NCBI GenBank assembly: GCA_015067825.1
Contig: SVLQ01000007.1
Coordinates: 62,001 to 126,000, forward strand
Source: Oscillospiraceae bacterium
Lineage (GTDB): Bacteria; Bacillota; Clostridia; Oscillospirales; QAMX01
Reading direction: 5' to 3'
DNA length: 64,000 nt
Position numbers and translations under genes: made by a program. Under the pieces are notes generated by a model, which had not been told where the DNA came from, did no database searches, and saw only the letters and a program-made list of their open reading frames with translations. Shown piece after piece: positions 1-64,000 of the stretch (positions are counted from its first letter, which is position 1; every line of letters starts with the position of its first letter).

Positions 1-2
1 TC

Positions 3-467
3 GTCGGCGGCGTCGAATCCAACGCCCACTATAAGGCCGTCTGTGCCTATGCCGAAAGCCATGGCGCGGGTGTCATCCCGGTCTGCGCGCAGATCGAATC
101 GGAGCTTGCGGGCATGGAAGAAGAAGACAAGCTGATGTTTTTGGAAGAGCTCGGTCTTGAACGGAGCGGCCTTGACCGCCTGATCACCGCCTCCTACGAT
201 CTGCTCGGTCTGATCTCGTACCTGACCGCCGGCAAGCCCGAAGTCCGCGCATGGACGATCCGCAAGGGCACCAAAGCGCCGCAGGCCGCCGGTGTTATTC
301 ACTCCGATTTCGAACGCGGCTTCATCCGCGCCGAAGTCGTCGCCTTTGACGATCTGATCGCCTCCGGCTCGCTGGCCGCGGCCAAGGAAAAGGGCCTCGT
401 CAGAAGCGAAGGCAAGGAGTACGTCATGCGCGACGGCGACGTCGTGCTGTTCCGCTTCAACGTTTAA
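3..467 (+). CDS. ychF: Ribosome-binding ATPase YchF, C-terminal part (5' end outside window)
   Basis: The reading frame is open from the window edge and ends at TAA. The visible 154 residues match the end of YchF/EngD, a TRAFAC-class ATPase that binds ribosomes: a helical stretch (SNAHYKAVCAYAESHG), the IPVCAQIESELAGM segment, and a C-terminal TGS-like domain with LISYLTAGKPEVRAWTIRKG and a GVIHSDFERGFIRAEVV stretch. The nucleotide-binding domain lies upstream and is not in view. No frame damage is seen. The next gene starts 16 bases downstream in the same direction, so the two may be cotranscribed. Confidence 0.93.
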   Translation, partial: VGGVESNAHYKAVCAYAESHGAGVIPVCAQIESELAGMEEEDKLMFLEELGLERSGLDRLITASYDLLGLISYLTAGKPEVRAWTIRKGTKAPQAAGVIHSDFERGFIRAEVVAFDDLIASGSLAAAKEKGLVRSEGKEYVMRDGDVVLFRFNV

Positions 468-483
468 CGGGAGGGGATCACCT

Positions 484-1218
484 ATGGCGGAAGCTATGCA
501 GCCGGTAGAGAAGCGCGTTGGGCGCGTCGGTCTGATCGACGCCGCACGCGGTCTGTCGATCCTTCTGATGGTCGTCTATCATCTGTGCTTCGACCTCTAT
601 CAATCCGGCTACATCAGCAGCTCGCTGATGTATGCGCCGCTGGTCAATTTCCTGCAGGTATTGTTCGCCTCGCTGTTTATCCTGATGAGCGGGATCTCCT
701 GCCGCTTTTCGCGCAATAACCTCAAACGCGGGATCCTGATGTTTCTTGCGGGCATGGCGGTCACCGCCGTGACCTATTTCTACGACCAATCGTTGATGGT
801 CCGTTTCGGAATTCTCCATTTCCTCGGCGTTGCGGCGATTTTCTTCGCGCTGGTCGGCAAATCGCTCGATAAGCTGCTGCCGTCGTTTGTCGCGCCGATC
901 GTCTATCTGGTCGGTGCGGTCGCCACGTGGACGATCCCGGATCGCACCTACGACGTCGAGTGGCTCTGGATGTTCGGCTTCCGCTCGCCGGAATTTTTCT
1001 CGTCCGATTATTTCCCGATCCTCCCGAACATCTTCGTCTACCTGTTCGGCACGTGGCTCGGCACCTATATCGCCGCCGGTCGTTTTCCGCAATGGTTCTA
1101 CCGTCTGCGCCTGAAACCGCTCGAATGGATCGGCCGCAAAACGATCTGGGTCTACCTCGTCCACCAGCCGCTGTGCATCGGTATCGTCTGGGTGGTAAAT
1201 CAAATTGCATCGATTTGA
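484..1218 (+). CDS. Polytopic membrane protein, DUF1624 / heparan-alpha-glucosaminide N-acetyltransferase-like
   Basis: 244 residues. The ATG follows GGGAGGGG at good spacing. The N-terminus reads RVGLIDAARGLSILLMVVYH, the acyltransferase-like opening of the DUF1624/HGSNAT family, followed by about seven hydrophobic segments and a late IWVYLVHQP motif typical of the last membrane helix. Family members are thought to move acyl groups across the membrane to sugars; the substrate here is unknown. The stop codon lies inside the first copy of the repeat that starts at 1211, so the last three residues are repeat-derived and the original C-terminus may have been replaced. Confidence 0.8.
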   Translation: MAEAMQPVEKRVGRVGLIDAARGLSILLMVVYHLCFDLYQSGYISSSLMYAPLVNFLQVLFASLFILMSGISCRFSRNNLKRGILMFLAGMAVTAVTYFYDQSLMVRFGILHFLGVAAIFFALVGKSLDKLLPSFVAPIVYLVGAVATWTIPDRTYDVEWLWMFGFRSPEFFSSDYFPILPNIFVYLFGTWLGTYIAAGRFPQWFYRLRLKPLEWIGRKTIWVYLVHQPLCIGIVWVVNQIASI

Positions 1219-1329
1219 AAACTGTGTTTTCAAATCGGGTCCGCTGCGGCGGGGGTTCTCACGCGCTGATCCCCGCCGACAAAATCTACGATTTCGTCGG
1301 CTCCTCTCGGCGCGTGGACGAGCTTTTAG
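1211..1329 (+). repeat. Hairpin repeat family, copy 1 (short)
   Basis: A 119-base unit followed directly by a second copy. It begins with a stem of GATTTGAAAAC and GTTTTCAAATC, continues through a GC-rich section, and includes GCCGACAAAATC pairing imperfectly with GATTTCGTCGGC. It lacks the terminal section present in copy 2. It provides the stop codon of the preceding membrane-protein gene. Confidence 0.85.
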
Positions 1330-1495
1330 CGATTTGGAAACTGCGTTTCCAAACCGGGGCCGCTGCGGCGGGGGTTCTCACGCGCTGATCCCCGCCGACA
1401 AAATCTGCGATTTCGTCGGCTCCTCTCGGCGCGTGGACGAGCTTACGCTCGTCTTAGTGGTGTTTTTTCGGCAGCAAAGCCGCCGAAAAAACGAA
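1330..1495 (+). repeat. Hairpin repeat family, copy 2 (full length)
   Basis: Same order of stems as copy 1, with a compensatory A-T to G-C change in the first stem (TTTGGAAAC/GTTTCCAAA). It then continues into a section absent from copy 1 that ends in a long hairpin, GTTTTTTCGGC (1462-1472) with GCCGAAAAAAC (1482-1492). A third copy in the opposite direction lies at 50571-50732 between the decarboxylase genes. No coding capacity is seen. Together the two copies fill the 327-base gap between genes. Confidence 0.85.
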
Positions 1496-1545
1496 GATAG
1501 AAATTTTTAGTTGTCTGGATTTTTTTGGTCGAAAGGAGATCGGTG

Positions 1546-2184
1546 ATGAAACAAAAACCGAAATTCAATCTGTTTTCGCTGGTCAACGACAAAAAAGAGC
1601 GCAAAGGCGGCATCAGCAAGGCGTTGACCGACCTCGACATGGCGCTCTTCCTCTGTGCGTTTTCTGCGATCTTTGGTATCCTGCACTACAGGATTTTTGC
1701 CAATCCCGCCGGTATGAATACCTCGATCTGGGGTTTGATCTTAACGCTGATCTTCTGCACGTTTTGGATCTGGATGGCCTTTTCCGGCGGCCGCTATCTC
1801 CGCAAGGGCTTTTGGATCACGGCGCTTGTGATCTGGGGCATGGCGCTCCTGTGCGCGATCGCCAATTTAAATTCTTTCAAGGTGTTTGAAAACCTGCCGG
1901 GCACGGTCCTGCGCACGATGGCAGGCTACACCGTGCTGATCCTCTCGCTCTTCTTCGCCGCGACCGTTTTCCCAATCCTGCCCGGTATCGGTGCGCTCGG
2001 CTACCTGCATCTCATCACCCCGACCTCGCTGGTCATCATCTGCATCATCGCCATGGTCGTGCAGGCTGCGGCCTTCGCCTGCGGCTGGCAGTATCAGAAA
2101 AAATACGTTGCCCGTCAGCGGATCCGGAAAAATCCCGCCGACGTGATGCGGCAGCAAAATTTTGATATCGACCTAAAAGGCTGA
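1546..2184 (+). CDS. Membrane protein of unknown function
   Basis: 212 residues from the ATG at 1546, which follows AAAGGAGAT; an upstream in-frame TTG has no ribosome-binding site. About five hydrophobic segments are visible (for example ALFLCAFSAIFGILHY, LILTLIFCTFWIWMAF, ALVIWGMALLCAIA, VLILSLFFAATVFPIL and LVIICIIAMVVQAAAFACG). The N-terminus is basic and cytoplasm-like, and so is the tail (YQKKYVARQRIRKNPADVM). No catalytic motif is recognised. It follows the hairpin repeats and could be read from upstream. Confidence 0.7.
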   Translation: MKQKPKFNLFSLVNDKKERKGGISKALTDLDMALFLCAFSAIFGILHYRIFANPAGMNTSIWGLILTLIFCTFWIWMAFSGGRYLRKGFWITALVIWGMALLCAIANLNSFKVFENLPGTVLRTMAGYTVLILSLFFAATVFPILPGIGALGYLHLITPTSLVIICIIAMVVQAAAFACGWQYQKKYVARQRIRKNPADVMRQQNFDIDLKG

Positions 2185-2236
2185 TTTCCTTTTGATTGCT
2201 TTTGTATCAAAAAGAACAGGTTTCTGTGAAAAAAAG

Positions 2237-2284
2237 TTGACAAATACCGCGCTTTCTGCTATACTGAAAACAGAAGGCGCGGTA
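2237..2284 (+). promoter_or_regulatory. Sigma-A promoter overlapped by a 14-base inverted repeat
   Basis: TTGACA (2237-2242), a 17-base spacer and TATACT (2260-2265). An inverted repeat with arms at 2245-2258 and 2271-2284 (13 of 14 pairs) brackets the -10 box, so it could be an operator or a hairpin at the transcript 5' end. Confidence 0.75.
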
Positions 2285-2310
2285 ATTTTTCGTGACTGAA
2301 AACGCCCGCG

Positions 2311-2403
2311 CTTGTCGGCCGTCTGAGATCGGTTTATCGCCTATCCTCCGACCGTAGATGAGAGCAGCGCGGTGCCGACAAGTACGGCTCTGCGCTGTTT
2401 TTT
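2311..2403 (+). promoter_or_regulatory. Structured leader with mutually exclusive stem and terminator (class unknown)
   Basis: CTTGTCGGC (2311-2319) pairs perfectly with GCCGACAAG (2374-2382). That second strand lies inside a separate intrinsic terminator: CAGCGC (2365-2370) with GCGCTG (2392-2397), an inner GCC/GGC pair, then six T. The two folds cannot form fully together, which is the usual layout of a transcriptional riboswitch or attenuator. No known aptamer consensus was recognised and no leader peptide was seen. Confidence 0.55.
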
Positions 2404-2441
2404 GGTATTGCCGAGTGACGATGTGAAAGGAGATGTTATCT

Positions 2442-3518
2442 GTGAAAAAGCTCGTGATTTGTTTGTTTTCCTGCCTGCTCTGTTTTTCGTGCCTGCTTCC
2501 CGCGGTTGCGGCAGAGCCCGAACGCGAACTGACGGAGATCGAAGCGGTCTACGCCGACGTGCTCGCGCGCTACGGCCAAAATATCGCCGTAACCGGGATC
2601 CAATGCGGCCCGGATGAAGTAACCGTTCATATCAGCCCTTTAGTACGATGGATGTATGTAGATGCCGAAGAAGAACGCTACGGGGGCATGGTGAATCTTC
2701 GTTCGACATGGGATGGTTGGGTGGATTTTGGCAGGATCTATCGGTATGATCTCTACGGAAACGGCATTCCGCGGTGTTATCCGGAGAATATTTCTTTCGA
2801 GTTGTTTGTGTTGGTATCTGCTGCTTCGCTGGTATTGCTACTCGTGACTTTTGGCACGATTGGTTTGGTGCGCTTCTTGCGGCGGCGGATCAAGAAACTG
2901 CCGAAACCGACGGGCAAAAGGGTTTTGCGAACCGTGTTTCTCTGCAGCCTTGGCGGTTGGGTACTTGCCGTGGCGGCAACGACTGCGATTTGGTCGTGGT
3001 CGCGCCCGTCGGATGAAGAGCTCCTCAACGAACGGATTTACCAGTACGATGATACAACGCGCATCATCGGTTTCGACGGTGATATGCAGCCGTATTCCGC
3101 GGAGTATCTGAACAGAGTAATCTCTCTGACCGGCCGCCACGAAACGAAAATCGAAATCCTGAGAAAGATCATGGAAAAATATGACTTCCTGATCAATACC
3201 GAAGAGCTGAAAGCTGTGACGGATGCCTATCTTTCTTTCTATCAATTGCGTGCGGCAGAAGCGGAACAGACCTTAGAGGAGTATTTGACTGCTGTGGGAA
3301 AACCGCTTGCCATCGATGGGGAAACGACACTGTACAGCGAGCGAAGCCGGCTGTTCTACCACGCGATGATGGCTCGCGAAATTGCCGCTTATGAGGGGAT
3401 CACCGTGACGGAGGCAGACCTCGCCGCATTTGCCGGTGAAGAACCGTTGTACGCCGAGGATAGCGCCTACGTGACCGTCGTCGGCGACTATCTCTTGAGT
3501 CTCGTCGGCATCCCGTAA
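2442..3518 (+). CDS. Signal-peptide-bearing membrane protein of unknown function
   Basis: 358 residues from GTG at 2442, chosen because AAAGGAG sits about nine bases upstream; the in-frame ATG at 2433 touches the ribosome-binding site. The N-terminus is a signal peptide (KKLVICLFSCLLCFSCLLPAVAA). Two membrane segments follow in the middle (LFVLVSAASLVLLLVTFGTIG and VFLCSLGGWVLAVAATTAIW), separated by a basic loop. The last 160 residues are charged and helical, without a recognised domain. The gene sits alone behind the structured leader at 2311-2403, so its expression is probably set by early termination. Confidence 0.7.
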   Translation: MKKLVICLFSCLLCFSCLLPAVAAEPERELTEIEAVYADVLARYGQNIAVTGIQCGPDEVTVHISPLVRWMYVDAEEERYGGMVNLRSTWDGWVDFGRIYRYDLYGNGIPRCYPENISFELFVLVSAASLVLLLVTFGTIGLVRFLRRRIKKLPKPTGKRVLRTVFLCSLGGWVLAVAATTAIWSWSRPSDEELLNERIYQYDDTTRIIGFDGDMQPYSAEYLNRVISLTGRHETKIEILRKIMEKYDFLINTEELKAVTDAYLSFYQLRAAEAEQTLEEYLTAVGKPLAIDGETTLYSERSRLFYHAMMAREIAAYEGITVTEADLAAFAGEEPLYAEDSAYVTVVGDYLLSLVGIP

Positions 3519-3531
3519 GAGAAGCAAAACG

Positions 3532-3569
3532 AAATCGCCCGATGGAAAGTTCCATCGGGCGATTTTTTT
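3532..3569. terminator. Bidirectional intrinsic terminator
   Basis: A 16-base perfect stem (AAATCGCCCGATGGAA with its complement) followed by T on the plus strand and preceded by A, between convergent genes. Confidence 0.85.
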
Positions 3570-3575
3570 GGGTAT

Positions 3576-5777
3576 TTACTTTTTCTTGTCCGGGAGCGAA
3601 TCGGCCGTGGCCATTTTCGTTGTCTGGCGCTGGGCCATAACGAGGCGGTAGTAAACGCCTTGTTTTTCCATCAGCTCGTCGTGAGGTCCCATTTCGGCGA
3701 CCTTGCCCTTGTCGATGCACAAAAGCTTCGTCGCGTGGCGCAGGGTCGAGAGACGGTGGGCGATGGCGAAGGTCGTGCGGCCCTTGACGAGGCGCTCAAG
3801 CGCTTCCTGGATCAGATGCTCGGTTTCGGTGTCGAGCGCGGCGGTCGCTTCGTCGAGGATCAGGATCGTCGGATTTCTGAGCACCGCGCGGGCGATGGCG
3901 ATGCGCTGGCGTTCACCGCCCGACATCGTGTAGCCGTTTTCACCGATCTTGGTGTTGTAGCCGTCGGGTAGCTTGATGATAAATTCGTGGGCGTTGGCGA
4001 TCTTGGTCGCCGCGAAGATCTCTTCGGGCAGCGCGCCCGGCTTGGCGTAGGCGATGTTATCGTAGATCGTACCGGCGAAGAGGAAGGTCTCCTGGAACAC
4101 GATGCCGATGTTCTCGCGCAGCGTCTGCTGCGGGATATCGCGCACGTCGTGGCCGTCGATCAAAATGCGGCCGCCGGTGACGTCGTAAAAGCGCATGATC
4201 AGGTTGATCAGCGTCGATTTGCCGACGCCCGAGGGACCAACGACACCGATCATTTCGCCGGGGTGGATGTCGAAGCTGATGCCCTTGATAACCGGTTCGT
4301 AGCTGTTGTAGCCAAAGTAAACGTCCTCAAAGCGGATGTGGCCCTTGATCTCGATCGGTTCGGGTTCTTCCTTGTCTTCAACATCCTGCTCTTCGTCGAG
4401 AATCTCGAAGAGCTTGGCCGACGAGGTGAAGAAGGCGGTGAGCTGCTGCGGCAGCAGGGTGAGGGTATTGAGCGGGGAGTAGATGTAGCCGAGGAAGGAG
4501 GTGAACTGGATCAGTTCACCGACGGTCATCTGGCCGCCGATGACGTTCTGACCGCCGAAGTAGAGGATGATGAACTCGCCGAAGCCCATGACGAAGATCA
4601 GCGTCGGGCTCAGCACGGCCCACAGCTTTTCGTTGGAGGCCATCACTTCGGAGTGCTTTTTGGAAACCTTCTGGTATTTTTCAACTTCCTGTTTTTCCGT
4701 ACCGAAGCTCTTGACGACGCGGATACCGCGGATGATGTCGTAGAGGATCGAGTTGGAGCGCGAACCCCAGCGCCAAAGGCTTTCGTTTTTCAGACGAATC
4801 ACGCGGCGCACCGTGACGATGAGCAATCCGGCAAACGGCACGGGCAGATATGCCCACAGTGTCAGCCGCCAGTTGACGCAGAACATGATGATCGTAACGA
4901 CCACCAGCGTGATGACCTGCAGCATGATCGACTGCAGCGTGCCGGTGATGAAGCCCTGAACGGCGGCCGTATCGTTGGTAATGCGGTTCATCAGGTCACC
5001 GGGGGTGCGCTTGGAGATCGAGTTGACGCTCATTGCCTGTACCTTTGCGTAAGCGGCGATACGCAGGTCGTTGGAGAACGAGTTACCAACGCGCACACTT
5101 CGGCGGTTGGCGTAGATGGAAATAAACGTGCTGGAAACGTAGCAGACAAACAGCGCCACGACCAAGAGGATCGCCTGGTAAAGCGGCCCTTGCTGCGGAG
5201 CGAGGTAATCGTCGATCAGGATGCGGTTGATGATCGGCGTGGAGATCGAGATGCCGCTGGAGATGATGTAGAGCGAGATGACGAAGATCATCGTCGGCAG
5301 ATACGGCTTGAGCATCTTGAACATCTTGCCGAAAACCGAACCCTTCTTTGAGCAGAAGGGGCAGATGTTCGATCCTTGGATCAAACGGCGGCCGCATTTG
5401 AAGCAGACACGCTCGTTTTCGTCGTTGTCTTCGATCCAAACATTGTGTGTCTGGTGGATCTTCATCGCGCGCGAAAGCTCGGCAAAACGCTCGGAGTGCT
5501 TGCGCGAGAAGAGCGCGATCAGGTACGGCTCACCGCCGTTGACCTCCGCCACGAATTCGGCACAGCCGACGCCAAGGTGGATCGTCAGCTCGCTGAGCTC
5601 GGAAACGTCGATCTTTTGCAGCAGCACGTCGCCCGCGTAGGTACGGATCTCGTTGCCGACGATGGCGACGGTACCGTCGCAGGGGGCACCGTTGAAATCC
5701 ATATCGCAGGGGATGCAGTAGACGGCCTCGGCCAGCGCTTCCCGCAAGGCCTCCGGCGGATCAAATTTCAGTCTCAT
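3576..5777 (-). CDS. ABC exporter, membrane domain fused to ATPase, with N-terminal zinc ribbon
   Basis: 733 residues. Residues 1-120 form a soluble domain of unknown function. A four-cysteine zinc ribbon follows at about 125-142 (CFKCGRR ... CPFC), then a six-helix ABC exporter membrane domain (about 155-430) and a nucleotide-binding domain with Walker A GPSGVGKST, signature MSGGERQRIAIARA and Walker B ILILDEATAALD. This is a half-transporter of the MsbA/LmrA type. It is the last gene of a three-gene operon with a DUF1854 protein and a second, similar ABC exporter; the two probably work as a heterodimer. NCBI family names link such ABC/DUF1854 pairs to cyanophycin metabolism in proteobacteria, but no cyanophycin gene is in view, so the substrate is open. 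Confidence 0.88.
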   Translation of the reverse strand: MRLKFDPPEALREALAEAVYCIPCDMDFNGAPCDGTVAIVGNEIRTYAGDVLLQKIDVSELSELTIHLGVGCAEFVAEVNGGEPYLIALFSRKHSERFAELSRAMKIHQTHNVWIEDNDENERVCFKCGRRLIQGSNICPFCSKKGSVFGKMFKMLKPYLPTMIFVISLYIISSGISISTPIINRILIDDYLAPQQGPLYQAILLVVALFVCYVSSTFISIYANRRSVRVGNSFSNDLRIAAYAKVQAMSVNSISKRTPGDLMNRITNDTAAVQGFITGTLQSIMLQVITLVVVTIIMFCVNWRLTLWAYLPVPFAGLLIVTVRRVIRLKNESLWRWGSRSNSILYDIIRGIRVVKSFGTEKQEVEKYQKVSKKHSEVMASNEKLWAVLSPTLIFVMGFGEFIILYFGGQNVIGGQMTVGELIQFTSFLGYIYSPLNTLTLLPQQLTAFFTSSAKLFEILDEEQDVEDKEEPEPIEIKGHIRFEDVYFGYNSYEPVIKGISFDIHPGEMIGVVGPSGVGKSTLINLIMRFYDVTGGRILIDGHDVRDIPQQTLRENIGIVFQETFLFAGTIYDNIAYAKPGALPEEIFAATKIANAHEFIIKLPDGYNTKIGENGYTMSGGERQRIAIARAVLRNPTILILDEATAALDTETEHLIQEALERLVKGRTTFAIAHRLSTLRHATKLLCIDKGKVAEMGPHDELMEKQGVYYRLVMAQRQTTKMATADSLPDKKK

Positions 5778-5815
5778 ACACTAAAACCCTTTTCGTCCAA
5801 AATTTCGCGGAGAGA

Positions 5816-6337
5816 TCAGAGCAGATACGGCTCGATGCGCTTGAAGTCCTTGGGCGGCATTTTGGCAACATCGGGGATCTCGTAGCGGTTGCCGTCGACG
5901 TCGACGACAATGATGCGCGTACCGTCATCGAGGCGGCGCAGATTGTGGGTGGCATCACGCAGCGCGAACGATTTGTGGCCGGCGTCGGTCTCGACTTCGA
6001 AGTAGAGGTAACCGAGTTTCGCCTTCAGCGAGGGGATCGCGCTGATCTTCGGGCAGTAGTAGCGCTTTTTGATGACAGACGTCAAAACCTTGACCTGTTC
6101 TTCACTGAACTGGTAGAGCGAACGGATCAGGAAGAGCTCTTTCGAATCCATATCCTGCACGGAAATGTAGTCGTCGGGGAGCTTGAAGGGCATTGCGCGG
6201 TGCAGCTTCAGATTTTCGTAGGTCTCGCCGTCGTAATCGAGGCAGAGAAAGTTATCGTATTTGATGTAGAATCTTGCTTTTGCCGGGTCGAGGTAGTTGA
6301 CGCCGGCCAGACTTTCGATCGAAATTCTGTTTTCCAT
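5816..6337 (-). CDS. DUF1854 family protein
   Basis: 173 residues with a good ribosome-binding site (GGAGGTACG). The sequence matches DUF1854: LKLHRAMPFKLPDDYISVQD, then a stretch with RRYYCPKI-like and LRRLDDGTRIIVVDVDGNRYEI segments. It has no signal peptide or membrane helix, so it is cytoplasmic. It lies between two ABC exporter genes with gaps of about 35 to 40 bases, so it probably is a regulatory or assembly partner of the pair. Its biochemical role is unknown. Confidence 0.8.
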   Translation of the reverse strand: MENRISIESLAGVNYLDPAKARFYIKYDNFLCLDYDGETYENLKLHRAMPFKLPDDYISVQDMDSKELFLIRSLYQFSEEQVKVLTSVIKKRYYCPKISAIPSLKAKLGYLYFEVETDAGHKSFALRDATHNLRRLDDGTRIIVVDVDGNRYEIPDVAKMPPKDFKRIEPYLL

Positions 6338-6370
6338 AAAATCGTACCTCCGTAAAACGCGCCGTCAGGC

Positions 6371-8698
6371 TTAGCTGTTGGTGCCGATGAACTTGAGCGC
6401 ATCCATCTGCAGGGTGTAGAGCTTTTTGTAGATGCCGTCCTCGATGTTGATGAGCTCGGCGTGCGTACCGAATTCCACCACGCGTCCCTTGTCGACGACG
6501 GCGAGAACGTCGGCGTCGCGCAGGGTCGAGAGACGGTGGGCAATGGCGATCGTGGTGCGGCCCTTCTGCAGGGCGGTCAGCGAGTTCTGGATGTTGCGCT
6601 CGGTTTCAGTGTCCATGGCCGCCGTCGCTTCGTCGAGCACGAGGATCGAGGGGTTCTGGATGATCGCACGGGCGATCGAGAGGCGCTGGCGTTCACCGCC
6701 GGAGAGCCCTTGTCCGCCGGCACCGACGCGCGTTTCGTAGCCGTCGGGCAGCTTGATGATGAAGTCGTGGGCACAGGCCGCGCGGGCTGCGGAGATGACT
6801 TCTTCCAACGACGCATCCGGACGGGCGTAGCGGATGTTGTCGGCGATCGAACCGATGAAGAGGTAGATATCCTGCGAAACGATACCGATGTTCTTGCGCA
6901 GGTCGCCCATGAAAATATCCTTGAGGTTGTGGCCGTCGAGCGTGATCGAACCTTCGCTGGGATCGTAGAGACGAGCCAGCAGGTTGACGAGTGTCGATTT
7001 GCCCGAACCGGTCTTGCCGACGATGCCGAGCATCTGCCCGCTCTTGACCGAAATCGTCAGATTGCGGACGACCGGATGGCCCGGTTCGTACTCGAAGAGA
7101 ACGTTATTGGCCTCGAAATCGCCGTTGATCTTTTCCAGATGCACCGGATTTTCGGCTTCCGGCAGATCCGATTTCGCATCGACGATCTCGAAAATGCGCT
7201 GTGCGGAGTCCACGCAGCTCGACCACCAGTTCGAAAGGTTGGTGAAGAAGCTCAAGGGCTCAAAGAGCATATTCAGGTAGACCGACAGGGTCATCAGAAT
7301 ACCGATGCTCATTTCGCCGCGCAGAACGAGCCATGCACCGACGCCGAAGAGCACCATGTGCGCCGTACGCATGATCAAACCGACGAGCGGGTATGCCGTG
7401 GTCTGCGTGAGGGCGAGGCGGGTATGCGCGCCGGAAACGCGGCTGCTGTAAGCCGAGAAGCGGTCGGTCTCCGAACCTTCCTGCGTGAACGCCTTAATGA
7501 CGCGCTGGCCGTAAAGGGCGTCGGAGAGCAGTGCGTTCATGCGCGAACCGTAGACCCAGTTGGCGTGGTACATCCGACGCACCACGCGCATGATCAGCGC
7601 GTAGCAGAGGACGATCACCGGGACAACGGCGAACACGATCAGCGTCAGTTTCCAGCTGATCGTAAACATCAGCGACAAAACACCGGCAAAGGTGAGGATC
7701 GAAGCGATCAGATAGGGGATACCGTGGATGAGGAAGTGGTAGACGTTGTTGGCGTCGGCGTTGACGCGCGTCATCAGCGAACCGGTCTGCTTGGAGGTGT
7801 AGAACCCAACGCTCAAACGCTGCATCGCCGAGAAGATCATCAGCTTCATGTCGTAGATGACTTTCGGCACCGTACCGCCGATGTAACGCGAGCGCAGCGC
7901 GTTGAGCACGTTGTGGATGATGCGCGCAATGATCAGCACGCCGACCACGAGCCCGATCTCCTGGAAAAGCTCGATCCCGAAATAGGTCGTATCGATCTGG
8001 CCAGCGGCCTTCAGCGACGGATCGGCAAGGACCTTATCGTAGATTAGTGCGGTGGAGAAGTAGGGGCAGATGATGCCGAAGGCCGTCAGCAGGATGAGGA
8101 ACACAAAGATCATCAACGTCTGCGGGATGTAGTTTTTGAACAGCCCGAGCAGACGGAAGGTCAGCGACGCCTTGGAGAGACATTTCGGGCAGACCTTGCG
8201 GGCGGGGTTGGGGTAGCGCGTGCCGCATTTGGGGCAGAAGAGCTCCGGCTCTTCGCCGATGGGGCCGTCTTCTTTTTCGTCGTAGCGGTTGGTCGCGCGG
8301 TTCAGGTTCTTGGCGAAGATCTCGAAGGCGGCCGTGCGGCCAATCGAGGCGTCGGCCAGCTCGTCCAGAACACCGTCATCGCGGATGGAGATCAGACGGC
8401 AGGTGGCGACCATCTGGTCGACCTTGATCTCGCCCAGCTCCGAAAGCGGACGTGACGAAAAATCCGAAACGTCGAACACGGTCTCCATGCGCTTTTCGTC
8501 TTCGTAGCGCACAACGTGCTCAACACCGGTCATCACGTAAAAATTCCGGTCGTCAAAGGCCATGACCTGGTCGACAAAGTTCTGCTCCAGATCCATGTCG
8601 CCCTTGACGTATCGGACGATCTTATCGACATCCACACCGCGTTCTGCAAACCGCAGCGCGATGTAGGCAGGAATTTTCTGCTTCTGTTTCTCTTTCAA
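6371..8698 (-). CDS. ABC exporter, membrane domain fused to ATPase, with N-terminal zinc ribbon (partner)
   Basis: 775 residues from TTG at 8698, chosen because GAGAGGTGA precedes it; the frame stays open further upstream but runs into the terminator at 8748-8785. An N-terminal soluble domain (1-150) is followed by a zinc ribbon at about 155-175 (CPKCGTR ... CPKC). The exporter membrane domain and a nucleotide-binding domain follow (GKTGSGKST, LSGGERQRLSIARA, ILVLDEATAAMD). Its domain order is the same as that of the exporter at 3576-5777, so the two are paralogues and probably form a heterodimer. It is the first gene of the operon. Confidence 0.88.
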   Translation of the reverse strand: MKEKQKQKIPAYIALRFAERGVDVDKIVRYVKGDMDLEQNFVDQVMAFDDRNFYVMTGVEHVVRYEDEKRMETVFDVSDFSSRPLSELGEIKVDQMVATCRLISIRDDGVLDELADASIGRTAAFEIFAKNLNRATNRYDEKEDGPIGEEPELFCPKCGTRYPNPARKVCPKCLSKASLTFRLLGLFKNYIPQTLMIFVFLILLTAFGIICPYFSTALIYDKVLADPSLKAAGQIDTTYFGIELFQEIGLVVGVLIIARIIHNVLNALRSRYIGGTVPKVIYDMKLMIFSAMQRLSVGFYTSKQTGSLMTRVNADANNVYHFLIHGIPYLIASILTFAGVLSLMFTISWKLTLIVFAVVPVIVLCYALIMRVVRRMYHANWVYGSRMNALLSDALYGQRVIKAFTQEGSETDRFSAYSSRVSGAHTRLALTQTTAYPLVGLIMRTAHMVLFGVGAWLVLRGEMSIGILMTLSVYLNMLFEPLSFFTNLSNWWSSCVDSAQRIFEIVDAKSDLPEAENPVHLEKINGDFEANNVLFEYEPGHPVVRNLTISVKSGQMLGIVGKTGSGKSTLVNLLARLYDPSEGSITLDGHNLKDIFMGDLRKNIGIVSQDIYLFIGSIADNIRYARPDASLEEVISAARAACAHDFIIKLPDGYETRVGAGGQGLSGGERQRLSIARAIIQNPSILVLDEATAAMDTETERNIQNSLTALQKGRTTIAIAHRLSTLRDADVLAVVDKGRVVEFGTHAELINIEDGIYKKLYTLQMDALKFIGTNS

Positions 8699-8747
8699 AC
8701 TCGGTTCACCTCTCAATTTTTCTCCGCACCCAATCGCGCGAAGCTTC

Positions 8748-8785
8748 CCAAAAAATAAAAGCGGATACAAACTGTATCCGCTTTG
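8748..8785 (-). terminator. Intrinsic terminator after the 6S-like RNA
   Basis: An 11-base stem (AAAGCGGATAC with its complement, 8758-8784) followed on the minus strand by a T-rich run. It lies between the ncRNA and the ABC operon start, so it ends the RNA or attenuates read-through. Confidence 0.8.
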
Positions 8786-8827
8786 CAATAACCGACGCGC
8801 TAACGAAAATCCGCGGACGGAAGCGAT

Positions 8828-9003
8828 CACAGCAGATACAAGACCCCATATTTTATTCTGGGAAGGTTGTAAAAAACAAGTCAGGCTATGATTGATCTCC
8901 TTACACGCGGGTTAAGGCTCTTCTCCAATTCCCATAGAGCCACCGCGGGATCGTGCGTTAGTCCGAAGATTTGCCGGCCGATTTTCACCGCAACCGACTA
9001 CTG
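8828..9003 (-). ncRNA. ssrS: Probable 6S RNA
   Basis: A 176-base transcript region without an open reading frame. It starts about seven bases after a promoter at 9006-9034. The ends pair (CAGTAG with CTGCTG), giving a closed rod. The top of the rod, with CCGCGGTGG before the apical hairpin and GAGAAGAGCCTTAACCCGCG after it, strongly resembles the upper arm of E. coli 6S RNA (CCGCGGTTGG ... GAGAAGCCTTAAAACTGCG). 6S RNA binds sigma-A holoenzyme by mimicking open promoter DNA. Length (about 180) and rod shape fit. The assignment rests on memory of the family, not on a covariance search. Confidence 0.62.
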
Positions 9004-9005
9004 AA

Positions 9006-9034
9006 ATTTTAATGCAAACGGGCCGAAAAGTCAA
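9006..9034 (-). promoter_or_regulatory. Sigma-A promoter of the 6S-like RNA
   Basis: On the minus strand TTGACT (9034-9029), a 17-base spacer and TAAAAT (9011-9006). The predicted start coincides with the first paired base of the ncRNA. Confidence 0.75.
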
Positions 9035-9073
9035 GGCAATGAGGGGGTGAATTTAGCCAAAAAAAGCGATAAA

Positions 9074-9096
9074 TTTTTGTTACATTGTAACAAAAA
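9074..9096. promoter_or_regulatory. Perfect 23-base palindrome (candidate operator)
   Basis: TTTTTGTTACA, one central T, then TGTAACAAAAA. It lies about 40 bases upstream of the 6S promoter and 63 upstream of the promoter at 9159. The protein that binds it is unknown. Confidence 0.6.
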
Positions 9097-9158
9097 CACA
9101 CAAAGGAAAAACAGGGTCTCGGGAATAAAAAGAAATGCATAAAACGTGTTTACACCTA

Positions 9159-9187
9159 TTACAAAATTGTGCAGCTTATGGTATAAT
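9159..9187 (+). promoter_or_regulatory. Sigma-A promoter
   Basis: TTACAA, 17-base spacer, TATAAT, about 60 bases before the GTG of the beta-propeller gene. Confidence 0.7.
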
Positions 9188-9247
9188 CTTTGTAGCTGTA
9201 TGGCAATACTTGTTCATTGATCCTTGTAGCAGAAAGGGGAGTCCACC

Positions 9248-10678
9248 GTGCAGAATCCCGCCAACTGGATATTCCACCGCAAATTTGCGATGACGATGTA
9301 TAAAGACCAAAAGCTTCCGCTGGCGAAAATGACGTTTTCGAGCGACTTCACCGTGACCGACCGCGGAGATCTCTACCCGCCGATCGGCCGCAGTGAGTCC
9401 TGCGCGGAAACCGTCAGCGGGAATCGCTGGTATATTCATGGGAAGGTCGCGCGTTTGCTCGGGCAGTTTTTTCCGTACGCCACCTATGCGCTGACAGCGG
9501 AGCAACTGCTCGGTTCGGCAGGCTTCCGCCTGATCGGTGACGGTTTCGAGGCTTCGGTTTGCCTTTGTGCCGATGAGCGCGGGCGACAGATCGGTTTTGC
9601 CTGCGGCGAGGATACCGCGCGGGTCGAAATCTCGGCCGATACCAAAACGCTGATCGTCTCCTGCCGCCCCGGAGCCTTCGACGTCTATACGCCCGAAAAC
9701 GGCAAGCCGACGCGCAAAGCGAGCTTTGCCGCTCCTGCGTTTGCTGCGTCCGACCGCCAATCCTTTTTTGACCGCGTACACGTTGCCGTCAGCGTGGACG
9801 GCGAAGCAGAGATCAGCGCGGCCGAAGCTTATCTCGACAACGGCATCGCGCAGGCCGATCTTCGCCCGATTCGCTATGAAAACGGCGAGATCCTGCAGGA
9901 AAACGGCAAAATCTGGCTCACCGCATCGATCCGTCTGGAAGAAAAATGCTTTCAGGGCGTGTTCTCGTGGGTGCCGGGAACCGCGGACCTCCGCTACACC
10001 GGCGCGCTCTTTTTCGATGCCGGCGACGGCATCTGGGCCAACGCCGTCGCTTCCTCAATCCTGTGGCATCGCGCCGAACGGCGCTGGTATCTTTGGGTCT
10101 GCTCCTTCAGCCACGGCCATATTCTGGGCCACGCCGTCATCGATGGCGAGGTGCGCTGTGGGGTCAACGTCGTTGATATCGAGCTGATGCCGTCAGCAGC
10201 AAAGGGCGCGTCGGCCGAGGAATTTGCGGGCTTTCCCCACGACGAAGATCCCGATTTCTACTACGACGAAGAGCGTGCCTGCTGGTATATGGCGATCTGC
10301 CGCAGCGATCCCGAAACCGGCCGCTACCGCTACTTTTTCTTCCGATCCGCCGAACCGTTTGCCAACTACCGTTTTATCGGCAAGGGGATGCCGGGCTCGG
10401 AGACCGGTGGATCGTTTGTCCGCTGCGGCAAGCAACGCCTGTTCGTCTGCGGCAACAGCTTCGAGGCGCACTCCGATTACCGGATCTACAGCGAAAACGG
10501 GATGCAAAACGCCGTCTTTGACTACCCCGACGGCGGCTTCCGCGGATGGGGTACGCTGATGCCGATCAAGCTCGGCACGCGCACGCGCTGGTTCTGGATC
10601 ACCTTCGACCGCAAGCTCGGCAGTGCCTTCAACTGGAGCTACGGCAATATCTACTGCTTTGAAGCGGAAATTTCATAA
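9248..10678 (+). CDS. Beta-propeller protein, possible GH43/GH32-type glycoside hydrolase
   Basis: 476 residues from GTG, preceded by AAAGGGGAG. It has no signal peptide, so it is probably cytoplasmic. The sequence is rich in short beta strands and aromatic residues. The second half contains WANAVASSILWHRAERRWYL, HDEDPDFYYDEERACWYMAI and SETGGSFVRCGKQRLFVCG, the style of five-bladed propeller glycosidases in which acidic residues at strand starts bind and cleave the sugar. I cannot fix the family or the catalytic triad. It stands alone, divergent from the 6S RNA, and meets the sialidase-like gene at a shared terminator. Confidence 0.55.
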   Translation: MQNPANWIFHRKFAMTMYKDQKLPLAKMTFSSDFTVTDRGDLYPPIGRSESCAETVSGNRWYIHGKVARLLGQFFPYATYALTAEQLLGSAGFRLIGDGFEASVCLCADERGRQIGFACGEDTARVEISADTKTLIVSCRPGAFDVYTPENGKPTRKASFAAPAFAASDRQSFFDRVHVAVSVDGEAEISAAEAYLDNGIAQADLRPIRYENGEILQENGKIWLTASIRLEEKCFQGVFSWVPGTADLRYTGALFFDAGDGIWANAVASSILWHRAERRWYLWVCSFSHGHILGHAVIDGEVRCGVNVVDIELMPSAAKGASAEEFAGFPHDEDPDFYYDEERACWYMAICRSDPETGRYRYFFFRSAEPFANYRFIGKGMPGSETGGSFVRCGKQRLFVCGNSFEAHSDYRIYSENGMQNAVFDYPDGGFRGWGTLMPIKLGTRTRWFWITFDRKLGSAFNWSYGNIYCFEAEIS

Positions 10679-10680
10679 AA

Positions 10681-10714
10681 AACGCCCCTGTATTTTGATA
10701 AATACAGGGGCGTT
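10681..10714. terminator. Bidirectional intrinsic terminator
   Basis: A stem of about 15 bases (AACGCCCCTGTATTT with its complement) flanked by A on one side and T on the other, between convergent genes. Confidence 0.85.
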
Positions 10715-10722
10715 GCATTTTG

Positions 10723-11754
10723 TTACAGTGCGTCGACTGGGAGGGTGAAGAGGGCGGCGTGGCGTTCGATGCTCTCTTCCTTCGAAACCGTGCAGGAGAC
10801 GTACATCGTGTTGCCGACGACCGAAACGCACGGGTAGTGCCAGTTGGGGCCTGCGCCGAGTTCGTCATCATAACCGTCGGCGAGCATCCAAGCCTTGGTA
10901 AACGGCTGATCTGCGCCATCGCGCAGCGCGAGGATCAGACGCGAACGGTCGTCTTCCTTTATATATTCGTTGTAAACGAGGAATTGTCTGCCGTCGGCGA
11001 GGGTGCCGCTGTACATTTTTGCCGGCAGAATCGGCATATCGCACGGCGCGACTTCGCTCCAAATCTTGCCGTCGGTGCTCTCGGAAAAGTGGGCGATGCC
11101 ACTGTCGTTACGCGTGACGGCAACGAGCTTTTCCTCGGCAGCCAGAACCGTCGTTTCGGGGTAATCAAACGGGTATTCTCCGCGGTCCCACGGACCGGGG
11201 ATCGCGACGATCTCCCAGTTTGCCGGAGCGGCGGGCTCGGCAAACGCGACTACGGGCACGAGCGGCAGCTCGCCCGTCTGGTCGGCCATTCGCCCGCCGA
11301 CAACCCATTTGCCGCGCCAAAGCTGCGGCAGCGTGTTGATCAAAAGCAGATCGTCGCGGTGTTCTTTCGTCACCCAAACGCCGTTTTCGTAACACACACA
11401 GACGTATCCGGCCGGACGGTCGTGGCCGGTCATTTCTGTCACGTACGCCCAGATCTCGCCGCCGTATTCCGAAAACGTCACGGGAACCATATGCAGCCCG
11501 TGCTCGGTGTCTTCGCAGATGATCTCGGGTTCGCCCCACGTTTTGCCGCCGTCATCCGACCATCTGCCGCGGATGACCGTGCGGCCTTCGATCTCGTTTT
11601 CGGTGCAGTTGTACCATGCCAACAGCAACCTGCCACCGAGATGCGCGATGACGGTATCGTGGAGAAACGGGAATTCCGCATCTGCGCGGTGGACGATCTG
11701 TTTGGTCTGGAGGGGATGACGAATGGGCGTTGCCTGCAAAACAAGTTGGGCCAT
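10723..11754 (-). CDS. Sialidase-like BNR/Asp-box protein
   Basis: 343 residues. Two Asp boxes are visible (SDDGGKTW and STDGKIWS), the turn motif of six-bladed sialidase propellers, along with EFPFLHDTVIAHLGGRLLLA and a late GPNWHYPCVSVVG segment. The FRIP motif of true exo-sialidases is not seen, and there is no signal peptide, so activity on sialic acid is not certain. It lies 14 bases after the alpha/beta hydrolase gene and is probably cotranscribed with it. Together they suggest processing of an imported glycoside or acylated sugar. Confidence 0.68.
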   Translation of the reverse strand: MAQLVLQATPIRHPLQTKQIVHRADAEFPFLHDTVIAHLGGRLLLAWYNCTENEIEGRTVIRGRWSDDGGKTWGEPEIICEDTEHGLHMVPVTFSEYGGEIWAYVTEMTGHDRPAGYVCVCYENGVWVTKEHRDDLLLINTLPQLWRGKWVVGGRMADQTGELPLVPVVAFAEPAAPANWEIVAIPGPWDRGEYPFDYPETTVLAAEEKLVAVTRNDSGIAHFSESTDGKIWSEVAPCDMPILPAKMYSGTLADGRQFLVYNEYIKEDDRSRLILALRDGADQPFTKAWMLADGYDDELGAGPNWHYPCVSVVGNTMYVSCTVSKEESIERHAALFTLPVDAL

Positions 11755-11768
11755 AACGATGTTCCTTT

Positions 11769-12788
11769 CTACTGTGCGCTGGATTGTAAATCGGCGACGA
11801 GTCTCTTGAGCGGCGCGTCATTGTGGGAGAATTCGTGCGTACCGGAAAAAACCTCCAATTCGACCCAATCCGCGGTATCGCCGACAATTTCTTTCAGCCG
11901 CTCGAATGCCTCGATCCCGCCCTTGACGTCGAAAATCTCGTCGTCGGTAGCGATCTGCAGACAGATCCGGCGCGGATGGATGAGACAGGCGACCTCGGCG
12001 TGGTCGAAACGGTAGGCATCGCGCAGCCACGACCAGTCGGGAACCGGGTAGTATTCGCGGCAGTTGAAATATCCGCACGAAACCGCCGAGAGGATGCGCG
12101 GCTCGGCCGCGGTGGTATACAGCGTGTAGAACCCGCCGTAGGAGAGACCGACCATGCCAAACGTCGAGACGTACGGCTGGGTCTCGAAATAATCGAGGAT
12201 GCGCGTGATCCCGTAGATCTCAAGCGCGGCGATCGAACTGCCGAGGGATTTCAGTTGCGTGTCGATCGCCTTGCGGTTGTATTCCACGCCGTAGCTTTCC
12301 GTGCGCCAAAGCAGAAGCTGGGGCGCGAACACGTGCACGCCGAGGGCGAGAACGCGCTCGGTCATTTCGTTGTAATTATACGTTGATTCGTAAAATCCGG
12401 AAACGACTTCGGGCGTACCGTCGCCGCCGTGCTGCGAGATCACCAAGGGTTTTGCATCGTCGCCGTTTTGACGGAAGAAAAGCCCGGTCATTTTGAGGTT
12501 GCCAATGATCTGAAACTGCATGCGGAAAACGGTGACACCGTTTTCCTCAGTAAGCTTTTCACAATAAGTGACCGTCGGCGGATCTTTTGGCTTGGGTTCG
12601 GTCAGCGGCCAACCGAGCATCTCCCGGAATTCCCGGCGGCAACGCTCCGGATCGGACAGGATCTCTGCGGCGTAAATTTTTCTCTCTTCTGCGGCTTGGG
12701 CAGAGCGGGCCGAAATCAGTTCGTTTATGCTGTCGCGATATTCCGCCCGAAACCTTTCGGTCGCTTTATAGCTCTCCTGAAATTGCAT
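11769..12788 (-). CDS. Alpha/beta hydrolase (esterase-type)
   Basis: 339 residues from the ATG at 12788 behind GAGGAG; the frame is open 40 codons further up, but that part runs through the palindrome and has no ribosome-binding site. The nucleophile elbow is GLSYGG, in the middle of the protein after an SQHGGDGTPE oxyanion-type loop. An acidic residue region (LQIATDDEIFDV) and a histidine near the end (FSGTHEFSH) complete a plausible Ser-Asp-His triad. The organisation resembles acetyl-xylan-esterase or dienelactone-hydrolase relatives. There is no signal peptide. It is the first gene of a two-gene operon with the sialidase-like protein. Confidence 0.75.
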   Translation of the reverse strand: MQFQESYKATERFRAEYRDSINELISARSAQAAEERKIYAAEILSDPERCRREFREMLGWPLTEPKPKDPPTVTYCEKLTEENGVTVFRMQFQIIGNLKMTGLFFRQNGDDAKPLVISQHGGDGTPEVVSGFYESTYNYNEMTERVLALGVHVFAPQLLLWRTESYGVEYNRKAIDTQLKSLGSSIAALEIYGITRILDYFETQPYVSTFGMVGLSYGGFYTLYTTAAEPRILSAVSCGYFNCREYYPVPDWSWLRDAYRFDHAEVACLIHPRRICLQIATDDEIFDVKGGIEAFERLKEIVGDTADWVELEVFSGTHEFSHNDAPLKRLVADLQSSAQ

Positions 12789-12838
12789 TTTAGAAACTCC
12801 TCTCGGTGAATTCTGTTCACAAAACTTTTTTACAGTCA

Positions 12839-12856
12839 ATGATAGGATACTATCAT
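12839..12856. promoter_or_regulatory. 18-base palindrome upstream of the hydrolase operon
   Basis: ATGATAG, four-base spacer, CTATCAT, 51 bases before the hydrolase start and overlapping a TATGAT box read on the minus strand. It is a plausible operator for a sugar-responsive repressor (LacI- or GntR-type size), but no regulator gene is adjacent. Confidence 0.5.
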
Positions 12857-12920
12857 ACCATAAAACGCAGCAAAAGGAAAGTGGTACCGCGCAAAGTCGA
12901 TACCACAAAAAACGAAATAA

Positions 12921-15074
12921 TTATGCGATAGGAGCAATATCACCGTCGGAACAGTGGACGGTGGCACTCAGCGGGGCGAGGTAACCTGCGGCGTTGCCTG
13001 TGTTCCAAACTTCCATCGTTCCGTCCGGAAAATAAATATCCGTGACAGATGCGGGGAATCCGTTAGCAAAGTAGATATCCGCTCGGTGTAGTGTGACGCT
13101 TGTCAGCGTACCATCCTGCGGTAAGGCATTGGCAGAGACCGCATCGAGTTTGACAGGGAGATCAATCGTTTCCAATACGGTGGCGCGGAATGCTTCGTTC
13201 TGGATACTGAGAAGGGAAGTTGGCAAAGAAACGGATTTCAGCGACGAACAGAATGCAAACGCACCGGCAGAAATCGAGCGGACCCCCTCTGGGATAACGA
13301 CATTTGGGAGGAGATCGCAACTGTAGAATGCATAGTTGCCTAGAAAAGTCAGAGTAGACGGCAGATCGATACTTTCCAAAACATCACAGCCATAAAATGC
13401 TTCCGCTTCGATATAGCGAAGTCCCTCAGAAAATGCTACTCTGTTGAGTTGGTTACAACCTCTAAACGCCGCTTGGGGGATGCCGACCAGTGATTCTGAG
13501 AGCACAACGGAAGCCAAAGAAGAAGCCGCAAATGCGCATTCGCCGATTTCGCAAACGCTGTCGGGGAGGACGATATCGGTGATATCTTTGTGTTGGTAAT
13601 AAGCATATTCCGCAATTCTTTTCACACCTTCTGGAATGCAGCCCGCAGAATCGCCCCAGAAGAGCGTTTGTGTTGCTGCTTCAATCAGTGCCCCGTTTTC
13701 AACATGAAATGCGGTGTTTTCGCCTGCAACGGTGACGGCTTCGATGCCCGTGGATTCATAGAATGCTAAATTGCCAAGAGCGCGGAGGCTTGCAGGGAGA
13801 CTGATCATTTTTAGGTTTCTGCAATTCGAAAAAGCTTCGGAACCGATGTAAACCACACCGTCTGGAATGATCAACTCGGTGAGATTGTGGCAATTTCGGA
13901 AACAACCGGTCGCAATCACTCTGACGCCGTCGGCAAAGCCAACAGCGGTCGGATAGGTATCCACCGGAGCAACGGCTACGAGATAGGGGTTTTCTTCGTT
14001 ACCGACGTAGGAAATGCCGTTGAGTACGGTCATGGGTGGGTCAAAACTGTCAAAGTTTGTACCCAAAACTTCGATGGAAGAGGGAATTCGAACCACAGCA
14101 CCGTGGTCACTGTTGTTAAATGCGCCTTGCGCCACCGTGAGAACACCATCAGGGAGAATAATTTCACTGAGGTTTTTACAGCGTTCAAACGCATATTCAC
14201 CGATGTGGCGCACGCTGTCGGGGAGGATAATGTTGGTGATGTTGGAGTTGTAACGCCCGAGATCCGCAGCGATCAACACGGTCCCGTCGGCAATCATCGG
14301 AGTCGTGCACTGTTCAGCGATGTAAATCGCGGCGAAACAAGGATTAGCGGCACTTCCGATGTAGGTGACATCTCCCAAAACGGTAGTCTGCAGCAACGGA
14401 TTGTTATCGGGATTCCATGCACCGACGTGCGTGAGCGATTCGGGTAAGAGAAGCGTTTGCAACTTGTCGCATTGGCTGAATGCATTCATGTCCAAAGCTG
14501 TCAAAGCATCGGGCAAAACGAGATTTTCCAGAGAGGAGCAACAGTTGAAGGCGTCTTCGTGTATTTCTTTCAAACTTGCGGGCAGACGAATGTCGCGCAG
14601 CGCATGCATGTTGTAAAATGCAAACGAGCCGATTTCCGTAATACCCTCTTCAATAATAAGCGTTTTGACCTTGTCGGCGTATGCAAACCATGCATCGGGG
14701 TCGTTAGAAGCGTAGCGGATTTCGCCATCGCAAATCGCACCTTGCCCCGAAATAGTCAAAGTTTCAGTGGTGATGTTGTAACTCCAATCGTAATAACGGT
14801 AAGCGCCGCTGACAATCTCGTCAGTGGGCTGCGTTGGTGTGGTAGCGGCCGTCGGCGCAACAGTTGTAGTCGTACTTACTTCGTCGGCACCAATGGTAGA
14901 CGAAGTAGTGGACGAAGCTTCGGTAGTGTCGGGGGTGGTATCGGTCGATTTTGCAGTCGTGGTTACCTTGGTCTGCTTGGTAGATTTCGTTTCTTTCGGT
15001 TCGGTCGAGTCATCGCAGGCTGTAAACGAAACTAGCATGGCAGTGGCCAAGAGGATTGTGAGAATTCGTTTCAT
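12921..15074 (-). CDS. BspA-type leucine-rich-repeat lipoprotein
   Basis: 717 residues from the ATG at 15074 (MKRILTILL). The signal peptide ends in a lipobox (LVSFTAC), so the protein is lipid-anchored on the outside of the membrane. A Thr/Ser/Pro-rich linker of about 55 residues follows, then roughly 20 LRR_5 repeats of the form IxLPxSLxxIGxxAFxxCxxL (for example LPDSVRHIGEYAFERCKNL). Such proteins serve in adhesion or substrate binding in gut anaerobes. The gene starts 34 bases after pflA on the same strand and may be partly cotranscribed with it. The lipobox-plus-linker design is shared with the protein at 20003-21025. Confidence 0.87.
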   Translation of the reverse strand: MKRILTILLATAMLVSFTACDDSTEPKETKSTKQTKVTTTAKSTDTTPDTTEASSTTSSTIGADEVSTTTTVAPTAATTPTQPTDEIVSGAYRYYDWSYNITTETLTISGQGAICDGEIRYASNDPDAWFAYADKVKTLIIEEGITEIGSFAFYNMHALRDIRLPASLKEIHEDAFNCCSSLENLVLPDALTALDMNAFSQCDKLQTLLLPESLTHVGAWNPDNNPLLQTTVLGDVTYIGSAANPCFAAIYIAEQCTTPMIADGTVLIAADLGRYNSNITNIILPDSVRHIGEYAFERCKNLSEIILPDGVLTVAQGAFNNSDHGAVVRIPSSIEVLGTNFDSFDPPMTVLNGISYVGNEENPYLVAVAPVDTYPTAVGFADGVRVIATGCFRNCHNLTELIIPDGVVYIGSEAFSNCRNLKMISLPASLRALGNLAFYESTGIEAVTVAGENTAFHVENGALIEAATQTLFWGDSAGCIPEGVKRIAEYAYYQHKDITDIVLPDSVCEIGECAFAASSLASVVLSESLVGIPQAAFRGCNQLNRVAFSEGLRYIEAEAFYGCDVLESIDLPSTLTFLGNYAFYSCDLLPNVVIPEGVRSISAGAFAFCSSLKSVSLPTSLLSIQNEAFRATVLETIDLPVKLDAVSANALPQDGTLTSVTLHRADIYFANGFPASVTDIYFPDGTMEVWNTGNAAGYLAPLSATVHCSDGDIAPIA

Positions 15075-15108
15075 AGGATTTTCCCTTGTCAAATAGTGAA
15101 TATTAAAA

Positions 15109-15813
15109 TTATTTCGCCAAAATCGCATTCAGCGCCTGCATGGTTTCTTTTGTCGGCGTCGGATACGCGGCGAAGGGGAAGGGGATGCCGAGCTCGTCGT
15201 ACTTGGTCTGGCAGATCTTTTTGAACGGCAAAAGCTCCGTTTTATCCACGCAGGCATGCACCGCGGCGATCGCCTTGAGCGCACGGATATTATCGGCGTT
15301 GTCGTTCAAGCCGGGGATGATGACCTGACGCAGCGTGGTGGCAATTCCTCGCTCGTTGAGGTGGTCCAAAAACGCGAGTACGTCGGCGAGCGAACCGCCG
15401 ACGTGGGCGCGGTAAAGCTCTTCCGAAGTGTACTTGATGTCCAAAAGCACGCGATCGGTCTCGGCGAGCAGATCTTTTGCCGCCGGAGTGAGGATCGTCC
15501 CGGAGGTATCGAGGCAGGTGTGGATGCCTTCGGCGCGGCAGCGGGCAAAGAGCTCGCGCACAAATTCTGCCTGCAAGAGCGGCTCGCCGCCGGAAACCGT
15601 CACGCCGCCGTGGGCTCCGAAGTAGGCGCGGCAGCGAACCACGCGGTTGAGAACTTCCTCGACCGTGTATTCTTTTCCGCCGGAGATGGCCCATGTGTCG
15701 GGGTTGTGGCAGCAACCGCAGCGCAGATGACAACCCTGCAGAAATACGACAAACCGCACACCCGGCCCGTCCAGCGTGCCTAAGCTTTGGAACGAATGGA
15801 TGCGGCCGGTCAT
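15109..15813 (-). CDS. pflA: Pyruvate formate-lyase activating enzyme
   Basis: 234 residues. The radical-SAM motif CHLRCGCC (CxxxCxxC) at about residues 30-37 is followed by HNPDTW, characteristic of Pfl[12 protein letters not shown] and the LDIKY stretch follow. It installs the glycyl radical on PflB using S-adenosylmethionine and a reduced 4Fe-4S cluster, in the cytoplasm. Its ATG overlaps the pflB stop codon (ATGA), so translation is coupled. The length is normal for the family. Confidence 0.95.
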
Positions 15814-18035
15814 AGCGTTTCGTGGAAGGTGCGGCTGATCACTTCACGCTGCTGCTCGCGCGAGAGCTTGTGGAAGTTGACGGCATAACCCGAAACACGG
15901 ATCGTCAGATTCGGGAAGGCTTCGGGATTCTCGTATGCCTGCATCAGCGTTTCGCGGTTCAGGACGTTGACGTTGATGTGGTGCGCTTTCTGCGCAAAAT
16001 AACCGTCGAGGATCGTGACGAGGTTTTCGATGCGGTCTTCTTCGGTGCGGCCGAGGGCGTCGGGCGTGATCGAGAAGGTGTTGGAGATACCGTCGCGGCA
16101 GTCGTCGTAGCTGATTTTGGCCACGGAGTTCAGCGAGGCGAGCGCACCGTTTTCTTCGCGGTTGTGCATCGGGTTCGCGCCCGGTGCAAACGGAGCGGAG
16201 GCCTTACGGCCGTCGGGGGTTGCGCCGGTATTCTTGCCGTACATGACGTTCGAGGTGATCGTCAGCACGGAAAGCGTGTGGATCGCGTTCCGATAGGTCG
16301 GTGTTTTGCGCAGCTCGGTGATGAAGAGATGCGTCATATCCTTGGCGATGAGGTCAACACGGTCGTCGTCGTTGCCGTATTTCGGGAAGTCGCCGACGGT
16401 CTTAAACTCGGTGATAAAGCCCTTGTCGTCCTTGACCGGATGCACGGCGGCAAATTTGATCGCGCTCAACGAGTCGGCGACGACGGAAAGTCCGGCGATG
16501 CCAAACGCCATGAAACGCTCAACGTCGGTGTCGTGCAGCGCCATCTGTGTTTTCTCGTAGGCGTACTTGTCGTGCATGTAGTGGATGATGTTCATCGTGT
16601 TGACGTAGAGATGACTGAGCCATGCGATGTAGATCTTGTAGCGCTCCATAACTTCGTCGAAGTCGAGCTTTTCCACGTCCATTACCGGCATCTGCGGGCC
16701 GATATGGATGCCGCTGGTCGTGTCGTAACCGCCGTTGATGGCGATCAGCAACAGCTTGGCGAGGTTGCAGCGCGCACCGAAGAACTGCATCTGCTTGCCG
16801 ACCTTCATCGCCGAAACGCAGCAGGCGATGGCGTAGTCGTCGCCGTAGATGGGGCGCATGACGTCGTCGTTTTCGTACTGGATCGAATCGGTGTCGGCCG
16901 AGACCTTGGCGCAGAAGCGCTTGAAGGGTTCGGGCAGCAGATTCGACCAAAGCACGGTGAGGTTCGGTTCGGGCGAGGAACCGAGGGTGTAGAGCGTATT
17001 CAAAACGCGGTAGCTGTTTTTGGTGACGAGCGTACGGCCGTCTTCACCCATGCCGCCGACGGCTTCGGTGATCCACATGGGGTCGCCGCCGAAGAGCTCG
17101 TTGTATTCGGGGGTGCGCAGATGGCGGGCGATACGCAGCTTCATCACGAAATCGTCCATCAGCTCCTGCGCCGCTTCTTCCGTGAGGATCCCGGCGCGAA
17201 TGTCGCGTTCGATGTAGATATCGAAGAAGGTGCTCACTCTGCCGAGCGACATCGCCGCACCGTTCTGTTCTTTGATCGCGCCCAGATAGGCAAAGTACGT
17301 CCATTGGATCGCCTCACGCGCGTTTTCGGCGGGGCGGCTGATGTCGTAGCCGTACATGGCTGCCATTTCCTTTAAATAACCGAGGAAGGTGATCTGCTGG
17401 AAGAGTTCTTCGTCCAGACGGATCTGATCGGTGTTAAAGGTGTCGAGTGCATTTTTGTCCTTTTTCTTTTCGGCGATCAGGTGGTCAACGCCGTAAAGCG
17501 CAACCCTGCGGTAGTCGCCGATAATGCGGCCGCGACCGTAGGCATCCGGCAGGCCGGTGATAACGTGGCACTTGCGCGCCAAACGCATCTCGTCGGTATA
17601 CGCGCGGAAAACGCCGTCGTTGTGGGTGGTTCTGAAGCGGAATTCTTCTTCCACCTTCGGGCTCAACTTATAGCCGTAGGCTTCGCAGGCCTGCCGCACC
17701 ATGCGCATACCGCCAAAGGGGTTGACGCCGCGCTTTAAGGGGCGGTTCGTCTGCATGCCGACGATGAGTTCGTTTTCTTTGTCAATGTAGCCGGGCGAGT
17801 AGCTCGTCAGCGACGAAACGGTCGCCGTGTCAATGTCCAGAACGCCGCCGTACTGGCGCTCCAGCGTGAAGAGCGATTCCAGCTTTTTCATCATCGCTTT
17901 TGTACGGTCAGTCGCGCCGGCCAAAAAATCTGCTTCGCCGGCATAGGGTGTGTAGTTCGTCTGAATAAAATTGCGCACGTTGATCTCGGTCTGCCATGCG
18001 CCGGGAATGAACCCGTTCCAATTCTTGTGTTCCAT
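15810..18035 (-). CDS. pflB: Formate C-acetyltransferase (pyruvate formate-lyase)
   Basis: 741 residues from the ATG at 18035 behind AAGGAGG; the short open frame upstream lies in the riboswitch leader. The adjacent catalytic cysteines are in ACCVSAMK, and the glycyl-radical loop is RVSGYAVNF near the C-terminus. The enzyme converts pyruvate and CoA to acetyl-CoA and formate, the main anaerobic pyruvate exit. It is controlled by a ZTP riboswitch with its own terminator and translated together with its activase. The length and all key residues are intact. Confidence 0.97.
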
Positions 18036-18069
18036 CGGATTTTCCTCCTTGCCTCGAGTCGGCACAAAC

Positions 18070-18121
18070 AAAAAAGGGCCGACCCAGCTTCATACAAAAC
18101 TGAATCGCCCAGACGGTCGGC
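18070..18121 (-). terminator. Riboswitch-controlled terminator before pflB
   Basis: On the minus strand GCCGACC pairs with GGGTCGGC and is followed by a run of T. The 5' strand of this stem is the 3' conserved strand of the ZTP aptamer, so ligand binding and termination exclude each other. Confidence 0.82.
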
Positions 18122-18176
18122 ATATGAAGCACTTGTGTTCCCCTGCGGTGACCCGCAAAATCCGTCAGTTACGCAA
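18105..18176 (-). promoter_or_regulatory. ZTP (pfl motif) riboswitch
   Basis: Read on the minus strand, the leader contains GTAACTGACGGA, a short hairpin, GGGGAAC, and then CCGACCGTCTGGGC, matching the two conserved halves of the pfl/ZTP aptamer. Such RNAs bind ZTP/ZMP, a signal of low 10-formyl-tetrahydrofolate. ZTP would prevent termination and raise PflB, which makes formate for one-carbon metabolism. Confidence 0.88.
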
Positions 18177-18197
18177 GTACTGTAACATCTTGTCCTT

Positions 18198-18226
18198 ATT
18201 ATATCGGAAAAACGCCGGCTTGTCAA
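18198..18226 (-). promoter_or_regulatory. Sigma-A promoter of pflBA
   Basis: TTGACA, 17-base spacer, TATAAT on the minus strand, about 20 to 25 bases before the aptamer. Confidence 0.85.
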
Positions 18227-18309
18227 TACGGAATAAGAGAAGAAACGCCGCGTGAAAACAACGCGTTTTTTGTCGATTCTACCCCAAACGATTATTTTGC
18301 CGATGAAAG

Positions 18310-18351
18310 AAACCGGGCAGAGCCCCTTAACGTGAGGGGTCTGTCCGGTTT
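18310..18351. terminator. Hairpin after the aldo/keto reductase gene
   Basis: A stem of about 18 bases (AACCGGGCAGAGCCCCTT with a near-complement). It has no strong T run, so it is a terminator of moderate quality. Confidence 0.55.
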
Positions 18352-18357
18352 TGCGGT

Positions 18358-19275
18358 TTACGGCAGACGGTAGCCGGCGGCGAGATAGATCTTGTACCAA
18401 TCGGCGGCCGAGATCGTGACGTCGGCTGCTTTCGCGATCGCGCGCAGGCGTTCGGGATTTGTGCTGCCGACGATCGGCTGCATCTTTTCCGGCAGACGCA
18501 AGATCCATGCGATCGCAAGGCCCGTGTCGGTGATGCCATACTGATCGGCCATCTCGCGGATGACGGCGTTCAGGTCGGCGAATTTCTCGTTGGTCAAAAA
18601 GCTACCCTCAATAAAACCGTACTGCAGCGGCGACCACGGTTGGATGGTGATTCCGTTTAAGCGGCAATAATCGCGCAGGTAGCCGTCGTAGTTCACGCCG
18701 TCGGCGTTTTCCAGATTGACGTTGGCGCCGCTGCTGACCATGCGGGCGTTGGTGATGCTCAGCTGCATCTGGTTGATCTTCAACGGCTGGGCGACGGCGC
18801 GCTGGAGAAGCTCGATCTGGTAGGGGCTGTGGTTGGATACGCCGAAAGCGCCGACCTTGCCGCTTTGGTAAAGCTCGTCAAACGCCTCGGCGACGATCTC
18901 CGGCTCCATCAGCAGATCGGGACGGTGCAGCAGCAGAACGTCGACGCGCTCCACGCCCAACCGCGAGAGCGAGCCTTCCACGGCCGAGAGAATATGCTCT
19001 TTGGAAAAGTCGTACATCCCTTTGCGGATGCCGCACTTGGTCTGAATGACGATTTTGTCGCGCAGGGAAGGGTTGCGGCGCAGAATCCCGCCAAAAACCT
19101 CTTCGCTCTTTCCGCTGCCGTAGATGTCGGCGTGGTCAAAATAGTTGTAGCCGCAGGCGAGCGCATTGTCTATGTAGGCATCGGCCTCGCGATCGGTCAT
19201 GTTGTTGATACGCATGCAGCCCAAAGCCACCTGCGAAACGGCAATTTTGTCGGAATACGTGTGGATATATTTCAT
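18358..19275 (-). CDS. Aldo/keto reductase family oxidoreductase
   Basis: 305 residues from the ATG at 19275. It is a TIM-barrel reductase: LGCMRI near the N-terminus, catalytic FDHADIYG (Asp, Tyr), QTKCGIRKG with the catalytic Lys, LLLHRPD with the catalytic His, FGVSNHSPYQIELL, and a C-terminal NADP-binding PIVGSTNPERL. It is of the YdhF-like subgroup, cytoplasmic, substrate unknown. It lies 25 bases after the membrane-protein gene at 19301-19879 and is likely cotranscribed with it. Confidence 0.9.
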   Translation of the reverse strand: MKYIHTYSDKIAVSQVALGCMRINNMTDREADAYIDNALACGYNYFDHADIYGSGKSEEVFGGILRRNPSLRDKIVIQTKCGIRKGMYDFSKEHILSAVEGSLSRLGVERVDVLLLHRPDLLMEPEIVAEAFDELYQSGKVGAFGVSNHSPYQIELLQRAVAQPLKINQMQLSITNARMVSSGANVNLENADGVNYDGYLRDYCRLNGITIQPWSPLQYGFIEGSFLTNEKFADLNAVIREMADQYGITDTGLAIAWILRLPEKMQPIVGSTNPERLRAIAKAADVTISAADWYKIYLAAGYRLP

Positions 19276-19300
19276 CGTAAACACCTTCCCTAACGGTATG

Positions 19301-19879
19301 TTATTTCGAATCCGCGTTTACAAACGCATCTTGAATCGCTCTTGCTTCCTCGGCGGAGTCTGCCGGCCCGAAGAAAATAACGTTTGGCGAGTCTGTGTCG
19401 TCTGGAGGGCTCCATGAAAACATCACTCGTTCAGGAAACATCTCGTTGTTTCCGACGTGGTTGGGGAGGAAAATCATCGAACCCCGACCGTCTTCGGAAA
19501 ACGGTGAATTTTGCGAAAAGTAGGGGTAAACGATCCTGCCGGAAAACTTTTCCTTCAGATCCTCCCAAAACGACTGCTCACCGAAAAATCCGCGCTCGGG
19601 TGCATGACCTCGGTGCGCGAAAAAATCCTTGTGTTCGATTCCTTTGAAGGTCACCGTGCCGCTAACCTGCGTGGGCGCAAAGAGGATACGGTAATAGGTG
19701 AGGTCGAACTGTACGTTTTCTACCTCGCCGTCGAGACTGCAAACGGTCATTTCCGCCGTTTTGCGGATCGGCGTGTAGTACCATTTCAGCAGAAAAATGA
19801 TACTGGCCAAAACGACGATAACTGCAGCGGAGATGATAAGCCAAAGTCTGCGCTTGCGGATGGCGATGGGATCTGTCAT
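19301..19879 (-). CDS. Single-pass membrane protein of unknown function
   Basis: 192 residues from the ATG at 19879 behind AAAGGAGG. One N-terminal membrane helix (LIISAAVIVVLASIIFLLKWYY) is preceded by basic residues (RKRRLW), so the rest is probably outside. The exterior part has no recognised domain (FDLTYYRILFAPTQVSGTVTFKG). It starts about 47 bases after a promoter at 19926-19954. Confidence 0.65.
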   Translation of the reverse strand: MTDPIAIRKRRLWLIISAAVIVVLASIIFLLKWYYTPIRKTAEMTVCSLDGEVENVQFDLTYYRILFAPTQVSGTVTFKGIEHKDFFAHRGHAPERGFFGEQSFWEDLKEKFSGRIVYPYFSQNSPFSEDGRGSMIFLPNHVGNNEMFPERVMFSWSPPDDTDSPNVIFFGPADSAEEARAIQDAFVNADSK

Positions 19880-19925
19880 GTGTGTCCTCCTTTTTTGGGG
19901 GGCTGGTGGTTCGTCTTGTATCATG

Positions 19926-19954
19926 ATTATAGCATATATCGTGGTCACGCGCAA
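19926..19954 (-). promoter_or_regulatory. Sigma-A promoter
   Basis: TTGCGC, 17-base spacer, TATAAT on the minus strand. Confidence 0.6.
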
Positions 19955-19966
19955 TACTTTTGAAAA

Positions 19967-19994
19967 ACAGCGGACAGAGAAAACTGTCCGCTGT
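19967..19994 (-). terminator. Intrinsic terminator of the YD-repeat lipoprotein gene
   Basis: ACAGCGGACAG with its perfect complement, followed by T on the minus strand. Confidence 0.8.
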
Positions 19995-20002
19995 ATCTTT
20001 CC

Positions 20003-21025
20003 TTATTCTGAGAGAATCAGTTCGATGAGCTGCACCGCTGTGCGGTATTCTTCCGCCGTCATTTCCACTTCGGCGTAGTGATACGTGTGAGCATAATTCA
20101 GAGTACCGCTGGCGTAGTAATAGCTTTCGCTTGCAAGATCGCCGTTTTCTGTGTAGGTGTATGTTCTGGTGTTGCTGAGCGTACCGTCATCTCTGTAGTA
20201 AGCGCGTTCCACCAGATTGCCATTGGCATCGTAGCTGTAGGTATGCATCGAGCTGTCGTCGTTGATCTGCTCGACCATGTTTCCCGCCTCGTCGTATACA
20301 TTGACGTAGGTAGTCACTTCGCCGTCGGCATCCGTCTTCTGCACCTTGTTGCCGTGCTCGTCGTAAACGTGCAGATCGTTGACCGTGAGCTCGCCCTTGC
20401 GGTTGACGTATGTCTCTGTGAGAATCTGACCGTCTTCATTATAAGTACAGTTTCTCAGGCCGACAACCGCATCTCCTTCGGTTTTTGTTTCGCTGAGCAT
20501 GTTTCCGCATTCATCGTAGGTGTAGGTGCGGGTCTGTTCGGAACCGTCGTCATAGGTCTCGTGGAGAACAGTGATGTTGCCGTTTTCATCCCACTGCAGA
20601 TCCCAAACGACCCCGTAGGGAAATTCCGCCCGCGCAGTCTTCGCATCCTCATCGTACGAAACGGTTACCTTGTAGTTTTCATACTCCGGCATTTCAATCG
20701 AGGTAACGCGCGGACCTTCAAACGTGTAGATTTCAACAACGACATCTTCGCCGGTGGCACCGTCCGTGCGGCAGCGTCCGGCGGCGAGAACCATCAGCTC
20801 CCGGGCGATCGCCTCGGTAGTGGCCTCCGTGGTTGCAGCAGATGTATCACTTGTTGCGGCGGTATCGCTCGTTGTGGCCGTCGAACCGTCGGAATCCTGC
20901 GTTGCCGCAGTTGTCGTCGCTTTTGTGGAAGCGCTGCTTTCCGGATCATCTACGACTTTGGCCGAACAGGCGGCAAACGAAGCGAGCAGGGAAAGCGCGA
21001 GAATCAACGTAAGAATCTTTTTCAT
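20003..21025 (-). CDS. Lipoprotein with YD (RHS-like) repeats
   Basis: 340 residues from the ATG at 21025 (MKKILTLILALSLL). The lipobox is LASFAAC, followed by a Thr/Ser/Ala linker of about 45 residues. After a domain of unknown type come about six repeats of the form YDExGNxVxxxxxDG (YTYDECGNMLSET, VYDEHGNKVQKTD, VYDEAGNMVEQIND, YSYDANGNLVERAY). These are YD repeats, which form an open beta spiral in RHS/teneurin shells. With so few repeats this is probably a surface binding protein rather than a toxin carrier. It has its own promoter and terminator. Confidence 0.82.
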   Translation of the reverse strand: MKKILTLILALSLLASFAACSAKVVDDPESSASTKATTTAATQDSDGSTATTSDTAATSDTSAATTEATTEAIARELMVLAAGRCRTDGATGEDVVVEIYTFEGPRVTSIEMPEYENYKVTVSYDEDAKTARAEFPYGVVWDLQWDENGNITVLHETYDDGSEQTRTYTYDECGNMLSETKTEGDAVVGLRNCTYNEDGQILTETYVNRKGELTVNDLHVYDEHGNKVQKTDADGEVTTYVNVYDEAGNMVEQINDDSSMHTYSYDANGNLVERAYYRDDGTLSNTRTYTYTENGDLASESYYYASGTLNYAHTYHYAEVEMTAEEYRTAVQLIELILSE

Positions 21026-21053
21026 GGAATCCTCCGAAATCAAGAATGGGAAT

Positions 21054-21082
21054 ATTATAGCACAGCAGAGGACGAGAAACAA
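21054..21082 (-). promoter_or_regulatory. Sigma-A promoter of the YD-repeat lipoprotein gene
   Basis: TTGTTT, 17-base spacer, TATAAT on the minus strand, about 28 bases before the start codon. Confidence 0.65.
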
Positions 21083-21248
21083 GAAAATTTGTGTGAACAC
21101 AGAAAACAACAAGGGGAATATCCGAACTGTCAATGAAATCTTCGGTGTTCCGCCTCAAATGAAATTAAATCCGTCTTATCGCTCCAGGCGAAGCGGGATT
21201 TCACTAAAAAAAAGGTGCTGCTTCATATTTGCAAACGAATCTATGGAA

Positions 21249-21472
21249 TCAAACCGTGGTTGCATATTTGCCGGCTAAGCCGAATGCGCGATTCAATGGG
21301 CCGGACTCCTTGCCGAAATCAAGTATCACAGCAAGTGCCCCCAAGATATAATCCTTTGCTATTGGAATGGCGGCCTCAAGGTCGTATCCTTTGACGATAT
21401 AGCGACAGTACGTACCCTGTACCGTGTGTATTGGGGGTGTCAATATGCTTTCCGCAGAATCGTCTACAATCA
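21249..21472 (-). pseudogene. Fragment of a second thiD (3' end)
   Basis: Directly after the thiC stop, the minus-strand frame encodes AKDYILGALAVILDFGKESG ending FGLAGKYATTV. This parallels the C-terminus of the intact ThiD at 22803 (AKDYISGALAAMLDLGHGSG ending FDLAGRFAK). An upstream segment (IHTVQGTYCRYIVKGYDLEAA) aligns with its NTHGTGCTLSSAIAANLAKGYGLAN region with a deletion. The N-terminal three quarters and a start codon are absent. Confidence 0.75.
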
Positions 21473-22777
21473 TTACAGAATATCCACCATTTCGTGATTG
21501 AGCGCCTTGTTCATGCTTCGCACCGCGCAGAACTTTCCGCACATCGAGCAGGTATCCTCATGCTCGGGCTTGCGCTCGTCGCGGATACGCTTTGCCGTTT
21601 CGGGATCAAGCGCGCAGGCCCACTGTTCCTCCCAATCGAGCTTGCGGCGTGCATCGCCCATGCGGTCGTCGATATCTCTTGCGCGCGGGATCTTTTTGGC
21701 AATGTCGGCGGCGTGCGCTGCGATCTTGGAGGCAATGATACCTTGTTTCACGTCGTCCACGTTGGGGAGCGCCAGATGCTCGGCAGGCGTAACGTAGCAG
21801 AGGAAGGCCGCACCCGCTGCCGCAGCGATCGCACCGCCGATCGCCGAGGTAATGTGGTCGTAACCTGGTGCGATATCGGTGACGATGGGGCCGAGCACAT
21901 AGAAGGGTGCACCCATACAGACGGTCTGCTGCAGCTTCATATTCGCTTCGATCTGATCCATCGGCATATGTCCGGGGCCTTCCACCATGACCTGCACGTC
22001 ACGCGCCCAAGCGCGCTTCGTCAGCTCGCCAAGACGCACCAGTTCCTCGATCTGACACACGTCGCTACCGTCTGCAAGGCAACCCGGGCGACAAGCATCA
22101 CCGAGAGAAATGGTCACGTCATATTCGCGGCAGATCTCAAGGATCTCATCGTAATACTCGTAGAAGGGGTTTTCCTCTCCGGTCATGCACATCCATGCGA
22201 AGACCAAAGATCCGCCGCGAGAGACGATGTTCATCTTTCTCTTGTGTTTCCGGATCTGCTCAATGGTCTTACGGGTAATGCCGCAATGAAGGGTGACGAA
22301 GTCCACGCCGTCTGCGGCGTGAAGTCTGACAACGTCGATAAAATCCTTTGCGGTGAGCGTTGCAAGGTCGCGCTGATAGTGGATAACGCTATCGTATACG
22401 GGAACGGTTCCGATCATCGCGGGACACTCGCTTGTGAGCTTTTTGCGGAAAGGCTGGGTGTTTCCGTGGGAGGAGAGATCCATAATGGCTTCCGCGCCCA
22501 TATTGACCGCCGCCATCACCTTTTCCATCTCAATATCGTAGTCCTTGCAATCGCGGGAGACGCCGAGGTTGACGTTGATTTTCGTACGAAGCATCGAACC
22601 AACGCCGTTCGGGTCAATGCAGGTATGTAACTTATTGGCACAGATCGCAACCTGTCCCTTGGCTACGAGTTCTCTGATATCTTCTGCGCTTCTGTATTCC
22701 TTGGCAGCAACCGCCTTCATTTCCGGCGTGATGATCCCCTGCCGTGCGGCGTCCATCTGTGTTGCATAGTTTCTCAT
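21473..22777 (-). CDS. thiC: Phosphomethylpyrimidine synthase
   Basis: 434 residues. A non-canonical radical-SAM enzyme that converts aminoimidazole ribotide to HMP-P, the pyrimidine half of thiamine. Visible features are MDLSSHGN, the [16 protein letters not shown] motif, and the C-terminal cluster motif CSMCGKFC (CxxCx4C). The length is typical of the shorter firmicute form. It is the last intact gene of the thi operon and has a proper ribosome-binding site. Confidence 0.97.
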
Positions 22778-22802
22778 TTTCTTTGTTTCCTTTCAAACAG
22801 AT

Positions 22803-23606
22803 CTATTTTGCAAATCTTCCGGCCAGATCAAAAGCGTGGTTCATAGGCCCGGATCCATGGCCCAAATCCAGCATCGCTGCCAGCGCCCCCGAGATATAAT
22901 CCTTGGCTTTTTGGATCGAGTTTGCAAGGCCATATCCTTTGGCGAGATTCGCGGCAATGGCCGACGAGAGCGTACAGCCCGTGCCGTGGGTATTGGGATT
23001 CTTGATCCGTTTGCCGCTGAACCATTCGTAGCAGCCATCGGCATAGAGAAGGTCGTTGGCATCGTTCACGCTGTGACCGCCCTTGAGAAGCACGGCGCAT
23101 CCGCAGGTATCGCCGATCAGCTTGGCCGCGCGTTCCATGTCGTCCTTCGTGTGAACACTCTGCCCCGACAAGATTTCCGCTTCGGGAATATTGGGCGTAA
23201 CAAGTGTCGCGAGTGGAAGAAGCGCGCTTGTCAGCACCGATCGTGCGTTGTTCTTCATCAGCTCGGAACCGCTTGTTGCGACCATTACCGGATCGACTAC
23301 GACGTTTTCCGCTTTGTAATAGGCAAGCCGGTCGGCAATTACCTCGATAAGCTCTGCCGAGCTGACCATCCCTATTTTCACGGCATCGGGACGGATATCC
23401 TCAAATACCGCATCGATCTGATCCTTCAAAAATTCGGGAGCTGCCTCCTGAATTGCTCGAACGCCGGTTGTGTTCTGTGCCGTGAGTGCGGTGATCGCAC
23501 TCATCGCATAAACACCATTCATCGTCATTGTTTTCAAATCTGCTTGAATACCGGCGCCTCCACTGCAGTCGCTTCCCGCAATGGTCAATGCTGTTTTCAT
23601 TTTCAT
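22803..23606 (-). CDS. thiD: Hydroxymethylpyrimidine/phosphomethylpyrimidine kinase
   Basis: 267 residues, ATG behind AAAGGAG. Ribokinase fold: TIAGSDCSGGAGIQADLKT at the start, PVMVATSGSELM, LLKGGH, and the anion-hole motif NTHGTGCTLSSAIA. It phosphorylates HMP and HMP-P to HMP-PP. It sits between thiE and thiC. A fragment of a second copy lies after thiC. Confidence 0.97.
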   Translation of the reverse strand: MKMKTALTIAGSDCSGGAGIQADLKTMTMNGVYAMSAITALTAQNTTGVRAIQEAAPEFLKDQIDAVFEDIRPDAVKIGMVSSAELIEVIADRLAYYKAENVVVDPVMVATSGSELMKNNARSVLTSALLPLATLVTPNIPEAEILSGQSVHTKDDMERAAKLIGDTCGCAVLLKGGHSVNDANDLLYADGCYEWFSGKRIKNPNTHGTGCTLSSAIAANLAKGYGLANSIQKAKDYISGALAAMLDLGHGSGPMNHAFDLAGRFAK

Positions 23607-23752
23607 AGAAATCTCCTTTCGTTTTTCAGCATCGTTTTATTTAGCGACATAAGGTGGTGCCCCCAATCTGCCGCTGTATCTTATATTTGTGCCGTTTCAA
23701 AGCCGGTGATATCACGATCACCGCTTGCTTTCATTTTCGACTGTCGCGCCCT

Positions 23753-24391
23753 TTATCGTATGATCCCGAGTTCTTTTGCCCTTGCCTTCAACTCTATCGT
23801 TGCTGTTTTCGGGCTTTCGGCTTTCATGATAGCGGATACGACACAAATGCCTGCAATGGGAATACCGGCAAGAACGTCGATGTTATGTTTGTTGAGCCCG
23901 CCAATGGCGTTCACGGGGATCGGAACCGCCTTGCAGATATCGGCTAAGGTCTCGGTAGAAGTGATGACGGTTTTTACCTTCGTTGTGGTCGGATAGATCG
24001 CGCCGACACCAAGGTAATCCGCTCCGCCCTCGTACGCTTCCAGCGCCCAGGGAACCGTCTTGGCAGTCGCACCGATGATAAAATCGTCGCCGAGGATTCT
24101 GCGTGCGGTCGCGATGGGCATATCCTCTTTCCCGAGGTGTACACCCTCTGCTCCTACTGCAAGAGCGACGTCGATCCGGTCGTCGATGATCAGCGGCACG
24201 CTATACTTTCTCGTCAGCTTGTGCACCTTCTCCGCAAGCCCGATATACTCCATCGTCGATTTGTTCTTTTCCCGGAGCTGAAGAATCGTCGCGCCGCCCG
24301 CGAGAGCCTCCTCAACGCGGCGAAGAAACTCTGCCTCTTCAAATCCTGTGGAGTCGGTGATAAAATAAAGTCTCGTATCAAAGTTTTTCAT
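23753..24391 (-). CDS. thiE: Thiamine-phosphate synthase
   Basis: 212 residues, ATG behind AAGGAG. TIM barrel with LQLREKNKS, LIIDDRIDVALAVGAEGVHL, DYLGVGAIYPTTTK and NAIGGLNKHN, all conserved in ThiE. It couples HMP-PP and the thiazole phosphate to thiamine phosphate. A 146-base gap without an evident gene separates it from thiD. Confidence 0.96.
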   Translation of the reverse strand: MKNFDTRLYFITDSTGFEEAEFLRRVEEALAGGATILQLREKNKSTMEYIGLAEKVHKLTRKYSVPLIIDDRIDVALAVGAEGVHLGKEDMPIATARRILGDDFIIGATAKTVPWALEAYEGGADYLGVGAIYPTTTKVKTVITSTETLADICKAVPIPVNAIGGLNKHNIDVLAGIPIAGICVVSAIMKAESPKTATIELKARAKELGIIR

Positions 24392-24400
24392 AGTAACTCC

Positions 24401-25654
24401 TTATACGTAGAGATAATCGTTCAGCACGGGCTGAAGACCTTCTCCCTCAATATCCTTGTACATCTTGTCAAGGCTGCGGTGATCGTCGATCTCAAACTGC
24501 TCGTCGCCTTGCACCTCATCGGTTTCTTTTCCGCTGTACTTGCTTTCGTGGTCGCCGATCCCCGTAGAAACACCTGCAGACACCTTTGTCGCGGCGATCT
24601 TCACGATGCCGTTTCGGAACGCCGCACTCTCGCGGGAGGATACGGTGATACCGACGAACGGAAGGAAAATTCTATAAGCACAGATGATCTGACAAAGCTG
24701 CTTTTCGTGAACGTCAAGCGGATTGATCTTGTCATTGTTGATGATGGGGCGAAGGCGAGGGCAGGACAGCGACATTTCGGCGTGAGGGTATTTTCTTTGC
24801 AAATAGTAGACGTGCAGCGCGCTTGCCAAGGCATCCTTGCGGAAGTCGGAGAGACCGAGAAGTGCCGAAAACGCCACGCCTCGCATACCGCCGCGCAAGG
24901 CTCTTTCCTGTGCGTCAAAGCGATACGGCCACACACGCTTGTGACCAAGCAGGTGAAGCTGCTCGTATTTATCGGTATCGTAGGTTTCCTGAAACACGGT
25001 CACGTAATCCGCTCCGCATTCGTGGAGATATTGATACTCATCGGTGTTGACGGGATAGATCTCAAGACCAACCATACGGAAATACTTTCTCGCCAGCTTG
25101 CAGGCTTCACCGATGTACTCCACGTTACTCTGCGCACGGCTCTCGCCGGTCAGGATCAGGATTTCTTCCATGCCGCTGTCGGCAATGATCTTCATTTCCT
25201 TTTCGATCTGTTCCATAGAGAGCTTCATGCGGTTGATGTGGTTGTAGCAGTTGAACCCGCAGTACACGCAGTAGTTTTCGCAATAGTTTGCGATATAAAG
25301 GGGCGTGAAGAGATACACGGTATTGCCGAAATGCTTGCTCGTTTCCAGCCTTGCTCTCTCTGCCATCTGTTCGAGAAACGGCTCTGCCGCCGGTGACAGA
25401 AGCGCCTTAAAATCTTCGATCGTGCAGGTGGGATGCTCCAAGGCCGCACGGACGTCTCTTGCCGTGTATTTGCCGTAATCGTAAGCATTCATCTGCGCCA
25501 TGACCTGTGAGCATACGTCCGACTCGATGACTTCCATGCCGGGCAGATATTCCATATGACTCCTGCGGCTCGCAGGATCGCTTTCGATGCGGTGCTTTTT
25601 CGCAAGAGCCTCGGGCGAGAGATACTCCGAATCCACAAAAAATTGGTTTTCCAT
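24401..25654 (-). CDS. thiH: 2-iminoacetate synthase (tyrosine lyase)
   Basis: 417 residues. Radical-SAM enzyme with CENYCVYCGF (CxxxCxxC) at about residues 85-92, LTGESRAQSNVEYI, and LSCPRLRPI near the end. It cleaves tyrosine to dehydroglycine and p-cresol for thiazole formation. Its presence, with no ThiO in view, indicates the oxygen-independent route. It lies immediately before thiE and after thiG. Confidence 0.95.
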   Translation of the reverse strand: MENQFFVDSEYLSPEALAKKHRIESDPASRRSHMEYLPGMEVIESDVCSQVMAQMNAYDYGKYTARDVRAALEHPTCTIEDFKALLSPAAEPFLEQMAERARLETSKHFGNTVYLFTPLYIANYCENYCVYCGFNCYNHINRMKLSMEQIEKEMKIIADSGMEEILILTGESRAQSNVEYIGEACKLARKYFRMVGLEIYPVNTDEYQYLHECGADYVTVFQETYDTDKYEQLHLLGHKRVWPYRFDAQERALRGGMRGVAFSALLGLSDFRKDALASALHVYYLQRKYPHAEMSLSCPRLRPIINNDKINPLDVHEKQLCQIICAYRIFLPFVGITVSSRESAAFRNGIVKIAATKVSAGVSTGIGDHESKYSGKETDEVQGDEQFEIDDHRSLDKMYKDIEGEGLQPVLNDYLYV

Positions 25655-25664
25655 GGCCTTCTCC

Positions 25665-26435
25665 TCAGTCGCGCAGGAATCCCGTCAAGGGATCGGATGC
25701 GGAAGCACCACGGGTGAGCACTCTGCCAAGCCCCGAAAGGTATGCCTTACGCCCTGCTTCGATCGCCAGTTTGAATGCCGACGCCATCATGGGAAGATCG
25801 CCTGCGGTGGCAAGCGCGGTATTCGCCATAATCGCCGCCGCGCCCATCTCCATTGCTTCACAGGCCTGCGAAGGTCTGCCGATACCCGCGTCCACGATGA
25901 TGGGCAGGTCGATCTCATCGATGAGTATTTGAATGAATTCCTTGGTTGCAAGCCCTTTGTTCGAACCGATGGGAGAAGCCAAGGGCATCACGCTTGCCGC
26001 ACCTGCGTTTACGAGATCTCGCGCTGTGTTCAAATCGGGATACATGTACGGCATGACCACAAACCCCTCGTTTGCCAGGATCTCGGTCGCCCGGATGGTT
26101 TCCACGTTATCGGGAAGGAGATATTTGGAGTCGCGCATGATCTCGATCTTCACGAAGTTGCCGCATCCAAGCTCCCGGGCGAGGCGAGCGATACGAACCG
26201 CTTCCTCAGCGTTTCTCGCGCCCGAGGTATTGGGTAGGAGTGTGATTCCTTTGGGGATGTAGTCGAGAATGTTTTCGTGCTCCTTGGTATTGGCCCGGCG
26301 CACGGCCAGCGTGATGATCTCCGCACCGGCATCCTTGATTGCCGCCTCGATCAATCTCATCGAATACTTGCCCGATCCAAGAATAAAGCGGGAGTTGAAT
26401 TCGTGACCGCCGATGATCAATTTGTCGTTGTTCAT
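25665..26435 (-). CDS. thiG: Thiazole synthase
   Basis: 256 residues from the ATG at 26435 behind [16 protein letters not shown] and the catalytic-lysine strand ([17 protein letters not shown]) are visible, with [40 protein letters not shown] and a C-terminal ASASDPLTG. It forms the thiazole ring from deoxyxylulose phosphate, dehydroglycine and ThiS thiocarboxylate. The gap to thiF is 13 bases. Confidence 0.96.
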
Positions 26436-26448
26436 GGTGTTTTCCTCT

Positions 26449-27084
26449 TTATTTTTCAAAATTGTTTGCTAAAATCCTGAGTACCGCGTGTGCCTCGTGT
26501 GCAGCGCAAAGCATCACGCGAGACGCTATAAGCCCGATCCCATCCGCAACGTCGCTTTCTCCATCGCCGCACAGATAGAACCTGCTCGCTACTTTTCTTG
26601 TCTGAATGCGATTGGCGTCACCAAGCCCTGCCATGCCCGAAGCCGCTACAAGATACGTACCTCTCATTTCGGTGAGTACGAGCTCAGCAAGCATCGCCTT
26701 GGCTTCCGCGCTGTCAAAGGCTTCGCAGATGATGTCCGCATCTTTTAGAAGCGTTGCGGCGTTTTCTTCCGTAATACGCTCTGTGTGCACTTCAAGTGAA
26801 AGATACGGTGCTATTTCTTTGAGATTCTCTGCGAGTGCTTCGGTCTTATACCTCCCGATCTGGTCGGCCTTGTACTGCTGACGGTGCAGATTCGTGATCT
26901 CCACACGGTCAAAGTCGCAAAGGATCAGTTTTCCAACGCCTGCTCTTGCAAGAGCTATGGCGATGTTTGAGCCAAGACCGCCAAGACCGCACACGGCAAC
27001 CGCGGCCGATGAGAACGCCTTGTGCAGCGCTTTGCCGTGGCGTTCTTCCAAGGCTCTGTTCCATTCTTCTTTTGTCGGGATCAC
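26449..27084 (-). CDS. thiF: ThiF-type adenylyltransferase
   Basis: 211 residues. The E1-like nucleotide motif is [10 protein letters not shown], followed by [17 protein letters not shown] (the conserved D-x-N-x-x-R-Q pattern). It would adenylate the C-terminal glycine of ThiS. It is shorter than E. coli ThiF and lacks a CxxC zinc pair, as in the short ThiF2-like form common in Clostridia. It starts two bases after thiS ends. Confidence 0.93.
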
Positions 27085-27086
27085 GT

Positions 27087-27281
27087 TTAGCCGCCTCCCA
27101 CAAAGCTGACGATCTCAATGCTGTCACCGTTCGCCAAAACGGTATCGGCATAAGCGGCCTTCGGCACGATGTCACCGTTTCGCTCGGTCGCGATCCGCCT
27201 GATATCGTAGTTGGTCGTCGCAAGATATTCGGCAATGGTCTTGCCGGCAATATCTTTTGGTTCCCCGTTTACCTTTACCAT
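27087..27281 (-). CDS. thiS: Sulfur carrier protein ThiS
   Basis: 64 residues from the ATG at 27281 behind GGAGGTGAG. Ubiquitin-like fold ending in the diagnostic Gly-Gly (VSFVGGG). It carries sulfur as a C-terminal thiocarboxylate for thiazole formation. It is the first gene of the thi operon, directly after the TPP riboswitch terminator. Confidence 0.95.
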   Translation of the reverse strand: MVKVNGEPKDIAGKTIAEYLATTNYDIRRIATERNGDIVPKAAYADTVLANGDSIEIVSFVGGG

Positions 27282-27305
27282 TTTTCTCACCTCCAAAAAA
27301 TGCAA

Positions 27306-27336
27306 CAAAAAAAGGAGCTACCGATTCGGTAACTCC
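27306..27336 (-). terminator. Riboswitch-controlled terminator of the thi operon
   Basis: A 10-base stem on the minus strand (GGAGTTACCG with CGGTAGCTCC) followed by seven T, between the TPP aptamer and thiS. Confidence 0.9.
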
Positions 27337-27360
27337 AAAATTTCTTTGTTCTTCCCAATA

Positions 27361-27451
27361 TCCTCGTATCAGGCATCCCTACGTTGGCATTATCCAAATC
27401 AGGTTCTCGGTCGAAGGTCACACCTTCCTCTCAGCCTGTATACAAGCTCCC
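27361..27451 (-). promoter_or_regulatory. TPP riboswitch (THI element)
   Basis: On the minus strand the leader has GGCTGAGAGG, ACCGAGAACCTGATTTGG and ATAATGCCAACGTAGGGA, the conserved core of the THI box. The closing helix is CTTGTAT with ATACGAG. Thiamine pyrophosphate binding would favour the downstream terminator and switch the operon off. Confidence 0.95.
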
Positions 27452-27471
27452 GTTTGTTCAGTTGTAAATAT

Positions 27472-27500
27472 ATTATACACCTTCTGCAAGATTTTTGCAA
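27472..27500 (-). promoter_or_regulatory. Promoter of the thi operon, next to integrase debris
   Basis: TTGCAA, 17-base spacer, TATAAT on the minus strand. It ends 27 bases before the point where homology to the element's integrase end begins. Confidence 0.75.
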
Positions 27501-27526
27501 GGTCTCTCTGTAACCTTTTTTTGTCT

Positions 27527-27618
27527 GCTCCCGGACTTTCTGTGCGCATATATAATGATGGAAATTCTTGGGCTACTTCTTGCAGCGTTTGCTTTGTGGG
27601 GATCGTTTTCAATCGCGT
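27527..27618 (-). pseudogene. Truncated integrase remnant outside the left end of the element
   Basis: The first ~90 bases of the integrase gene at 45535-46461 are repeated here (LKTIPTKQTLQEVAQEF). The ATG has become ACG, a one-base insertion shifts the frame after codon ~20, and the rest of the gene is missing. It marks an older, largely deleted element at the same tRNA. Confidence 0.85.
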
Positions 27619-27793
27619 GACTCATACCTCTTTTTTAGTCAAAACCGTAGGCCCAGAAGCGTTTTTGCGATCTCTGAAAAACAGCACTTGTCACTTTTTT
27701 GCAAAGAAAAAAGGGAATTTACGAAGAAAATCGTAAATTCCCAATTTTGGCAGGGGCAGTAGGGATCGAACCCACGGCCTACGGTTTTGGAGA
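27527..27793 (-). repeat. Left long direct repeat (attachment region copy)
   Basis: About 267 bases nearly identical to 46371-46634: integrase 5' end, spacer, a 12-base-stem terminator, and 46 bases of the tRNA-Trp 3' half (27748-27793). Identity stops after GGTTTTGGAGA, inside the anticodon region. Confidence 0.92.
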
Positions 27794-28100
27794 TGGTCCG
27801 ACAAGTCGGCCCGTGCCGCTAATCTTTTTTGAAGTGCAGAATTCAAACACGCCAACAGAAAATTAGAGACAAAATCAACAGAACCGAATAAAATTTCAAC
27901 AAACGGGAATTTCAGATACGGCAATATTTCTTCATGGCCTTCGGTGTTTTTTTACCGAAACCATCGGCTCAGATATAATACCATATTTATCCTTTTTTAT
28001 CAAGAATCTTTAACTCTAAATTACTTTCTTTTGCAGTAAATTACTCTAAGTCGATCTAAACCATCAACTTTTGAAAAGAATCATCAACTCTTGGTGGGGT
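27794..28100. other. Left end of the element, non-coding
   Basis: Without a supported gene. It holds TAAATTACT at 28017 and 28037 and CATCAACT at 28062 and 28082, each pair spaced by exactly 20 bases, possible arm-type binding sites. A small hairpin, TTCGGT with ACCGAA, lies near 27943. Confidence 0.5.
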
Positions 28101-29183
28101 TTACTCTGTTTCATATCGGCTGCTGATGTCATCAAGGAACTTTCTAAAGTCCGTCACGACCTCCTGAGGCATGATGATGGTAGCCATTTTACGGAATCCG
28201 GCAACCCAACCATAGAATTGATCGCTGATGGCAACATCGGTGCTGACAACAAAGTGCCCTTTACCATCGGGGTAATAAAACACATCTCCACCTGTGCCAA
28301 AGCGATCCACAATCGTATCCAGAAGGTTGTTGGTGAAACGTATGCTCACGCGCTTCTTCTCGCCGCTGAACATGCCGAAATGCTGTTGCGTATAGGATTC
28401 CATGTTGAGTTTAGAAAACGCTGTACGACCGTCTCGTTCCTCAGCAAGGACCTCTACGCCCTTCATGCGGTCCAAGCGGAAGGTAACTATCATTTCACGT
28501 GTGCTATTCCATCCCAAAAGATAGTAGTAGCCATCACTGATGATGAGCTTGAACGGACTGATTGTATAGGGTGCGCCGCCTCTGCGGTCCACCTGCTGTG
28601 TACGGTCCTGGATAGTGAATTTCTGATAGCGGAAACCAATCTTTCGGTTTTGCCGGATCGCCTGGTTGATCTTCAACATTGTGCTCATGATGTATTTGTT
28701 TGTGGTCTTGTTTCGGCCAACCAGATAGACCTCGTTTTGCAGTTCTTCAACCTGGTAATCGCTGCAAAGGTGCTCGATTGCCGCAAGCAGATGCGCTTCC
28801 TGACTCTTGGAGATAAACTTGGAAGCCCGCACACATTCAGCCAACAGTCGCAACTCATCAAACTCATATGGGCGGCGGCTGATTTTGTAACCGTGTTGCG
28901 ACTCGTCGTATTCCACCTCATAGCCGAGCAAATCTTTGTCTTCGATTTCGAGTTCATCCAAATCAAAGTCCATTTCTTTGTTCAGTATGGCGAGGATCGC
29001 ATCAATATCGCGCTTGATGGAGTGCCGTTCTGCCTTAATCCCATAACGCTTCAGGTGTTCCCCAATGTCCTTTAAGCGCAAAGCATGGTTCTCATCGGTC
29101 TTCTTCAAAAGGATATCCCAAACCAAAAGGGATTTGTACTTCTGGCCCTCTTGCTTGCCTCCGGGTTTCTTCGGTTTTTCCAT
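28101..29183 (-). CDS. WYL-domain transcriptional regulator
   Basis: 360 residues from the ATG at 29183 behind AAGGAAGGGG. An N-terminal winged-helix part (LKDIGEHLKRYGIKAERHSIKRDIDAI) is followed by a WYL domain (AIRQNRKIGFRYQKF, TISPFKLIISDGYYYLLGWN) and a C-terminal WCX-like extension. WYL proteins sense nucleic-acid ligands and often control defence genes. It is the last gene after res in the same direction, and the perfect 18-base palindrome at 29201-29218 lies directly before it. Confidence 0.9.
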   Translation of the reverse strand: MEKPKKPGGKQEGQKYKSLLVWDILLKKTDENHALRLKDIGEHLKRYGIKAERHSIKRDIDAILAILNKEMDFDLDELEIEDKDLLGYEVEYDESQHGYKISRRPYEFDELRLLAECVRASKFISKSQEAHLLAAIEHLCSDYQVEELQNEVYLVGRNKTTNKYIMSTMLKINQAIRQNRKIGFRYQKFTIQDRTQQVDRRGGAPYTISPFKLIISDGYYYLLGWNSTREMIVTFRLDRMKGVEVLAEERDGRTAFSKLNMESYTQQHFGMFSGEKKRVSIRFTNNLLDTIVDRFGTGGDVFYYPDGKGHFVVSTDVAISDQFYGWVAGFRKMATIIMPQEVVTDFRKFLDDISSRYETE

Positions 29184-29200
29184 GTGCGGCAACCCCTTCC

Positions 29201-29218
29201 TTGAAAGTGCACTTTCAA
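29201..29218. promoter_or_regulatory. Perfect 18-base palindrome between res and the WYL gene
   Basis: TTGAAAGTG followed by CACTTTCAA with no spacer, eight bases after the res stop and 17 before the WYL start. A copy with one mismatch lies at 41232-41249. It could be the WYL operator. Confidence 0.6.
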
Positions 29219-29226
29219 TACCGTCT

Positions 29227-32200
29227 CTACTTCATAACCTTTTCAAGCAAAGACTGGTAACTATCGACCACATCATATACGACATTGCCGCTGCTGATTG
29301 CCTTGAAATGTTCTCTGGCACAGTGAATCTTGGATTCCTCAATCAGTCGCAACTGCATAGAGTTCATAGAACCCTTTGTTTCTGCCACGAAATAAATGTG
29401 TTTGATATTACCTTCATAGAATGCAATTGCCCAGTCAGGGTTGTAGTGGCCAACAGGTGTGGAGATGTAGAAACTGTCAGGCAGTTTTACATACACCGCA
29501 ACATCACTGCTGACGTCCAAACTCTCAGCAAACGCCTTTTCGTTGGTAGAGTCATAAACAATATGGTCATACAAGTGCTTGTTCGCCTTGATAGCATTAA
29601 CACCCAACTTACCCTTGATGGTCGGAGCAGTAAATACATCGGTATCATACTTTTCATCCAGAACATCGTAGGTGATATGCTCAATGATTGCGGTTGCCTT
29701 TTCATCGTTGATAAGCGAACCTGCTTTAATGATAAATTCCTCTGGATTGTCCTTGAACTGGTCAAAGACAACTTTTTCAATTCCCTTGAGAATCTGAATG
29801 ATAGCCTTTCTGGTAAGTCCTGTAGCATCAACCAGTTTGCCAACCAAGTCATACTTGACGCTGCTATTAACAGAAATCTTGGTGGCAGCATTATGTACCT
29901 CGGAGGACTCCTTCACAAAGGACGAACCAGAAGCAAGAGCTTCCTTGGATGCGATATTGTCCATGCGTCCAGACTCGACCTTGAAGTAAATCTTGGATAC
30001 ATGCAGTTTCGCATTCAAGGATGCAATGGACTTTCTGACAAGTTCATCCGTGTCAAAGTCAACCACATAAACAGACTTAGAATTAATACGATTCCAGAGA
30101 GCCTTGAACTCTGGCATAGCCAGTTTCTTATCATCAACTTGAAGTTCAACATTATTGCTACGGGCATTTTCGGGCTGCATAGCCTTACCGTCATAGATGG
30201 TATCAATGATGCCAAGAACAGACTCGACAGAGCCAGAGACCTCATCGGTGAGTTTGATTTCACCGTTTGCCTTGTCCTCATAATACTTATCGGTAAGAGT
30301 ACCTTGCTTGTCGATGTAGCCCTCCATACGCAGACCAACATAGATTTCTCTGGCAACATCTTCGGTGATAACATCGGTATTGCCCTGTGCATCGGTAATA
30401 GTCTTGCCCATGAATAATTCGGGAGTAACTGCTTTCGGACGGTTCGCAACAGCGTCAGCCAGTTCAGTCTGTAAGCCCTTTGCGAAACTGTCATAACTCT
30501 CGCTGGCAATGACAGTCAGAACGTTGACGTTATGAACATCGTTGCCCAGAGCATTGACATCCATTCTTTCGCCATCTTGATTGACACAAAGACGCAGACC
30601 ACGACCAACTTCCTGTCTCTTGCGGACATCACTGCTGCTCTGCTTCAAAGTACAAATCTGGAAAACATTGGGGTTGTCCCAACCTTCACGGAGAGCAGAG
30701 TGAGAGAAGATGAAACGAACAGGAGATTTCTTCGGATTTCTGTCCAGCAGAAGTTCCTTGTTCTTCATAATCAAGTCGTAGGCATCAATATCGTCTGAGG
30801 AGGTTTCTTTTGCACTAACCTTAGAGTCAATCATCTTGCCCTTCTTATCAACAGAGAAGTAGCCAGCATGGGTGTTTTGAGGACTAATCATGTTCAAATA
30901 CTTGATGTAGTCATCGTCACCAAGCTCCAACTGCATATTTCCAACGACGTCGGCATACTCTTCTTCAAACATATCGGCATAAACACCGTTGAAGGGCTGT
31001 CCAGCCTTGTCATACTGCTTGTACTTCACAACCTCATCAATGAAGAACAGGGACAGAACCTTGATACCCTTGTAGAACAGTTCCCGTTCTCTCTGGATGT
31101 GAGACAGGATAGTTTCTCTAATCTGGATGCGTCTCAGCTGGTCTTCACTGACCTTGCCGATAACATCACCAGCATAGATTTTGATACCGTTGATAAACTC
31201 AACAGAGTCATCACGTCCATCAATCGCCTTGACCACGAACCCGTTCTTGTACTCGTCCAGATTCCCAGAGTTGTCGTAAAGGTTGAAGCCAATACCAACC
31301 TTCATAGACTTCTTGCGGATACCAGTAGCACCCTTGAAGTCAAACTGTAAGGTGGCGGTGGGGTCTGCTTTGGAAAGGTTCAGACCTTCCAGATACACAT
31401 AACTTTCGGTGGCAGTGCTGCCAGTCTCGGTGATACCCTTAACAGCAATCTTTTTAACCAGACGCTTGTTGTATGCTTCCATAGCGTCCAGACGATAAAT
31501 CATGTTGTAGATGCTGTCCTGCTTGTGGGTAGCAGAATAACGGAGGGTCATCAAGGGGTGGAACTCCTTGAGTCGTTCCTTGGTCTGAGTACCTTCAACG
31601 GACTGAGGTTCGTCAATGATAACGATAGGGTTCGTCTTGGCGATAATGTCAATCGGTCTGCGGCTGCGGAATTCATCCAGTTTCATGTAGATTCTACGGG
31701 CATCCTTGCCTTTGGCATTGAACGCCTGCGAATTGATAATCATTACATTGATGGAACTGTCAGAAGCAAAACGGTCAATCTCAGTAAGTTGAGCAGAGTT
31801 ATAGATGAAGAAGCGAACCTTCTTACCATATTCCTCCGCAAAGTGTTCCTGCGTCATCTGGAAGGACTTATAGACACCTTCACGGATAGCAACAGAAGGA
31901 ACAACAACGATAAATTTGCTCCAACCGTAGTGTTTGTTCAGTTCATACATCGTTTTGATGTAGGTGTATGTTTTACCAACACCAGTCTCCATTTCGACTG
32001 TAAGGTTGAAACGACCTTCCAGTTTGGAAGACGGTGCGATTAAGTTTGCTCTTTGAACCTTCTGAATATGTTCCAGAATCAAACGGTCATTTAGTTCCGG
32101 AATAAGTTTGGCGTTAGACCAGCCAGTGTAGTCCGTATCTTCCTCCAGCACGGATTGATACTCACCTGCGCCTCTGTCCATCATGTAAGAAGGTGTCAGA

Positions 32201-32280
32201 TAGGGCTGACCAGCAAAAACATCCACCACAGCCTTCGCAGCATCGGCTTGGAATTTCTGATGCTTGAATTGTAGTTTCAT
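29227..32280 (-). CDS. Type III restriction enzyme, Res subunit
   Basis: 1017 residues. SF2 helicase core: Walker A METGVGKTYTYIKT at about 95-108, DEPQ box (IVIIDEPQSVEG), and late helicase motifs (RFIFSHSALREGWDNPNVFQ, RQEVGRGLRLCVN). The C-terminal part carries a putative PD-(D/E)XK nuclease with VAETKGSMNSMQLR. With Mod it would cut DNA after translocation or signalling between unmodified sites. The ATG lies 12 bases after the stop of the small winged-helix gene. It is full length. Confidence 0.93.
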   Translation of the reverse strand: MKLQFKHQKFQADAAKAVVDVFAGQPYLTPSYMMDRGAGEYQSVLEEDTDYTGWSNAKLIPELNDRLILEHIQKVQRANLIAPSSKLEGRFNLTVEMETGVGKTYTYIKTMYELNKHYGWSKFIVVVPSVAIREGVYKSFQMTQEHFAEEYGKKVRFFIYNSAQLTEIDRFASDSSINVMIINSQAFNAKGKDARRIYMKLDEFRSRRPIDIIAKTNPIVIIDEPQSVEGTQTKERLKEFHPLMTLRYSATHKQDSIYNMIYRLDAMEAYNKRLVKKIAVKGITETGSTATESYVYLEGLNLSKADPTATLQFDFKGATGIRKKSMKVGIGFNLYDNSGNLDEYKNGFVVKAIDGRDDSVEFINGIKIYAGDVIGKVSEDQLRRIQIRETILSHIQRERELFYKGIKVLSLFFIDEVVKYKQYDKAGQPFNGVYADMFEEEYADVVGNMQLELGDDDYIKYLNMISPQNTHAGYFSVDKKGKMIDSKVSAKETSSDDIDAYDLIMKNKELLLDRNPKKSPVRFIFSHSALREGWDNPNVFQICTLKQSSSDVRKRQEVGRGLRLCVNQDGERMDVNALGNDVHNVNVLTVIASESYDSFAKGLQTELADAVANRPKAVTPELFMGKTITDAQGNTDVITEDVAREIYVGLRMEGYIDKQGTLTDKYYEDKANGEIKLTDEVSGSVESVLGIIDTIYDGKAMQPENARSNNVELQVDDKKLAMPEFKALWNRINSKSVYVVDFDTDELVRKSIASLNAKLHVSKIYFKVESGRMDNIASKEALASGSSFVKESSEVHNAATKISVNSSVKYDLVGKLVDATGLTRKAIIQILKGIEKVVFDQFKDNPEEFIIKAGSLINDEKATAIIEHITYDVLDEKYDTDVFTAPTIKGKLGVNAIKANKHLYDHIVYDSTNEKAFAESLDVSSDVAVYVKLPDSFYISTPVGHYNPDWAIAFYEGNIKHIYFVAETKGSMNSMQLRLIEESKIHCAREHFKAISSGNVVYDVVDSYQSLLEKVMK

Positions 32281-32292
32281 ATTTGCCCGTCC

Positions 32293-32715
32293 TTACTTTA
32301 CTATATTTTTTTGAATAGGAAGAACCACATTTTCCGGAACCGGAACTGGTTCATATCTGAATTGTCGTTCCTCCCACAGTAACGGTCTTCTGGCCCATAT
32401 GTAACTGAACTCCGGGCGTTCAATATAAGGATTCTTTTTGAATCGGAGTTTGCCGTTTTTATAAGAAATGTCTGTGTAGAGGTTTTCTCCAATAAGCCCC
32501 TTGAGATTGAACATAATTTCCAAATCCCATTCTTCCATATACGATTCGACAAGTTCGCTGATTCTTGCTGAAAATGTCGAAGGTTTGATAGGAATTCGGT
32601 CGATAAACTCTTTGCGTTGAATTGTGTAATACCCATCTTCATCGGGCTGTAATCCCTCGTATAATCTTTGTTGGACAAATAGCATCATTCTCTGTCCACT
32701 TAATGTTATCATCAT
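32293..32715 (-). CDS. Small winged-helix-like protein between mod and res
   Basis: 140 residues from the ATG at 32715, which follows GAGGTGG; an in-frame GTG at 32724 is the alternative. The middle (QRKEFIDRIPIKPSTFSARISELVES) reads as a helix-turn-helix or wing region. The rest (LEIMFNLKGLIGENLYTDISYKNGKLRFKKN) looks like beta strands. It has no known catalytic motif. Classical type III systems have only Mod and Res, so it may be an extra specificity, control or assembly subunit. It is tightly packed in the operon. Confidence 0.7.
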   Translation of the reverse strand: MMITLSGQRMMLFVQQRLYEGLQPDEDGYYTIQRKEFIDRIPIKPSTFSARISELVESYMEEWDLEIMFNLKGLIGENLYTDISYKNGKLRFKKNPYIERPEFSYIWARRPLLWEERQFRYEPVPVPENVVLPIQKNIVK

Positions 32716-32725
32716 AGCGGCCACC

Positions 32726-34612
32726 TCAAATAACTTTAACTCTGGTATCGGGTGCTAATAGTTTGAATACCTCATAAACATTGATTTTGGACGGACTGTT
32801 TGCAAAACTGCTGTCACGGAAGACAGCACGGAGGGGTTGCTTCTTGGCAATGGTCTTAATAACGCTGTCGGGAATGTTTTCATCAAAGCAAGCAATCAAG
32901 TCGCCATCATTGTAAGTATGTACGGTGCAGCCCTCAATGGTCTCGGAGGTATAAGGCAGCGAGAGAGGAAGTCCCCATTCAAGCAAGCAACCAAACAGCA
33001 AGTCAAGGTCAGTACGGTCTGCCTTAACATTAGATTCCAACATAGAAAGCATTCGCTGAGAGTATTCGTCAGCAGAGTAATACACATCATTCATATTAGT
33101 TTCATCCAGTATGAAGACACGGAATCCTATATCAAGATTTTGTGCAGTGAGAGGACTTTCTTCTCTGATTTTTGCTCCTGCACGACGGATACGTTCTTTA
33201 CCGATTTCGCAAATGTTTTTATAGCTATTTTTGTATGCCTCGCTATGTTCTCCGCAAGGCTCAGGAAGTTGTACTAAAATAAATTTTCTTCTACCACCGT
33301 CTTCTGCATTTTTCTGAATGACTGCATGAGCAGTAGTTGCGGTACCACTGAAAAAGTCAAGAAAAATCCCATCATTGCTATTGTTGCAAATGTTCACAAG
33401 GTGTTTAATAAGTGACGTTGGCTTAGGGGTTTCAAAAACTGCAACTCCATCAAAAAGAGAAACCAGTTCTCTTTTTGCAGAATCATTTGTACCTGTTTTA
33501 TCAGCGAATAATATGGTTTCAGGCGTTAACCCTTGTTTGCCATCGGTAATAAACTTCTTGATTCTTGGCACACCATTCCCATCACTGCCAAACCAAATAC
33601 GGTTGTCAGCAATAGCTTCATCCATCTTCTCTTTAGTATATCGCCAACAAGAGCCTGATGGAGGGTCAAAGTGCTTTCCACTAGGGCTTGTGATTGTATA
33701 GAATTGACTTTTAGTCCCATGGCCTGCTTGTGCTATAGCGGGAACAGATGTCCAAACACCTCTAGGGTCATTGTCTGGATTTTTATATCGTTCAATTGCA
33801 GTGTCATCCATTTCTTCAAGTCCAATAGCATTGGCTCTATTGTCATAGTTTTTTACAAAGCAAACAATGTAGTCATGACGTACAGATACAATTTTTCTAT
33901 TTTCGCGAGTTTTTCGTTTTTCCCAAACAAACGTAGCAATATAATTATTTGTTCCAAAGACTTCTTGCCCTATTTTAATTAAGTTAAACAATTCATTGTC
34001 ATCAATAGACATGAAAATTATTCCATCTTCCGATAACAAATTGCGAGCAAGTATCAACCTAGAATACAGCAAGGAACACCAATCTGAATGATATCTTCCT
34101 TGAGTGGCGCTATTTTCTCTGCTGAAATTTATGTTACCATTTTCATCAAAATATCCAGTTCCAGTTTCATAGTCTTCGTTATCCATTATAAAGGAGTCAG
34201 GATAAATAAAATCGCTTCCAGTGTTATACGGAGGGTCAATGTAAATCATCTTGATAGCACTAAGATAACTTTCCTGCAGGAGTTTCAGAACTTCCAGATT
34301 GTCGCCCTCGATGTAAAGGTTCTCGGTGGTGTCCCAATTCACGCTTTCTTCCTTACAAGGACGCAGCGTTTTACGGATAGGCTTGTTGGCTTCCACGATA
34401 GCAGCCTTTTTACCTACCCATGTAAATTCGTATGCTTCATTGCCCTCAATCACATCACCAGAGAGCATCTGCTTGAGCAGTTCAAAGTTGATGGCTTTCT
34501 TAGCCTTGCCGTTCTCATCAATAGCCTCGGTGATGCAGTTCGGGAACAATGCCCCGATTTTTTCAATATTCTGAGAAGTCATATCTAACGACTCCATCCT
34601 CATTTTTTCCAT
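32726..34612 (-). CDS. Type III DNA methyltransferase, Mod subunit
   Basis: 628 residues. Beta-class N6-adenine methyltransferase: catalytic DPPY in KMIYIDPPYNTGSDF at about 130, and the SAM motif FLDFFSGTATTAHAV at about 405, with target recognition between them. The C-terminal 120 residues probably bind Res. It would methylate one strand of an asymmetric site; the site cannot be predicted. There are no simple-repeat tracts, so phase variation by slippage is unlikely. It lies 20 bases after the ATPase gene. Confidence 0.93.
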   Translation of the reverse strand: MEKMRMESLDMTSQNIEKIGALFPNCITEAIDENGKAKKAINFELLKQMLSGDVIEGNEAYEFTWVGKKAAIVEANKPIRKTLRPCKEESVNWDTTENLYIEGDNLEVLKLLQESYLSAIKMIYIDPPYNTGSDFIYPDSFIMDNEDYETGTGYFDENGNINFSRENSATQGRYHSDWCSLLYSRLILARNLLSEDGIIFMSIDDNELFNLIKIGQEVFGTNNYIATFVWEKRKTRENRKIVSVRHDYIVCFVKNYDNRANAIGLEEMDDTAIERYKNPDNDPRGVWTSVPAIAQAGHGTKSQFYTITSPSGKHFDPPSGSCWRYTKEKMDEAIADNRIWFGSDGNGVPRIKKFITDGKQGLTPETILFADKTGTNDSAKRELVSLFDGVAVFETPKPTSLIKHLVNICNNSNDGIFLDFFSGTATTAHAVIQKNAEDGGRRKFILVQLPEPCGEHSEAYKNSYKNICEIGKERIRRAGAKIREESPLTAQNLDIGFRVFILDETNMNDVYYSADEYSQRMLSMLESNVKADRTDLDLLFGCLLEWGLPLSLPYTSETIEGCTVHTYNDGDLIACFDENIPDSVIKTIAKKQPLRAVFRDSSFANSPSKINVYEVFKLLAPDTRVKVI

Positions 34613-34632
34613 TACTTTGTTCCTCCTAAAGC

Positions 34633-36261
34633 CTATTCTTCAAATATCTCCTGTTCAAGTTGTTTGTATATTTCGGTATCTGGAGTAACAAGCGGAGCCA
34701 TAGTATCTCGAATAAATGTATCTGCAGAATTACCGCACTGTCTGAGAGCAAGGGTTTTCCTTAATCCAAGATATATCTCTCCACGGGCTGATTTAATATC
34801 GTCTTCTGGATATCCTTGAGACACAGAATTTGCGATAGCAACAGCCTTTTGCGCCAAGCATTCGGAATACTTGTCGGGTTGATTTTCATCAATGCACAAT
34901 TTCTCGATTATTGAATTATCAAGCAAATATGCTTCCAAGTGTCGCCTGGATAGTACTTTGATATTCTTCTTCAAGAGGTCTGCGACCTCTTGGCCACTAC
35001 GATCATCACGGTCCACAATCTTAATCACCTTGCAATTTTTCAACAATGTGCTAATAAGTTCACCGTGCGTTGTTTCAATTTTCTCCATATCCTCGCATGA
35101 ACCGCCAGAAACAAAAAATGTGTCTGGGTGGGTGTCTCCAAATATAGTGGTATAGATGGACTTGTCAAAATCTTTGCGCTTTTTCCCATTAGGAGTACCC
35201 TCACAAAACACAATCGTTTTTGGCAACATCAGTTTTGCAAAATCCCCAAATGCTAATTCATAAAACTTATCCATAACTGCTTTCCCAACCTTGGATGGAC
35301 GGATAATTTGGTCAGTATCGAAATCTCTTTCACTAAAATCAAGGAATGCAACTGTCCCAGGATTCTCTTTTTCAATATCTTCTGCTTCTTGTAGCATACC
35401 AATAGAGTGTGTTGAAAGCCAAAGCTGTGAATTGCCAGGAACCAATTTATATAATTCACGTAATACCGTTCCTTGAAGCTTTGTGTGCATATGAGCTTCT
35501 GGTTCGTCGATACAATAGACGGCATCAGGATAATATTTAGATTGGATAACCATGTCTAAAATCAAATCAAAGGCAGACTTTTCTCCAGCAGAAAGATTGC
35601 GATAGTGAAAATTTGTTGTCGTGCCTTTCGTAAAATAGAAATTCCCGTTTTTTAGAGGTTCTCCAATAGAAGAAAATTTCAAATCCTCAAAGACCCGTTC
35701 AATTGCGTCACGAATTTTTCCTATTAATTCATCTCGCAAAACCTCAACTGATTTTTTGCTGTTCGCATTGTCAAAAACTCCAGCAATCGTATTTGCCACA
35801 AGTCGCTGGTAATTTGAAGACACAGTTTGGTCGTTTTGGATAAGTGTCGAAAGTCGGACAGAAGAAGTAGGATCATCTTGTCTGTGCATCGAATCGATTT
35901 GGAAATCTGGCTCGTTTCGATACGCGCTTCGGAAATAAAAGTGACCTTTAATATTGCTTTGTCCAATCACTTTAGAAAATGTAGCGTCATAAAAATCAAT
36001 GTCAACAAGTTCTGGGCAATGCTGAAACCATTCGATATGGCTATACTGATTTATATCACCAGTTTTTCTCAAATATCTATAGTCCCCAATATCTTGATAA
36101 CCAGAATACTTGTAATAATGATTCATCGATTCCATAAAAGAAGTTTTGCCCGAACCGTTTGGTCCAACCAAAACGATCAATTTAGCCGTTTCAGGAATAT
36201 CCTCCACCAATAGGTGTGTAAAGCGTTTGAAGTTATTTAATTCGACTTTCTTAATTCTCAT
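34633..36261 (-). CDS. OLD-like AAA ATPase with TOPRIM-type C-terminus
   Basis: 542 residues, ATG behind GGAGG. Walker A GPNGSGKTSF at about 33-42, ABC-like signature LSAGEKSAFDLIL at about 225, and Walker B DAVYCIDEPEAHMH at about 250. The C-terminal half has KTIVFCEGTPNG and KIVDRDDRSGQEV, the acidic pattern of a TOPRIM nuclease as in OLD-family proteins. OLD proteins act in phage defence. Being the first full gene of the operon with mod and res, it probably adds a nuclease or sensor step. The length fits class 1 OLD proteins. Confidence 0.82.
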   Translation of the reverse strand: MRIKKVELNNFKRFTHLLVEDIPETAKLIVLVGPNGSGKTSFMESMNHYYKYSGYQDIGDYRYLRKTGDINQYSHIEWFQHCPELVDIDFYDATFSKVIGQSNIKGHFYFRSAYRNEPDFQIDSMHRQDDPTSSVRLSTLIQNDQTVSSNYQRLVANTIAGVFDNANSKKSVEVLRDELIGKIRDAIERVFEDLKFSSIGEPLKNGNFYFTKGTTTNFHYRNLSAGEKSAFDLILDMVIQSKYYPDAVYCIDEPEAHMHTKLQGTVLRELYKLVPGNSQLWLSTHSIGMLQEAEDIEKENPGTVAFLDFSERDFDTDQIIRPSKVGKAVMDKFYELAFGDFAKLMLPKTIVFCEGTPNGKKRKDFDKSIYTTIFGDTHPDTFFVSGGSCEDMEKIETTHGELISTLLKNCKVIKIVDRDDRSGQEVADLLKKNIKVLSRRHLEAYLLDNSIIEKLCIDENQPDKYSECLAQKAVAIANSVSQGYPEDDIKSARGEIYLGLRKTLALRQCGNSADTFIRDTMAPLVTPDTEIYKQLEQEIFEE

Positions 36262-36361
36262 AAAAGTCCTCCAATTCCTTCTTCGGTTCGCCGTTCAGCT
36301 TCGTCTGCACATTCAGATACTTTTCCTTGCGGATTTTGCCTTGTATAACCTCAATCTGCAT
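36251..36361 (-). CDS. 36-residue open frame overlapping the ATPase start (doubtful)
   Basis: It starts MQIEVIQGKIRKEKYLNVQ and is highly charged. Its stop overlaps the ATPase ATG by a few bases, which would couple translation. It has no ribosome-binding site of its own. It follows a short frame beginning MVSYKP at 36383, which has an excellent AAAGGAG site but stops after 10 codons. That opening is common in small XRE-type regulators, so the region may be the scar of a deleted regulator gene. Confidence 0.35.
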   Translation of the reverse strand: MQIEVIQGKIRKEKYLNVQTKLNGEPKKELEDFYEN

Positions 36362-36421
36362 TTTGAGGTTTATAGCTAACCATGTTTTTCTCCTTTAAAT
36401 TTGTGTCGACTATATAATACA

Positions 36422-36450
36422 TTATAACACGGTAATCTCCGCGTTTCAAC
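36422..36450 (-). promoter_or_regulatory. Promoter of the defence operon
   Basis: TTGAAA, 17-base spacer, TATAAT on the minus strand, about 40 bases before the MVSYKP frame. Confidence 0.75.
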
Positions 36451-36538
36451 AAAAATCACAAGACATTGGGTGTTGTTCGCAACAAATCCTGACAAAGTAA
36501 AACAGCCGAACTAACATTTCTGTTAATTCGACTGTACA

Positions 36539-37120
36539 TCATATCACGCCTCGCAGTTGTTCTCTTCTCGCCCGTATCAATGTGCTTTTGCTGATTCCAA
36601 GAAGTTCAGCAATTCGCTTGTAGCTCTTGCCCTGGTCCAACAGTGCAAGGCCGTGCCGCAGTTGCTCTTGGGTGAATTTCTTTGGTCTGCCCTCGCGGTA
36701 GTTCGGGTCTTGTTTGGCCAGTACTTTCCCTGTCTGTGTGCGCTCGACAATCATACCGCGCTCGTACTCGGCAAAGGCAAGCATCACCGTAAGAATGAGG
36801 TTTCCGGTTAAGGTGTTCTCAATCAAACCCATATTGAGAATATGTACCCTGATGCCGCGTTCGAACAGTTCCCGCACAGTCTGAACACCTTCGATTGCGG
36901 TTCGGGCGAATCGGTCAAGCTTACACACGACTAAAGTATCGCCCTCTTGGAGCGAGTCCAAAAGCTCCTGGAACTTCGGTCGTTCCATAGTTTTCCCTGT
37001 GAAAGCTTCTTTCACAATCTCCTGGCAGCCGTATTTCTCCAAGGCCGCAACCTGGTCTTCCAAGCTATTGCCGTCTCTGCCTTGCGTGGCAGTTGATACC
37101 CTCGCATATCCGTAAATCAT
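36539..37120 (-). CDS. Serine recombinase (resolvase/invertase)
   Basis: 193 residues from the ATG at 37120 ([17 protein letters not shown]). The catalytic serine is in YARVST at position 9. [13 protein letters not shown] carries the conserved arginines. The C-terminal helix-turn-helix reads [17 protein letters not shown]. Length is normal for small resolvases. Upstream frames that extend through the 33-base repeats have no ribosome-binding site and are not counted. Its probable binding sites are the repeats at 37148-37249. It may be a resolution system of the element or cargo from another transposon. Confidence 0.92.
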
Positions 37121-37147
37121 ATCGTTTCTCTCTTTTCTTTTGATGCT

Positions 37148-37249
37148 AAGTTCTGACACCGATTTTCGGCTTTTGGTGCTAAGTTCTGACACCGATTTTC
37201 GGCTTTTGGTGCTATCTTTTGGCACTGACCGCGCTCGGTGTCAGAACTT
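37148..37249. repeat. Repeats upstream of the recombinase (candidate res site)
   Basis: AAGTTCTGACACCGA occurs at 37148-37162 and 37181-37195, with 33-base periodicity, and in inverted form at 37235-37249. They directly precede the serine recombinase gene, as resolvase binding subsites do. Confidence 0.7.
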
Positions 37250-37295
37250 TTAAGTTTTAAACCTTTGTTGAACTCGAAATCATTCCTCTTTCTTT

Positions 37296-37364
37296 AAATT
37301 GGGAATGGTGGCATTGCATTTCTCTGTAAATACCATTGCTATCATTCCCAATTTGTGTTATACT
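37296..37364 (+). promoter_or_regulatory. Promoter of the fic gene with 12-base inverted repeat
   Basis: TTGCTA (37336-37341), 17-base spacer, TATACT (37359-37364). AAATTGGGAATG (37296-37307) and CATTCCCAATTT (37343-37354) form a perfect inverted repeat, with the second arm inside the spacer. Confidence 0.65.
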
Positions 37365-37403
37365 ATCTTTGATAGAGTTGACACTAGTCAGGAGGCAAGT
37401 CGG

Positions 37404-38303
37404 ATGGACTATATTAAGGTATCTCAGGCAGCAGAAAAGTGGGGAATCTCTGCGCGGCGTGTACGCTTGCTCTGCGCCCAAGGCAAGATTGACGGTGTAA
37501 TCCGTAAAGGCAATCTCTACATGATTCCCGAAAATGCTACAAAGCCTCTTGATGGCAGAACGAATAAGAAAAACGTGCTGCTTGATATTCAGCGCAAGCG
37601 TGAAAAGCTCGCCCAAATGCGTCCGCTGACGCAGGGTGAGGTAGAACGCCTTGCCGAAGAGTTTATGATCGAGTTTACTTACAATTCTAACGCCATCGAG
37701 GGCAATACCTTGACACTGAAAGAAACAGCGATGGCACTCGAGGGCATGACCATCGATCAAAAACCGTTGAAGGACCACTTAGAAGCGGTCGGCCACAGAG
37801 ACGCATTCCTTTACGTTCAGGATATTGCGAAAAAGGATCTTCCTTTGAGTGAGGTTGTCATCAAAAATATTCACGCACTCGTCTTGATGAATCGCCCGGA
37901 AGACAAAGGGATTTACCGTCGCATCCCCGTGCGCATCATGGGTGCATATACGGAGCCGGTACAGCCTTATTCGATCGAACCCAAAATGTCGGAACTTCTC
38001 GTTGTGAACGAAGAACGCAAAGCGAAGCTGAATGACATTGAACGTATTGCTCTTTTCCACCTTGAATTTGAGGGAATTCATCCGTTCATCGATGGCAACG
38101 GCAGAACAGGCAGATTGATTTTGAATCTGGACCTCATTCGCAATGGTTATCCGCCCATCAATGTGAAATTCACCGACCGCAAACGCTACTACGATGCATT
38201 TGATGCTTATTATCGTGACGGCAACGCCAGTCAAATGGTTGAAATGATTGCCCAGTACGTAAATGAGCGCTTTGATGAATACTTGGCAGTTTTGGAGATT
38301 TGA
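37404..38303 (+). CDS. Fic family protein with N-terminal helix-turn-helix
   Basis: 299 residues from the ATG at 37404 behind AGGAGG. Residues 1-50 look like a MerR/excisionase-type DNA-binding segment (DYIKVSQAAEKWGISARRVRLL). The Fic core carries the complete active-site motif HPFIDGNGRTGR at about 220-231, so it should transfer AMP or another nucleotide to a hydroxyl group. SNAIEGN at about 95 fits the class II inhibitory (S/T)xxxE(G/N) helix, meaning self-inhibition without an antitoxin gene. It is monocistronic with a palindrome at its promoter, possibly self-regulated. Confidence 0.9.
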   Translation: MDYIKVSQAAEKWGISARRVRLLCAQGKIDGVIRKGNLYMIPENATKPLDGRTNKKNVLLDIQRKREKLAQMRPLTQGEVERLAEEFMIEFTYNSNAIEGNTLTLKETAMALEGMTIDQKPLKDHLEAVGHRDAFLYVQDIAKKDLPLSEVVIKNIHALVLMNRPEDKGIYRRIPVRIMGAYTEPVQPYSIEPKMSELLVVNEERKAKLNDIERIALFHLEFEGIHPFIDGNGRTGRLILNLDLIRNGYPPINVKFTDRKRYYDAFDAYYRDGNASQMVEMIAQYVNERFDEYLAVLEI

Positions 38304-38451
38304 TGCGAATATCCACCAAATTGACGTAAAGGAGAGCAATATCAAAGCAAAGACACAGAACTAACCGAAAACAATCAAGGAAAAATTGTCAACCATACTT
38401 ATAAGTTGGCTTGAAAGAAAAAATAATACATAGCAAAAGGTGGATAGGTAA

Positions 38452-39597
38452 ATGGAAGATAAATGTTTTGTCCCTATAGAGTTCATCCGCGCCAACAAAC
38501 ACTTGCTGGACGAGAAAAAGTCACAGACTACTTATAAAATTGAATATGTCTCCAAATATGTTGAGAAGTGGCTTTTCGTCATGTCAAATATTGATAATGT
38601 TGAAAATATCAACTTCATCGATTGTATGTGTAATGCGGGTATTTACACCGACGGCGGAAAAGGTACGGCGATAAAAGTGCTTGAGTTGTTCAATGGTTTT
38701 GCATTGCAGCACCCAAACAAAACTTTTAATCTGATTTTGAATGATATTAGCCCTGACAGGCTTTGTATCATAACCACCATCATTAATGATTATGTCGGTG
38801 TCAAAGCACAAAACATCAATATTGTAACTCGCAATCTAGATGTAAATGCATTCCTAAGCGACGAGAAGTTTTTTGTTCAATACTTTAACTGTTACCCCAA
38901 GCGCTCAGCCAATTTAGTGTTTGTGGATCCATATAACTTCTGCACCGTAAAAATATCTGTGCTTGAAAAGTTTTTATCTAAGGCCTATTGCGAGTTAATC
39001 TTCAATATATTTACAAGCGACTTTGTCCGCAATCAAGACAAAGAAAAAATGAAAAAGTTCTGTAAAGAGGAAAATATCTTCTGTACGACTAAAGAAGCTA
39101 TGGTCCTGCAAATTACCAGTCAGTTAAAGGTAGGTTACATTAAATATTCATTCGCATACGAGTTTAAGACGATAACAAATATGGAACTCTATCAAATTAT
39201 GTTTTTTACACCCAATATTAAAGGGCTTGAAAAGTTAAAAGAGGCTTTGTGGGATACTTTTAACGGAAAAGAGTTTCATCGGAATCAAGCTCGGCAAGAC
39301 GCGGAACAAATGAGTTTGTTTTCCCAAGACGATGAGAAAGATTGGCGTATAGAATCACACTCCGCCGTCGCCAAAGAGCTATTGTTGGCGCATTTCCCCA
39401 ACGATAACGAAATCGAATACATAGCGATTGAAGAGTTTGTTATTGAAAACACTATGCTCAATGAGAACCAAATTCTTGAACACGTTCTGAAACCCTTAAT
39501 TCAAAACGGTCAAGTGAAGAAGTTGGGCTATGTGAACCGTTCAAGCAATTACAAAAAAGATAAATACATTGTAGGTGTAGTAGATAATGAAGATTAA
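38452..39597 (+). CDS. tcmP: Three-Cys-motif partner protein (TcmP family)
   Basis: 381 residues, ATG behind AAAGGTGG. Residues 40-180 have a methyltransferase-like layout: VENINFIDCMCNAGIY in the position of motif I, NLILNDISPDRL, and ANLVFVDPYNFC. The C-terminal third has a winged-helix character (EEFVIENTMLNENQILEHVL). TcmP proteins occur next to a radical-SAM-like three-cysteine protein, and here that partner overlaps by 11 bases. The reaction is not established. The pairing and the mobile location suggest a nucleic-acid or defence role, which is inference. Confidence 0.75.
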   Translation: MEDKCFVPIEFIRANKHLLDEKKSQTTYKIEYVSKYVEKWLFVMSNIDNVENINFIDCMCNAGIYTDGGKGTAIKVLELFNGFALQHPNKTFNLILNDISPDRLCIITTIINDYVGVKAQNINIVTRNLDVNAFLSDEKFFVQYFNCYPKRSANLVFVDPYNFCTVKISVLEKFLSKAYCELIFNIFTSDFVRNQDKEKMKKFCKEENIFCTTKEAMVLQITSQLKVGYIKYSFAYEFKTITNMELYQIMFFTPNIKGLEKLKEALWDTFNGKEFHRNQARQDAEQMSLFSQDDEKDWRIESHSAVAKELLLAHFPNDNEIEYIAIEEFVIENTMLNENQILEHVLKPLIQNGQVKKLGYVNRSSNYKKDKYIVGVVDNED

Positions 39598-40360
39598 AGA
39601 AAAAATAAAACGCAGTTCGTTGCTTTACAAAACGGGCGTCGAATACGGAGACTATACTATAAACCATATTCAGGGGTGCGCACATGGATGTAAGTACCCC
39701 TGCTATGCAATGTCTATGGCAAAGCGCTTCGGCAAAGCAAAAACATACGAGGAATGGTGCGAACCCAAACTTGTGGAAAACGCGCTTGAAATATTAGACA
39801 CTGAAATTCCTAAACTCAGAGATAAGATTGGGTCTGTTCATCTGTGTTTTACCTCTGACCCATTTATGTATGGATACGAGGAAGTAGCAGAAACGTCTAT
39901 CTCTATTATTAGAAAACTAAACAATGAGGGAATTAAATGCACTGTTTTGACAAAGGGCATTTTACCAATTATTCTTGCTGAACTCTCGCCAGAAAACGAG
40001 TATGGAATAACACTGGTTTCCCTTGACGAAGATTTCCGGCGAGAAATGGAACCTAATTCAGCACCATTTGCCGAAAGAATCCAGGCTCTTAGAGTACTGC
40101 ACGATGCTGGTTGTAGAACTTGGGTTAGCATGGAACCGTATCCTACTCCTAATTTTATTGAGCAAGATTTGAATGTGATTCTTGAGGCGGTTGGCTTCTG
40201 CGACAAGATTATTTTTGGACGTTTGAATTACAACAAAAGAGTGTCCGAATATAAGGATTTCAAAAGGTTCTTTAACGATTGTGCCTACAAAGTTACTAAG
40301 TACTGCCAAGAGAACAACAAGGATTACCACATAAAAAAAGGTACTATTACTGATTACTAA
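39587..40360 (+). CDS. Radical-SAM-like three-cysteine protein, partner of TcmP
   Basis: 257 residues. The cysteine motif is GCAHGCKYPCYA at about 30-41, that is C-x3-C-x3-C rather than the usual C-x3-C-x2-C. Downstream, VHLCFTSDPFMYGYEEV, CTVLTKGIL and WVSMEPYPTPNFIE resemble SplB/DUF5131-type radical-SAM barrels. It starts inside the end of the tcmP gene, so production is coupled. It is about the length of a minimal radical-SAM domain with no extra cluster domain. Substrate unknown. Confidence 0.75.
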   Translation: MKIKEKIKRSSLLYKTGVEYGDYTINHIQGCAHGCKYPCYAMSMAKRFGKAKTYEEWCEPKLVENALEILDTEIPKLRDKIGSVHLCFTSDPFMYGYEEVAETSISIIRKLNNEGIKCTVLTKGILPIILAELSPENEYGITLVSLDEDFRREMEPNSAPFAERIQALRVLHDAGCRTWVSMEPYPTPNFIEQDLNVILEAVGFCDKIIFGRLNYNKRVSEYKDFKRFFNDCAYKVTKYCQENNKDYHIKKGTITDY

Positions 40361-40378
40361 TTTTATTATTCTATAAAC

Positions 40379-40660
40379 CTAAGTTTTACGGCCGCCTGGT
40401 TCCAGTAGCACATCCATAACCGCTTTTGCTCCGATGCGAAACCCGCTGATAAAGCTATCACAATCTAACAGGCTGTTCGCTTCCATCTGCGCTTTCGCAT
40501 ACTCTTGGAAAACCTCCCACCCTTCGGCATCCAGTTTGTCCTTCAGCAGTTCCTCGCATTTCTCCATCGTGCGGAACGATTTGGAATACTCGCTGTTGGG
40601 ACGATATTTCTCTTCGCCAGGTGAAATATTCCCATACCAGAACTCTTCTAAGAATAACAT
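40379..40660 (-). CDS. DUF6809-like small protein
   Basis: 93 residues from the ATG at 40660 behind GGGGAGGAAAG. It is helical and acidic, with LEEFWYGNISPGE near the start and DCDSFISGFRIGAKAVMDVL near the end, a pattern seen in DUF6809 proteins of firmicute mobile elements. Function unknown. It is the third gene after the coiled-coil and SprT-like genes (14-base gap). Confidence 0.6.
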   Translation of the reverse strand: MLFLEEFWYGNISPGEEKYRPNSEYSKSFRTMEKCEELLKDKLDAEGWEVFQEYAKAQMEANSLLDCDSFISGFRIGAKAVMDVLLEPGGRKT

Positions 40661-40674
40661 TGTCTTTCCTCCCC

Positions 40675-41325
40675 TCATCCAACCAAAAGAAGTGGTTCAT
40701 TGCAGTCCAAGCAAGCGATATTGACAACCTTTGTGGCTCTGACACTCATCCCGCAGCACGGACAAACATACTTGCGGCTGCTCGACTTTTTGGGAGCGAG
40801 TCCTCCAGTTATTGTTCCGCTGTGTGTTCCAGTCCCGGTGATCTGGAATCCAGTAGCTTCGTTGCGGTTGATTTCAATATCTTGCAGGTCATATTTCAAG
40901 ACAATCTCCAGGAGCGAGTCACTTGGGGCCGTGCGCGACCAACCATACTTTTCGGAGCGAGTTACCGTCAAACCATGCGCTTCCGCAGATGCCTTGAAGT
41001 TCTGGTTGTGGTAAGTGTTACCTCGGCTGCAATCCTGGACACCGTTTTCGTGGTTGTAGTAATGTACCATTTCGTGCAGAAGCGTTGCCGCAACATCTTC
41101 AATCGGTCGGGAGAGGGTTCCGGCACCGATATTGATTTCGTGGGTTCCGCCCAGTTTGGAAATCCAGGTGTCTTCCCGCAGAGAAAAGTGTCCGTAGGCT
41201 TTGGGAGTCGATTGAATGGTGATTGTCGGTCTTGAAAGTGCACCTTCAAAGAACTCTTGGTTCAGCAGGTCGAACACTTTGTTGAGATATCCGGCGACTC
41301 GGTTGTAGCTTGTCAGTTGTTTCAT
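40675..41325 (-). CDS. SprT-like zinc metalloprotein
   Basis: 216 residues, ATG behind AAAGGGG. The HExxH site is LLHEMVHYYNHENG at about 84-97, with the third ligand in an NFKASAEAHG stretch. A C-terminal zinc ribbon has CPCCG and CLDC pairs. SprT/Spartan domains cleave DNA-protein crosslinks, and element-borne versions may help replication or transfer. It belongs to a three-gene operon starting at 41660. A near copy of the 29201 palindrome falls inside the coding sequence. Confidence 0.85.
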   Translation of the reverse strand: MKQLTSYNRVAGYLNKVFDLLNQEFFEGALSRPTITIQSTPKAYGHFSLREDTWISKLGGTHEINIGAGTLSRPIEDVAATLLHEMVHYYNHENGVQDCSRGNTYHNQNFKASAEAHGLTVTRSEKYGWSRTAPSDSLLEIVLKYDLQDIEINRNEATGFQITGTGTHSGTITGGLAPKKSSSRKYVCPCCGMSVRATKVVNIACLDCNEPLLLVG

Positions 41326-41384
41326 GGAAGATACCCCTTTCCCTTTGGGAGGTGGGACTTCCCACCCCCCCTGTTGTTCTTGAC

Positions 41385-41660
41385 TTACGCGATGGAGAAG
41401 CGACGGCTTGCAATCTGTTTGGAGAACTCTTTGTAGAGATCTTCGTGCGTTTTCTTGAAACCAGTGGTATCAAATCTTTGGGAAAGAACCGAGGTCCAAC
41501 GGATGATATACTGTCCGGCTTCCATTTCTTCGGTGTCGCGCTTCAGCATTTCGGTCTTGATTTCGTCGCGGATTGCTTCGGCTTCGGTTTTCGCCTCTTC
41601 AATTAGGGCTTCCAGTTCTTTCAGTTCTTCGATTTTCTTGGTGATTTCAGTAGCAGACAT
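41385..41660 (-). CDS. Small coiled-coil protein of phage/element type
   Basis: 91 residues. The N-terminal half is a strong coiled coil (KKIEELKELEALIEEAKTEA). The C-terminal half has IIRWTSVLSQRFDTTGFKK and SRRFSIA. Similar small proteins sit in replication modules of firmicute phages and integrative elements. Function unknown. It is the first gene of the operon read leftward from the divergent promoter region at 41710-41815. Confidence 0.65.
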   Translation of the reverse strand: MSATEITKKIEELKELEALIEEAKTEAEAIRDEIKTEMLKRDTEEMEAGQYIIRWTSVLSQRFDTTGFKKTHEDLYKEFSKQIASRRFSIA

Positions 41661-41709
41661 TGTTTGGTTCTCCTTTATATTGGAATGTGTTGTTCTTGAT
41701 TACAGTTAT

Positions 41710-41815
41710 ATTATACATCGTTTTCTGTGTAATTTCAATTGACATATTACACAAATATCTGTGTATTTTATTGTGCAATATTTACATTGTTTTTAGTGTA
41801 ATCTTGTGGTATAAT
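41710..41815. promoter_or_regulatory. Divergent promoters with a shared inverted repeat
   Basis: Minus promoter: TTGAAA (41738-41733), 17-base spacer, TATAAT (41715-41710). Plus promoter: TTGTTT (41787-41792), 17-base spacer, TATAAT (41810-41815). TGTGTAAT (41726-41733) and ATTACACA (41746-41753) form a perfect inverted repeat over the minus -35 region. Confidence 0.75.
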
Positions 41816-41874
41816 ATGGATACTGGAAAAGATGCCCTGTTTTTGGAGGCCCTCGGGCGAAAGGAGAAATAACA

Positions 41875-42084
41875 GTGCCTATTGTTTATAAAATTGATAT
41901 CCTGGCTGCTTTGAAGGAAGCTGGATACAACACCAATCGTCTGCGGAAGGAGAAACTGCTTTCCGAAGGTGTCATTCAGTCTTTACGCGAAAATAAGTAT
42001 ATTGCTTTGCAGAATATCTCCAAGATTTGCGAGCTGTTAAATTGTCAGCCCGGAGATCTTATGGAATACCAAAAGGACGAATAA
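41875..42084 (+). CDS. XRE-family (Cro/CI-like) regulator
   Basis: 69 residues from GTG behind AAAGGAG. It is nearly only a helix-turn-helix of the HTH_26 type: IDILAALKEAGYNTNRLRKEK, then LLSEGVIQSLRENKYIALQNISKICELLNCQPGDLME. It is divergent from the coiled-coil/SprT operon and probably controls both directions through the inverted repeat. A terminator follows nine bases after the stop. Confidence 0.88.
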   Translation: MPIVYKIDILAALKEAGYNTNRLRKEKLLSEGVIQSLRENKYIALQNISKICELLNCQPGDLMEYQKDE

Positions 42085-42092
42085 CAAAAATA

Positions 42093-42124
42093 AGGGGACA
42101 GCCACAACGACTGTCCCCTCGTTT
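42093..42124. terminator. Terminator after the XRE regulator
   Basis: AGGGGACAG (42093-42101) with CTGTCCCCT (42111-42119), then CGTTTTA. It has A-rich sequence on the left, so it may work in both directions. Confidence 0.75.
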
Positions 42125-42280
42125 TATGCGGGTGCTCTTTTGGGAAAACCATCCGCGAGATTGGAAAAAATGGGTTACGGTGCCCAACGCCCTTTCGAAG
42201 AGTGCGGAAGAATGGTGGAACGATGCTCACGGTCGAACTCGATGGAGTCAATCATCCAAGCCCAATAGTTTGCGGGTTTT

Positions 42281-42700
42281 CTACACGTCAATCTTTCGCA
42301 CATCCCAAGTGCGCCAGTTGTTTTCATGCGGAATCTGGGTATTCAACTCCGGCATATAAGCTCGGATTAATTCGCCTTCTTTTTGGCCTATTTCCTCATA
42401 AAGTGCCTGATACTTCGAACGCGCAAGATAGAGTACATCAAACTCAATGCAAAGGTGCTTACGCTATGCTTCAGCAAGAATGCGGTATTTTGTTTCGGCC
42501 CCTTTTTCCAGGCCGTAATAGTGGGAAGCAATGCGTTTCAGCATATTTGTGCTGCGCCCAATATAGACGATGTGGTCATCCACTTTAATACAATAGACGC
42601 CGGGATGTTCAAACTTTTTTCTCATGCCCTAACGACATAATCTTTGGTAAATGCGCGCCTCGTAACGGTTTTGCCAATAGGAGCCATTTATATAAGCCAT
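42281..42700 (-). pseudogene. GIY-YIG nuclease frame with two in-frame TAG codons
   Basis: From the ATG at 42700 (behind AAGGAT) the frame runs 139 codons, interrupted only by TAG at codon 24 (42629-42631) and codon 79 (42464-42466), and ends at TAG. It reads MAYINGSYWQNRYEARIYQR, then HPGVYCIKVDDHIVYIGRST (the GIY-YIG core GVY...YIG with the catalytic Arg), then FDVLYLARSKYQALYEEIG and LNTQIPHENNWRTWDV. No frameshift or other stop occurs. It is either a nonsense-mutated gene or one needing amber readthrough. A -10 box TATAAT lies at 42748-42743. Confidence 0.8.
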
Positions 42701-42821
42701 ATTTATCCTTCTTTCTGTTTATTTAAGTTATTTTATACATATATTATATCATATTTTTTCAGAAAAATAAAAGTAAAGCCTCTTGTTGAATAGCCACTGC
42801 GGATTCTTGGCCGCCGCAGTT

Positions 42822-42947
42822 TTACTTCCAACCTTTGAAAAGGTCCTCAAACGCCTGATCCAAAGTTGCTTTCATGGTCTCCTGGACAATACTGAGAAGC
42901 ATCGATTCTAAGGTGGATTTCTTCTTACGTTTTTTCTTTCTGTTCAT
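42822..42947 (-). CDS. 41-residue basic small protein
   Basis: It starts MNRKKKRKKKSTLESM, a very basic head followed by an amphipathic helix. Its ATG overlaps the stop of the preceding small gene (ATGA), which supports real translation. The function is unknown; the basic head suggests nucleic-acid binding. Confidence 0.55.
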   Translation of the reverse strand: MNRKKKRKKKSTLESMLLSIVQETMKATLDQAFEDLFKGWK

Positions 42948-43111
42948 TTGGACTCACTCCTTATCACGATAATAGGCGTATCTTCGTCTGTGAGAGAATC
43001 CAAAATCTTTTCTCGCTGCTCACGAAAGTTTTCGGTTGCGGATTTTCCATTCAGCTGATACCAGTAGCGGTCCGGCAACATTCCAAGATTTCTATATAGT
43101 GTTGTGTTCAT
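42944..43111 (-). CDS. 55-residue small protein
   Basis: It starts at the ATG at 43111 (MNTTLYRNLGMLPDRYWYQL) behind GGAGG and ends ...EDTPIIVIRSESK. It overlaps the next small gene by four bases. No known domain. It sits downstream of the cruciform-like repeat at 43134-43207. Confidence 0.55.
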   Translation of the reverse strand: MNTTLYRNLGMLPDRYWYQLNGKSATENFREQREKILDSLTDEDTPIIVIRSESK

Positions 43112-43133
43112 TGGTCTATCCTCCAATTGATTC

Positions 43134-43207
43134 TAAAAATAATAAGCCGCGCGAGTTGCGGAAGCCGCTTTGCGGCTTACCTGCAAATCGGTGGCTTATT
43201 ATTTTTA
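43134..43207. repeat. Large cruciform-like inverted repeat
   Basis: Perfect 15-base arms (TAAAAATAATAAGCC and complement) enclose an inner perfect hairpin (AAGCCGC TTT GCGGCTT). Its position next to a winged-helix gene makes it a candidate for a replication or transfer origin, or an unusual terminator. Confidence 0.7.
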
Positions 43208-43246
43208 AAGTTAGCAGTGGATGAATTGAATATTTTTGTTCAAAGA

Positions 43247-43313
43247 AAAAGAATTACTTTTTGCCCAACAATAAATATATTTTTATTATTGATAAGCAAA
43301 AAGTAATTCTTTT
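43247..43313 (-). terminator. 18-base-arm hairpin at the end of the winged-helix gene
   Basis: Perfect 18-base arms (43247-43264 and 43296-43313) with an AT-rich loop. The right arm overlaps the stop codon of the gene at 43312. The left arm ends in T on the minus strand. Confidence 0.7.
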
Positions 43314-43878
43314 AGATTTCCGTCCACCAAGCATTTGCCTCTAGCTCTTGGCCTAGTTTGAGAAATATACCTTCTCCAAACTTCGCGGAGACGGGCTTTT
43401 TATAGACATTTTCATACTCTAGTACCAAAACTTTTTTCGCTCTGCCTACAGTGGATTTTGAAACGTTTAGGGCTTCCGCAATCATTTCGTCGGTGACGAT
43501 ATCTTTCTTATTGTGTAAGACCCAAGCAAATACCTTCAGCACCTGGGCGAATGCCACTCCCTTACCGGAATAGTCGTGTCTGATTACTGACTGCACCCAA
43601 CGCCGAGGAAGGGCAATCTCTGTGGCTTTTGGAATGACCTTCATGATTTGCGTGCGGCCTCGGCTATCGTGTGTGATAAAGCCAGCGGCAGTCAAGGATG
43701 GAATTGCAGTCTGAAGCCGATTCCTATTGTTGTCCTGCGGGGTTACACCTAAGTATCTGCACATATCCGAGTAGTTGCCACGGTAAGAACCACCTTGTTC
43801 CGCAACCATTGCGAGAACATTGAACTCGTCTTTTGGTAATGAAATCCATTCGAAATAGAAAGTTACTTGTTCCTCCAT
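43312..43878 (-). CDS. Winged-helix protein, possible replication or partition factor
   Basis: 188 residues. Two helix-turn-helix regions are visible: one in the N-terminal half (GNYSDMCRYLGVTPQDNNRNR, then LQTAIPSLTAAGFITHDSRGR) and one near 140 (TDEMIAEALNVSKSTVGRAKK). Two winged helices in tandem are usual for plasmid-type replication initiators and some regulators. It is the third gene of the operon behind the three cassettes at 44949-45268 and begins one base after the preceding stop. Confidence 0.6.
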   Translation of the reverse strand: MEEQVTFYFEWISLPKDEFNVLAMVAEQGGSYRGNYSDMCRYLGVTPQDNNRNRLQTAIPSLTAAGFITHDSRGRTQIMKVIPKATEIALPRRWVQSVIRHDYSGKGVAFAQVLKVFAWVLHNKKDIVTDEMIAEALNVSKSTVGRAKKVLVLEYENVYKKPVSAKFGEGIFLKLGQELEANAWWTEI

Positions 43879-43879
43879 T

Positions 43880-44347
43880 CTAATTTACCTTCTCTTCTTT
43901 TGTCTTGTAGAGCTTAATTTCCGGTGCCTTCACAATGGGCATGACAAGGCCTTCTTGTGTAGATGTAGGTGCTTTCGCATAGAGAGGGAACTGCGCAATA
44001 AACCAGTCACAAACATATTTGTAGGGGCTTACGCAAGTCTGAGACAGGGATTTTACCGTTTCAAACTGTGCCATGAGTTCATCTGCGTTGTCGTATGCTC
44101 CGATATGTGTTTCCATGTTTTCATAGGTCAGACGGCGATTCTTCTTGGCAGAGTGGCATTCATGCCCAGAGACAACAGCTTCTTTCATACCAGGGAAGTC
44201 TTTGCGGATGTTGCGAATGAGCGCGTTTTGCGGTGTATTGTATATGGCTGCGGCAGCCGCAAACTTGTGGTTCATGATAACGATATTTTCACTGAACAGA
44301 ATCTTGTAACCTTCACGACCGGGAGTTACTTTTCTCGTGGTAGCCAT
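43880..44347 (-). CDS. Unknown protein, paralogue of the upstream gene
   Basis: 155 residues. It shares with the protein at 44367-44864 the pattern IRNIRKDFPG, LTYENM, a charged gap, LMAQFETVKSLSQ, and SPYKYVCDWF. No known domain, signal or membrane helix. It follows the paralogue by 19 bases and is followed at once by the winged-helix gene, so the three are made together. The conserved tryptophan, proline-tyrosine and LTYENM suggest a defined fold. Confidence 0.65.
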   Translation of the reverse strand: MATTRKVTPGREGYKILFSENIVIMNHKFAAAAAIYNTPQNALIRNIRKDFPGMKEAVVSGHECHSAKKNRRLTYENMETHIGAYDNADELMAQFETVKSLSQTCVSPYKYVCDWFIAQFPLYAKAPTSTQEGLVMPIVKAPEIKLYKTKEEKVN

Positions 44348-44366
44348 TTCTTCTTACCTTCATTTC

Positions 44367-44864
44367 TTATTCGTTGACCGCAAAAGCGTATTCTTCTTCG
44401 GTGGAGATATCATTTTTCTTAGCTTCTTCTTTGGCCGGTTCTGCAAAGATATCATTTTTCTTAGCTTCTTCTTCGGCAAGTTTTGCAAAGAACTCCCTAT
44501 AACTGTTGTGATCCTCAAACTTCTGAAGATACCATGCGAGGACATAACGGTAGGGATTGTGCTGAGACTTCGACAGATTGATCGTTTTCTTGAACTCAAC
44601 CATCAAAACAGCTGCATTCTCCTGTTCACGGATGAAAAGCGCCATATTTTCATACGTCAGATTCTTGGTGTCGGTATTCTTGTTCGGATTCTTCTTGATG
44701 GTCTTCGTCACCATTTCTGCATCGGGGACATCCTTACGGATATCACGCCACAGCTTGTACTCGGAAGAGCCAAAGACCATTGCGTTCTTGGCAAATTCCT
44801 TGGTCACCAGGACCTGAGTGTCGTTAATGAAACGGGGCGCGTTCTTCATGGTGTTGTTCTTCAT
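44367..44864 (-). CDS. Unknown protein with repeated charged tail
   Basis: 165 residues, ATG behind AAAGGAG. It shares WRDIRKDVPD, LTYENM, LMVEFKKTINLSK, and NPYRYVLAWYL with the next gene. The C-terminal tail repeats EEAKKNDI twice, at DNA level a roughly 39-base direct repeat in 44403-44470. It is the first gene after three tandem promoter cassettes. Function unknown. Confidence 0.65.
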   Translation of the reverse strand: MKNNTMKNAPRFINDTQVLVTKEFAKNAMVFGSSEYKLWRDIRKDVPDAEMVTKTIKKNPNKNTDTKNLTYENMALFIREQENAAVLMVEFKKTINLSKSQHNPYRYVLAWYLQKFEDHNSYREFFAKLAEEEAKKNDIFAEPAKEEAKKNDISTEEEYAFAVNE

Positions 44865-44948
44865 AATAATTCTCCTTTACGTGGTAGGTCACGACCCATA
44901 ATTTTTTTATTTTTTTCGAGGAGCTGTTGTCCTCTTGTTTACGTGTTT

Positions 44949-44991
44949 ATTATACCATTTTGTTTTAGGTGGTGTGGTACAAAAATGTACC
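44949..44991 (-). promoter_or_regulatory. Activator-type promoter cassette 3
   Basis: Perfect palindrome GGTACAAAAATGTACC outer arms (44976-44991), exactly 21 bases, then TATAAT on the minus strand (44954-44949). It has no recognisable -35 box. It lies about 85 bases before the start of the gene at 44864. Confidence 0.72.
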
Positions 44992-45056
44992 ATTTGTTTT
45001 TGCTGTGTCAGGAGCGATGGAAGTCTGCTTGAGGTTGTCTTGCGCTTTCTGTATCT

Positions 45057-45099
45057 ATTATATCAGGCCGCAGATTGCGGGGTGGAACACTAATGTACC
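45057..45099 (-). promoter_or_regulatory. Activator-type promoter cassette 2
   Basis: Palindrome-like GGAACACTAATGTACC (45084-45099), exactly 21 bases, then TATAAT on the minus strand (45062-45057). Same geometry as cassettes 1 and 3. The palindrome overlaps the stop codon of the 24-residue frame. Confidence 0.72.
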
Positions 45100-45173
45100 T
45101 ATAAGAATATCAAATACTTGCGGTATTCTTTTCTGGTCAGATGGCTGATGCTGCGAGGGAGGTCGATTTTCAT
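45099..45173 (-). CDS. 24-residue peptide between cassettes 1 and 2
   Basis: MKIDLPRSISHLTRKEYRKY followed by LIFL and TAG. GAGGTG lies seven bases upstream of the ATG, and cassette 1 lies about 55 bases upstream. Basic with a hydrophobic end. It could be a regulatory leader peptide or a chance frame. Confidence 0.42.
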   Translation of the reverse strand: MKIDLPRSISHLTRKEYRKYLIFL

Positions 45174-45225
45174 TTGTGTGCACCTCACTTTGTTTTTGTT
45201 TGTTGTGCCATTGCTTTGTGATTTA

Positions 45226-45268
45226 ATTATACCAAACTCAAAATCAAAGGGTGGTACATAAATGAACC
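45226..45268 (-). promoter_or_regulatory. Activator-type promoter cassette 1
   Basis: Palindrome-like GGTACATAAATGAACC (45253-45268), exactly 21 bases, then TATAAT on the minus strand (45231-45226). It would transcribe the 24-residue peptide frame first. Confidence 0.72.
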
Positions 45269-45498
45269 ATGATTTTTGTCTTGGTGATGTCGCTATATAC
45301 TCCCGTGTAGTGGAGGGGAGCGGGTTAGCCCCATCGCAGCAATGAGGCCAGCCTTCCGCAGGATTCCATTGACATTCAAGGTGACGGCAAGGTTGAAGAA
45401 AAACACTATGAAGTTTTTGATAGTTGATGATAGTTGATACTTTAAAGTGATTGAGAGAGATTGAGAACAATTGAGAGGGGACAAGCACAAATAAAAAA
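45269..45498. other. Non-coding stretch before the integrase terminator
   Basis: No supported gene. AGTTGATG (45422) and AGTTGATA (45432) repeat at 10-base spacing and are the complement of the CATCAACT repeats at the left end of the element. ATTGAGA-type repeats follow to 45478. Confidence 0.4.
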
Positions 45499-45527
45499 AG
45501 AGGATTTGCGATAGCTGCAAATCCTCT
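45499..45527 (-). terminator. Terminator of the integrase gene
   Basis: AGAGGATTTGC with its perfect complement, followed by seven T on the minus strand. Confidence 0.88.
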
Positions 45528-45534
45528 AAGAGTA

Positions 45535-46461
45535 TTATACTTTGCTTCTTCTGGAACTACTTTGCAACAGTCCTACCGGACTATAATGAAGGTGGCTTTC
45601 TATCAGTAGCTTATCCGATAATTCTGTGTATCTTTTGGTCATTTGTAAATCGGTATGGCCCATTTGCCGTTGAAGCGTGAAAAGATCGCCTCCGTTTTCC
45701 AAATAGAAGGTAGCGAAACTGTGCCTGATCTGATATGGTGTAAACTTTACATTTGAACGAGTACAGTATTTTCTGAAGTTGCGTCCTAAAACGTTTGCCT
45801 GAAGGCGTTTTCCATCGCGAGTAGGGAAGAGCCAGTTTTCCCATTCTGGTGGTTTGACTCGCAAAAACTTTCTTAAGGAGGTGTTGGTCACGCTTGAAAG
45901 ATACAGTGTTCTGCTCTTACTTGTTTTGGCAACAGTTGGACGAATAAAGATCGACTGTGTATTCGAGTCATAATCGGTATTGGCAATTGATAAGAGTTCA
46001 CTGGTTCGGATGCCGGTATCAAGCATAAGAAGAATAATATTGTAGTCGCGCAACTCTGTATAGTTGTGTTTGTCCAGTGACTTCAGCAGTGTTTGGATGT
46101 CCTGTATTTCTGCGGGCTTGACATTTCCTTCATCCCTAATCTTCTTTAGTTCCAATTTGTCAAATGGATTGTAGGGGAGATAGTCTTGCTTTGCGCACCA
46201 GGAAAAGAATGCATGGAGATATTGATACGGGTGATTGTACCGGGCGGGACTGGTTACGGGAATCTCTGCGAAATAGGCTAGAATATCCGCTTTGAGTATT
46301 TCTATATCTAAAGAATTGTTGGAACGTGCGAGAAATTTTTCGATATAGTTTCTGTAGTCGTTTCGTGTTCGCTCCCGGACTTTCTGTGCGCATTTAAATG
46401 ATAGAAATTCTTGGGCTACTTCTTGCAGCGTTTGCTTTGTGGGGATCGTTTTCAATCGCAT
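45535..46461 (-). CDS. Tyrosine recombinase (integrase) of the element
   Basis: 308 residues from the ATG at 46461 behind AGAGGTG. An N-terminal SAM-like core-binding domain (RNDYRNYIEKFLARSNN) is followed by a catalytic domain with DTGIRTSEL (Arg), TPYQIRHSFAT (HxxR-type), MGHTDLQMTKRYTEL (His and the Tyr nucleophile). XerC/D-like in size, with no arm-binding extension. It is placed 128 bases from the tRNA 3' end and reads away from it, typical of elements in tRNA genes. All catalytic residues are present. Confidence 0.93.
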   Translation of the reverse strand: MRLKTIPTKQTLQEVAQEFLSFKCAQKVRERTRNDYRNYIEKFLARSNNSLDIEILKADILAYFAEIPVTSPARYNHPYQYLHAFFSWCAKQDYLPYNPFDKLELKKIRDEGNVKPAEIQDIQTLLKSLDKHNYTELRDYNIILLMLDTGIRTSELLSIANTDYDSNTQSIFIRPTVAKTSKSRTLYLSSVTNTSLRKFLRVKPPEWENWLFPTRDGKRLQANVLGRNFRKYCTRSNVKFTPYQIRHSFATFYLENGGDLFTLQRQMGHTDLQMTKRYTELSDKLLIESHLHYSPVGLLQSSSRRSKV

Positions 46462-46634
46462 GACGTACACCTCTTTTTGTCAAAACCGTAGGCCCAGAAG
46501 CGTTTTTGCGATCTCTGAAAAACAGCAGTTGTCACTTTTTTGCAAAGAAAAAAGGGAATTTACGAAGAAAATCGTAAATTCCCAATTTTGGCAGGGGCAG
46601 TAGGGATCGAACCCACGGCCTACGGTTTTGGAGA
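46371..46634 (-). repeat. Right long direct repeat (attachment region copy)
   Basis: Counterpart of 27527-27793. It includes the integrase 5' end, the terminator hairpin GGGAATTTACGA/TCGTAAATTCCC (46554-46583) and the tRNA 3' half up to the anticodon loop. Confidence 0.92.
46547..46583 (-). terminator. Terminator of tRNA-Trp
   Basis: A 12-base perfect stem followed by T on the minus strand, six bases after the CCA end. It is copied at 27713-27742. Confidence 0.85.
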
Positions 46635-46664
46635 CCGCCGCTCTACCAGCTGAGCTATACCCCT
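46589..46664 (-). tRNA. trnW: tRNA-Trp (anticodon CCA), integration target
   Basis: 76 bases including encoded CCA. Acceptor AGGGGTA pairs with TGCCCCT, D-arm GCTC...GAGC, anticodon loop CTCCAAA, T-loop TTCGATC. The gene is intact because the element restores the 3' half. Confidence 0.96.
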
Positions 46665-46700
46665 ATATGAAATTCGTACCCGAAACTCAAGTACCTGTAT

Positions 46701-46729
46701 ATTATACACATTCTTTTGGCCAATGTCAA
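46701..46729 (-). promoter_or_regulatory. Promoter of tRNA-Trp
   Basis: TTGACA, 17-base spacer, TATAAT on the minus strand, 36 bases upstream of the mature tRNA. Confidence 0.85.
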
Positions 46730-46763
46730 GCCCTAAATCAGAAATTTTTTTCTCGGAAAAATC

Positions 46764-46792
46764 TTGTAAAAAAAGCACACTTATGCTATAAT
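46764..46792 (+). promoter_or_regulatory. Promoter of the decarboxylase operon
   Basis: TTGTAA, 17-base spacer, TATAAT, about 97 bases before the first gene. Confidence 0.75.
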
Positions 46793-46889
46793 TAATTTTG
46801 AATGCAGATTTATACATTTGCGTTTCGAAAGCGCTTTTGCGCACAACCGAAAAAATCGGGCGAGTGGCCCGAAGGAGGTATATATCATT

Positions 46890-48290
46890 ATGGATATGGT
46901 CGGGAAGAGAAATGATTTTCTCGAAAAGCGGCAAGCGATCGCGGCTGTTGGCGTGAATGCCCGCAAGCGCATCGAGCTGCTTCTGGACGCCGGCAGCTTC
47001 ATGGAGATCGGCGCGTTTGTCAAACAGCGTCCGACGGAATTCGGCGCGGTCGAAGCCGCTGCTGAAGGCGTTGTCACCGGTTGGGGCACCATCGACGGTG
47101 CGCCGGTCTGTGTGTTCTCTCAGGATGCCGAGGCAATGGGCGGTGCTGTTTCCGAAATGCACGCCAAAAAAATCAACACGCTGTATGAATATGCGCTGAA
47201 GACGGGTGTGCCGGTGATCGGCATCTTCGACTCCAAGGGCGCTCGCATCGCCGAAGGCGTCGACGCGCTCGACGGCTATGCGCAGATCATCGCTTCCGCC
47301 TCTGCGGCAGCCTCCCTCGTTCCGCAGATCGCGGTCGTCTCCGGCATCTGCGGCGGCGCTGCTGCCATCGTTGCCGAATGCTTCGACTTTGTCGTTGCAG
47401 TCAAGGGCGGCGAACTCTTTATGACCTCTCCGGCCGTCCTCGGCGATAAGGCCTTCAACGCCACCGCCGAAGAAGCCGCTGCCTGCGGCAATGCCGCCTT
47501 CTGTGTCGAAAACGACGCCGAAGCCGCCGGTATCGTCAAGGCCCTCATCGGCATGCTCCCGGCCAACAGCGCCGGCGACCGTAACTATGCCGCTACCTCC
47601 GATGACATCAATCGCATCGTCGACATCAACGCTATGGCCGACGGCTCCGCCCGTTCCATCCTTGCGCAGGTCGCCGACAACGGCAGCTACCTCGAAGTCA
47701 GCGCTGCCCACGCCCCCGAAGTCACCACCGCGTTCGCCCGTTTCGACGGCGAAGCCATCGGTGTTGTCGGTGCGGAAGGTGCGGTCTCGGCCGCGGGTCT
47801 CGCCAAGGCTGCCGCGTTTGTTTCGTTCTGCGATACCTTCGGCATCTCGATCCTGACGATCGTCAATGCCTCCGGTTTCGAAATGTCTCCGTGCTTCGAG
47901 CGCAACGGCATCGCCAAGGCCGCTTCGCTCGCCGCCGCCTACGCCACCGCCGACAGCGCGATGATCACGCTGATCACCGGCAAGGCCACCGGCTCCGCCT
48001 ACGTTACCCTCGGCGCCCGCGGTCTGGGCTGCGACATGGTCTTTGCGTGGCCGCAGGCGGAAATCTCCGCCATCGCCCCGAAGGCTGCCGTCGACCTCCT
48101 GTGCCTCGACGAAATCAAGAAGGCTGCCGATCCGCTTGCCAAGCGTGCCGAACTCGAAGCTGACTTTGCCGACAAGGCGTCCGCTCCGTACGAAGCTGCC
48201 AAGCGTGGCTACGTCGACGAGATCATCGATCCCGCCGAGACCCGCCAGGCGATCGTCTACGCGCTCGGTCTGCTGTCCACCAAGAACTGA
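46890..48290 (+). CDS. mmdA: Carboxyltransferase subunit, methylmalonyl-CoA decarboxylase-like (MmdA)
   Basis: 466 residues from the ATG at 46890 behind GAAGGAGG. Crotonase-fold carboxyltransferase of the propionyl-CoA carboxylase beta/MmdA type. It has two repeated halves with oxyanion glycines (VVSGICGGAAAIVAECFDFV and TLITGKATGSAYVTLGARGL) and GIFDSKGARIAEG. It would move CO2 from an acyl-CoA substrate to biotin on the carrier at 48810. It is somewhat shorter than Veillonella MmdA. It heads the operon with oadG, carrier, oadB and oadA; the actual substrate (methylmalonyl-, malonyl- or glutaconyl-CoA) is not decided. Confidence 0.83.
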   Translation: MDMVGKRNDFLEKRQAIAAVGVNARKRIELLLDAGSFMEIGAFVKQRPTEFGAVEAAAEGVVTGWGTIDGAPVCVFSQDAEAMGGAVSEMHAKKINTLYEYALKTGVPVIGIFDSKGARIAEGVDALDGYAQIIASASAAASLVPQIAVVSGICGGAAAIVAECFDFVVAVKGGELFMTSPAVLGDKAFNATAEEAAACGNAAFCVENDAEAAGIVKALIGMLPANSAGDRNYAATSDDINRIVDINAMADGSARSILAQVADNGSYLEVSAAHAPEVTTAFARFDGEAIGVVGAEGAVSAAGLAKAAAFVSFCDTFGISILTIVNASGFEMSPCFERNGIAKAASLAAAYATADSAMITLITGKATGSAYVTLGARGLGCDMVFAWPQAEISAIAPKAAVDLLCLDEIKKAADPLAKRAELEADFADKASAPYEAAKRGYVDEIIDPAETRQAIVYALGLLSTKN

Positions 48291-48360
48291 TCTGCAGATC
48301 AGGCAAGTGAAAAAAATGGCTCGCACATCCGCTTTGTGAGCCGGAAAGGTTTGGACAAGT

Positions 48361-48756
48361 ATGTTGAAATTCTTTTCAGCCGCAGCCGCTGCCGCCGAAG
48401 CAGAAGAACTGACGTTTGCTGAGATCATGAGCGAAGGTGCCTCTACGCTTGTGATCGGTATGGGCACCGTTTTCGCCGTTCTGATCGTTCTCTGGGCAGC
48501 GATCGCGCTGATGGGCCGCATCCTCGGTGCGGCAAATAAGAAGAGCGCGCCGGCCGTTCCGAAGGCGGCTCCCGCTCCTGCTCCCGTTCCCGCTCCCGCG
48601 CCGGTGGCTCCGGCCCCGGCCGTTTCCGACGCGATCTCTCCCGAAGTGATCGCCGCCATCTCTGCCGCGATCGCCCAGTTTGAAGGCCCGGCTGCGCCGC
48701 GCCTGGTGATCCGCTCCGTCAGACGTTCGACCCAGTGGAATGGCGGTCGTCGCTGA
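48361..48756 (+). CDS. oadG: Decarboxylase gamma/delta-type membrane subunit (OadG family)
   Basis: 131 residues. One N-terminal membrane helix (ASTLVIGMGTVFAVLIVLWAA) is followed by an Ala/Pro linker and a short C-terminal segment ending SVRRSTQWNGGRR, the usual OadG/MmdD design. It tethers the carboxyltransferase and carrier to the beta subunit in the membrane. It starts 70 bases after mmdA with only a modest ribosome-binding site. Confidence 0.85.
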   Translation: MLKFFSAAAAAAEAEELTFAEIMSEGASTLVIGMGTVFAVLIVLWAAIALMGRILGAANKKSAPAVPKAAPAPAPVPAPAPVAPAPAVSDAISPEVIAAISAAIAQFEGPAAPRLVIRSVRRSTQWNGGRR

Positions 48757-48809
48757 CAAAACAGTCAAAATAAGACGAGAATCAGTCAAAAAGAAAGGAT
48801 TTTATAACT

Positions 48810-49217
48810 ATGAAAACATATAAAATTACCGTGAACGGCGTCTCGTATGACGTGACCGTTGAAGAAGTCGGCGGCGTCGCCTCCGCTCCTGTTGCTGCTC
48901 CTGTTCCCGCTGCTGCCCCTGTCGCTGCTGCTCCGGCTGCTGCTCCGGCTCCGGCCGCTGCCCCGGCTCCCGCTGCCGCTCCGGCTCCCGCCGCCCCGGC
49001 CGGTGGTACCGCTGTTTCGTCCCCGATGCCCGGCACGATCCTGAAGGTCAACGTGACCGTCGGCGCCGAAGTCAAGAAGGGCGACGTCCTCCTCATCCTC
49101 GAAGCGATGAAGATGGAAAACGAAATCATGGCTCCGTGCGACGGTAAGGTCATTGCGGTCTCCGCCAAAAACGGTGACTCCGTCAACGCCGGCGACGCGC
49201 TCGTCAACATCGGCTAA
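48810..49217 (+). CDS. Biotin carboxyl carrier protein of the decarboxylase
   Basis: 135 residues. A short N-terminal beta segment is followed by an Ala/Pro-rich flexible linker (residues 24-65) and a biotinyl domain with the diagnostic EAMKMEN; the biotinylated lysine is residue 101. It shuttles CO2 between the carboxyltransferase subunits and OadB. Two carboxyltransferases in the operon must share it, because the OadA-like protein lacks its own biotin domain. Confidence 0.95.
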   Translation: MKTYKITVNGVSYDVTVEEVGGVASAPVAAPVPAAAPVAAAPAAAPAPAAAPAPAAAPAPAAPAGGTAVSSPMPGTILKVNVTVGAEVKKGDVLLILEAMKMENEIMAPCDGKVIAVSAKNGDSVNAGDALVNIG

Positions 49218-49262
49218 AACGGATGCTTCCGTGCTTCCGCGAGCTCAGCGCGCTTTCTGCTC

Positions 49263-49340
49263 CTCCGGTGACGGGGCTTGTGCGGGCTGGATCTTCTCTT
49301 TGCGGGGTGCGGTGCCTATGCAATATTTAGGTCACCGGAG
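49263..49340 (+). promoter_or_regulatory. Long-range inverted repeat covering the oadB ribosome-binding site
   Basis: CTCCGGTGAC (49263-49272) pairs perfectly with GTCACCGGAG (49331-49340), whose GGAG is the Shine-Dalgarno of oadB. The loop is 58 bases. Confidence 0.6.
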
Positions 49341-49347
49341 AAAATAG

Positions 49348-50529
49348 GTGAATAACAACATGGATGCCATTCTCGAATTCCTGAAAACAACAGGTATCTA
49401 TCTCATGCAGGACTGGCGCACGCTGGTCATGTATCTGATCGTCGCCGTGCTGTTTTATCTGGCAATCGTCAAAAAGTTTGAACCCCTGCTGCTGCTGCCG
49501 ATCTCCTTCGGTATGCTGCTCGCCAACCTGCCGGGTGCCGAACTGATGCACACCGACTGGTTTATCGCCATCGAAGGCAAGTACCCCGATTTCGGTACGA
49601 TCCTTCGCAATGGCGGTATGCTCGATATCCTCTATCTCGGCGTCAAGCTCGGTGTCTACCCGCCGCTCATCTTCATGGGTGTCGGCGCAATGACCGACTT
49701 CGGCCCGCTGATCGCCAATCCCAAGAGCTTGCTTCTCGGTGCTGCCGCGCAGTTCGGCGTGTTCGCCGCCTTCTTCGGTGCGCTGATCCTCGGCTTCACT
49801 GTGGAAGAAGCTGCTTCGATCGGTATCATCGGCGGCGCCGACGGCCCGACGGCCATCTACGTCACCAAAACTCTTGCCCCGCGTCTTTTGGGCGCAATCG
49901 CGGTTGCGGCCTACTCCTACATGGCCCTGATCCCGATCATCCAGCCGCCGATCATGAAGGCGCTGACGACCAAGAAGGAACGCTCGATCGTCATGGGTCA
50001 GCTGCGTCCGGTCTCCAAGATCGAAAAGATCATTTTCCCGATCTTCGTCACGCTGATCGTCACCCTGATCGTCCCCAGCGCCGGTTCGCTGGTTGGTGCG
50101 CTCATGCTCGGTAACCTGCTGAAGGAATCGGGCGTTGCCGAACGTCTTTCCAAGACGGTTCAGAACGAGCTGATGAACATCGTCACGATCCTGCTCGGTA
50201 TCTGTGTCGGTGCGACAGCCGATGCCGCCAGCTTCCTGAGCTTCGATACGATTAAGATCATCGTCCTCGGTCTCGCCGCGTTCTGCTTTGCTACTGCCGC
50301 CGGCTTGCTCTTCGGCAAGCTGATGTGCTTTATCACGCGCGGCAAGATCAACCCGCTGATCGGTTCGGCCGGCGTTTCGGCAGTTCCGATGGCGGCGCGC
50401 GTTGCGCAGGTCGTCGGCCAGAAAGAAAATCCGTCCAACTTCCTTCTGATGCACGCCATGGGCCCCAACGTCGCCGGTGTTATCGGTTCGGCGGTCGCCG
50501 CGGGCGTCTTCCTCGCGATGTTCGCGTAA
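49348..50529 (+). CDS. oadB: Sodium-translocating decarboxylase, beta subunit
   Basis: 393 residues from GTG at 49348, seven bases after GGAG. A polytopic membrane protein with the family signature [17 protein letters not shown] in the middle and [20 protein letters not shown], followed by [14 protein letters not shown]. It decarboxylates carboxybiotin and pumps sodium outward. It has full length and all signature motifs. It is separated from oadA by an inserted hairpin repeat. Confidence 0.96.
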
Positions 50530-50570
50530 TATTTGCGAAGATTGCGGCGTTTGCCAAGCAATCTGAAATC

Positions 50571-50732
50571 CGTTTTTTCGGCAGCTTTGCTGTCGAAAAA
50601 ACACCACCAAGACGAGTGCCAACTCGTCCGTGCGCGGAGAGGAGCAGACAAAATCACAGATTTTGTCTGCGGGGATCAGCGCGTGTGTCTCCGCCGTGCG
50701 GAGCCCGATCGTAAAACAGCGTTTTACGATCG
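50571..50732 (-). repeat. Hairpin repeat family, copy 3 (between oadB and oadA)
   Basis: Reverse orientation relative to copies 1 and 2. The same order of three hairpins is kept, with compensatory stem changes (for example CGATCGTAAAAC with GTTTTACGATCG, and GCAGAC with GTCTGC). It lies inside the operon, 34 bases before oadA. Confidence 0.88.
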
Positions 50733-50765
50733 ATGAGGTAACGATTTGAAAGGAGAACTACGATT

Positions 50766-52160
50766 ATGGGTTTCGGTATTACAGAAACAATCCTGCGTGA
50801 CGCGCACCAGTCGCTGATCGCTACGCGTATGACCACCGAGCAGATGCTGCCGGCGGTCGAACTGCTCGATAAAGTCGGTTATCATTCTCTCGAATGCTGG
50901 GGCGGCGCCACCTTTGACTCCTGCCTCCGCTTCCTGAACGAAGATCCGTGGGAACGCCTGCGCAAGATCCGCGCGGCTGCCAAGAATACGAAGCTGCAGA
51001 TGCTCTTCCGCGGCCAGAACATTCTCGGCTACCGCCACTACGCCGACGACGTCGTCAGCTACTTTGTCGAAAAATCGATCGCCAACGGCATCGATATCCT
51101 CCGTATCTTCGACGCGCTCAATGACCCGCGCAACCTGAAAACCGCTATCGAAGCGACGATTCGTGAAAAAGGCCACGTTCAGGCCTGTATCTGCTACACG
51201 ATCAGCCCGGTCCACTCGACCGAGTCTTACGTGAAGCTTGCCAAGCAGCTCGAAGAAATGGGCGCCAACTCCATCTGCATCAAGGATATGGCCGGTCTGC
51301 TCCTGCCGTACACCGCTGCCGATCTCGTCAAGGCTCTCAAGGAAACCGTCAAGATCCCGATCCAGCTGCACATGCACTACACCGCCGGTACGGCCTCGAT
51401 GGCCTACCTCAAGGCGATCGAAGCCGGTGTCGACGTCGTCGACTGCGCGCTCTCGCCGCTCGCTCTGGGCACCTCGCAGCCCGCGACCGAGCCGATCGTC
51501 AAGACCTTTGAAGGCACGCAGTACGACTGCGGCCTCGACCTCGCCAAGATCAACGAAGCGAAAAACTACTTCCTGCCGCTGCGCCAGGAATACCTCAAGA
51601 GCGGCCTGATGGATGCCAAGAGCATGGGCGTCGACGTCAATACGCTTCTGTACCAGGTTCCGGGCGGCATGCTCTCGAACCTCATTTCCCAGCTCAAGCA
51701 GGCCGGCAAGGACGACAAGTTCTACGAAGTTCTGGAAGAAGTTCCGCGTGTCCGCGAAGACGCCGGCTATCCGCCGCTCGTCACGCCGACCTCGCAGATC
51801 GTCGGTACTCAGGCTGTTATGAACGTCATCTGCGGCGAACGCTATAAGCAGGTCACCAAGGAATTCCGCGGCCTCGTTCGCGGCGAATACGGCAAGACCC
51901 CGGCCAAGATCAGCGACGACTTCCGCAAGAAGATCATCGGCGACGAAAAGCCGATCACGCATCGTCCGGCCGACAGCATCAAGCACGAACTCGACCGCTT
52001 CCGCGGCGAGATCAAGGATCTCATGGTCCAGGACGAAGACGTTCTGTCCTACGCTCTGTTTGATAAGGTCGCGCTCAAGTTCTTCGAACACCGCAAAGCG
52101 CAGCTCTACAAGATGGATCCGTCCCGCTCCGACGTCGAAGCGAAAGTGACGACCGTCTGA
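50766..52160 (+). CDS. oadA: Oxaloacetate decarboxylase-type carboxyltransferase (OadA/PycB without biotin domain)
   Basis: 464 residues, ATG behind AAAGGAG. TIM-barrel carboxyltransferase: ETILRDAHQSLIATRM at the start, RGQNILGYRHY, NSICIKDMAGLL with the catalytic lysine, and the metal histidines in QLHMHYTAG. It stops before the C-terminal biotin domain of classical OadA, so it depends on the separate carrier. It would decarboxylate oxaloacetate (or work in reverse on pyruvate) through the shared sodium pump. Confidence 0.93.
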   Translation: MGFGITETILRDAHQSLIATRMTTEQMLPAVELLDKVGYHSLECWGGATFDSCLRFLNEDPWERLRKIRAAAKNTKLQMLFRGQNILGYRHYADDVVSYFVEKSIANGIDILRIFDALNDPRNLKTAIEATIREKGHVQACICYTISPVHSTESYVKLAKQLEEMGANSICIKDMAGLLLPYTAADLVKALKETVKIPIQLHMHYTAGTASMAYLKAIEAGVDVVDCALSPLALGTSQPATEPIVKTFEGTQYDCGLDLAKINEAKNYFLPLRQEYLKSGLMDAKSMGVDVNTLLYQVPGGMLSNLISQLKQAGKDDKFYEVLEEVPRVREDAGYPPLVTPTSQIVGTQAVMNVICGERYKQVTKEFRGLVRGEYGKTPAKISDDFRKKIIGDEKPITHRPADSIKHELDRFRGEIKDLMVQDEDVLSYALFDKVALKFFEHRKAQLYKMDPSRSDVEAKVTTV

Positions 52161-52175
52161 TTTCGGTAAAACATC

Positions 52176-52210
52176 CGCGCCCCCTCTCTTTTGGAGAGAG
52201 GGGGCGCGGA
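52176..52210. terminator. GC-rich hairpin after oadA
   Basis: CCGCGCCCCCTCTC pairs with GAGAGGGGGCGCGG. There is no T run, so termination strength is unclear. Confidence 0.5.
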
Positions 52211-52253
52211 GAAACAAACTTTAGGGTAATTGGGGAAAAGTGGAGGAAACCGT

Positions 52254-53189
52254 ATGTATATTGGTATTGACCTCGGCGGCACCAACATCGCTGCCGGCCT
52301 CGTGAACGAAAACTGCGAAATCATCGCCAAAAAGAGCATTCCCACCCAAGCGGAGCGCCCGGTCAACGAGATCATCGCTGATATGGCCAAACTCGCCCGC
52401 GAACTCGCAGACGAAGCCGGCTGCGAAGTCGAATGGGTCGGCATCGGCGCGCCCGGTACGATCGACGCGAAAAACGGCGTCATCGTCTACGCGAACAACA
52501 TCGGCTTCCTGGATACCCCGGTCGCCGAAATCTTCAGAACCTATTACGACGTTCCGGTCTACCTCGGCAACGACGCCAACTGCGCCGCTTTGGGCGAGGC
52601 GTATGCCGGCGCGGCCAAGGGCTGCGACAACGCCATCATGATCACGCTGGGCACGGGCCTCGGCGGCGGTATCATCATCGACCGCAAGATCTACGCCGGT
52701 TTCAACGGCGCAGGTGGTGAACTCGGCCACGTCGTTATCGTCAAGGACGGCGAACAGTGCAGCTGCGGCCGTAAGGGCTGCTGGGAAGCTTACTGCTCCG
52801 CCACGGCGCTGATCCGCATGACCAAAGAAGCGATGGAAGCCGATACCGAAAAGAAGAGCCTCCTCTGGGAACTCACCGGCGGCATCGAAAACGTCAGCGG
52901 TAAGTCGGCTTATCAGGCTGCCAAACAGGGCGACGCGATCGCCAAAGCGGTCACCGATTCGTATGAAGGCTACCTCGCCAGCGGTATCGCCACGATGATC
53001 AACATCTTCCAGCCGGAAGTTCTCTGCATCGGCGGCGGTGTCAGCCACGAAGGCGACAATATGCTCAACCCGGTCAAGGCGCTGGTTGCGAAGGAAGTCT
53101 ACACCCGCAGCGGCAAGCAGACGGAAGTCAAGATTGCCACGCTGGGCAACAACGCCGGTATCGTCGGCGCCGCTATGCTCGGCAAATAA
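52254..53189 (+). CDS. ROK-family glucokinase
   Basis: 311 residues from the ATG at 52254 behind GGAGG. ATP motif GIDLGGTNIAAGLV at the N-terminus, sugar-binding NDANCAALGEAYAGAAKG, GTGLGGGIII, and the ROK zinc site CSCGRKGCWEAYCS, with GELGHVVI upstream. Very likely glucose phosphorylation in the cytoplasm. It follows oadA by 93 bases across a hairpin, and a strong terminator ends it. Confidence 0.92.
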   Translation: MYIGIDLGGTNIAAGLVNENCEIIAKKSIPTQAERPVNEIIADMAKLARELADEAGCEVEWVGIGAPGTIDAKNGVIVYANNIGFLDTPVAEIFRTYYDVPVYLGNDANCAALGEAYAGAAKGCDNAIMITLGTGLGGGIIIDRKIYAGFNGAGGELGHVVIVKDGEQCSCGRKGCWEAYCSATALIRMTKEAMEADTEKKSLLWELTGGIENVSGKSAYQAAKQGDAIAKAVTDSYEGYLASGIATMINIFQPEVLCIGGGVSHEGDNMLNPVKALVAKEVYTRSGKQTEVKIATLGNNAGIVGAAMLGK

Positions 53190-53202
53190 AAACGAAATCA
53201 AG

Positions 53203-53244
53203 ACAGCCGCAGATTCGGTAGCTCCGAATCTGCGGCTGTTTTTT
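53203..53244 (+). terminator. Intrinsic terminator
   Basis: A 16-base perfect stem (ACAGCCGCAGATTCGG and complement) followed by T. Confidence 0.92.
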
Positions 53245-53253
53245 GTTGGCAAT

Positions 53254-53757
53254 TTATTTTTCCACGAACCAGCAGTAATCCATGATGATATTGCCGTGTT
53301 CGTCCGGTGTTGTATAGCGAGGGCAGAGGCAATTCTCGAATGCCCAAACCGCACCGTTGATATCGCGGTAGATCACCATGCCACTTGCCTCAACGTGTGT
53401 TTTGCAGGCACTTGTATCGTGGACGTCACTCTCCTTGCCGTAGATCCAACAAGTCCCCAAATCGACACCGGAAAAGTCGATCGCTTCAAATCCATCGGGA
53501 ACAGGCGTGTTTTCGGGCACAAACATCCCAATGTAATAGGCAAACGGCTGCCCGGCGGCGCGGCGTTCGAGCCCGACGTATCCGCCGCCGTTTTCCCAAA
53601 GCGCGAGGATCTTATCCGTTCCGCCCATCGCCGCTTCCAATTGGTCGAACCAACCGTGCTGCCACCATTCACCCCAATGGCCGAAATCAGCGTATTTTTT
53701 GCCGATAAAGCGGAGAAAAGGCAGATTCTCCCGGAAAACGTTGACGATCTCTGCCAT
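53254..53757 (-). CDS. GyrI-like small-molecule-binding protein
   Basis: 167 residues from the ATG at 53757, one base after the deoC stop. It has no DNA-binding domain. The sequence (ENLPFLRFIGKKYADFG at the start, YYIGMFVPENTPVPDGFEAIDF in the middle, a C-terminal WAFENCLCPRY) has the look of GyrI/effector-binding (SHV-type) domains that bind small hydrophobic ligands. Its role next to deoC is unknown. Confidence 0.62.
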   Translation of the reverse strand: MAEIVNVFRENLPFLRFIGKKYADFGHWGEWWQHGWFDQLEAAMGGTDKILALWENGGGYVGLERRAAGQPFAYYIGMFVPENTPVPDGFEAIDFSGVDLGTCWIYGKESDVHDTSACKTHVEASGMVIYRDINGAVWAFENCLCPRYTTPDEHGNIIMDYCWFVEK

Positions 53758-53758
53758 T

Positions 53759-54421
53759 TTACTTTGCCTCTTCCGCCTGCACGAGCTTGACAATACGGCT
53801 GGTGCCGAGGCGTTCGGCGCCAAGCGCGAGGAATTCTTCCGCATCGGCGAAGGTCTTGATGCCGCCGGCGGCTTTGATCTTCAGTCCGTTTTTGCGGTGC
53901 TCGGCAAAAATCTTGACGTCTTCCGGCGTCGCACCTGCTGTCGAGAATCCGGTCGAGGTTTTGATGTAATCCGCACCCGATTCCGAAACGATTTCGGTCA
54001 GCTTGATTTTTTCCTCGGTCGTCAGCAGGCAGGTCTCGATGATGACTTTCAAAATCTTCCCCTCGCAGGCCGCTCGCACGGCCTTGATCTCCGCGAGCGT
54101 GAAGTCGAACCGACCTTCCTTGACCGCGCCGATGTCGATGACCATATCGATCTCGTCGGCGCCGTCGGCGACGGCCTGTGCGGTTTCGGCGACCTTCACG
54201 GCAGTCGCGTGGTAACCGGTGGGGAAGCCGATCACCGTACAGACCGGCAGACGCCCGCCGAGATATTCGGCCGCACGGGCGACAAACGTCGGCGGAATAC
54301 AGATCGAAGCGGTCTCGTAACGGAGCCCTTCGTCGGCAATCTTTTTGATCTCGTCCCAAGTCGAGTTCGGGGCGAGCAGCGTATGGTCAACGTGAGAAAG
54401 GATCTTTGCATACTGGTTCAT
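53759..54421 (-). CDS. deoC: Deoxyribose-phosphate aldolase
   Basis: 220 residues from the ATG at 54421 behind AAAGAGGA. TIM barrel with SHVDHTLLAPNS, VCTVIGFPTGY, VIETCLLTTEEK and the Schiff-base lysine in YIKTSTGF. It cleaves deoxyribose 5-phosphate to acetaldehyde and glyceraldehyde 3-phosphate. It is divergent from the carboxypeptidase gene and cotranscribed with the GyrI-like gene. Confidence 0.95.
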   Translation of the reverse strand: MNQYAKILSHVDHTLLAPNSTWDEIKKIADEGLRYETASICIPPTFVARAAEYLGGRLPVCTVIGFPTGYHATAVKVAETAQAVADGADEIDMVIDIGAVKEGRFDFTLAEIKAVRAACEGKILKVIIETCLLTTEEKIKLTEIVSESGADYIKTSTGFSTAGATPEDVKIFAEHRKNGLKIKAAGGIKTFADAEEFLALGAERLGTSRIVKLVQAEEAK

Positions 54422-54466
54422 GGTGTATCCTCTTTTCTTTGAATCGTTATATTTTCGCGGAAACGG

Positions 54467-54495
54467 TTGCATCTCCGCGCAACTTGCGGTAAAAT
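54467..54495 (+). promoter_or_regulatory. Promoter of the M32 carboxypeptidase gene
   Basis: TTGCAT, 17-base spacer, TAAAAT, 31 bases before the start codon. Confidence 0.6.
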
Positions 54496-54526
54496 ATAGG
54501 TATCAGACTTGTGTTTTGGAGGAATT

Positions 54527-56017
54527 ATGGAGAAAGCAACGGCACTTGCCAAACTGAAAGCCCTGCAGGCAAAAATGCACGCCTATAACCATGCGTCAAG
54601 CATGATCTATTACGACGCCGTCACCACCGCGCCCGAAGGTACCGACGAGGGCCGCGGCGAAACGCTGGCGATTTTGAGCGGCGAATCGTATCATCTTTTC
54701 ATCAATCCGGAAACCGACGAAGTGCTTTCCACGCTGGAAGCCTGCATTGATGAGCTTTCCGAAGCGGAAGCGCGTCAGGTCAAGCTTCTCCGTCGCAGCT
54801 ACAAGAAGACCTGCTGCATCCCGCAGCAGGAGTATATGGACTACCAACTGCTGGTCAACTCGGCCGAATCCGTGTGGCACAAGGCCAAAAATGAAAACGA
54901 CTTCGCATCGTTTGCGCCGTATCTGGAAAAACTGGTGGAGACCAACCGCCGTTTTGCCGCCTATTACGACAGCGAACACCATCCCTACGACGTCATGCTC
55001 GACGATTATGAGCAGGGGATGACGCGCGTCGAACTCGACCGCTTCTTTGCCGATCTCCGCGCCAAAATTGTGCCGCTGATCGAAACGATCCGCGAAGAGC
55101 AGGCAGCCGTGCGCGATGATTTCCTCTACCGTCACTATCCGGTTGAAGGTCAGCGCAAGCTTGCCGACCGCCTGATGGAGGTCATGGGCATCGACCGCAG
55201 CCATTGCGGCCTTGCCGAAACGCTGCACCCCTTCACGATCACCTTCAACAAAAATGACGTGCGCATCACTACGAACTATGAAGAAAACAGCCTTGCCAGC
55301 TCGATCTACTCGGTCGTGCACGAAGGCGGCCACGCGCTTTATGAGCTGAACACGGCCGACGAATTTGAAAACACTTGTCTTGCCGGCGGCGTTTCGATGG
55401 GCATCCACGAAAGCCAATCGCGCCTCTACGAGAATATTATCGGCCGCAGCCGTGGTTTTTCCGCGATCGTCTACCGCCTCTCTCGTGAGATCTTCCCGGA
55501 ACAACTCGCCGACGTTTCCGAAGAGGAATTCTACAAAGCGATCAACAAGAGTATCCCGTCGCTGATCCGCACCGAGGCAGATGAGGTTACCTATTGTCTC
55601 CACGTGATGGTGCGCTATGAGATCGAAAAAGCGCTCTTCGACGGCACGGTCAAGGTCGCTGATCTGCCGACCGTCTGGGCGGAAAAGATGAAAGCGTATC
55701 TGGGTGTGGACGTTCCCGACGATGCCCACGGCGTGCTGCAGGATTCACATTGGAGCGGCGGTTCGTTCGGCTACTTCCCGTCGTATGCGGTCGGCAGTGC
55801 GTATTCCGCGCAGATCGCGGCCAAAGTCGGCGAAATGATCGATTTCGACGGCTGCGTTGCCCGCGGTGAGATCAGCAAGATCACCGATATCCTCCGCGAA
55901 GGGCTCTATCGCTTCGGCTGCCTCTACGATCCGGGCGAGCTGCTCGCACGTTTCTGCGGCAAACCGTTCGATCCGACCTACTACACCGACTATCTTGTCA
56001 AGAAGTACGGCAAGTAA
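54527..56017 (+). CDS. M32 metallocarboxypeptidase
   Basis: 496 residues from the ATG at 54527 behind GGAGG. The zinc motif HEGGH is in SVVHEGGHALYEL at about 265, with the family motifs HPFTITFN, GIHESQSRLYENIIGRS (third ligand Glu) and a late YPSYAVGSAYSAQ-like stretch (GYFPSYAVGSAYSAQIA). A cytoplasmic peptidase that trims C-terminal residues. Full length. Confidence 0.94.
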   Translation: MEKATALAKLKALQAKMHAYNHASSMIYYDAVTTAPEGTDEGRGETLAILSGESYHLFINPETDEVLSTLEACIDELSEAEARQVKLLRRSYKKTCCIPQQEYMDYQLLVNSAESVWHKAKNENDFASFAPYLEKLVETNRRFAAYYDSEHHPYDVMLDDYEQGMTRVELDRFFADLRAKIVPLIETIREEQAAVRDDFLYRHYPVEGQRKLADRLMEVMGIDRSHCGLAETLHPFTITFNKNDVRITTNYEENSLASSIYSVVHEGGHALYELNTADEFENTCLAGGVSMGIHESQSRLYENIIGRSRGFSAIVYRLSREIFPEQLADVSEEEFYKAINKSIPSLIRTEADEVTYCLHVMVRYEIEKALFDGTVKVADLPTVWAEKMKAYLGVDVPDDAHGVLQDSHWSGGSFGYFPSYAVGSAYSAQIAAKVGEMIDFDGCVARGEISKITDILREGLYRFGCLYDPGELLARFCGKPFDPTYYTDYLVKKYGK

Positions 56018-56153
56018 ATTATACCCGAAATGTGCGTGTTTGTAAATAGCAGCGCGTTAACGAACATTTCACAAACTATTCATTCGGATTCGCAAATTCA
56101 GGAGTATCATATACTTGTAAGCAAAAAACAAGCGAACCCGAAAGGAGACCCTT

Positions 56154-57449
56154 ATGGATAACAAGTTTGAATTTTACGAAGCAGAATCTACCCCGAAAAA
56201 AACGCGTAAGTTCGGCGGAAAACAGATCACCGCTTTGGTTTTGAGTTTCGTTCTGATCTGCGGTACGGTTGCCGGCGGGATCTGGGCGGTAAATGCTTTT
56301 ACGATCACCAAAACAGGCGGCACACAGCTGAACGCGGCGGTCACGACGGTTCCGGCCACGAATGCACCATTTGCGACGGTTCCGTCCACGAACGCACCGT
56401 TTGCGACGATTCCGTTTACGACCCCTGCAACCTCCCACTACGCACCGCTGGTCAATGCCGAACCGACGGAGGTTCTGTCGGCGGCTCAGATCTATGACCG
56501 ATACGTCGGCTCTGTCGTCGGCATCATCACCGAAGGCACGACGACGAATATCTTCGGTCAGCAGAGCGAATATGCCGCCAGCGGAACGGGATTTGTGATC
56601 TCGACCGACGGCTATATCATCACCAATTGCCACGTGGTCGACGGCGGCAGCACCTTTACTGTCTCGTTTGAAGACGGCCGCTCCTACGACGGCGAACTGA
56701 TCGGTGCTGATGCGGCCAACGACGTCGCGCTTCTGAAGATCGACGAGACCGGTCTCACGCCTGTTGTCATCGGCGACAGCGATGCGATTCGCGTCGGCGA
56801 AGATATCATCGCCATTGGCAATCCGCTCGGCGAGCTCACGTTCTCGCTCTCCAAAGGTGTTGTCAGCGCGCTGAACCGTGTCGTTACCACTGATTCTGAC
56901 GAAGCCAATTATATGTTCCAGATCGACGCTGCGGTCAACTCCGGCAACTCCGGCGGTCCTGTGTTCAATAGCCTCGGCCAGGTGATCGGCGTGGTCACCG
57001 CCAAGTACGCCGATACCGGTGTAGAGGGCCTCGGCTTTGCGCTCCCGATCAACGACGTGATGCGCATTGCCGCCGAGCTGAACGAAAACGGTAAGCTGCG
57101 CACGGTCAGCTTCGGTATTACCGTCAGCGATATGTACTATGCCGAGGACGAAAGCGACGCCGACATCGTCGGTGCGTGGGTCAAGGAGGTTACGGCAGGC
57201 AGCTGTGCGGAAACCGCCGGTTTGCAAACCGGTGATATCATCGTCCGTCTCGACAGCATGCGCATTACCTGCGTCAATGATCTGTTGGCCGCGAAAAAAC
57301 GCTTTGCGCCCGACGACGAAGCGACGCTCGCTGTCATCCGCGACGGAGCCGAGCTCGAGCTCACCATCGTTTTCGACGAGGCCGAAGAAGTTCCGGCCGC
57401 AACCGAACCCGTGTTGCCCGAACCGATGTTGCCCGGCGGTTGGCACTAA
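56154..57449 (+). CDS. HtrA/DegP-type membrane-anchored serine protease
   Basis: 431 residues, ATG behind AAAGGAG. An N-terminal membrane anchor (ITALVLSFVLICGTVAGGIWA) is followed by a linker that repeats a 10-residue unit (TVPATNAPFA, TVPSTNAPFA). The trypsin-like domain has His in TNCHVVDGG, Asp in NDVALLKI and Ser in VNSGNSGGPVFN. A C-terminal PDZ domain includes GLQTGDIIVRLDSM. It handles misfolded proteins outside the membrane. It ends with an acidic Pro-rich tail. Confidence 0.93.
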   Translation: MDNKFEFYEAESTPKKTRKFGGKQITALVLSFVLICGTVAGGIWAVNAFTITKTGGTQLNAAVTTVPATNAPFATVPSTNAPFATIPFTTPATSHYAPLVNAEPTEVLSAAQIYDRYVGSVVGIITEGTTTNIFGQQSEYAASGTGFVISTDGYIITNCHVVDGGSTFTVSFEDGRSYDGELIGADAANDVALLKIDETGLTPVVIGDSDAIRVGEDIIAIGNPLGELTFSLSKGVVSALNRVVTTDSDEANYMFQIDAAVNSGNSGGPVFNSLGQVIGVVTAKYADTGVEGLGFALPINDVMRIAAELNENGKLRTVSFGITVSDMYYAEDESDADIVGAWVKEVTAGSCAETAGLQTGDIIVRLDSMRITCVNDLLAAKKRFAPDDEATLAVIRDGAELELTIVFDEAEEVPAATEPVLPEPMLPGGWH

Positions 57450-57467
57450 CATCCGGCAGCAAATCAA

Positions 57468-57504
57468 AAAGGCGTTCGTCTGCTTTGTGCAGGCGAACGC
57501 CTTT
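57468..57504 (+). terminator. Hairpin between htrA and cardiolipin synthase genes
   Basis: AAAGGCGTTCG with its complement and a small inner stem. Only a short T run, so it may attenuate rather than stop. Confidence 0.65.
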
Positions 57505-57523
57505 CCAAACTTGTGAGGGGTTT

Positions 57524-59053
57524 ATGAAGCGAAAATGGCTCTATTCGCTGCTGCGGCGGCGCATTTTGGTGGTTCTCCTGTTGGCGGCACAGCTCGCGCT
57601 GCTGGCGTATTTTATCATCAGCTCCAGCCGCACGTCTGCCGTCGTCGATATCGCGCTGCGGGTTATCAGCGTTTGCGTCGCGGTTTACGTGATGAATCGG
57701 GAAGACAATCCGTCTTATCGGTTGGTTTGGATTTTCGTAATTTTGTTTTTGCCGCTTTTCGGCGGTCTCTTTTATCTGACCTGTGTTGGTCAGGAGAGCA
57801 CGCGCCGTTTCCGCAAGGTTGCCGCGCTGATCGATTCCTTGTGCAAAGCCGATCTGAAACCGAGCGAGGACTGCCTGCCGGAACTATGCGGCCGAGAAAA
57901 TGCATATCCGATCGCCCGCTATCTGCAGGAGACCGTCGGGTTCCCGCTTTATAAAGACACAGAAGTGACGTATCTCTGCCCGGGAGAGGCGTTTTTTGAG
58001 GCGATGCTCCGGGAACTGGAACAGGCAGAGCACTATATCTTTTTGGAGTATTATATCATCCGCGAGGGCGAGATGTGGGATGCGGTGCTGGATGTGTTAC
58101 AGCGAAAAGCCGCCGCAGGTGTGGACGTGCGCATTCTCTACGACGATTTCGGCTGTTTTCTCTCGCTTTCCCCGTCCCACCGCGAATATCTCTCGTCGAT
58201 CGGGATCCAATGCCGCGTGTTCAATCGTTTCCGCCCAATCTTAACGACGGTGCAGAATAACCGCGATCACCGCAAGATCCTCGTCGTCGACGGCAAAGTC
58301 GGTTTCACCGGCGGGATCAACCTTTCGGACGAATACATCAACCGCACCGCGCCGCTCGGACATTGGAAGGATGCGGCCGTCATGCTCCGCGGGAGCGCGG
58401 TAAAAAGTCTTGTCAACATCTTTTTCTCCCTTTGGTATCGCCGCGGCGATCAGGGGGAGCCGGCCGAACGCTTTTTGCCGGCAGACACGGTAACACCGAC
58501 CAAAGCCGAAGGCTGGTGCCAGCCGTTCTCCGATGCGCCGACCAACGACGAATCGGTGGGGGAGCAGGTCTTTCTGCAAATGATCCACCGCGCCAACCGC
58601 GAGATCTATATCCAAACGCCGTATCTCGTCATCGATGATACCATGACGGGCGCGTTGATAACGGCGGCCAAAAGTGGCGTCGACGTGCGGATTTTAGTGC
58701 CGGAGAAAAACGATAACCCGCTGGTTGCGCGCACGATGCGTTCCTGCTACCGCCGCCTGATCGATGCCGGTGTGAAGCTGTATGCCTACACGCCGGGATT
58801 CGTCCACGCCAAGACGATCGTCGTCGACGGCGAATCCGCCGTGGTCGGCACGATCAATTTCGATTACCGCAGCCTCTACCTGCAGTTTGAATGCGGCGTC
58901 TGGATGTATCGGACCGATGCAGTCGGCGCGGTGCGCGCTGATTTTCTGCAAACGCTGCCCAAATGCCGCCAACTGACCGCCGACGATTGCCGCCGCGGGT
59001 TCTTTGGCCGTTTGGTCGACGAGGTACTGCGCCTGTTTGCGCCGCTGATGTAA
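57524..59053 (+). CDS. cls: Cardiolipin synthase
   Basis: 509 residues from the ATG at 57524 behind GAGGGG; longer frames upstream run through the hairpin. Two N-terminal membrane helices (ILVVLLLAAQLALLAYFII and the PSYRLVWIFVILFLPLFGGL region) and two HKD catalytic motifs: NRDHRKILVVDGKVGFTGG and FVHAKTIVVDGESAVVGT. A phospholipase D-type enzyme that condenses phosphatidylglycerol to cardiolipin at the membrane. Confidence 0.95.
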   Translation: MKRKWLYSLLRRRILVVLLLAAQLALLAYFIISSSRTSAVVDIALRVISVCVAVYVMNREDNPSYRLVWIFVILFLPLFGGLFYLTCVGQESTRRFRKVAALIDSLCKADLKPSEDCLPELCGRENAYPIARYLQETVGFPLYKDTEVTYLCPGEAFFEAMLRELEQAEHYIFLEYYIIREGEMWDAVLDVLQRKAAAGVDVRILYDDFGCFLSLSPSHREYLSSIGIQCRVFNRFRPILTTVQNNRDHRKILVVDGKVGFTGGINLSDEYINRTAPLGHWKDAAVMLRGSAVKSLVNIFFSLWYRRGDQGEPAERFLPADTVTPTKAEGWCQPFSDAPTNDESVGEQVFLQMIHRANREIYIQTPYLVIDDTMTGALITAAKSGVDVRILVPEKNDNPLVARTMRSCYRRLIDAGVKLYAYTPGFVHAKTIVVDGESAVVGTINFDYRSLYLQFECGVWMYRTDAVGAVRADFLQTLPKCRQLTADDCRRGFFGRLVDEVLRLFAPLM

Positions 59054-59055
59054 AA

Positions 59056-59090
59056 AAATCCCTCCGCCGTGAAAAACTGCGGAGGGATTT
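59056..59090. terminator. Bidirectional intrinsic terminator
   Basis: AAATCCCTCCGC with its perfect complement, between convergent genes. Confidence 0.85.
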
Positions 59091-59095
59091 GCCGT

Positions 59096-60502
59096 TTATG
59101 CGGTTTCTTTGGGGGATTCGGTGACGATGCGGTTGATCCAGATGCCTTTCTTTACCATCCAGCCGCCGATGATGCACTTGACGATATCGACGAATTGGCC
59201 GCAGAAGAAGATCTGCGTGATCGTCAGGTCGGTGTGGTGCACGAGCGTGTAGACGAGCGGGATCACGACGACCCAAACGTAGGCGCAGTCGAAAATAAAG
59301 GTGATCAGCGTTTTGCCGCCGGAGCGCAGCGTGAAGTAACAGCAGTGCGCAAACGAGAAGATCGGCATGCAGCCGGCGCAAATCCAAAGGAAATTAGTGG
59401 CCAGATTGCGCACCTCGTCGGTCGTTTTATAAAGCTGCGGGATCAGCGGTGCGGCGATCGCGAGCAAACCGCCGATCACAAAACAGCAGGCGACCGAAAA
59501 AGCCATCAAGCGCGAGGCGGTCGTTTTGGCCTCGTCGTATTTAGCGGCGCCGAGCTGCTGGCCGACGAGAATCGCAACGGCGCTGCCGAGTGCCATAAAG
59601 ACGATGTTGAAGAAGTTGGAGATCGTCGAAGAGATGTTCTGTGCGGCGACGACCGAAAGTCCGCGCGCGGAATAGCACTGCGAGAGGAACGCCATGCCGA
59701 CTGACCAGAGAAGCTCGTTGGCCAGAAGCGGCATCCCGCGGACGATGATGTTTTTCGTCAGCGCTGCCGGGATCTTCAGACTGCGGAACGCACCGACGAT
59801 GAAGCCGTGCCGATCGGTATTTTGATACGTACCGATGAGGACGATGGTCAGCTCAACAAAACGGGCAATGACCGTGGCGATGGCCGCACCGACAACGCCG
59901 AGCGCGGGCAGACCGAGCTTGCCGAAAATCAGCAGATAGTTGAGGACGAGATTGGTCAGAACCGAGACGATCGACGCCTTCATCGGCAAAACCGTTTCAC
60001 CGGTCTCGCGCAGGGTTCCGGCGAAGGTCTGCATTAGACAGAAGGGGACGAGACCAACGAGCATGACGCGCAGGTAGGAGAGCCCGTAGGCCGCGGTGGC
60101 GTCAATGTTGCCGACGTCTTCCTCACCTTTCAGATACAGCCGGATCAGGTCTTCGCCGAAGAAAATGCAGAGACAAAGTCCGATGATCAAAACGATGGCC
60201 GCAGTGATCAGCTTGAAGCGGAAGGTATCGCGTACGCCGCGGGTATCGCGCGAACCGTGGAACTGCGCGGTGAAGATCCCTGCGCCCGAGAGTCCGCCGA
60301 AAATACAGAGGTTGAACACGAACAACAGCTGGTTTGCGATCGCAACCCCCGACATTTGCTCGGTACCCATTCGCCCGACCATCAGATTGTCGAGAAGCGA
60401 GACAAAGTTGGTGATGCCGTTTTGGATCATGATCGGAACGGCCACGGCAAAAACCATTTTATAAAAATCTTTCGGTCCGACAAACCGCTTGAGCGACGTC
60501 AT
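59096..60502 (-). CDS. MATE family efflux transporter
   Basis: 468 residues, ATG behind GAGGTAGG. Twelve hydrophobic segments in two halves, with MIQNGITNFVSLLDNLMVG and GVAIANQLLFVFN near the start, and QNISSTISNFFNIVFMALGSA in the second half. A sodium- or proton-driven exporter of drugs or metabolites; the substrate is unknown. Monocistronic. Confidence 0.93.
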   Translation of the reverse strand: MTSLKRFVGPKDFYKMVFAVAVPIMIQNGITNFVSLLDNLMVGRMGTEQMSGVAIANQLLFVFNLCIFGGLSGAGIFTAQFHGSRDTRGVRDTFRFKLITAAIVLIIGLCLCIFFGEDLIRLYLKGEEDVGNIDATAAYGLSYLRVMLVGLVPFCLMQTFAGTLRETGETVLPMKASIVSVLTNLVLNYLLIFGKLGLPALGVVGAAIATVIARFVELTIVLIGTYQNTDRHGFIVGAFRSLKIPAALTKNIIVRGMPLLANELLWSVGMAFLSQCYSARGLSVVAAQNISSTISNFFNIVFMALGSAVAILVGQQLGAAKYDEAKTTASRLMAFSVACCFVIGGLLAIAAPLIPQLYKTTDEVRNLATNFLWICAGCMPIFSFAHCCYFTLRSGGKTLITFIFDCAYVWVVVIPLVYTLVHHTDLTITQIFFCGQFVDIVKCIIGGWMVKKGIWINRIVTESPKETA

Positions 60503-60628
60503 AAGCCTACCTCATTTCGTTTGCAATCGTGCATTGAGGCCTATTATACCATATTCTCTGCCCGTAAGCAACACCCTTGACAACGAGGAAAAAATCTGTT
60601 ACCATACAAAGGATGGGAGGGAAGCAAT

Positions 60629-62425
60629 TTGGATAAACTGACGGCGCTGAAAACGTATTTCGGCTACGATTCGTTCCGCGAGGGACAGGAAGAATTGATC
60701 GACGCGCTGTGTGCGGGGCGCGACGTGTTTGGCGTCATGCCGACAGGGGCGGGAAAATCGCTCTGCTATCAGATCCCGGCAGTTCTTTTGGGGGGGATCA
60801 CGCTCGTTGTCTCGCCGCTGATCTCGCTGATGAAGGACCAAGTCGGTGCGCTCAATCAGGCCGGCATCCGCGCCTGCTATTTAAACAGTTCGCTTTCCTA
60901 CCGCCAGTATCGCCTTGCGCTCCAATACGCCGCCGAGGGGAAATACCGTATTGCCTACGTCGCACCCGAACGGCTACTCACGCCGGAATTCCTGGCGTTT
61001 GCCCAATCGGCCGATATCCGCCTGCTCTGCGTCGACGAGGCGCATTGTGTTTCGCAATGGGGACACGATTTTCGTCCGGCATATCTCGATATCGCCCGCT
61101 TCGTCGAACTCCTGCCCAAACGCCCGACGATGGCGGCATTTACGGCGACGGCAACGCGCGCCGTCCGCAAGGATATCTTAAAGCTGCTCGGGCTCACGCA
61201 GCCGATGCTCAAAACGACCGGCTTCGACCGCAAAAATCTGCATTTTTCCGTCATTACGCCGCCCGATAAATACCGCGCGCTCAAACGCCAGATCGACCGC
61301 CACGCCGAAGAAGACAGCGGCATCGTCTATTGTCTGACGCGTAAAGCCGTCGAAGAAGTGTGCGAACAGCTGGTCGCCGACGGCTATTCCGCCACGCGCT
61401 ACCACGCCGGGCTCGAAGACACCGAGCGCGGCCAAAACCAGGACGATTTCCGTTTCGACCGCAAAAAGATCATGGTCGCAACCAATGCCTTCGGGATGGG
61501 CATCGACAAATCCAACGTCCGCTACGTGATCCACTACCATATGCCGAAAAACATGGAGAGCTATTATCAGGAGGCCGGCCGAGCCGGGCGCGACGGACTG
61601 CCGAGCGATTGCGTGCTTTTGTTTGCCGAGCGCGACGTCGCCATCGGCCGCTTTATTATCGAGCACGCCGGCGAAGACGGCGAACCGCGCGATCCGGAGC
61701 GGGTGGCGCAGGAGATCGATCTCTTGATGAAAATGGAGAGCTACTGCAAAACGACCGACTGCCTCCGCGCCTATATCCTGCGCTATTTCGGCGAGGATGC
61801 GCCGGAGGAGTGCGGCGCGTGCTCCAACTGCGAGGGCGACTTTGTGGTTGCCGACGTCACCGACCGCGCCGAAAAGATCCTCGGCTGCGTGACGACCTGC
61901 CGCGAGCGCTTCGGCGCCGGCGTGATCGCCGACACGGTGCGCGGCAGCAGCTCGCAAAAGCTCAAGCTCAACCGCATGGATAAAAACCCATACTACGCCG
62001 CACTTTGCACCGAGACCGACGAACAGATCCACGCACTGATCGACCATCTCTGCGTGCGCGGTTACCTTACGCGTGATACCGAGGGTCTGCCCGTTCTGCG
62101 TTTGACTGCGCGCGGCACAGACGTTTTGAACGGGATCGAACGCGTGACGATGCGCACCGAAAAAATGCCCGAACGCCCGATCGCGCGCAAGAGCCTGCGC
62201 GGCACGCTGTTTGAAACGCTGCGCGTTCTGCGGCTGGAGCTCGCCAAGCGCGAATTTGTCCCGCCGTATGCGGTCTTTTCCGACAACACGCTCCAGCAAA
62301 TGAGCGAAAAACGCCCGCACGACGAAGATGAGCTGCTGGCGATCAGCGGCGTGGGCCAGACCAAATTGAAAAAATACGGAAAGTTGTTTTTAGACGCGAT
62401 TCGTAATTTCGAGGACGAAATCTGA
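60629..62425 (+). CDS. recQ: ATP-dependent DNA helicase RecQ
   Basis: 598 residues from TTG at 60629 behind GGGAGG; no ATG is near. Motif 0 YFGYDSFREGQEELI, Walker A PTGAGKSLCYQ, DEAH box CVDEAHCVSQWGHDFRP, motif VI YQEAGRAGRDG. The RQC zinc cysteines are in CGACSNC. A winged helix follows, and a C-terminal HRDC domain includes PHDEDELLAISGVGQTKLKKYG. A 3'-5' helicase for recombination repair. Full length. Confidence 0.96.
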   Translation: MDKLTALKTYFGYDSFREGQEELIDALCAGRDVFGVMPTGAGKSLCYQIPAVLLGGITLVVSPLISLMKDQVGALNQAGIRACYLNSSLSYRQYRLALQYAAEGKYRIAYVAPERLLTPEFLAFAQSADIRLLCVDEAHCVSQWGHDFRPAYLDIARFVELLPKRPTMAAFTATATRAVRKDILKLLGLTQPMLKTTGFDRKNLHFSVITPPDKYRALKRQIDRHAEEDSGIVYCLTRKAVEEVCEQLVADGYSATRYHAGLEDTERGQNQDDFRFDRKKIMVATNAFGMGIDKSNVRYVIHYHMPKNMESYYQEAGRAGRDGLPSDCVLLFAERDVAIGRFIIEHAGEDGEPRDPERVAQEIDLLMKMESYCKTTDCLRAYILRYFGEDAPEECGACSNCEGDFVVADVTDRAEKILGCVTTCRERFGAGVIADTVRGSSSQKLKLNRMDKNPYYAALCTETDEQIHALIDHLCVRGYLTRDTEGLPVLRLTARGTDVLNGIERVTMRTEKMPERPIARKSLRGTLFETLRVLRLELAKREFVPPYAVFSDNTLQQMSEKRPHDEDELLAISGVGQTKLKKYGKLFLDAIRNFEDEI

Positions 62426-62436
62426 CCTTAAGGAAC

Positions 62437-62465
62437 TTGACAAACGCACTTCTGTGTGTTATACT
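62437..62465 (+). promoter_or_regulatory. Consensus-like promoter of the attenuated GNAT operon
   Basis: TTGACA, 17-base spacer, TATACT. The architecture is close to the promoter at 2237-2265. Confidence 0.85.
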
Positions 62466-62493
62466 AACTAAAATTTTTCCCGGAGGGTACGCC

Positions 62494-62604
62494 ATGCGTT
62501 TATATTCTGCTTGGAATCTGAATACGTATGCTGCTGCGCTTGCTTGCTATTACTGGCACTGCGAGCGGGCGTTGCTTGTCGTACCCAAAAATGCGGAAAA
62601 GTAG
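62494..62604 (+). CDS. 36-residue leader peptide
   Basis: The ATG follows GGAGGG at ideal spacing and lies 29 bases after the -10 box. It reads MRLYSAWNLNTYAAALACYY, then WHCERALLVVPKNAEK. It ends 24 bases before a strong terminator. The codons for CER lie in a GCGAGCGG stretch that can pair with the terminator, so the peptide probably serves to sense translation. Confidence 0.62.
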   Translation: MRLYSAWNLNTYAAALACYYWHCERALLVVPKNAEK

Positions 62605-62628
62605 ACCGAATCGTATTTTTGCAGCCGA

Positions 62629-62670
62629 CAGTGCATACCGCTCGCTCTGAGCCGTATGCGCTGTTTTTTT
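62629..62670 (+). terminator. Attenuator terminator before the GNAT gene
   Basis: CAGTGCATAC (62629-62638) with GTATGCGCTG (62654-62663), then seven T. CCGCTCGC (62638-62645), in the stem and loop, can instead pair with GCGAGCGG (62561-62568) in the leader frame. Confidence 0.8.
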
Positions 62671-62692
62671 ATTTTCAAAGAGGTGACCCAAA

Positions 62693-63295
62693 ATGACACA
62701 CAAAGGGACAAAAACGCTCGAGACCGCGCGTCTCGTTTTGCGCCGCTTTTGCGAGGGCGATATCCCGGCAGCCTACCGAAACTGGACGAGCAGCGACGCC
62801 GTGACGAAGTTTTTGCGCTGGCCGACGCATCGGACGATCGAGACGACCGCAGCGATCCTGCGCGGTTGGATCGATTCCTATGCCGATCCGGCGTTTTACC
62901 AGTGGGCGATCGTCCCGCGCGATCTCGATGAGCCGATTGGGACGATTTCGGTCGTCTCAAAGGACGAAAAAACAAAAACCGTACATATCGGTTACTGCAT
63001 CGGTGAAGCGTGGTGGGACAAAGGCTATATGAGCGAGGCGCTGGCAGCGGTGATCGCCTATTTCTTCCGCGAAGTCGGTGTTCTTCGCATCGAATCGCAG
63101 CACGATCCCCAAAACCCCGCTTCGGGCAGAGTGATGCAAAAATGCGGAATGCGCTATGAGGGTACGCTCCGTCAAGCCGATTGGTCGAACCGCGGCATTG
63201 TCGATGCGTGTATGTACAGCCTGCTTGCCGCAGAATACGAACAGAAACGAGGGGAGAACGGTGGAAACCAATCAATTTCTGAAAGCATACTATGA
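62693..63295 (+). CDS. GNAT family N-acetyltransferase (RimJ/RimL-like)
   Basis: 200 residues, ATG behind AGAGGTG. ETARLVLRRFCEGDIPAAYRN at the start, IGYCIGEAWWDKGYMSEALAAV with the CoA-binding loop, and NPASGRVMQKCGMRYEGTLRQ at the end, the layout of ribosomal-protein and antibiotic acetyltransferases. The target is not predictable. Behind an attenuator, and overlapping the methyltransferase gene by 35 bases. Confidence 0.92.
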   Translation: MTHKGTKTLETARLVLRRFCEGDIPAAYRNWTSSDAVTKFLRWPTHRTIETTAAILRGWIDSYADPAFYQWAIVPRDLDEPIGTISVVSKDEKTKTVHIGYCIGEAWWDKGYMSEALAAVIAYFFREVGVLRIESQHDPQNPASGRVMQKCGMRYEGTLRQADWSNRGIVDACMYSLLAAEYEQKRGENGGNQSISESIL

Positions 63296-64000
63296 GAGCC
63301 ACGATGAGGACGTGCGCCTTACCTCGCGCCATGGCTCGGTCGAATTTCTGACGACGATGCGCTATATCGAGCGTTATCTGCAGGCTGATAGCCGCATTCT
63401 CGAGATCGGAGCGGGTACGGGCCGCTATAGCCACACGCTTGCGCGCATGGGCTATCGGGTCGATGCGGTCGAGCTGATCGAACACAATATCGAGGTTTTC
63501 CGCGCCAAAACCGCTCCCGGCGAGGCAGTTTCCGTCGTGCAGGGCAATGCGCTGGATCTCTCCGCATTTGCCGACCATACCTACGATCTGACGCTGCTTT
63601 TGGGGCCGATTTACCATCTCTACACCGAAGCCGACCAAAAACAGGCGCTATCCGAGGCCGTCCGCGTGACGAAACCGGGCGGAATTATCTTTGTCGCCTA
63701 CTGCAACAACGACGCCACGATGGTGCAAACGTGCTTTGGCCGCGGTCTGATCCGCGACGAGCATTTCCGCGCGCTGATCGACCCCGTGACCTTCCGCGCC
63801 CGTTCCACACCGGCCGAGCTCTTCCAACTGAACCGCAAAGAGGATGCCGACGCTCTGATCAGCGGTCTGCCCGTCAAACGCCTCCACTACCTCGGTACGG
63901 ACATGGCGACCTGCTTCATCAAAGATTGCGTCGATGCGATGGACGACGAAATGTTCGAGCTCTACCTCCGGTATCATTTTTCGATCTGCGAACGCCCCGA
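63261..64000 (+). CDS. Class I SAM-dependent methyltransferase (3' end outside window)
   Basis: 246 residues visible from GTG at 63261 behind GAGGGGAGAA. SAM motif I ILEIGAGTGRYSHTLARMG at about 45, VDAVELIEHNIEVF, VVQGNALDL, and LLLGPIYHLYTEADQKQAL, then VTKPGGIIFVAYCNN. This is a small-molecule methyltransferase of the UbiE/Methyltransf_25 style. It overlaps the acetyltransferase gene and shares its attenuated promoter. The end lies beyond the window. Confidence 0.88.
   Translation, partial: METNQFLKAYYESHDEDVRLTSRHGSVEFLTTMRYIERYLQADSRILEIGAGTGRYSHTLARMGYRVDAVELIEHNIEVFRAKTAPGEAVSVVQGNALDLSAFADHTYDLTLLLGPIYHLYTEADQKQALSEAVRVTKPGGIIFVAYCNNDATMVQTCFGRGLIRDEHFRALIDPVTFRARSTPAELFQLNRKEDADALISGLPVKRLHYLGTDMATCFIKDCVDAMDDEMFELYLRYHFSICERP

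Follow-up and report, generated by a model that had tools for sequence, protein, structure and literature searches.

We lean towards the reading that the three cassettes described here are activator-dependent sigma-A promoters of a family of integrative elements, and that the dimeric regulator acting on them would most likely be the element's own WYL protein, in a DriD-like manner. The cassettes belong to an integrative element of about 19 kb in tRNA-Trp, and they were tracked in the window, that is, the whole stretch of 64,000 nucleotides of Oscillospiraceae DNA which was analyzed. The cassettes and the small features lying around them are as follows.

44949-44991, minus strand: cassette 1, closest to the genes, with dyad GGTACATTTTTGTACC (44976-44991), 21 nt, TATAAT (44949-44954) and extended -10 TGG
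45057-45099, minus strand: cassette 2, with dyad GGTACATTAGTGTTCC (45084-45099), 21 nt, TATAAT (45057-45062) and extended -10 TGA
45226-45268, minus strand: cassette 3, most upstream, with dyad GGTTCATTTATGTACC (45253-45268), 21 nt, TATAAT (45226-45231) and extended -10 TGG
44918-44934, minus strand: small hairpin near the predicted 5′ end of the RNA; relatives have similar hairpins
45099-45173, minus strand: ORF of 24 codons, MKIDLPRSISHLTRKEYRKYLIFL, 3′ of cassette 3

A sequence-only reading of this DNA had reported three 16-bp near-palindromes on the minus strand, each exactly 21 nt before TATAAT, and all of them were read directly at these positions. It had called the copy at 44976-44991 perfect; this is right only for copy 1 and there only for the six outermost bases of either arm, and over the whole dyad 6 of 8 pairs are complementary, the same number as in each of the other two cassettes. 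The start site was predicted at 12 nt past the first T of the -10, and relative to this predicted start the centre of the dyad falls at -41.5 in all three cassettes, which confirms the geometry of a class II activator position as it had been proposed. The position -41.5 is the typical one for class II activators. The lack of a -35 box was borne out in every cassette, where the best match to TTGACA reached only 2-3 of 6 bases with spacers of 15-19, so that the three cassettes combine a site near -41.5 over the -35 region with a poor or absent -35. An extended -10 (TGn) is present in all three and had been overlooked by the sequence-only reading. When the three copies were compared in pairs, the 16-bp sites were identical at 12-14 of 16 positions and the spacers at 7-10 of 21, so that the cassettes are not the product of a recent plain duplication.

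The full cassette was searched in the 2.7-Mb host genome with up to 3 mismatches allowed, and this search returned three matches only, each with 0 mismatches, and no fourth cassette. The dyad GGTWCANNNNTGTWCC has one further occurrence in the same genome besides the three copies, and this one lies within a coding gene. The absence of a fourth cassette and the intragenic place of this lone extra dyad therefore point to a regulator which is private to the element. The exact cassette pattern gave one match in IMG/VR, which is unrelated, and the Rfam search of the cassettes and the leader gave no credible match.

Distant relatives of the element have a related site in the corresponding place, as was determined by a blind scan in which the promoters of 11 relatives were aligned on the -10 alone and the window was left out. 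The upstream block of 16 bp with the highest conservation, at 8.7 bits, stops exactly 21 nt short of the -10; in 5000 shuffles the score never rose above 5.7 bits. Counts over relatives are inflated by kinship, for which the adjoining spacer serves as an internal control; the spacer is far less conserved than the site, with an identity of 0.23 between the window and one of two groups of relatives and of 0.38 for the other. A spacer which diverges in sequence and is held in length fits an activator. With each promoter left out in turn, the top match fell within 1 nt of the expected place in 9 of the 11 relatives and in copy 1 of the window, and copies 2 and 3 of the window rank second and third at the expected place. 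Ten further elements of the window's order were identified later, and each of them has a site exactly 21 nt before a -10 with TGn (10/10); the model trained on the first set ranked the expected place first in nine of them and second in one (G173), whose site matches in its outer arms. Overall, the site is kept by 24 promoters of 22 elements, the window's three included, at 21 nt in 22 of the 24 and at 20 nt in two (G746 and G858). An extended -10 without a -35 was found in 13 of 15 promoters, and many of the relatives' sites are asymmetric rather than palindromic (2-6 of 8 pairs).

Loss of the palindrome or of the 21-base spacing in relatives had been named as evidence against the sequence-only reading, and such a loss did not occur in the main clade, which keeps the site; only a separate clade and the outlier G021 are without it. 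In G021 there is only one paralogue, the site is missing and the WYL homologue reaches only 25-27% identity. Of the sequence-only reading, the analysis supports that the cassettes have a regulatory site which is dedicated to the element and sits in the position of a class II activator.

Extra cassettes were found in two of the relatives. The second cassette of G825 has an identical 16-mer, 21-nt spacing and TGG-TATACT, with a spacer agreeing at 10 of 21 positions, and it precedes a different, intact gene of 141 aa with the same type of leader; G151 likewise has two cassettes. Since G825 and G151 carry these extra copies, the cassette can be regarded as a reusable expression unit. Copies 2 and 3 of the window may be remnants of units which once drove cargo genes, as in G825, and the 24-codon ORF behind cassette 3 is possibly a remnant of the gene which that cassette once drove.

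The bounds of the 19-kb element were drawn from the integrase beside tRNA-Trp and from a repeat of about 190 bp which reaches into the tRNA, and the G+C of the element is lower than that of the host. Its main features are listed below.

45535-46470, minus strand: tyrosine integrase, adjoining tRNA-Trp
46441-46634: att-side repeat, right copy, running into tRNA-Trp (46589-46664, minus strand)
27600-27793: att-side repeat, left copy
44881-44897, minus strand: leader motif GGGTCGTGACCTACCAC, preceding the ribosome-binding site of P1
44367-44864, minus strand: P1, first tandem paralogue
43880-44347, minus strand: P2, second tandem paralogue
43312-43878, minus strand: winged-helix-like protein, not kept across the site-bearing relatives
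41875-42084, plus strand: Cro/C1-type HTH_26 protein, not universal in relatives
28101-29192, minus strand: WYL-WCX regulator at the far end of the element (Pfam WYL 4.8e-15, WCX 6.8e-7)

The att-side repeat is unusually long, and its two copies are near-identical with few differences. The backbone is largely common to the related elements and consists of the integrase, the P1/P2 pair, the winged-helix protein, a 91-aa protein, a resolvase and the WYL regulator. Defence-like cargo lies at 29227-40360 and comprises a type III restriction-modification pair, an AAA ATPase with AriA/PtuA-like matches, a Fic protein and a PDC-M30A-like protein. The window also holds host riboswitches of the ZMP/ZTP type (18100-18182, minus strand) and the TPP type (27359-27463, minus strand).

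The leader GGGTYGTGACCTACCAC was also seen in phage contigs (L019-L067), right before the ribosome-binding site, and 38 of its 44 exact matches there are followed by a Shine-Dalgarno-like stretch and ATG, a context seen at 6.7% of random positions. Rfam gives no family for this leader and the literature search found no paper with its sequence; the variants GGGTTGCGACC and GGGTGGCGACC are present in relatives of the element.

The cassettes had been described as leading into two paralogous genes of no known family, and this was upheld, as P1/P2 have no model in Pfam, PHROGs or NCBIfam; they are a new tandem-paralogue family, whose members mostly occur as a tandem pair. In whole-genome searches, members of the family turned up in 21 of the 394 genomes from the window's order, in 8 of 95 from another order and in 5 of 391 sampled from the class; the 398 sampled from the phylum gave none, the window's own genome aside. 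Close relatives of P1 were absent from phages, plasmids and IMG/VR, and those of the 43312 winged-helix protein from IMG/VR. The AlphaFold models of P1 and P2 (mean pLDDT 61 and 74) gave no structural match. Weak matches to the family in G219 and G235 have no recognisable promoter.

The best candidate for the activator is probably the element's own WYL regulator (28101-29192), which was absent from the candidates of the sequence-only reading and whose binding we infer from the sequence comparisons. Among the site-bearing elements of the first set, nine are covered by enough sequence, and all nine encode a WYL protein. The type of the site follows the type of the WYL protein even where the paralogues disagree, G385 excepted. 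The WYL proteins of the window, G173 and G262 form one clade (98/98) with the sites GGTACATTTTTGTACC, TGCATAATTGTGTGCA and TGCACATTTGTGTGCA; in the G410-type clade the sites end in RAYGAC or similar, G385 being the exception, and in the G865-type clade they end in GTAC, GCAC or GTAT. G858 has paralogues of other lineages, yet its WYL protein, encoded on another contig beside an integrase, and its site are both of the G410 type. In G171 and G182, P1 groups with that of the window and G173, and the WYL protein and the site do not. No WYL gene grouping with the element type was found in G825 and G151. These two cases, the separate contig of the G858 gene, the mismatch in G385 and the many asymmetric sites of relatives weigh against the favoured reading. 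The N-terminus of the WYL proteins has a conserved AERRSxYRDI-like stretch and no Pfam HTH match.

A second class of operator accompanies a different WYL clade. G348, G324, G287, G228, G072 and the shortened G073 are without the 21-nt site and have another dyad, which ends 7 nt before the -10; its clearest form is ACCTATCC-N9-GGATAGGT, centred at about -32 (loci L155, L157, L159, L160, L161 and L162). The WYL proteins of G348, G324, G287, G228 and G072 form a clade of their own (96/100), and those of G073 were found only elsewhere in the genome.

The assignment to the WYL protein was weighed against other regulators. The site could be recognised by P1 and/or P2, which would then control the operon they belong to, and the conserved pair could occupy the often asymmetric site as a heterodimer; they lie always directly behind the site. 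Correlation tests support WYL, as WYL_HTH correlates with the site given P1 and P2 (r=0.26, p=0.004), and leave a partial correlation for P2 (r=0.19, p=0.018). The correlations over nine elements did not separate WYL from P1/P2, and the larger set separates them only partly. We consider this explanation unlikely, as no DNA-binding domain was recognised in P1/P2 by sequence or by fold, and as G858, G171 and G182 break the link between paralogue and site. Binding by either of the two proteins which the sequence-only reading had put forward, the winged-helix protein at 43312 and the HTH protein at 41875, is very improbable. Both are encoded by the element and have HTH-type domains, but in relatives which keep the site the P1/P2 pair is followed by winged-helix proteins of at least three unrelated types, and a look-alike of the 43312 type, judged by eye, stands in G348 with the other operator; HTH_26 proteins accompany either operator, and several elements have none. 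Proteins of both kinds are thus found alongside another operator in some relatives, which disfavours the two candidates.

The dyad may also be read as a repressor operator over an otherwise active promoter, since promoters with an extended -10 can function without a -35. WYL repressors near defence genes are indeed represented by CapW and BrxR (PMC9122588, PMC9122601). We regard repression as quite unlikely, because a repressor does not need the fixed distance of 21 nt, which is kept despite the divergence of the spacer, and because CapW sites overlap the -10, unlike the dyads of the window. A global regulator of the host of the CRP/FNR/NtcA type would agree with the centre at -41.5 and with copy 1, which reads GTA-N8-TAC; its action on the element is nevertheless hardly to be expected, as the dyad is at no other promoter of the host genome and the relatives keep the place of the site but mostly not GTA-N8-TAC. 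Class II promoters of CRP/FNR/NtcA share with the cassettes the dyad at -41.5, the poor -35 and the -10 of sigma-70 type, and differ in that no host regulon has this site and that its letters change from one WYL clade to another; a CRP/FNR gene linked to the element was likewise not found.

Roles of the dyads outside transcription initiation were rejected as well. As arm sites of the integrase they lie too far away, being more than 1 kb from the att repeat, and the G865 dyad is several kb from the integrase, beside the WYL gene. Replication iterons would leave the fixed distance to the -10 unexplained, and as a plus-strand terminator only dyad 1 scores.

Among known systems the layout of the window resembles that of WYL activators. 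DriD of Caulobacter crescentus is a homodimeric WYL activator triggered by ssDNA, which it binds first; it then binds pseudo-palindromic sites at a constant distance from the -10 of promoters with a poor -35 and anchors the polymerase (PMC12340889). Its dyad is centred on the -35 and has the consensus ATACGAC-N7-GTCGTAT. The DriD entries 7TZV and 9PFQ/9PFV/9PGA (PMC12340889) are the best matches of the WYL family profile among solved structures. The candidate of the window likewise has WYL and WCX domains, and its promoters share the constant distance from site to -10, the poor -35, the G of the extended -10 and a site over or flanking the -35 region. The window system differs in lying on a mobile element and in having three tandem copies, and it was not classed as a DriD system because its dyad centre at -41.5 is several bp farther upstream and its letters differ from the consensus. 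SiwR and PafBC are mycobacterial WYL activators tied to DNA damage (PMC10693628, PMC6789036, PMC11804915). SiwR, too, recognises an imperfect palindrome located upstream of the -10, but this site extends from -35 to -10, PafBC acts as a heterodimer with contacts at about -24, and both are chromosomal. The WYL repressors BrxR and CapW, which belong to defence islands (PMC9122601, PMC9122589, PMC9122588), share the neighbourhood of defence genes with the window's regulator; however, they repress, the CapW operator covers the -10 whereas the window dyad ends 21 nt before it in place of the -35, and the WYL gene is also present in elements without restriction cargo.

In the favoured reading, with the WYL protein as activator, the dimeric regulator would bind the 16-bp dyad at -41.5 and compensate for the missing -35 contact, and together with the extended -10 it would let the polymerase start the conserved operon of P1, P2, the winged-helix protein and the following genes. 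The WYL domain may bind an effector, perhaps ssDNA, by which the WYL protein would be freed to bind DNA and recruit the polymerase, and the three tandem copies may raise or sharpen the output. Binding, activation and an effector are presumed here, as are a role of the operon in excision/replication or mobility and the reason for three copies; ssDNA as the signal is a guess by analogy. More tentatively, the elements may be an undescribed family of Clostridia integrative elements, in which a self-encoded, ssDNA-sensing WYL activator would start the core operon without repressor cleavage of the LexA/CI type. In such a family the activator site would have replaced the -35, the letters of the site would have co-diversified with the DNA-binding domain of WYL, and the operator of one clade would have moved to about -32.

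Apart from a few models, little is known about how integrative elements other than phages sense the trouble of their host and begin to move, and the design proposed here is a possible route by which DNA trouble could wake such mobile elements. About two dozen natural promoters, many with the matching regulator, provide a ready set for the study of site specificity, spacing and effector. If the link to WYL is true, WYL proteins would switch the mobile elements themselves, beyond the defence cargo which these elements carry.
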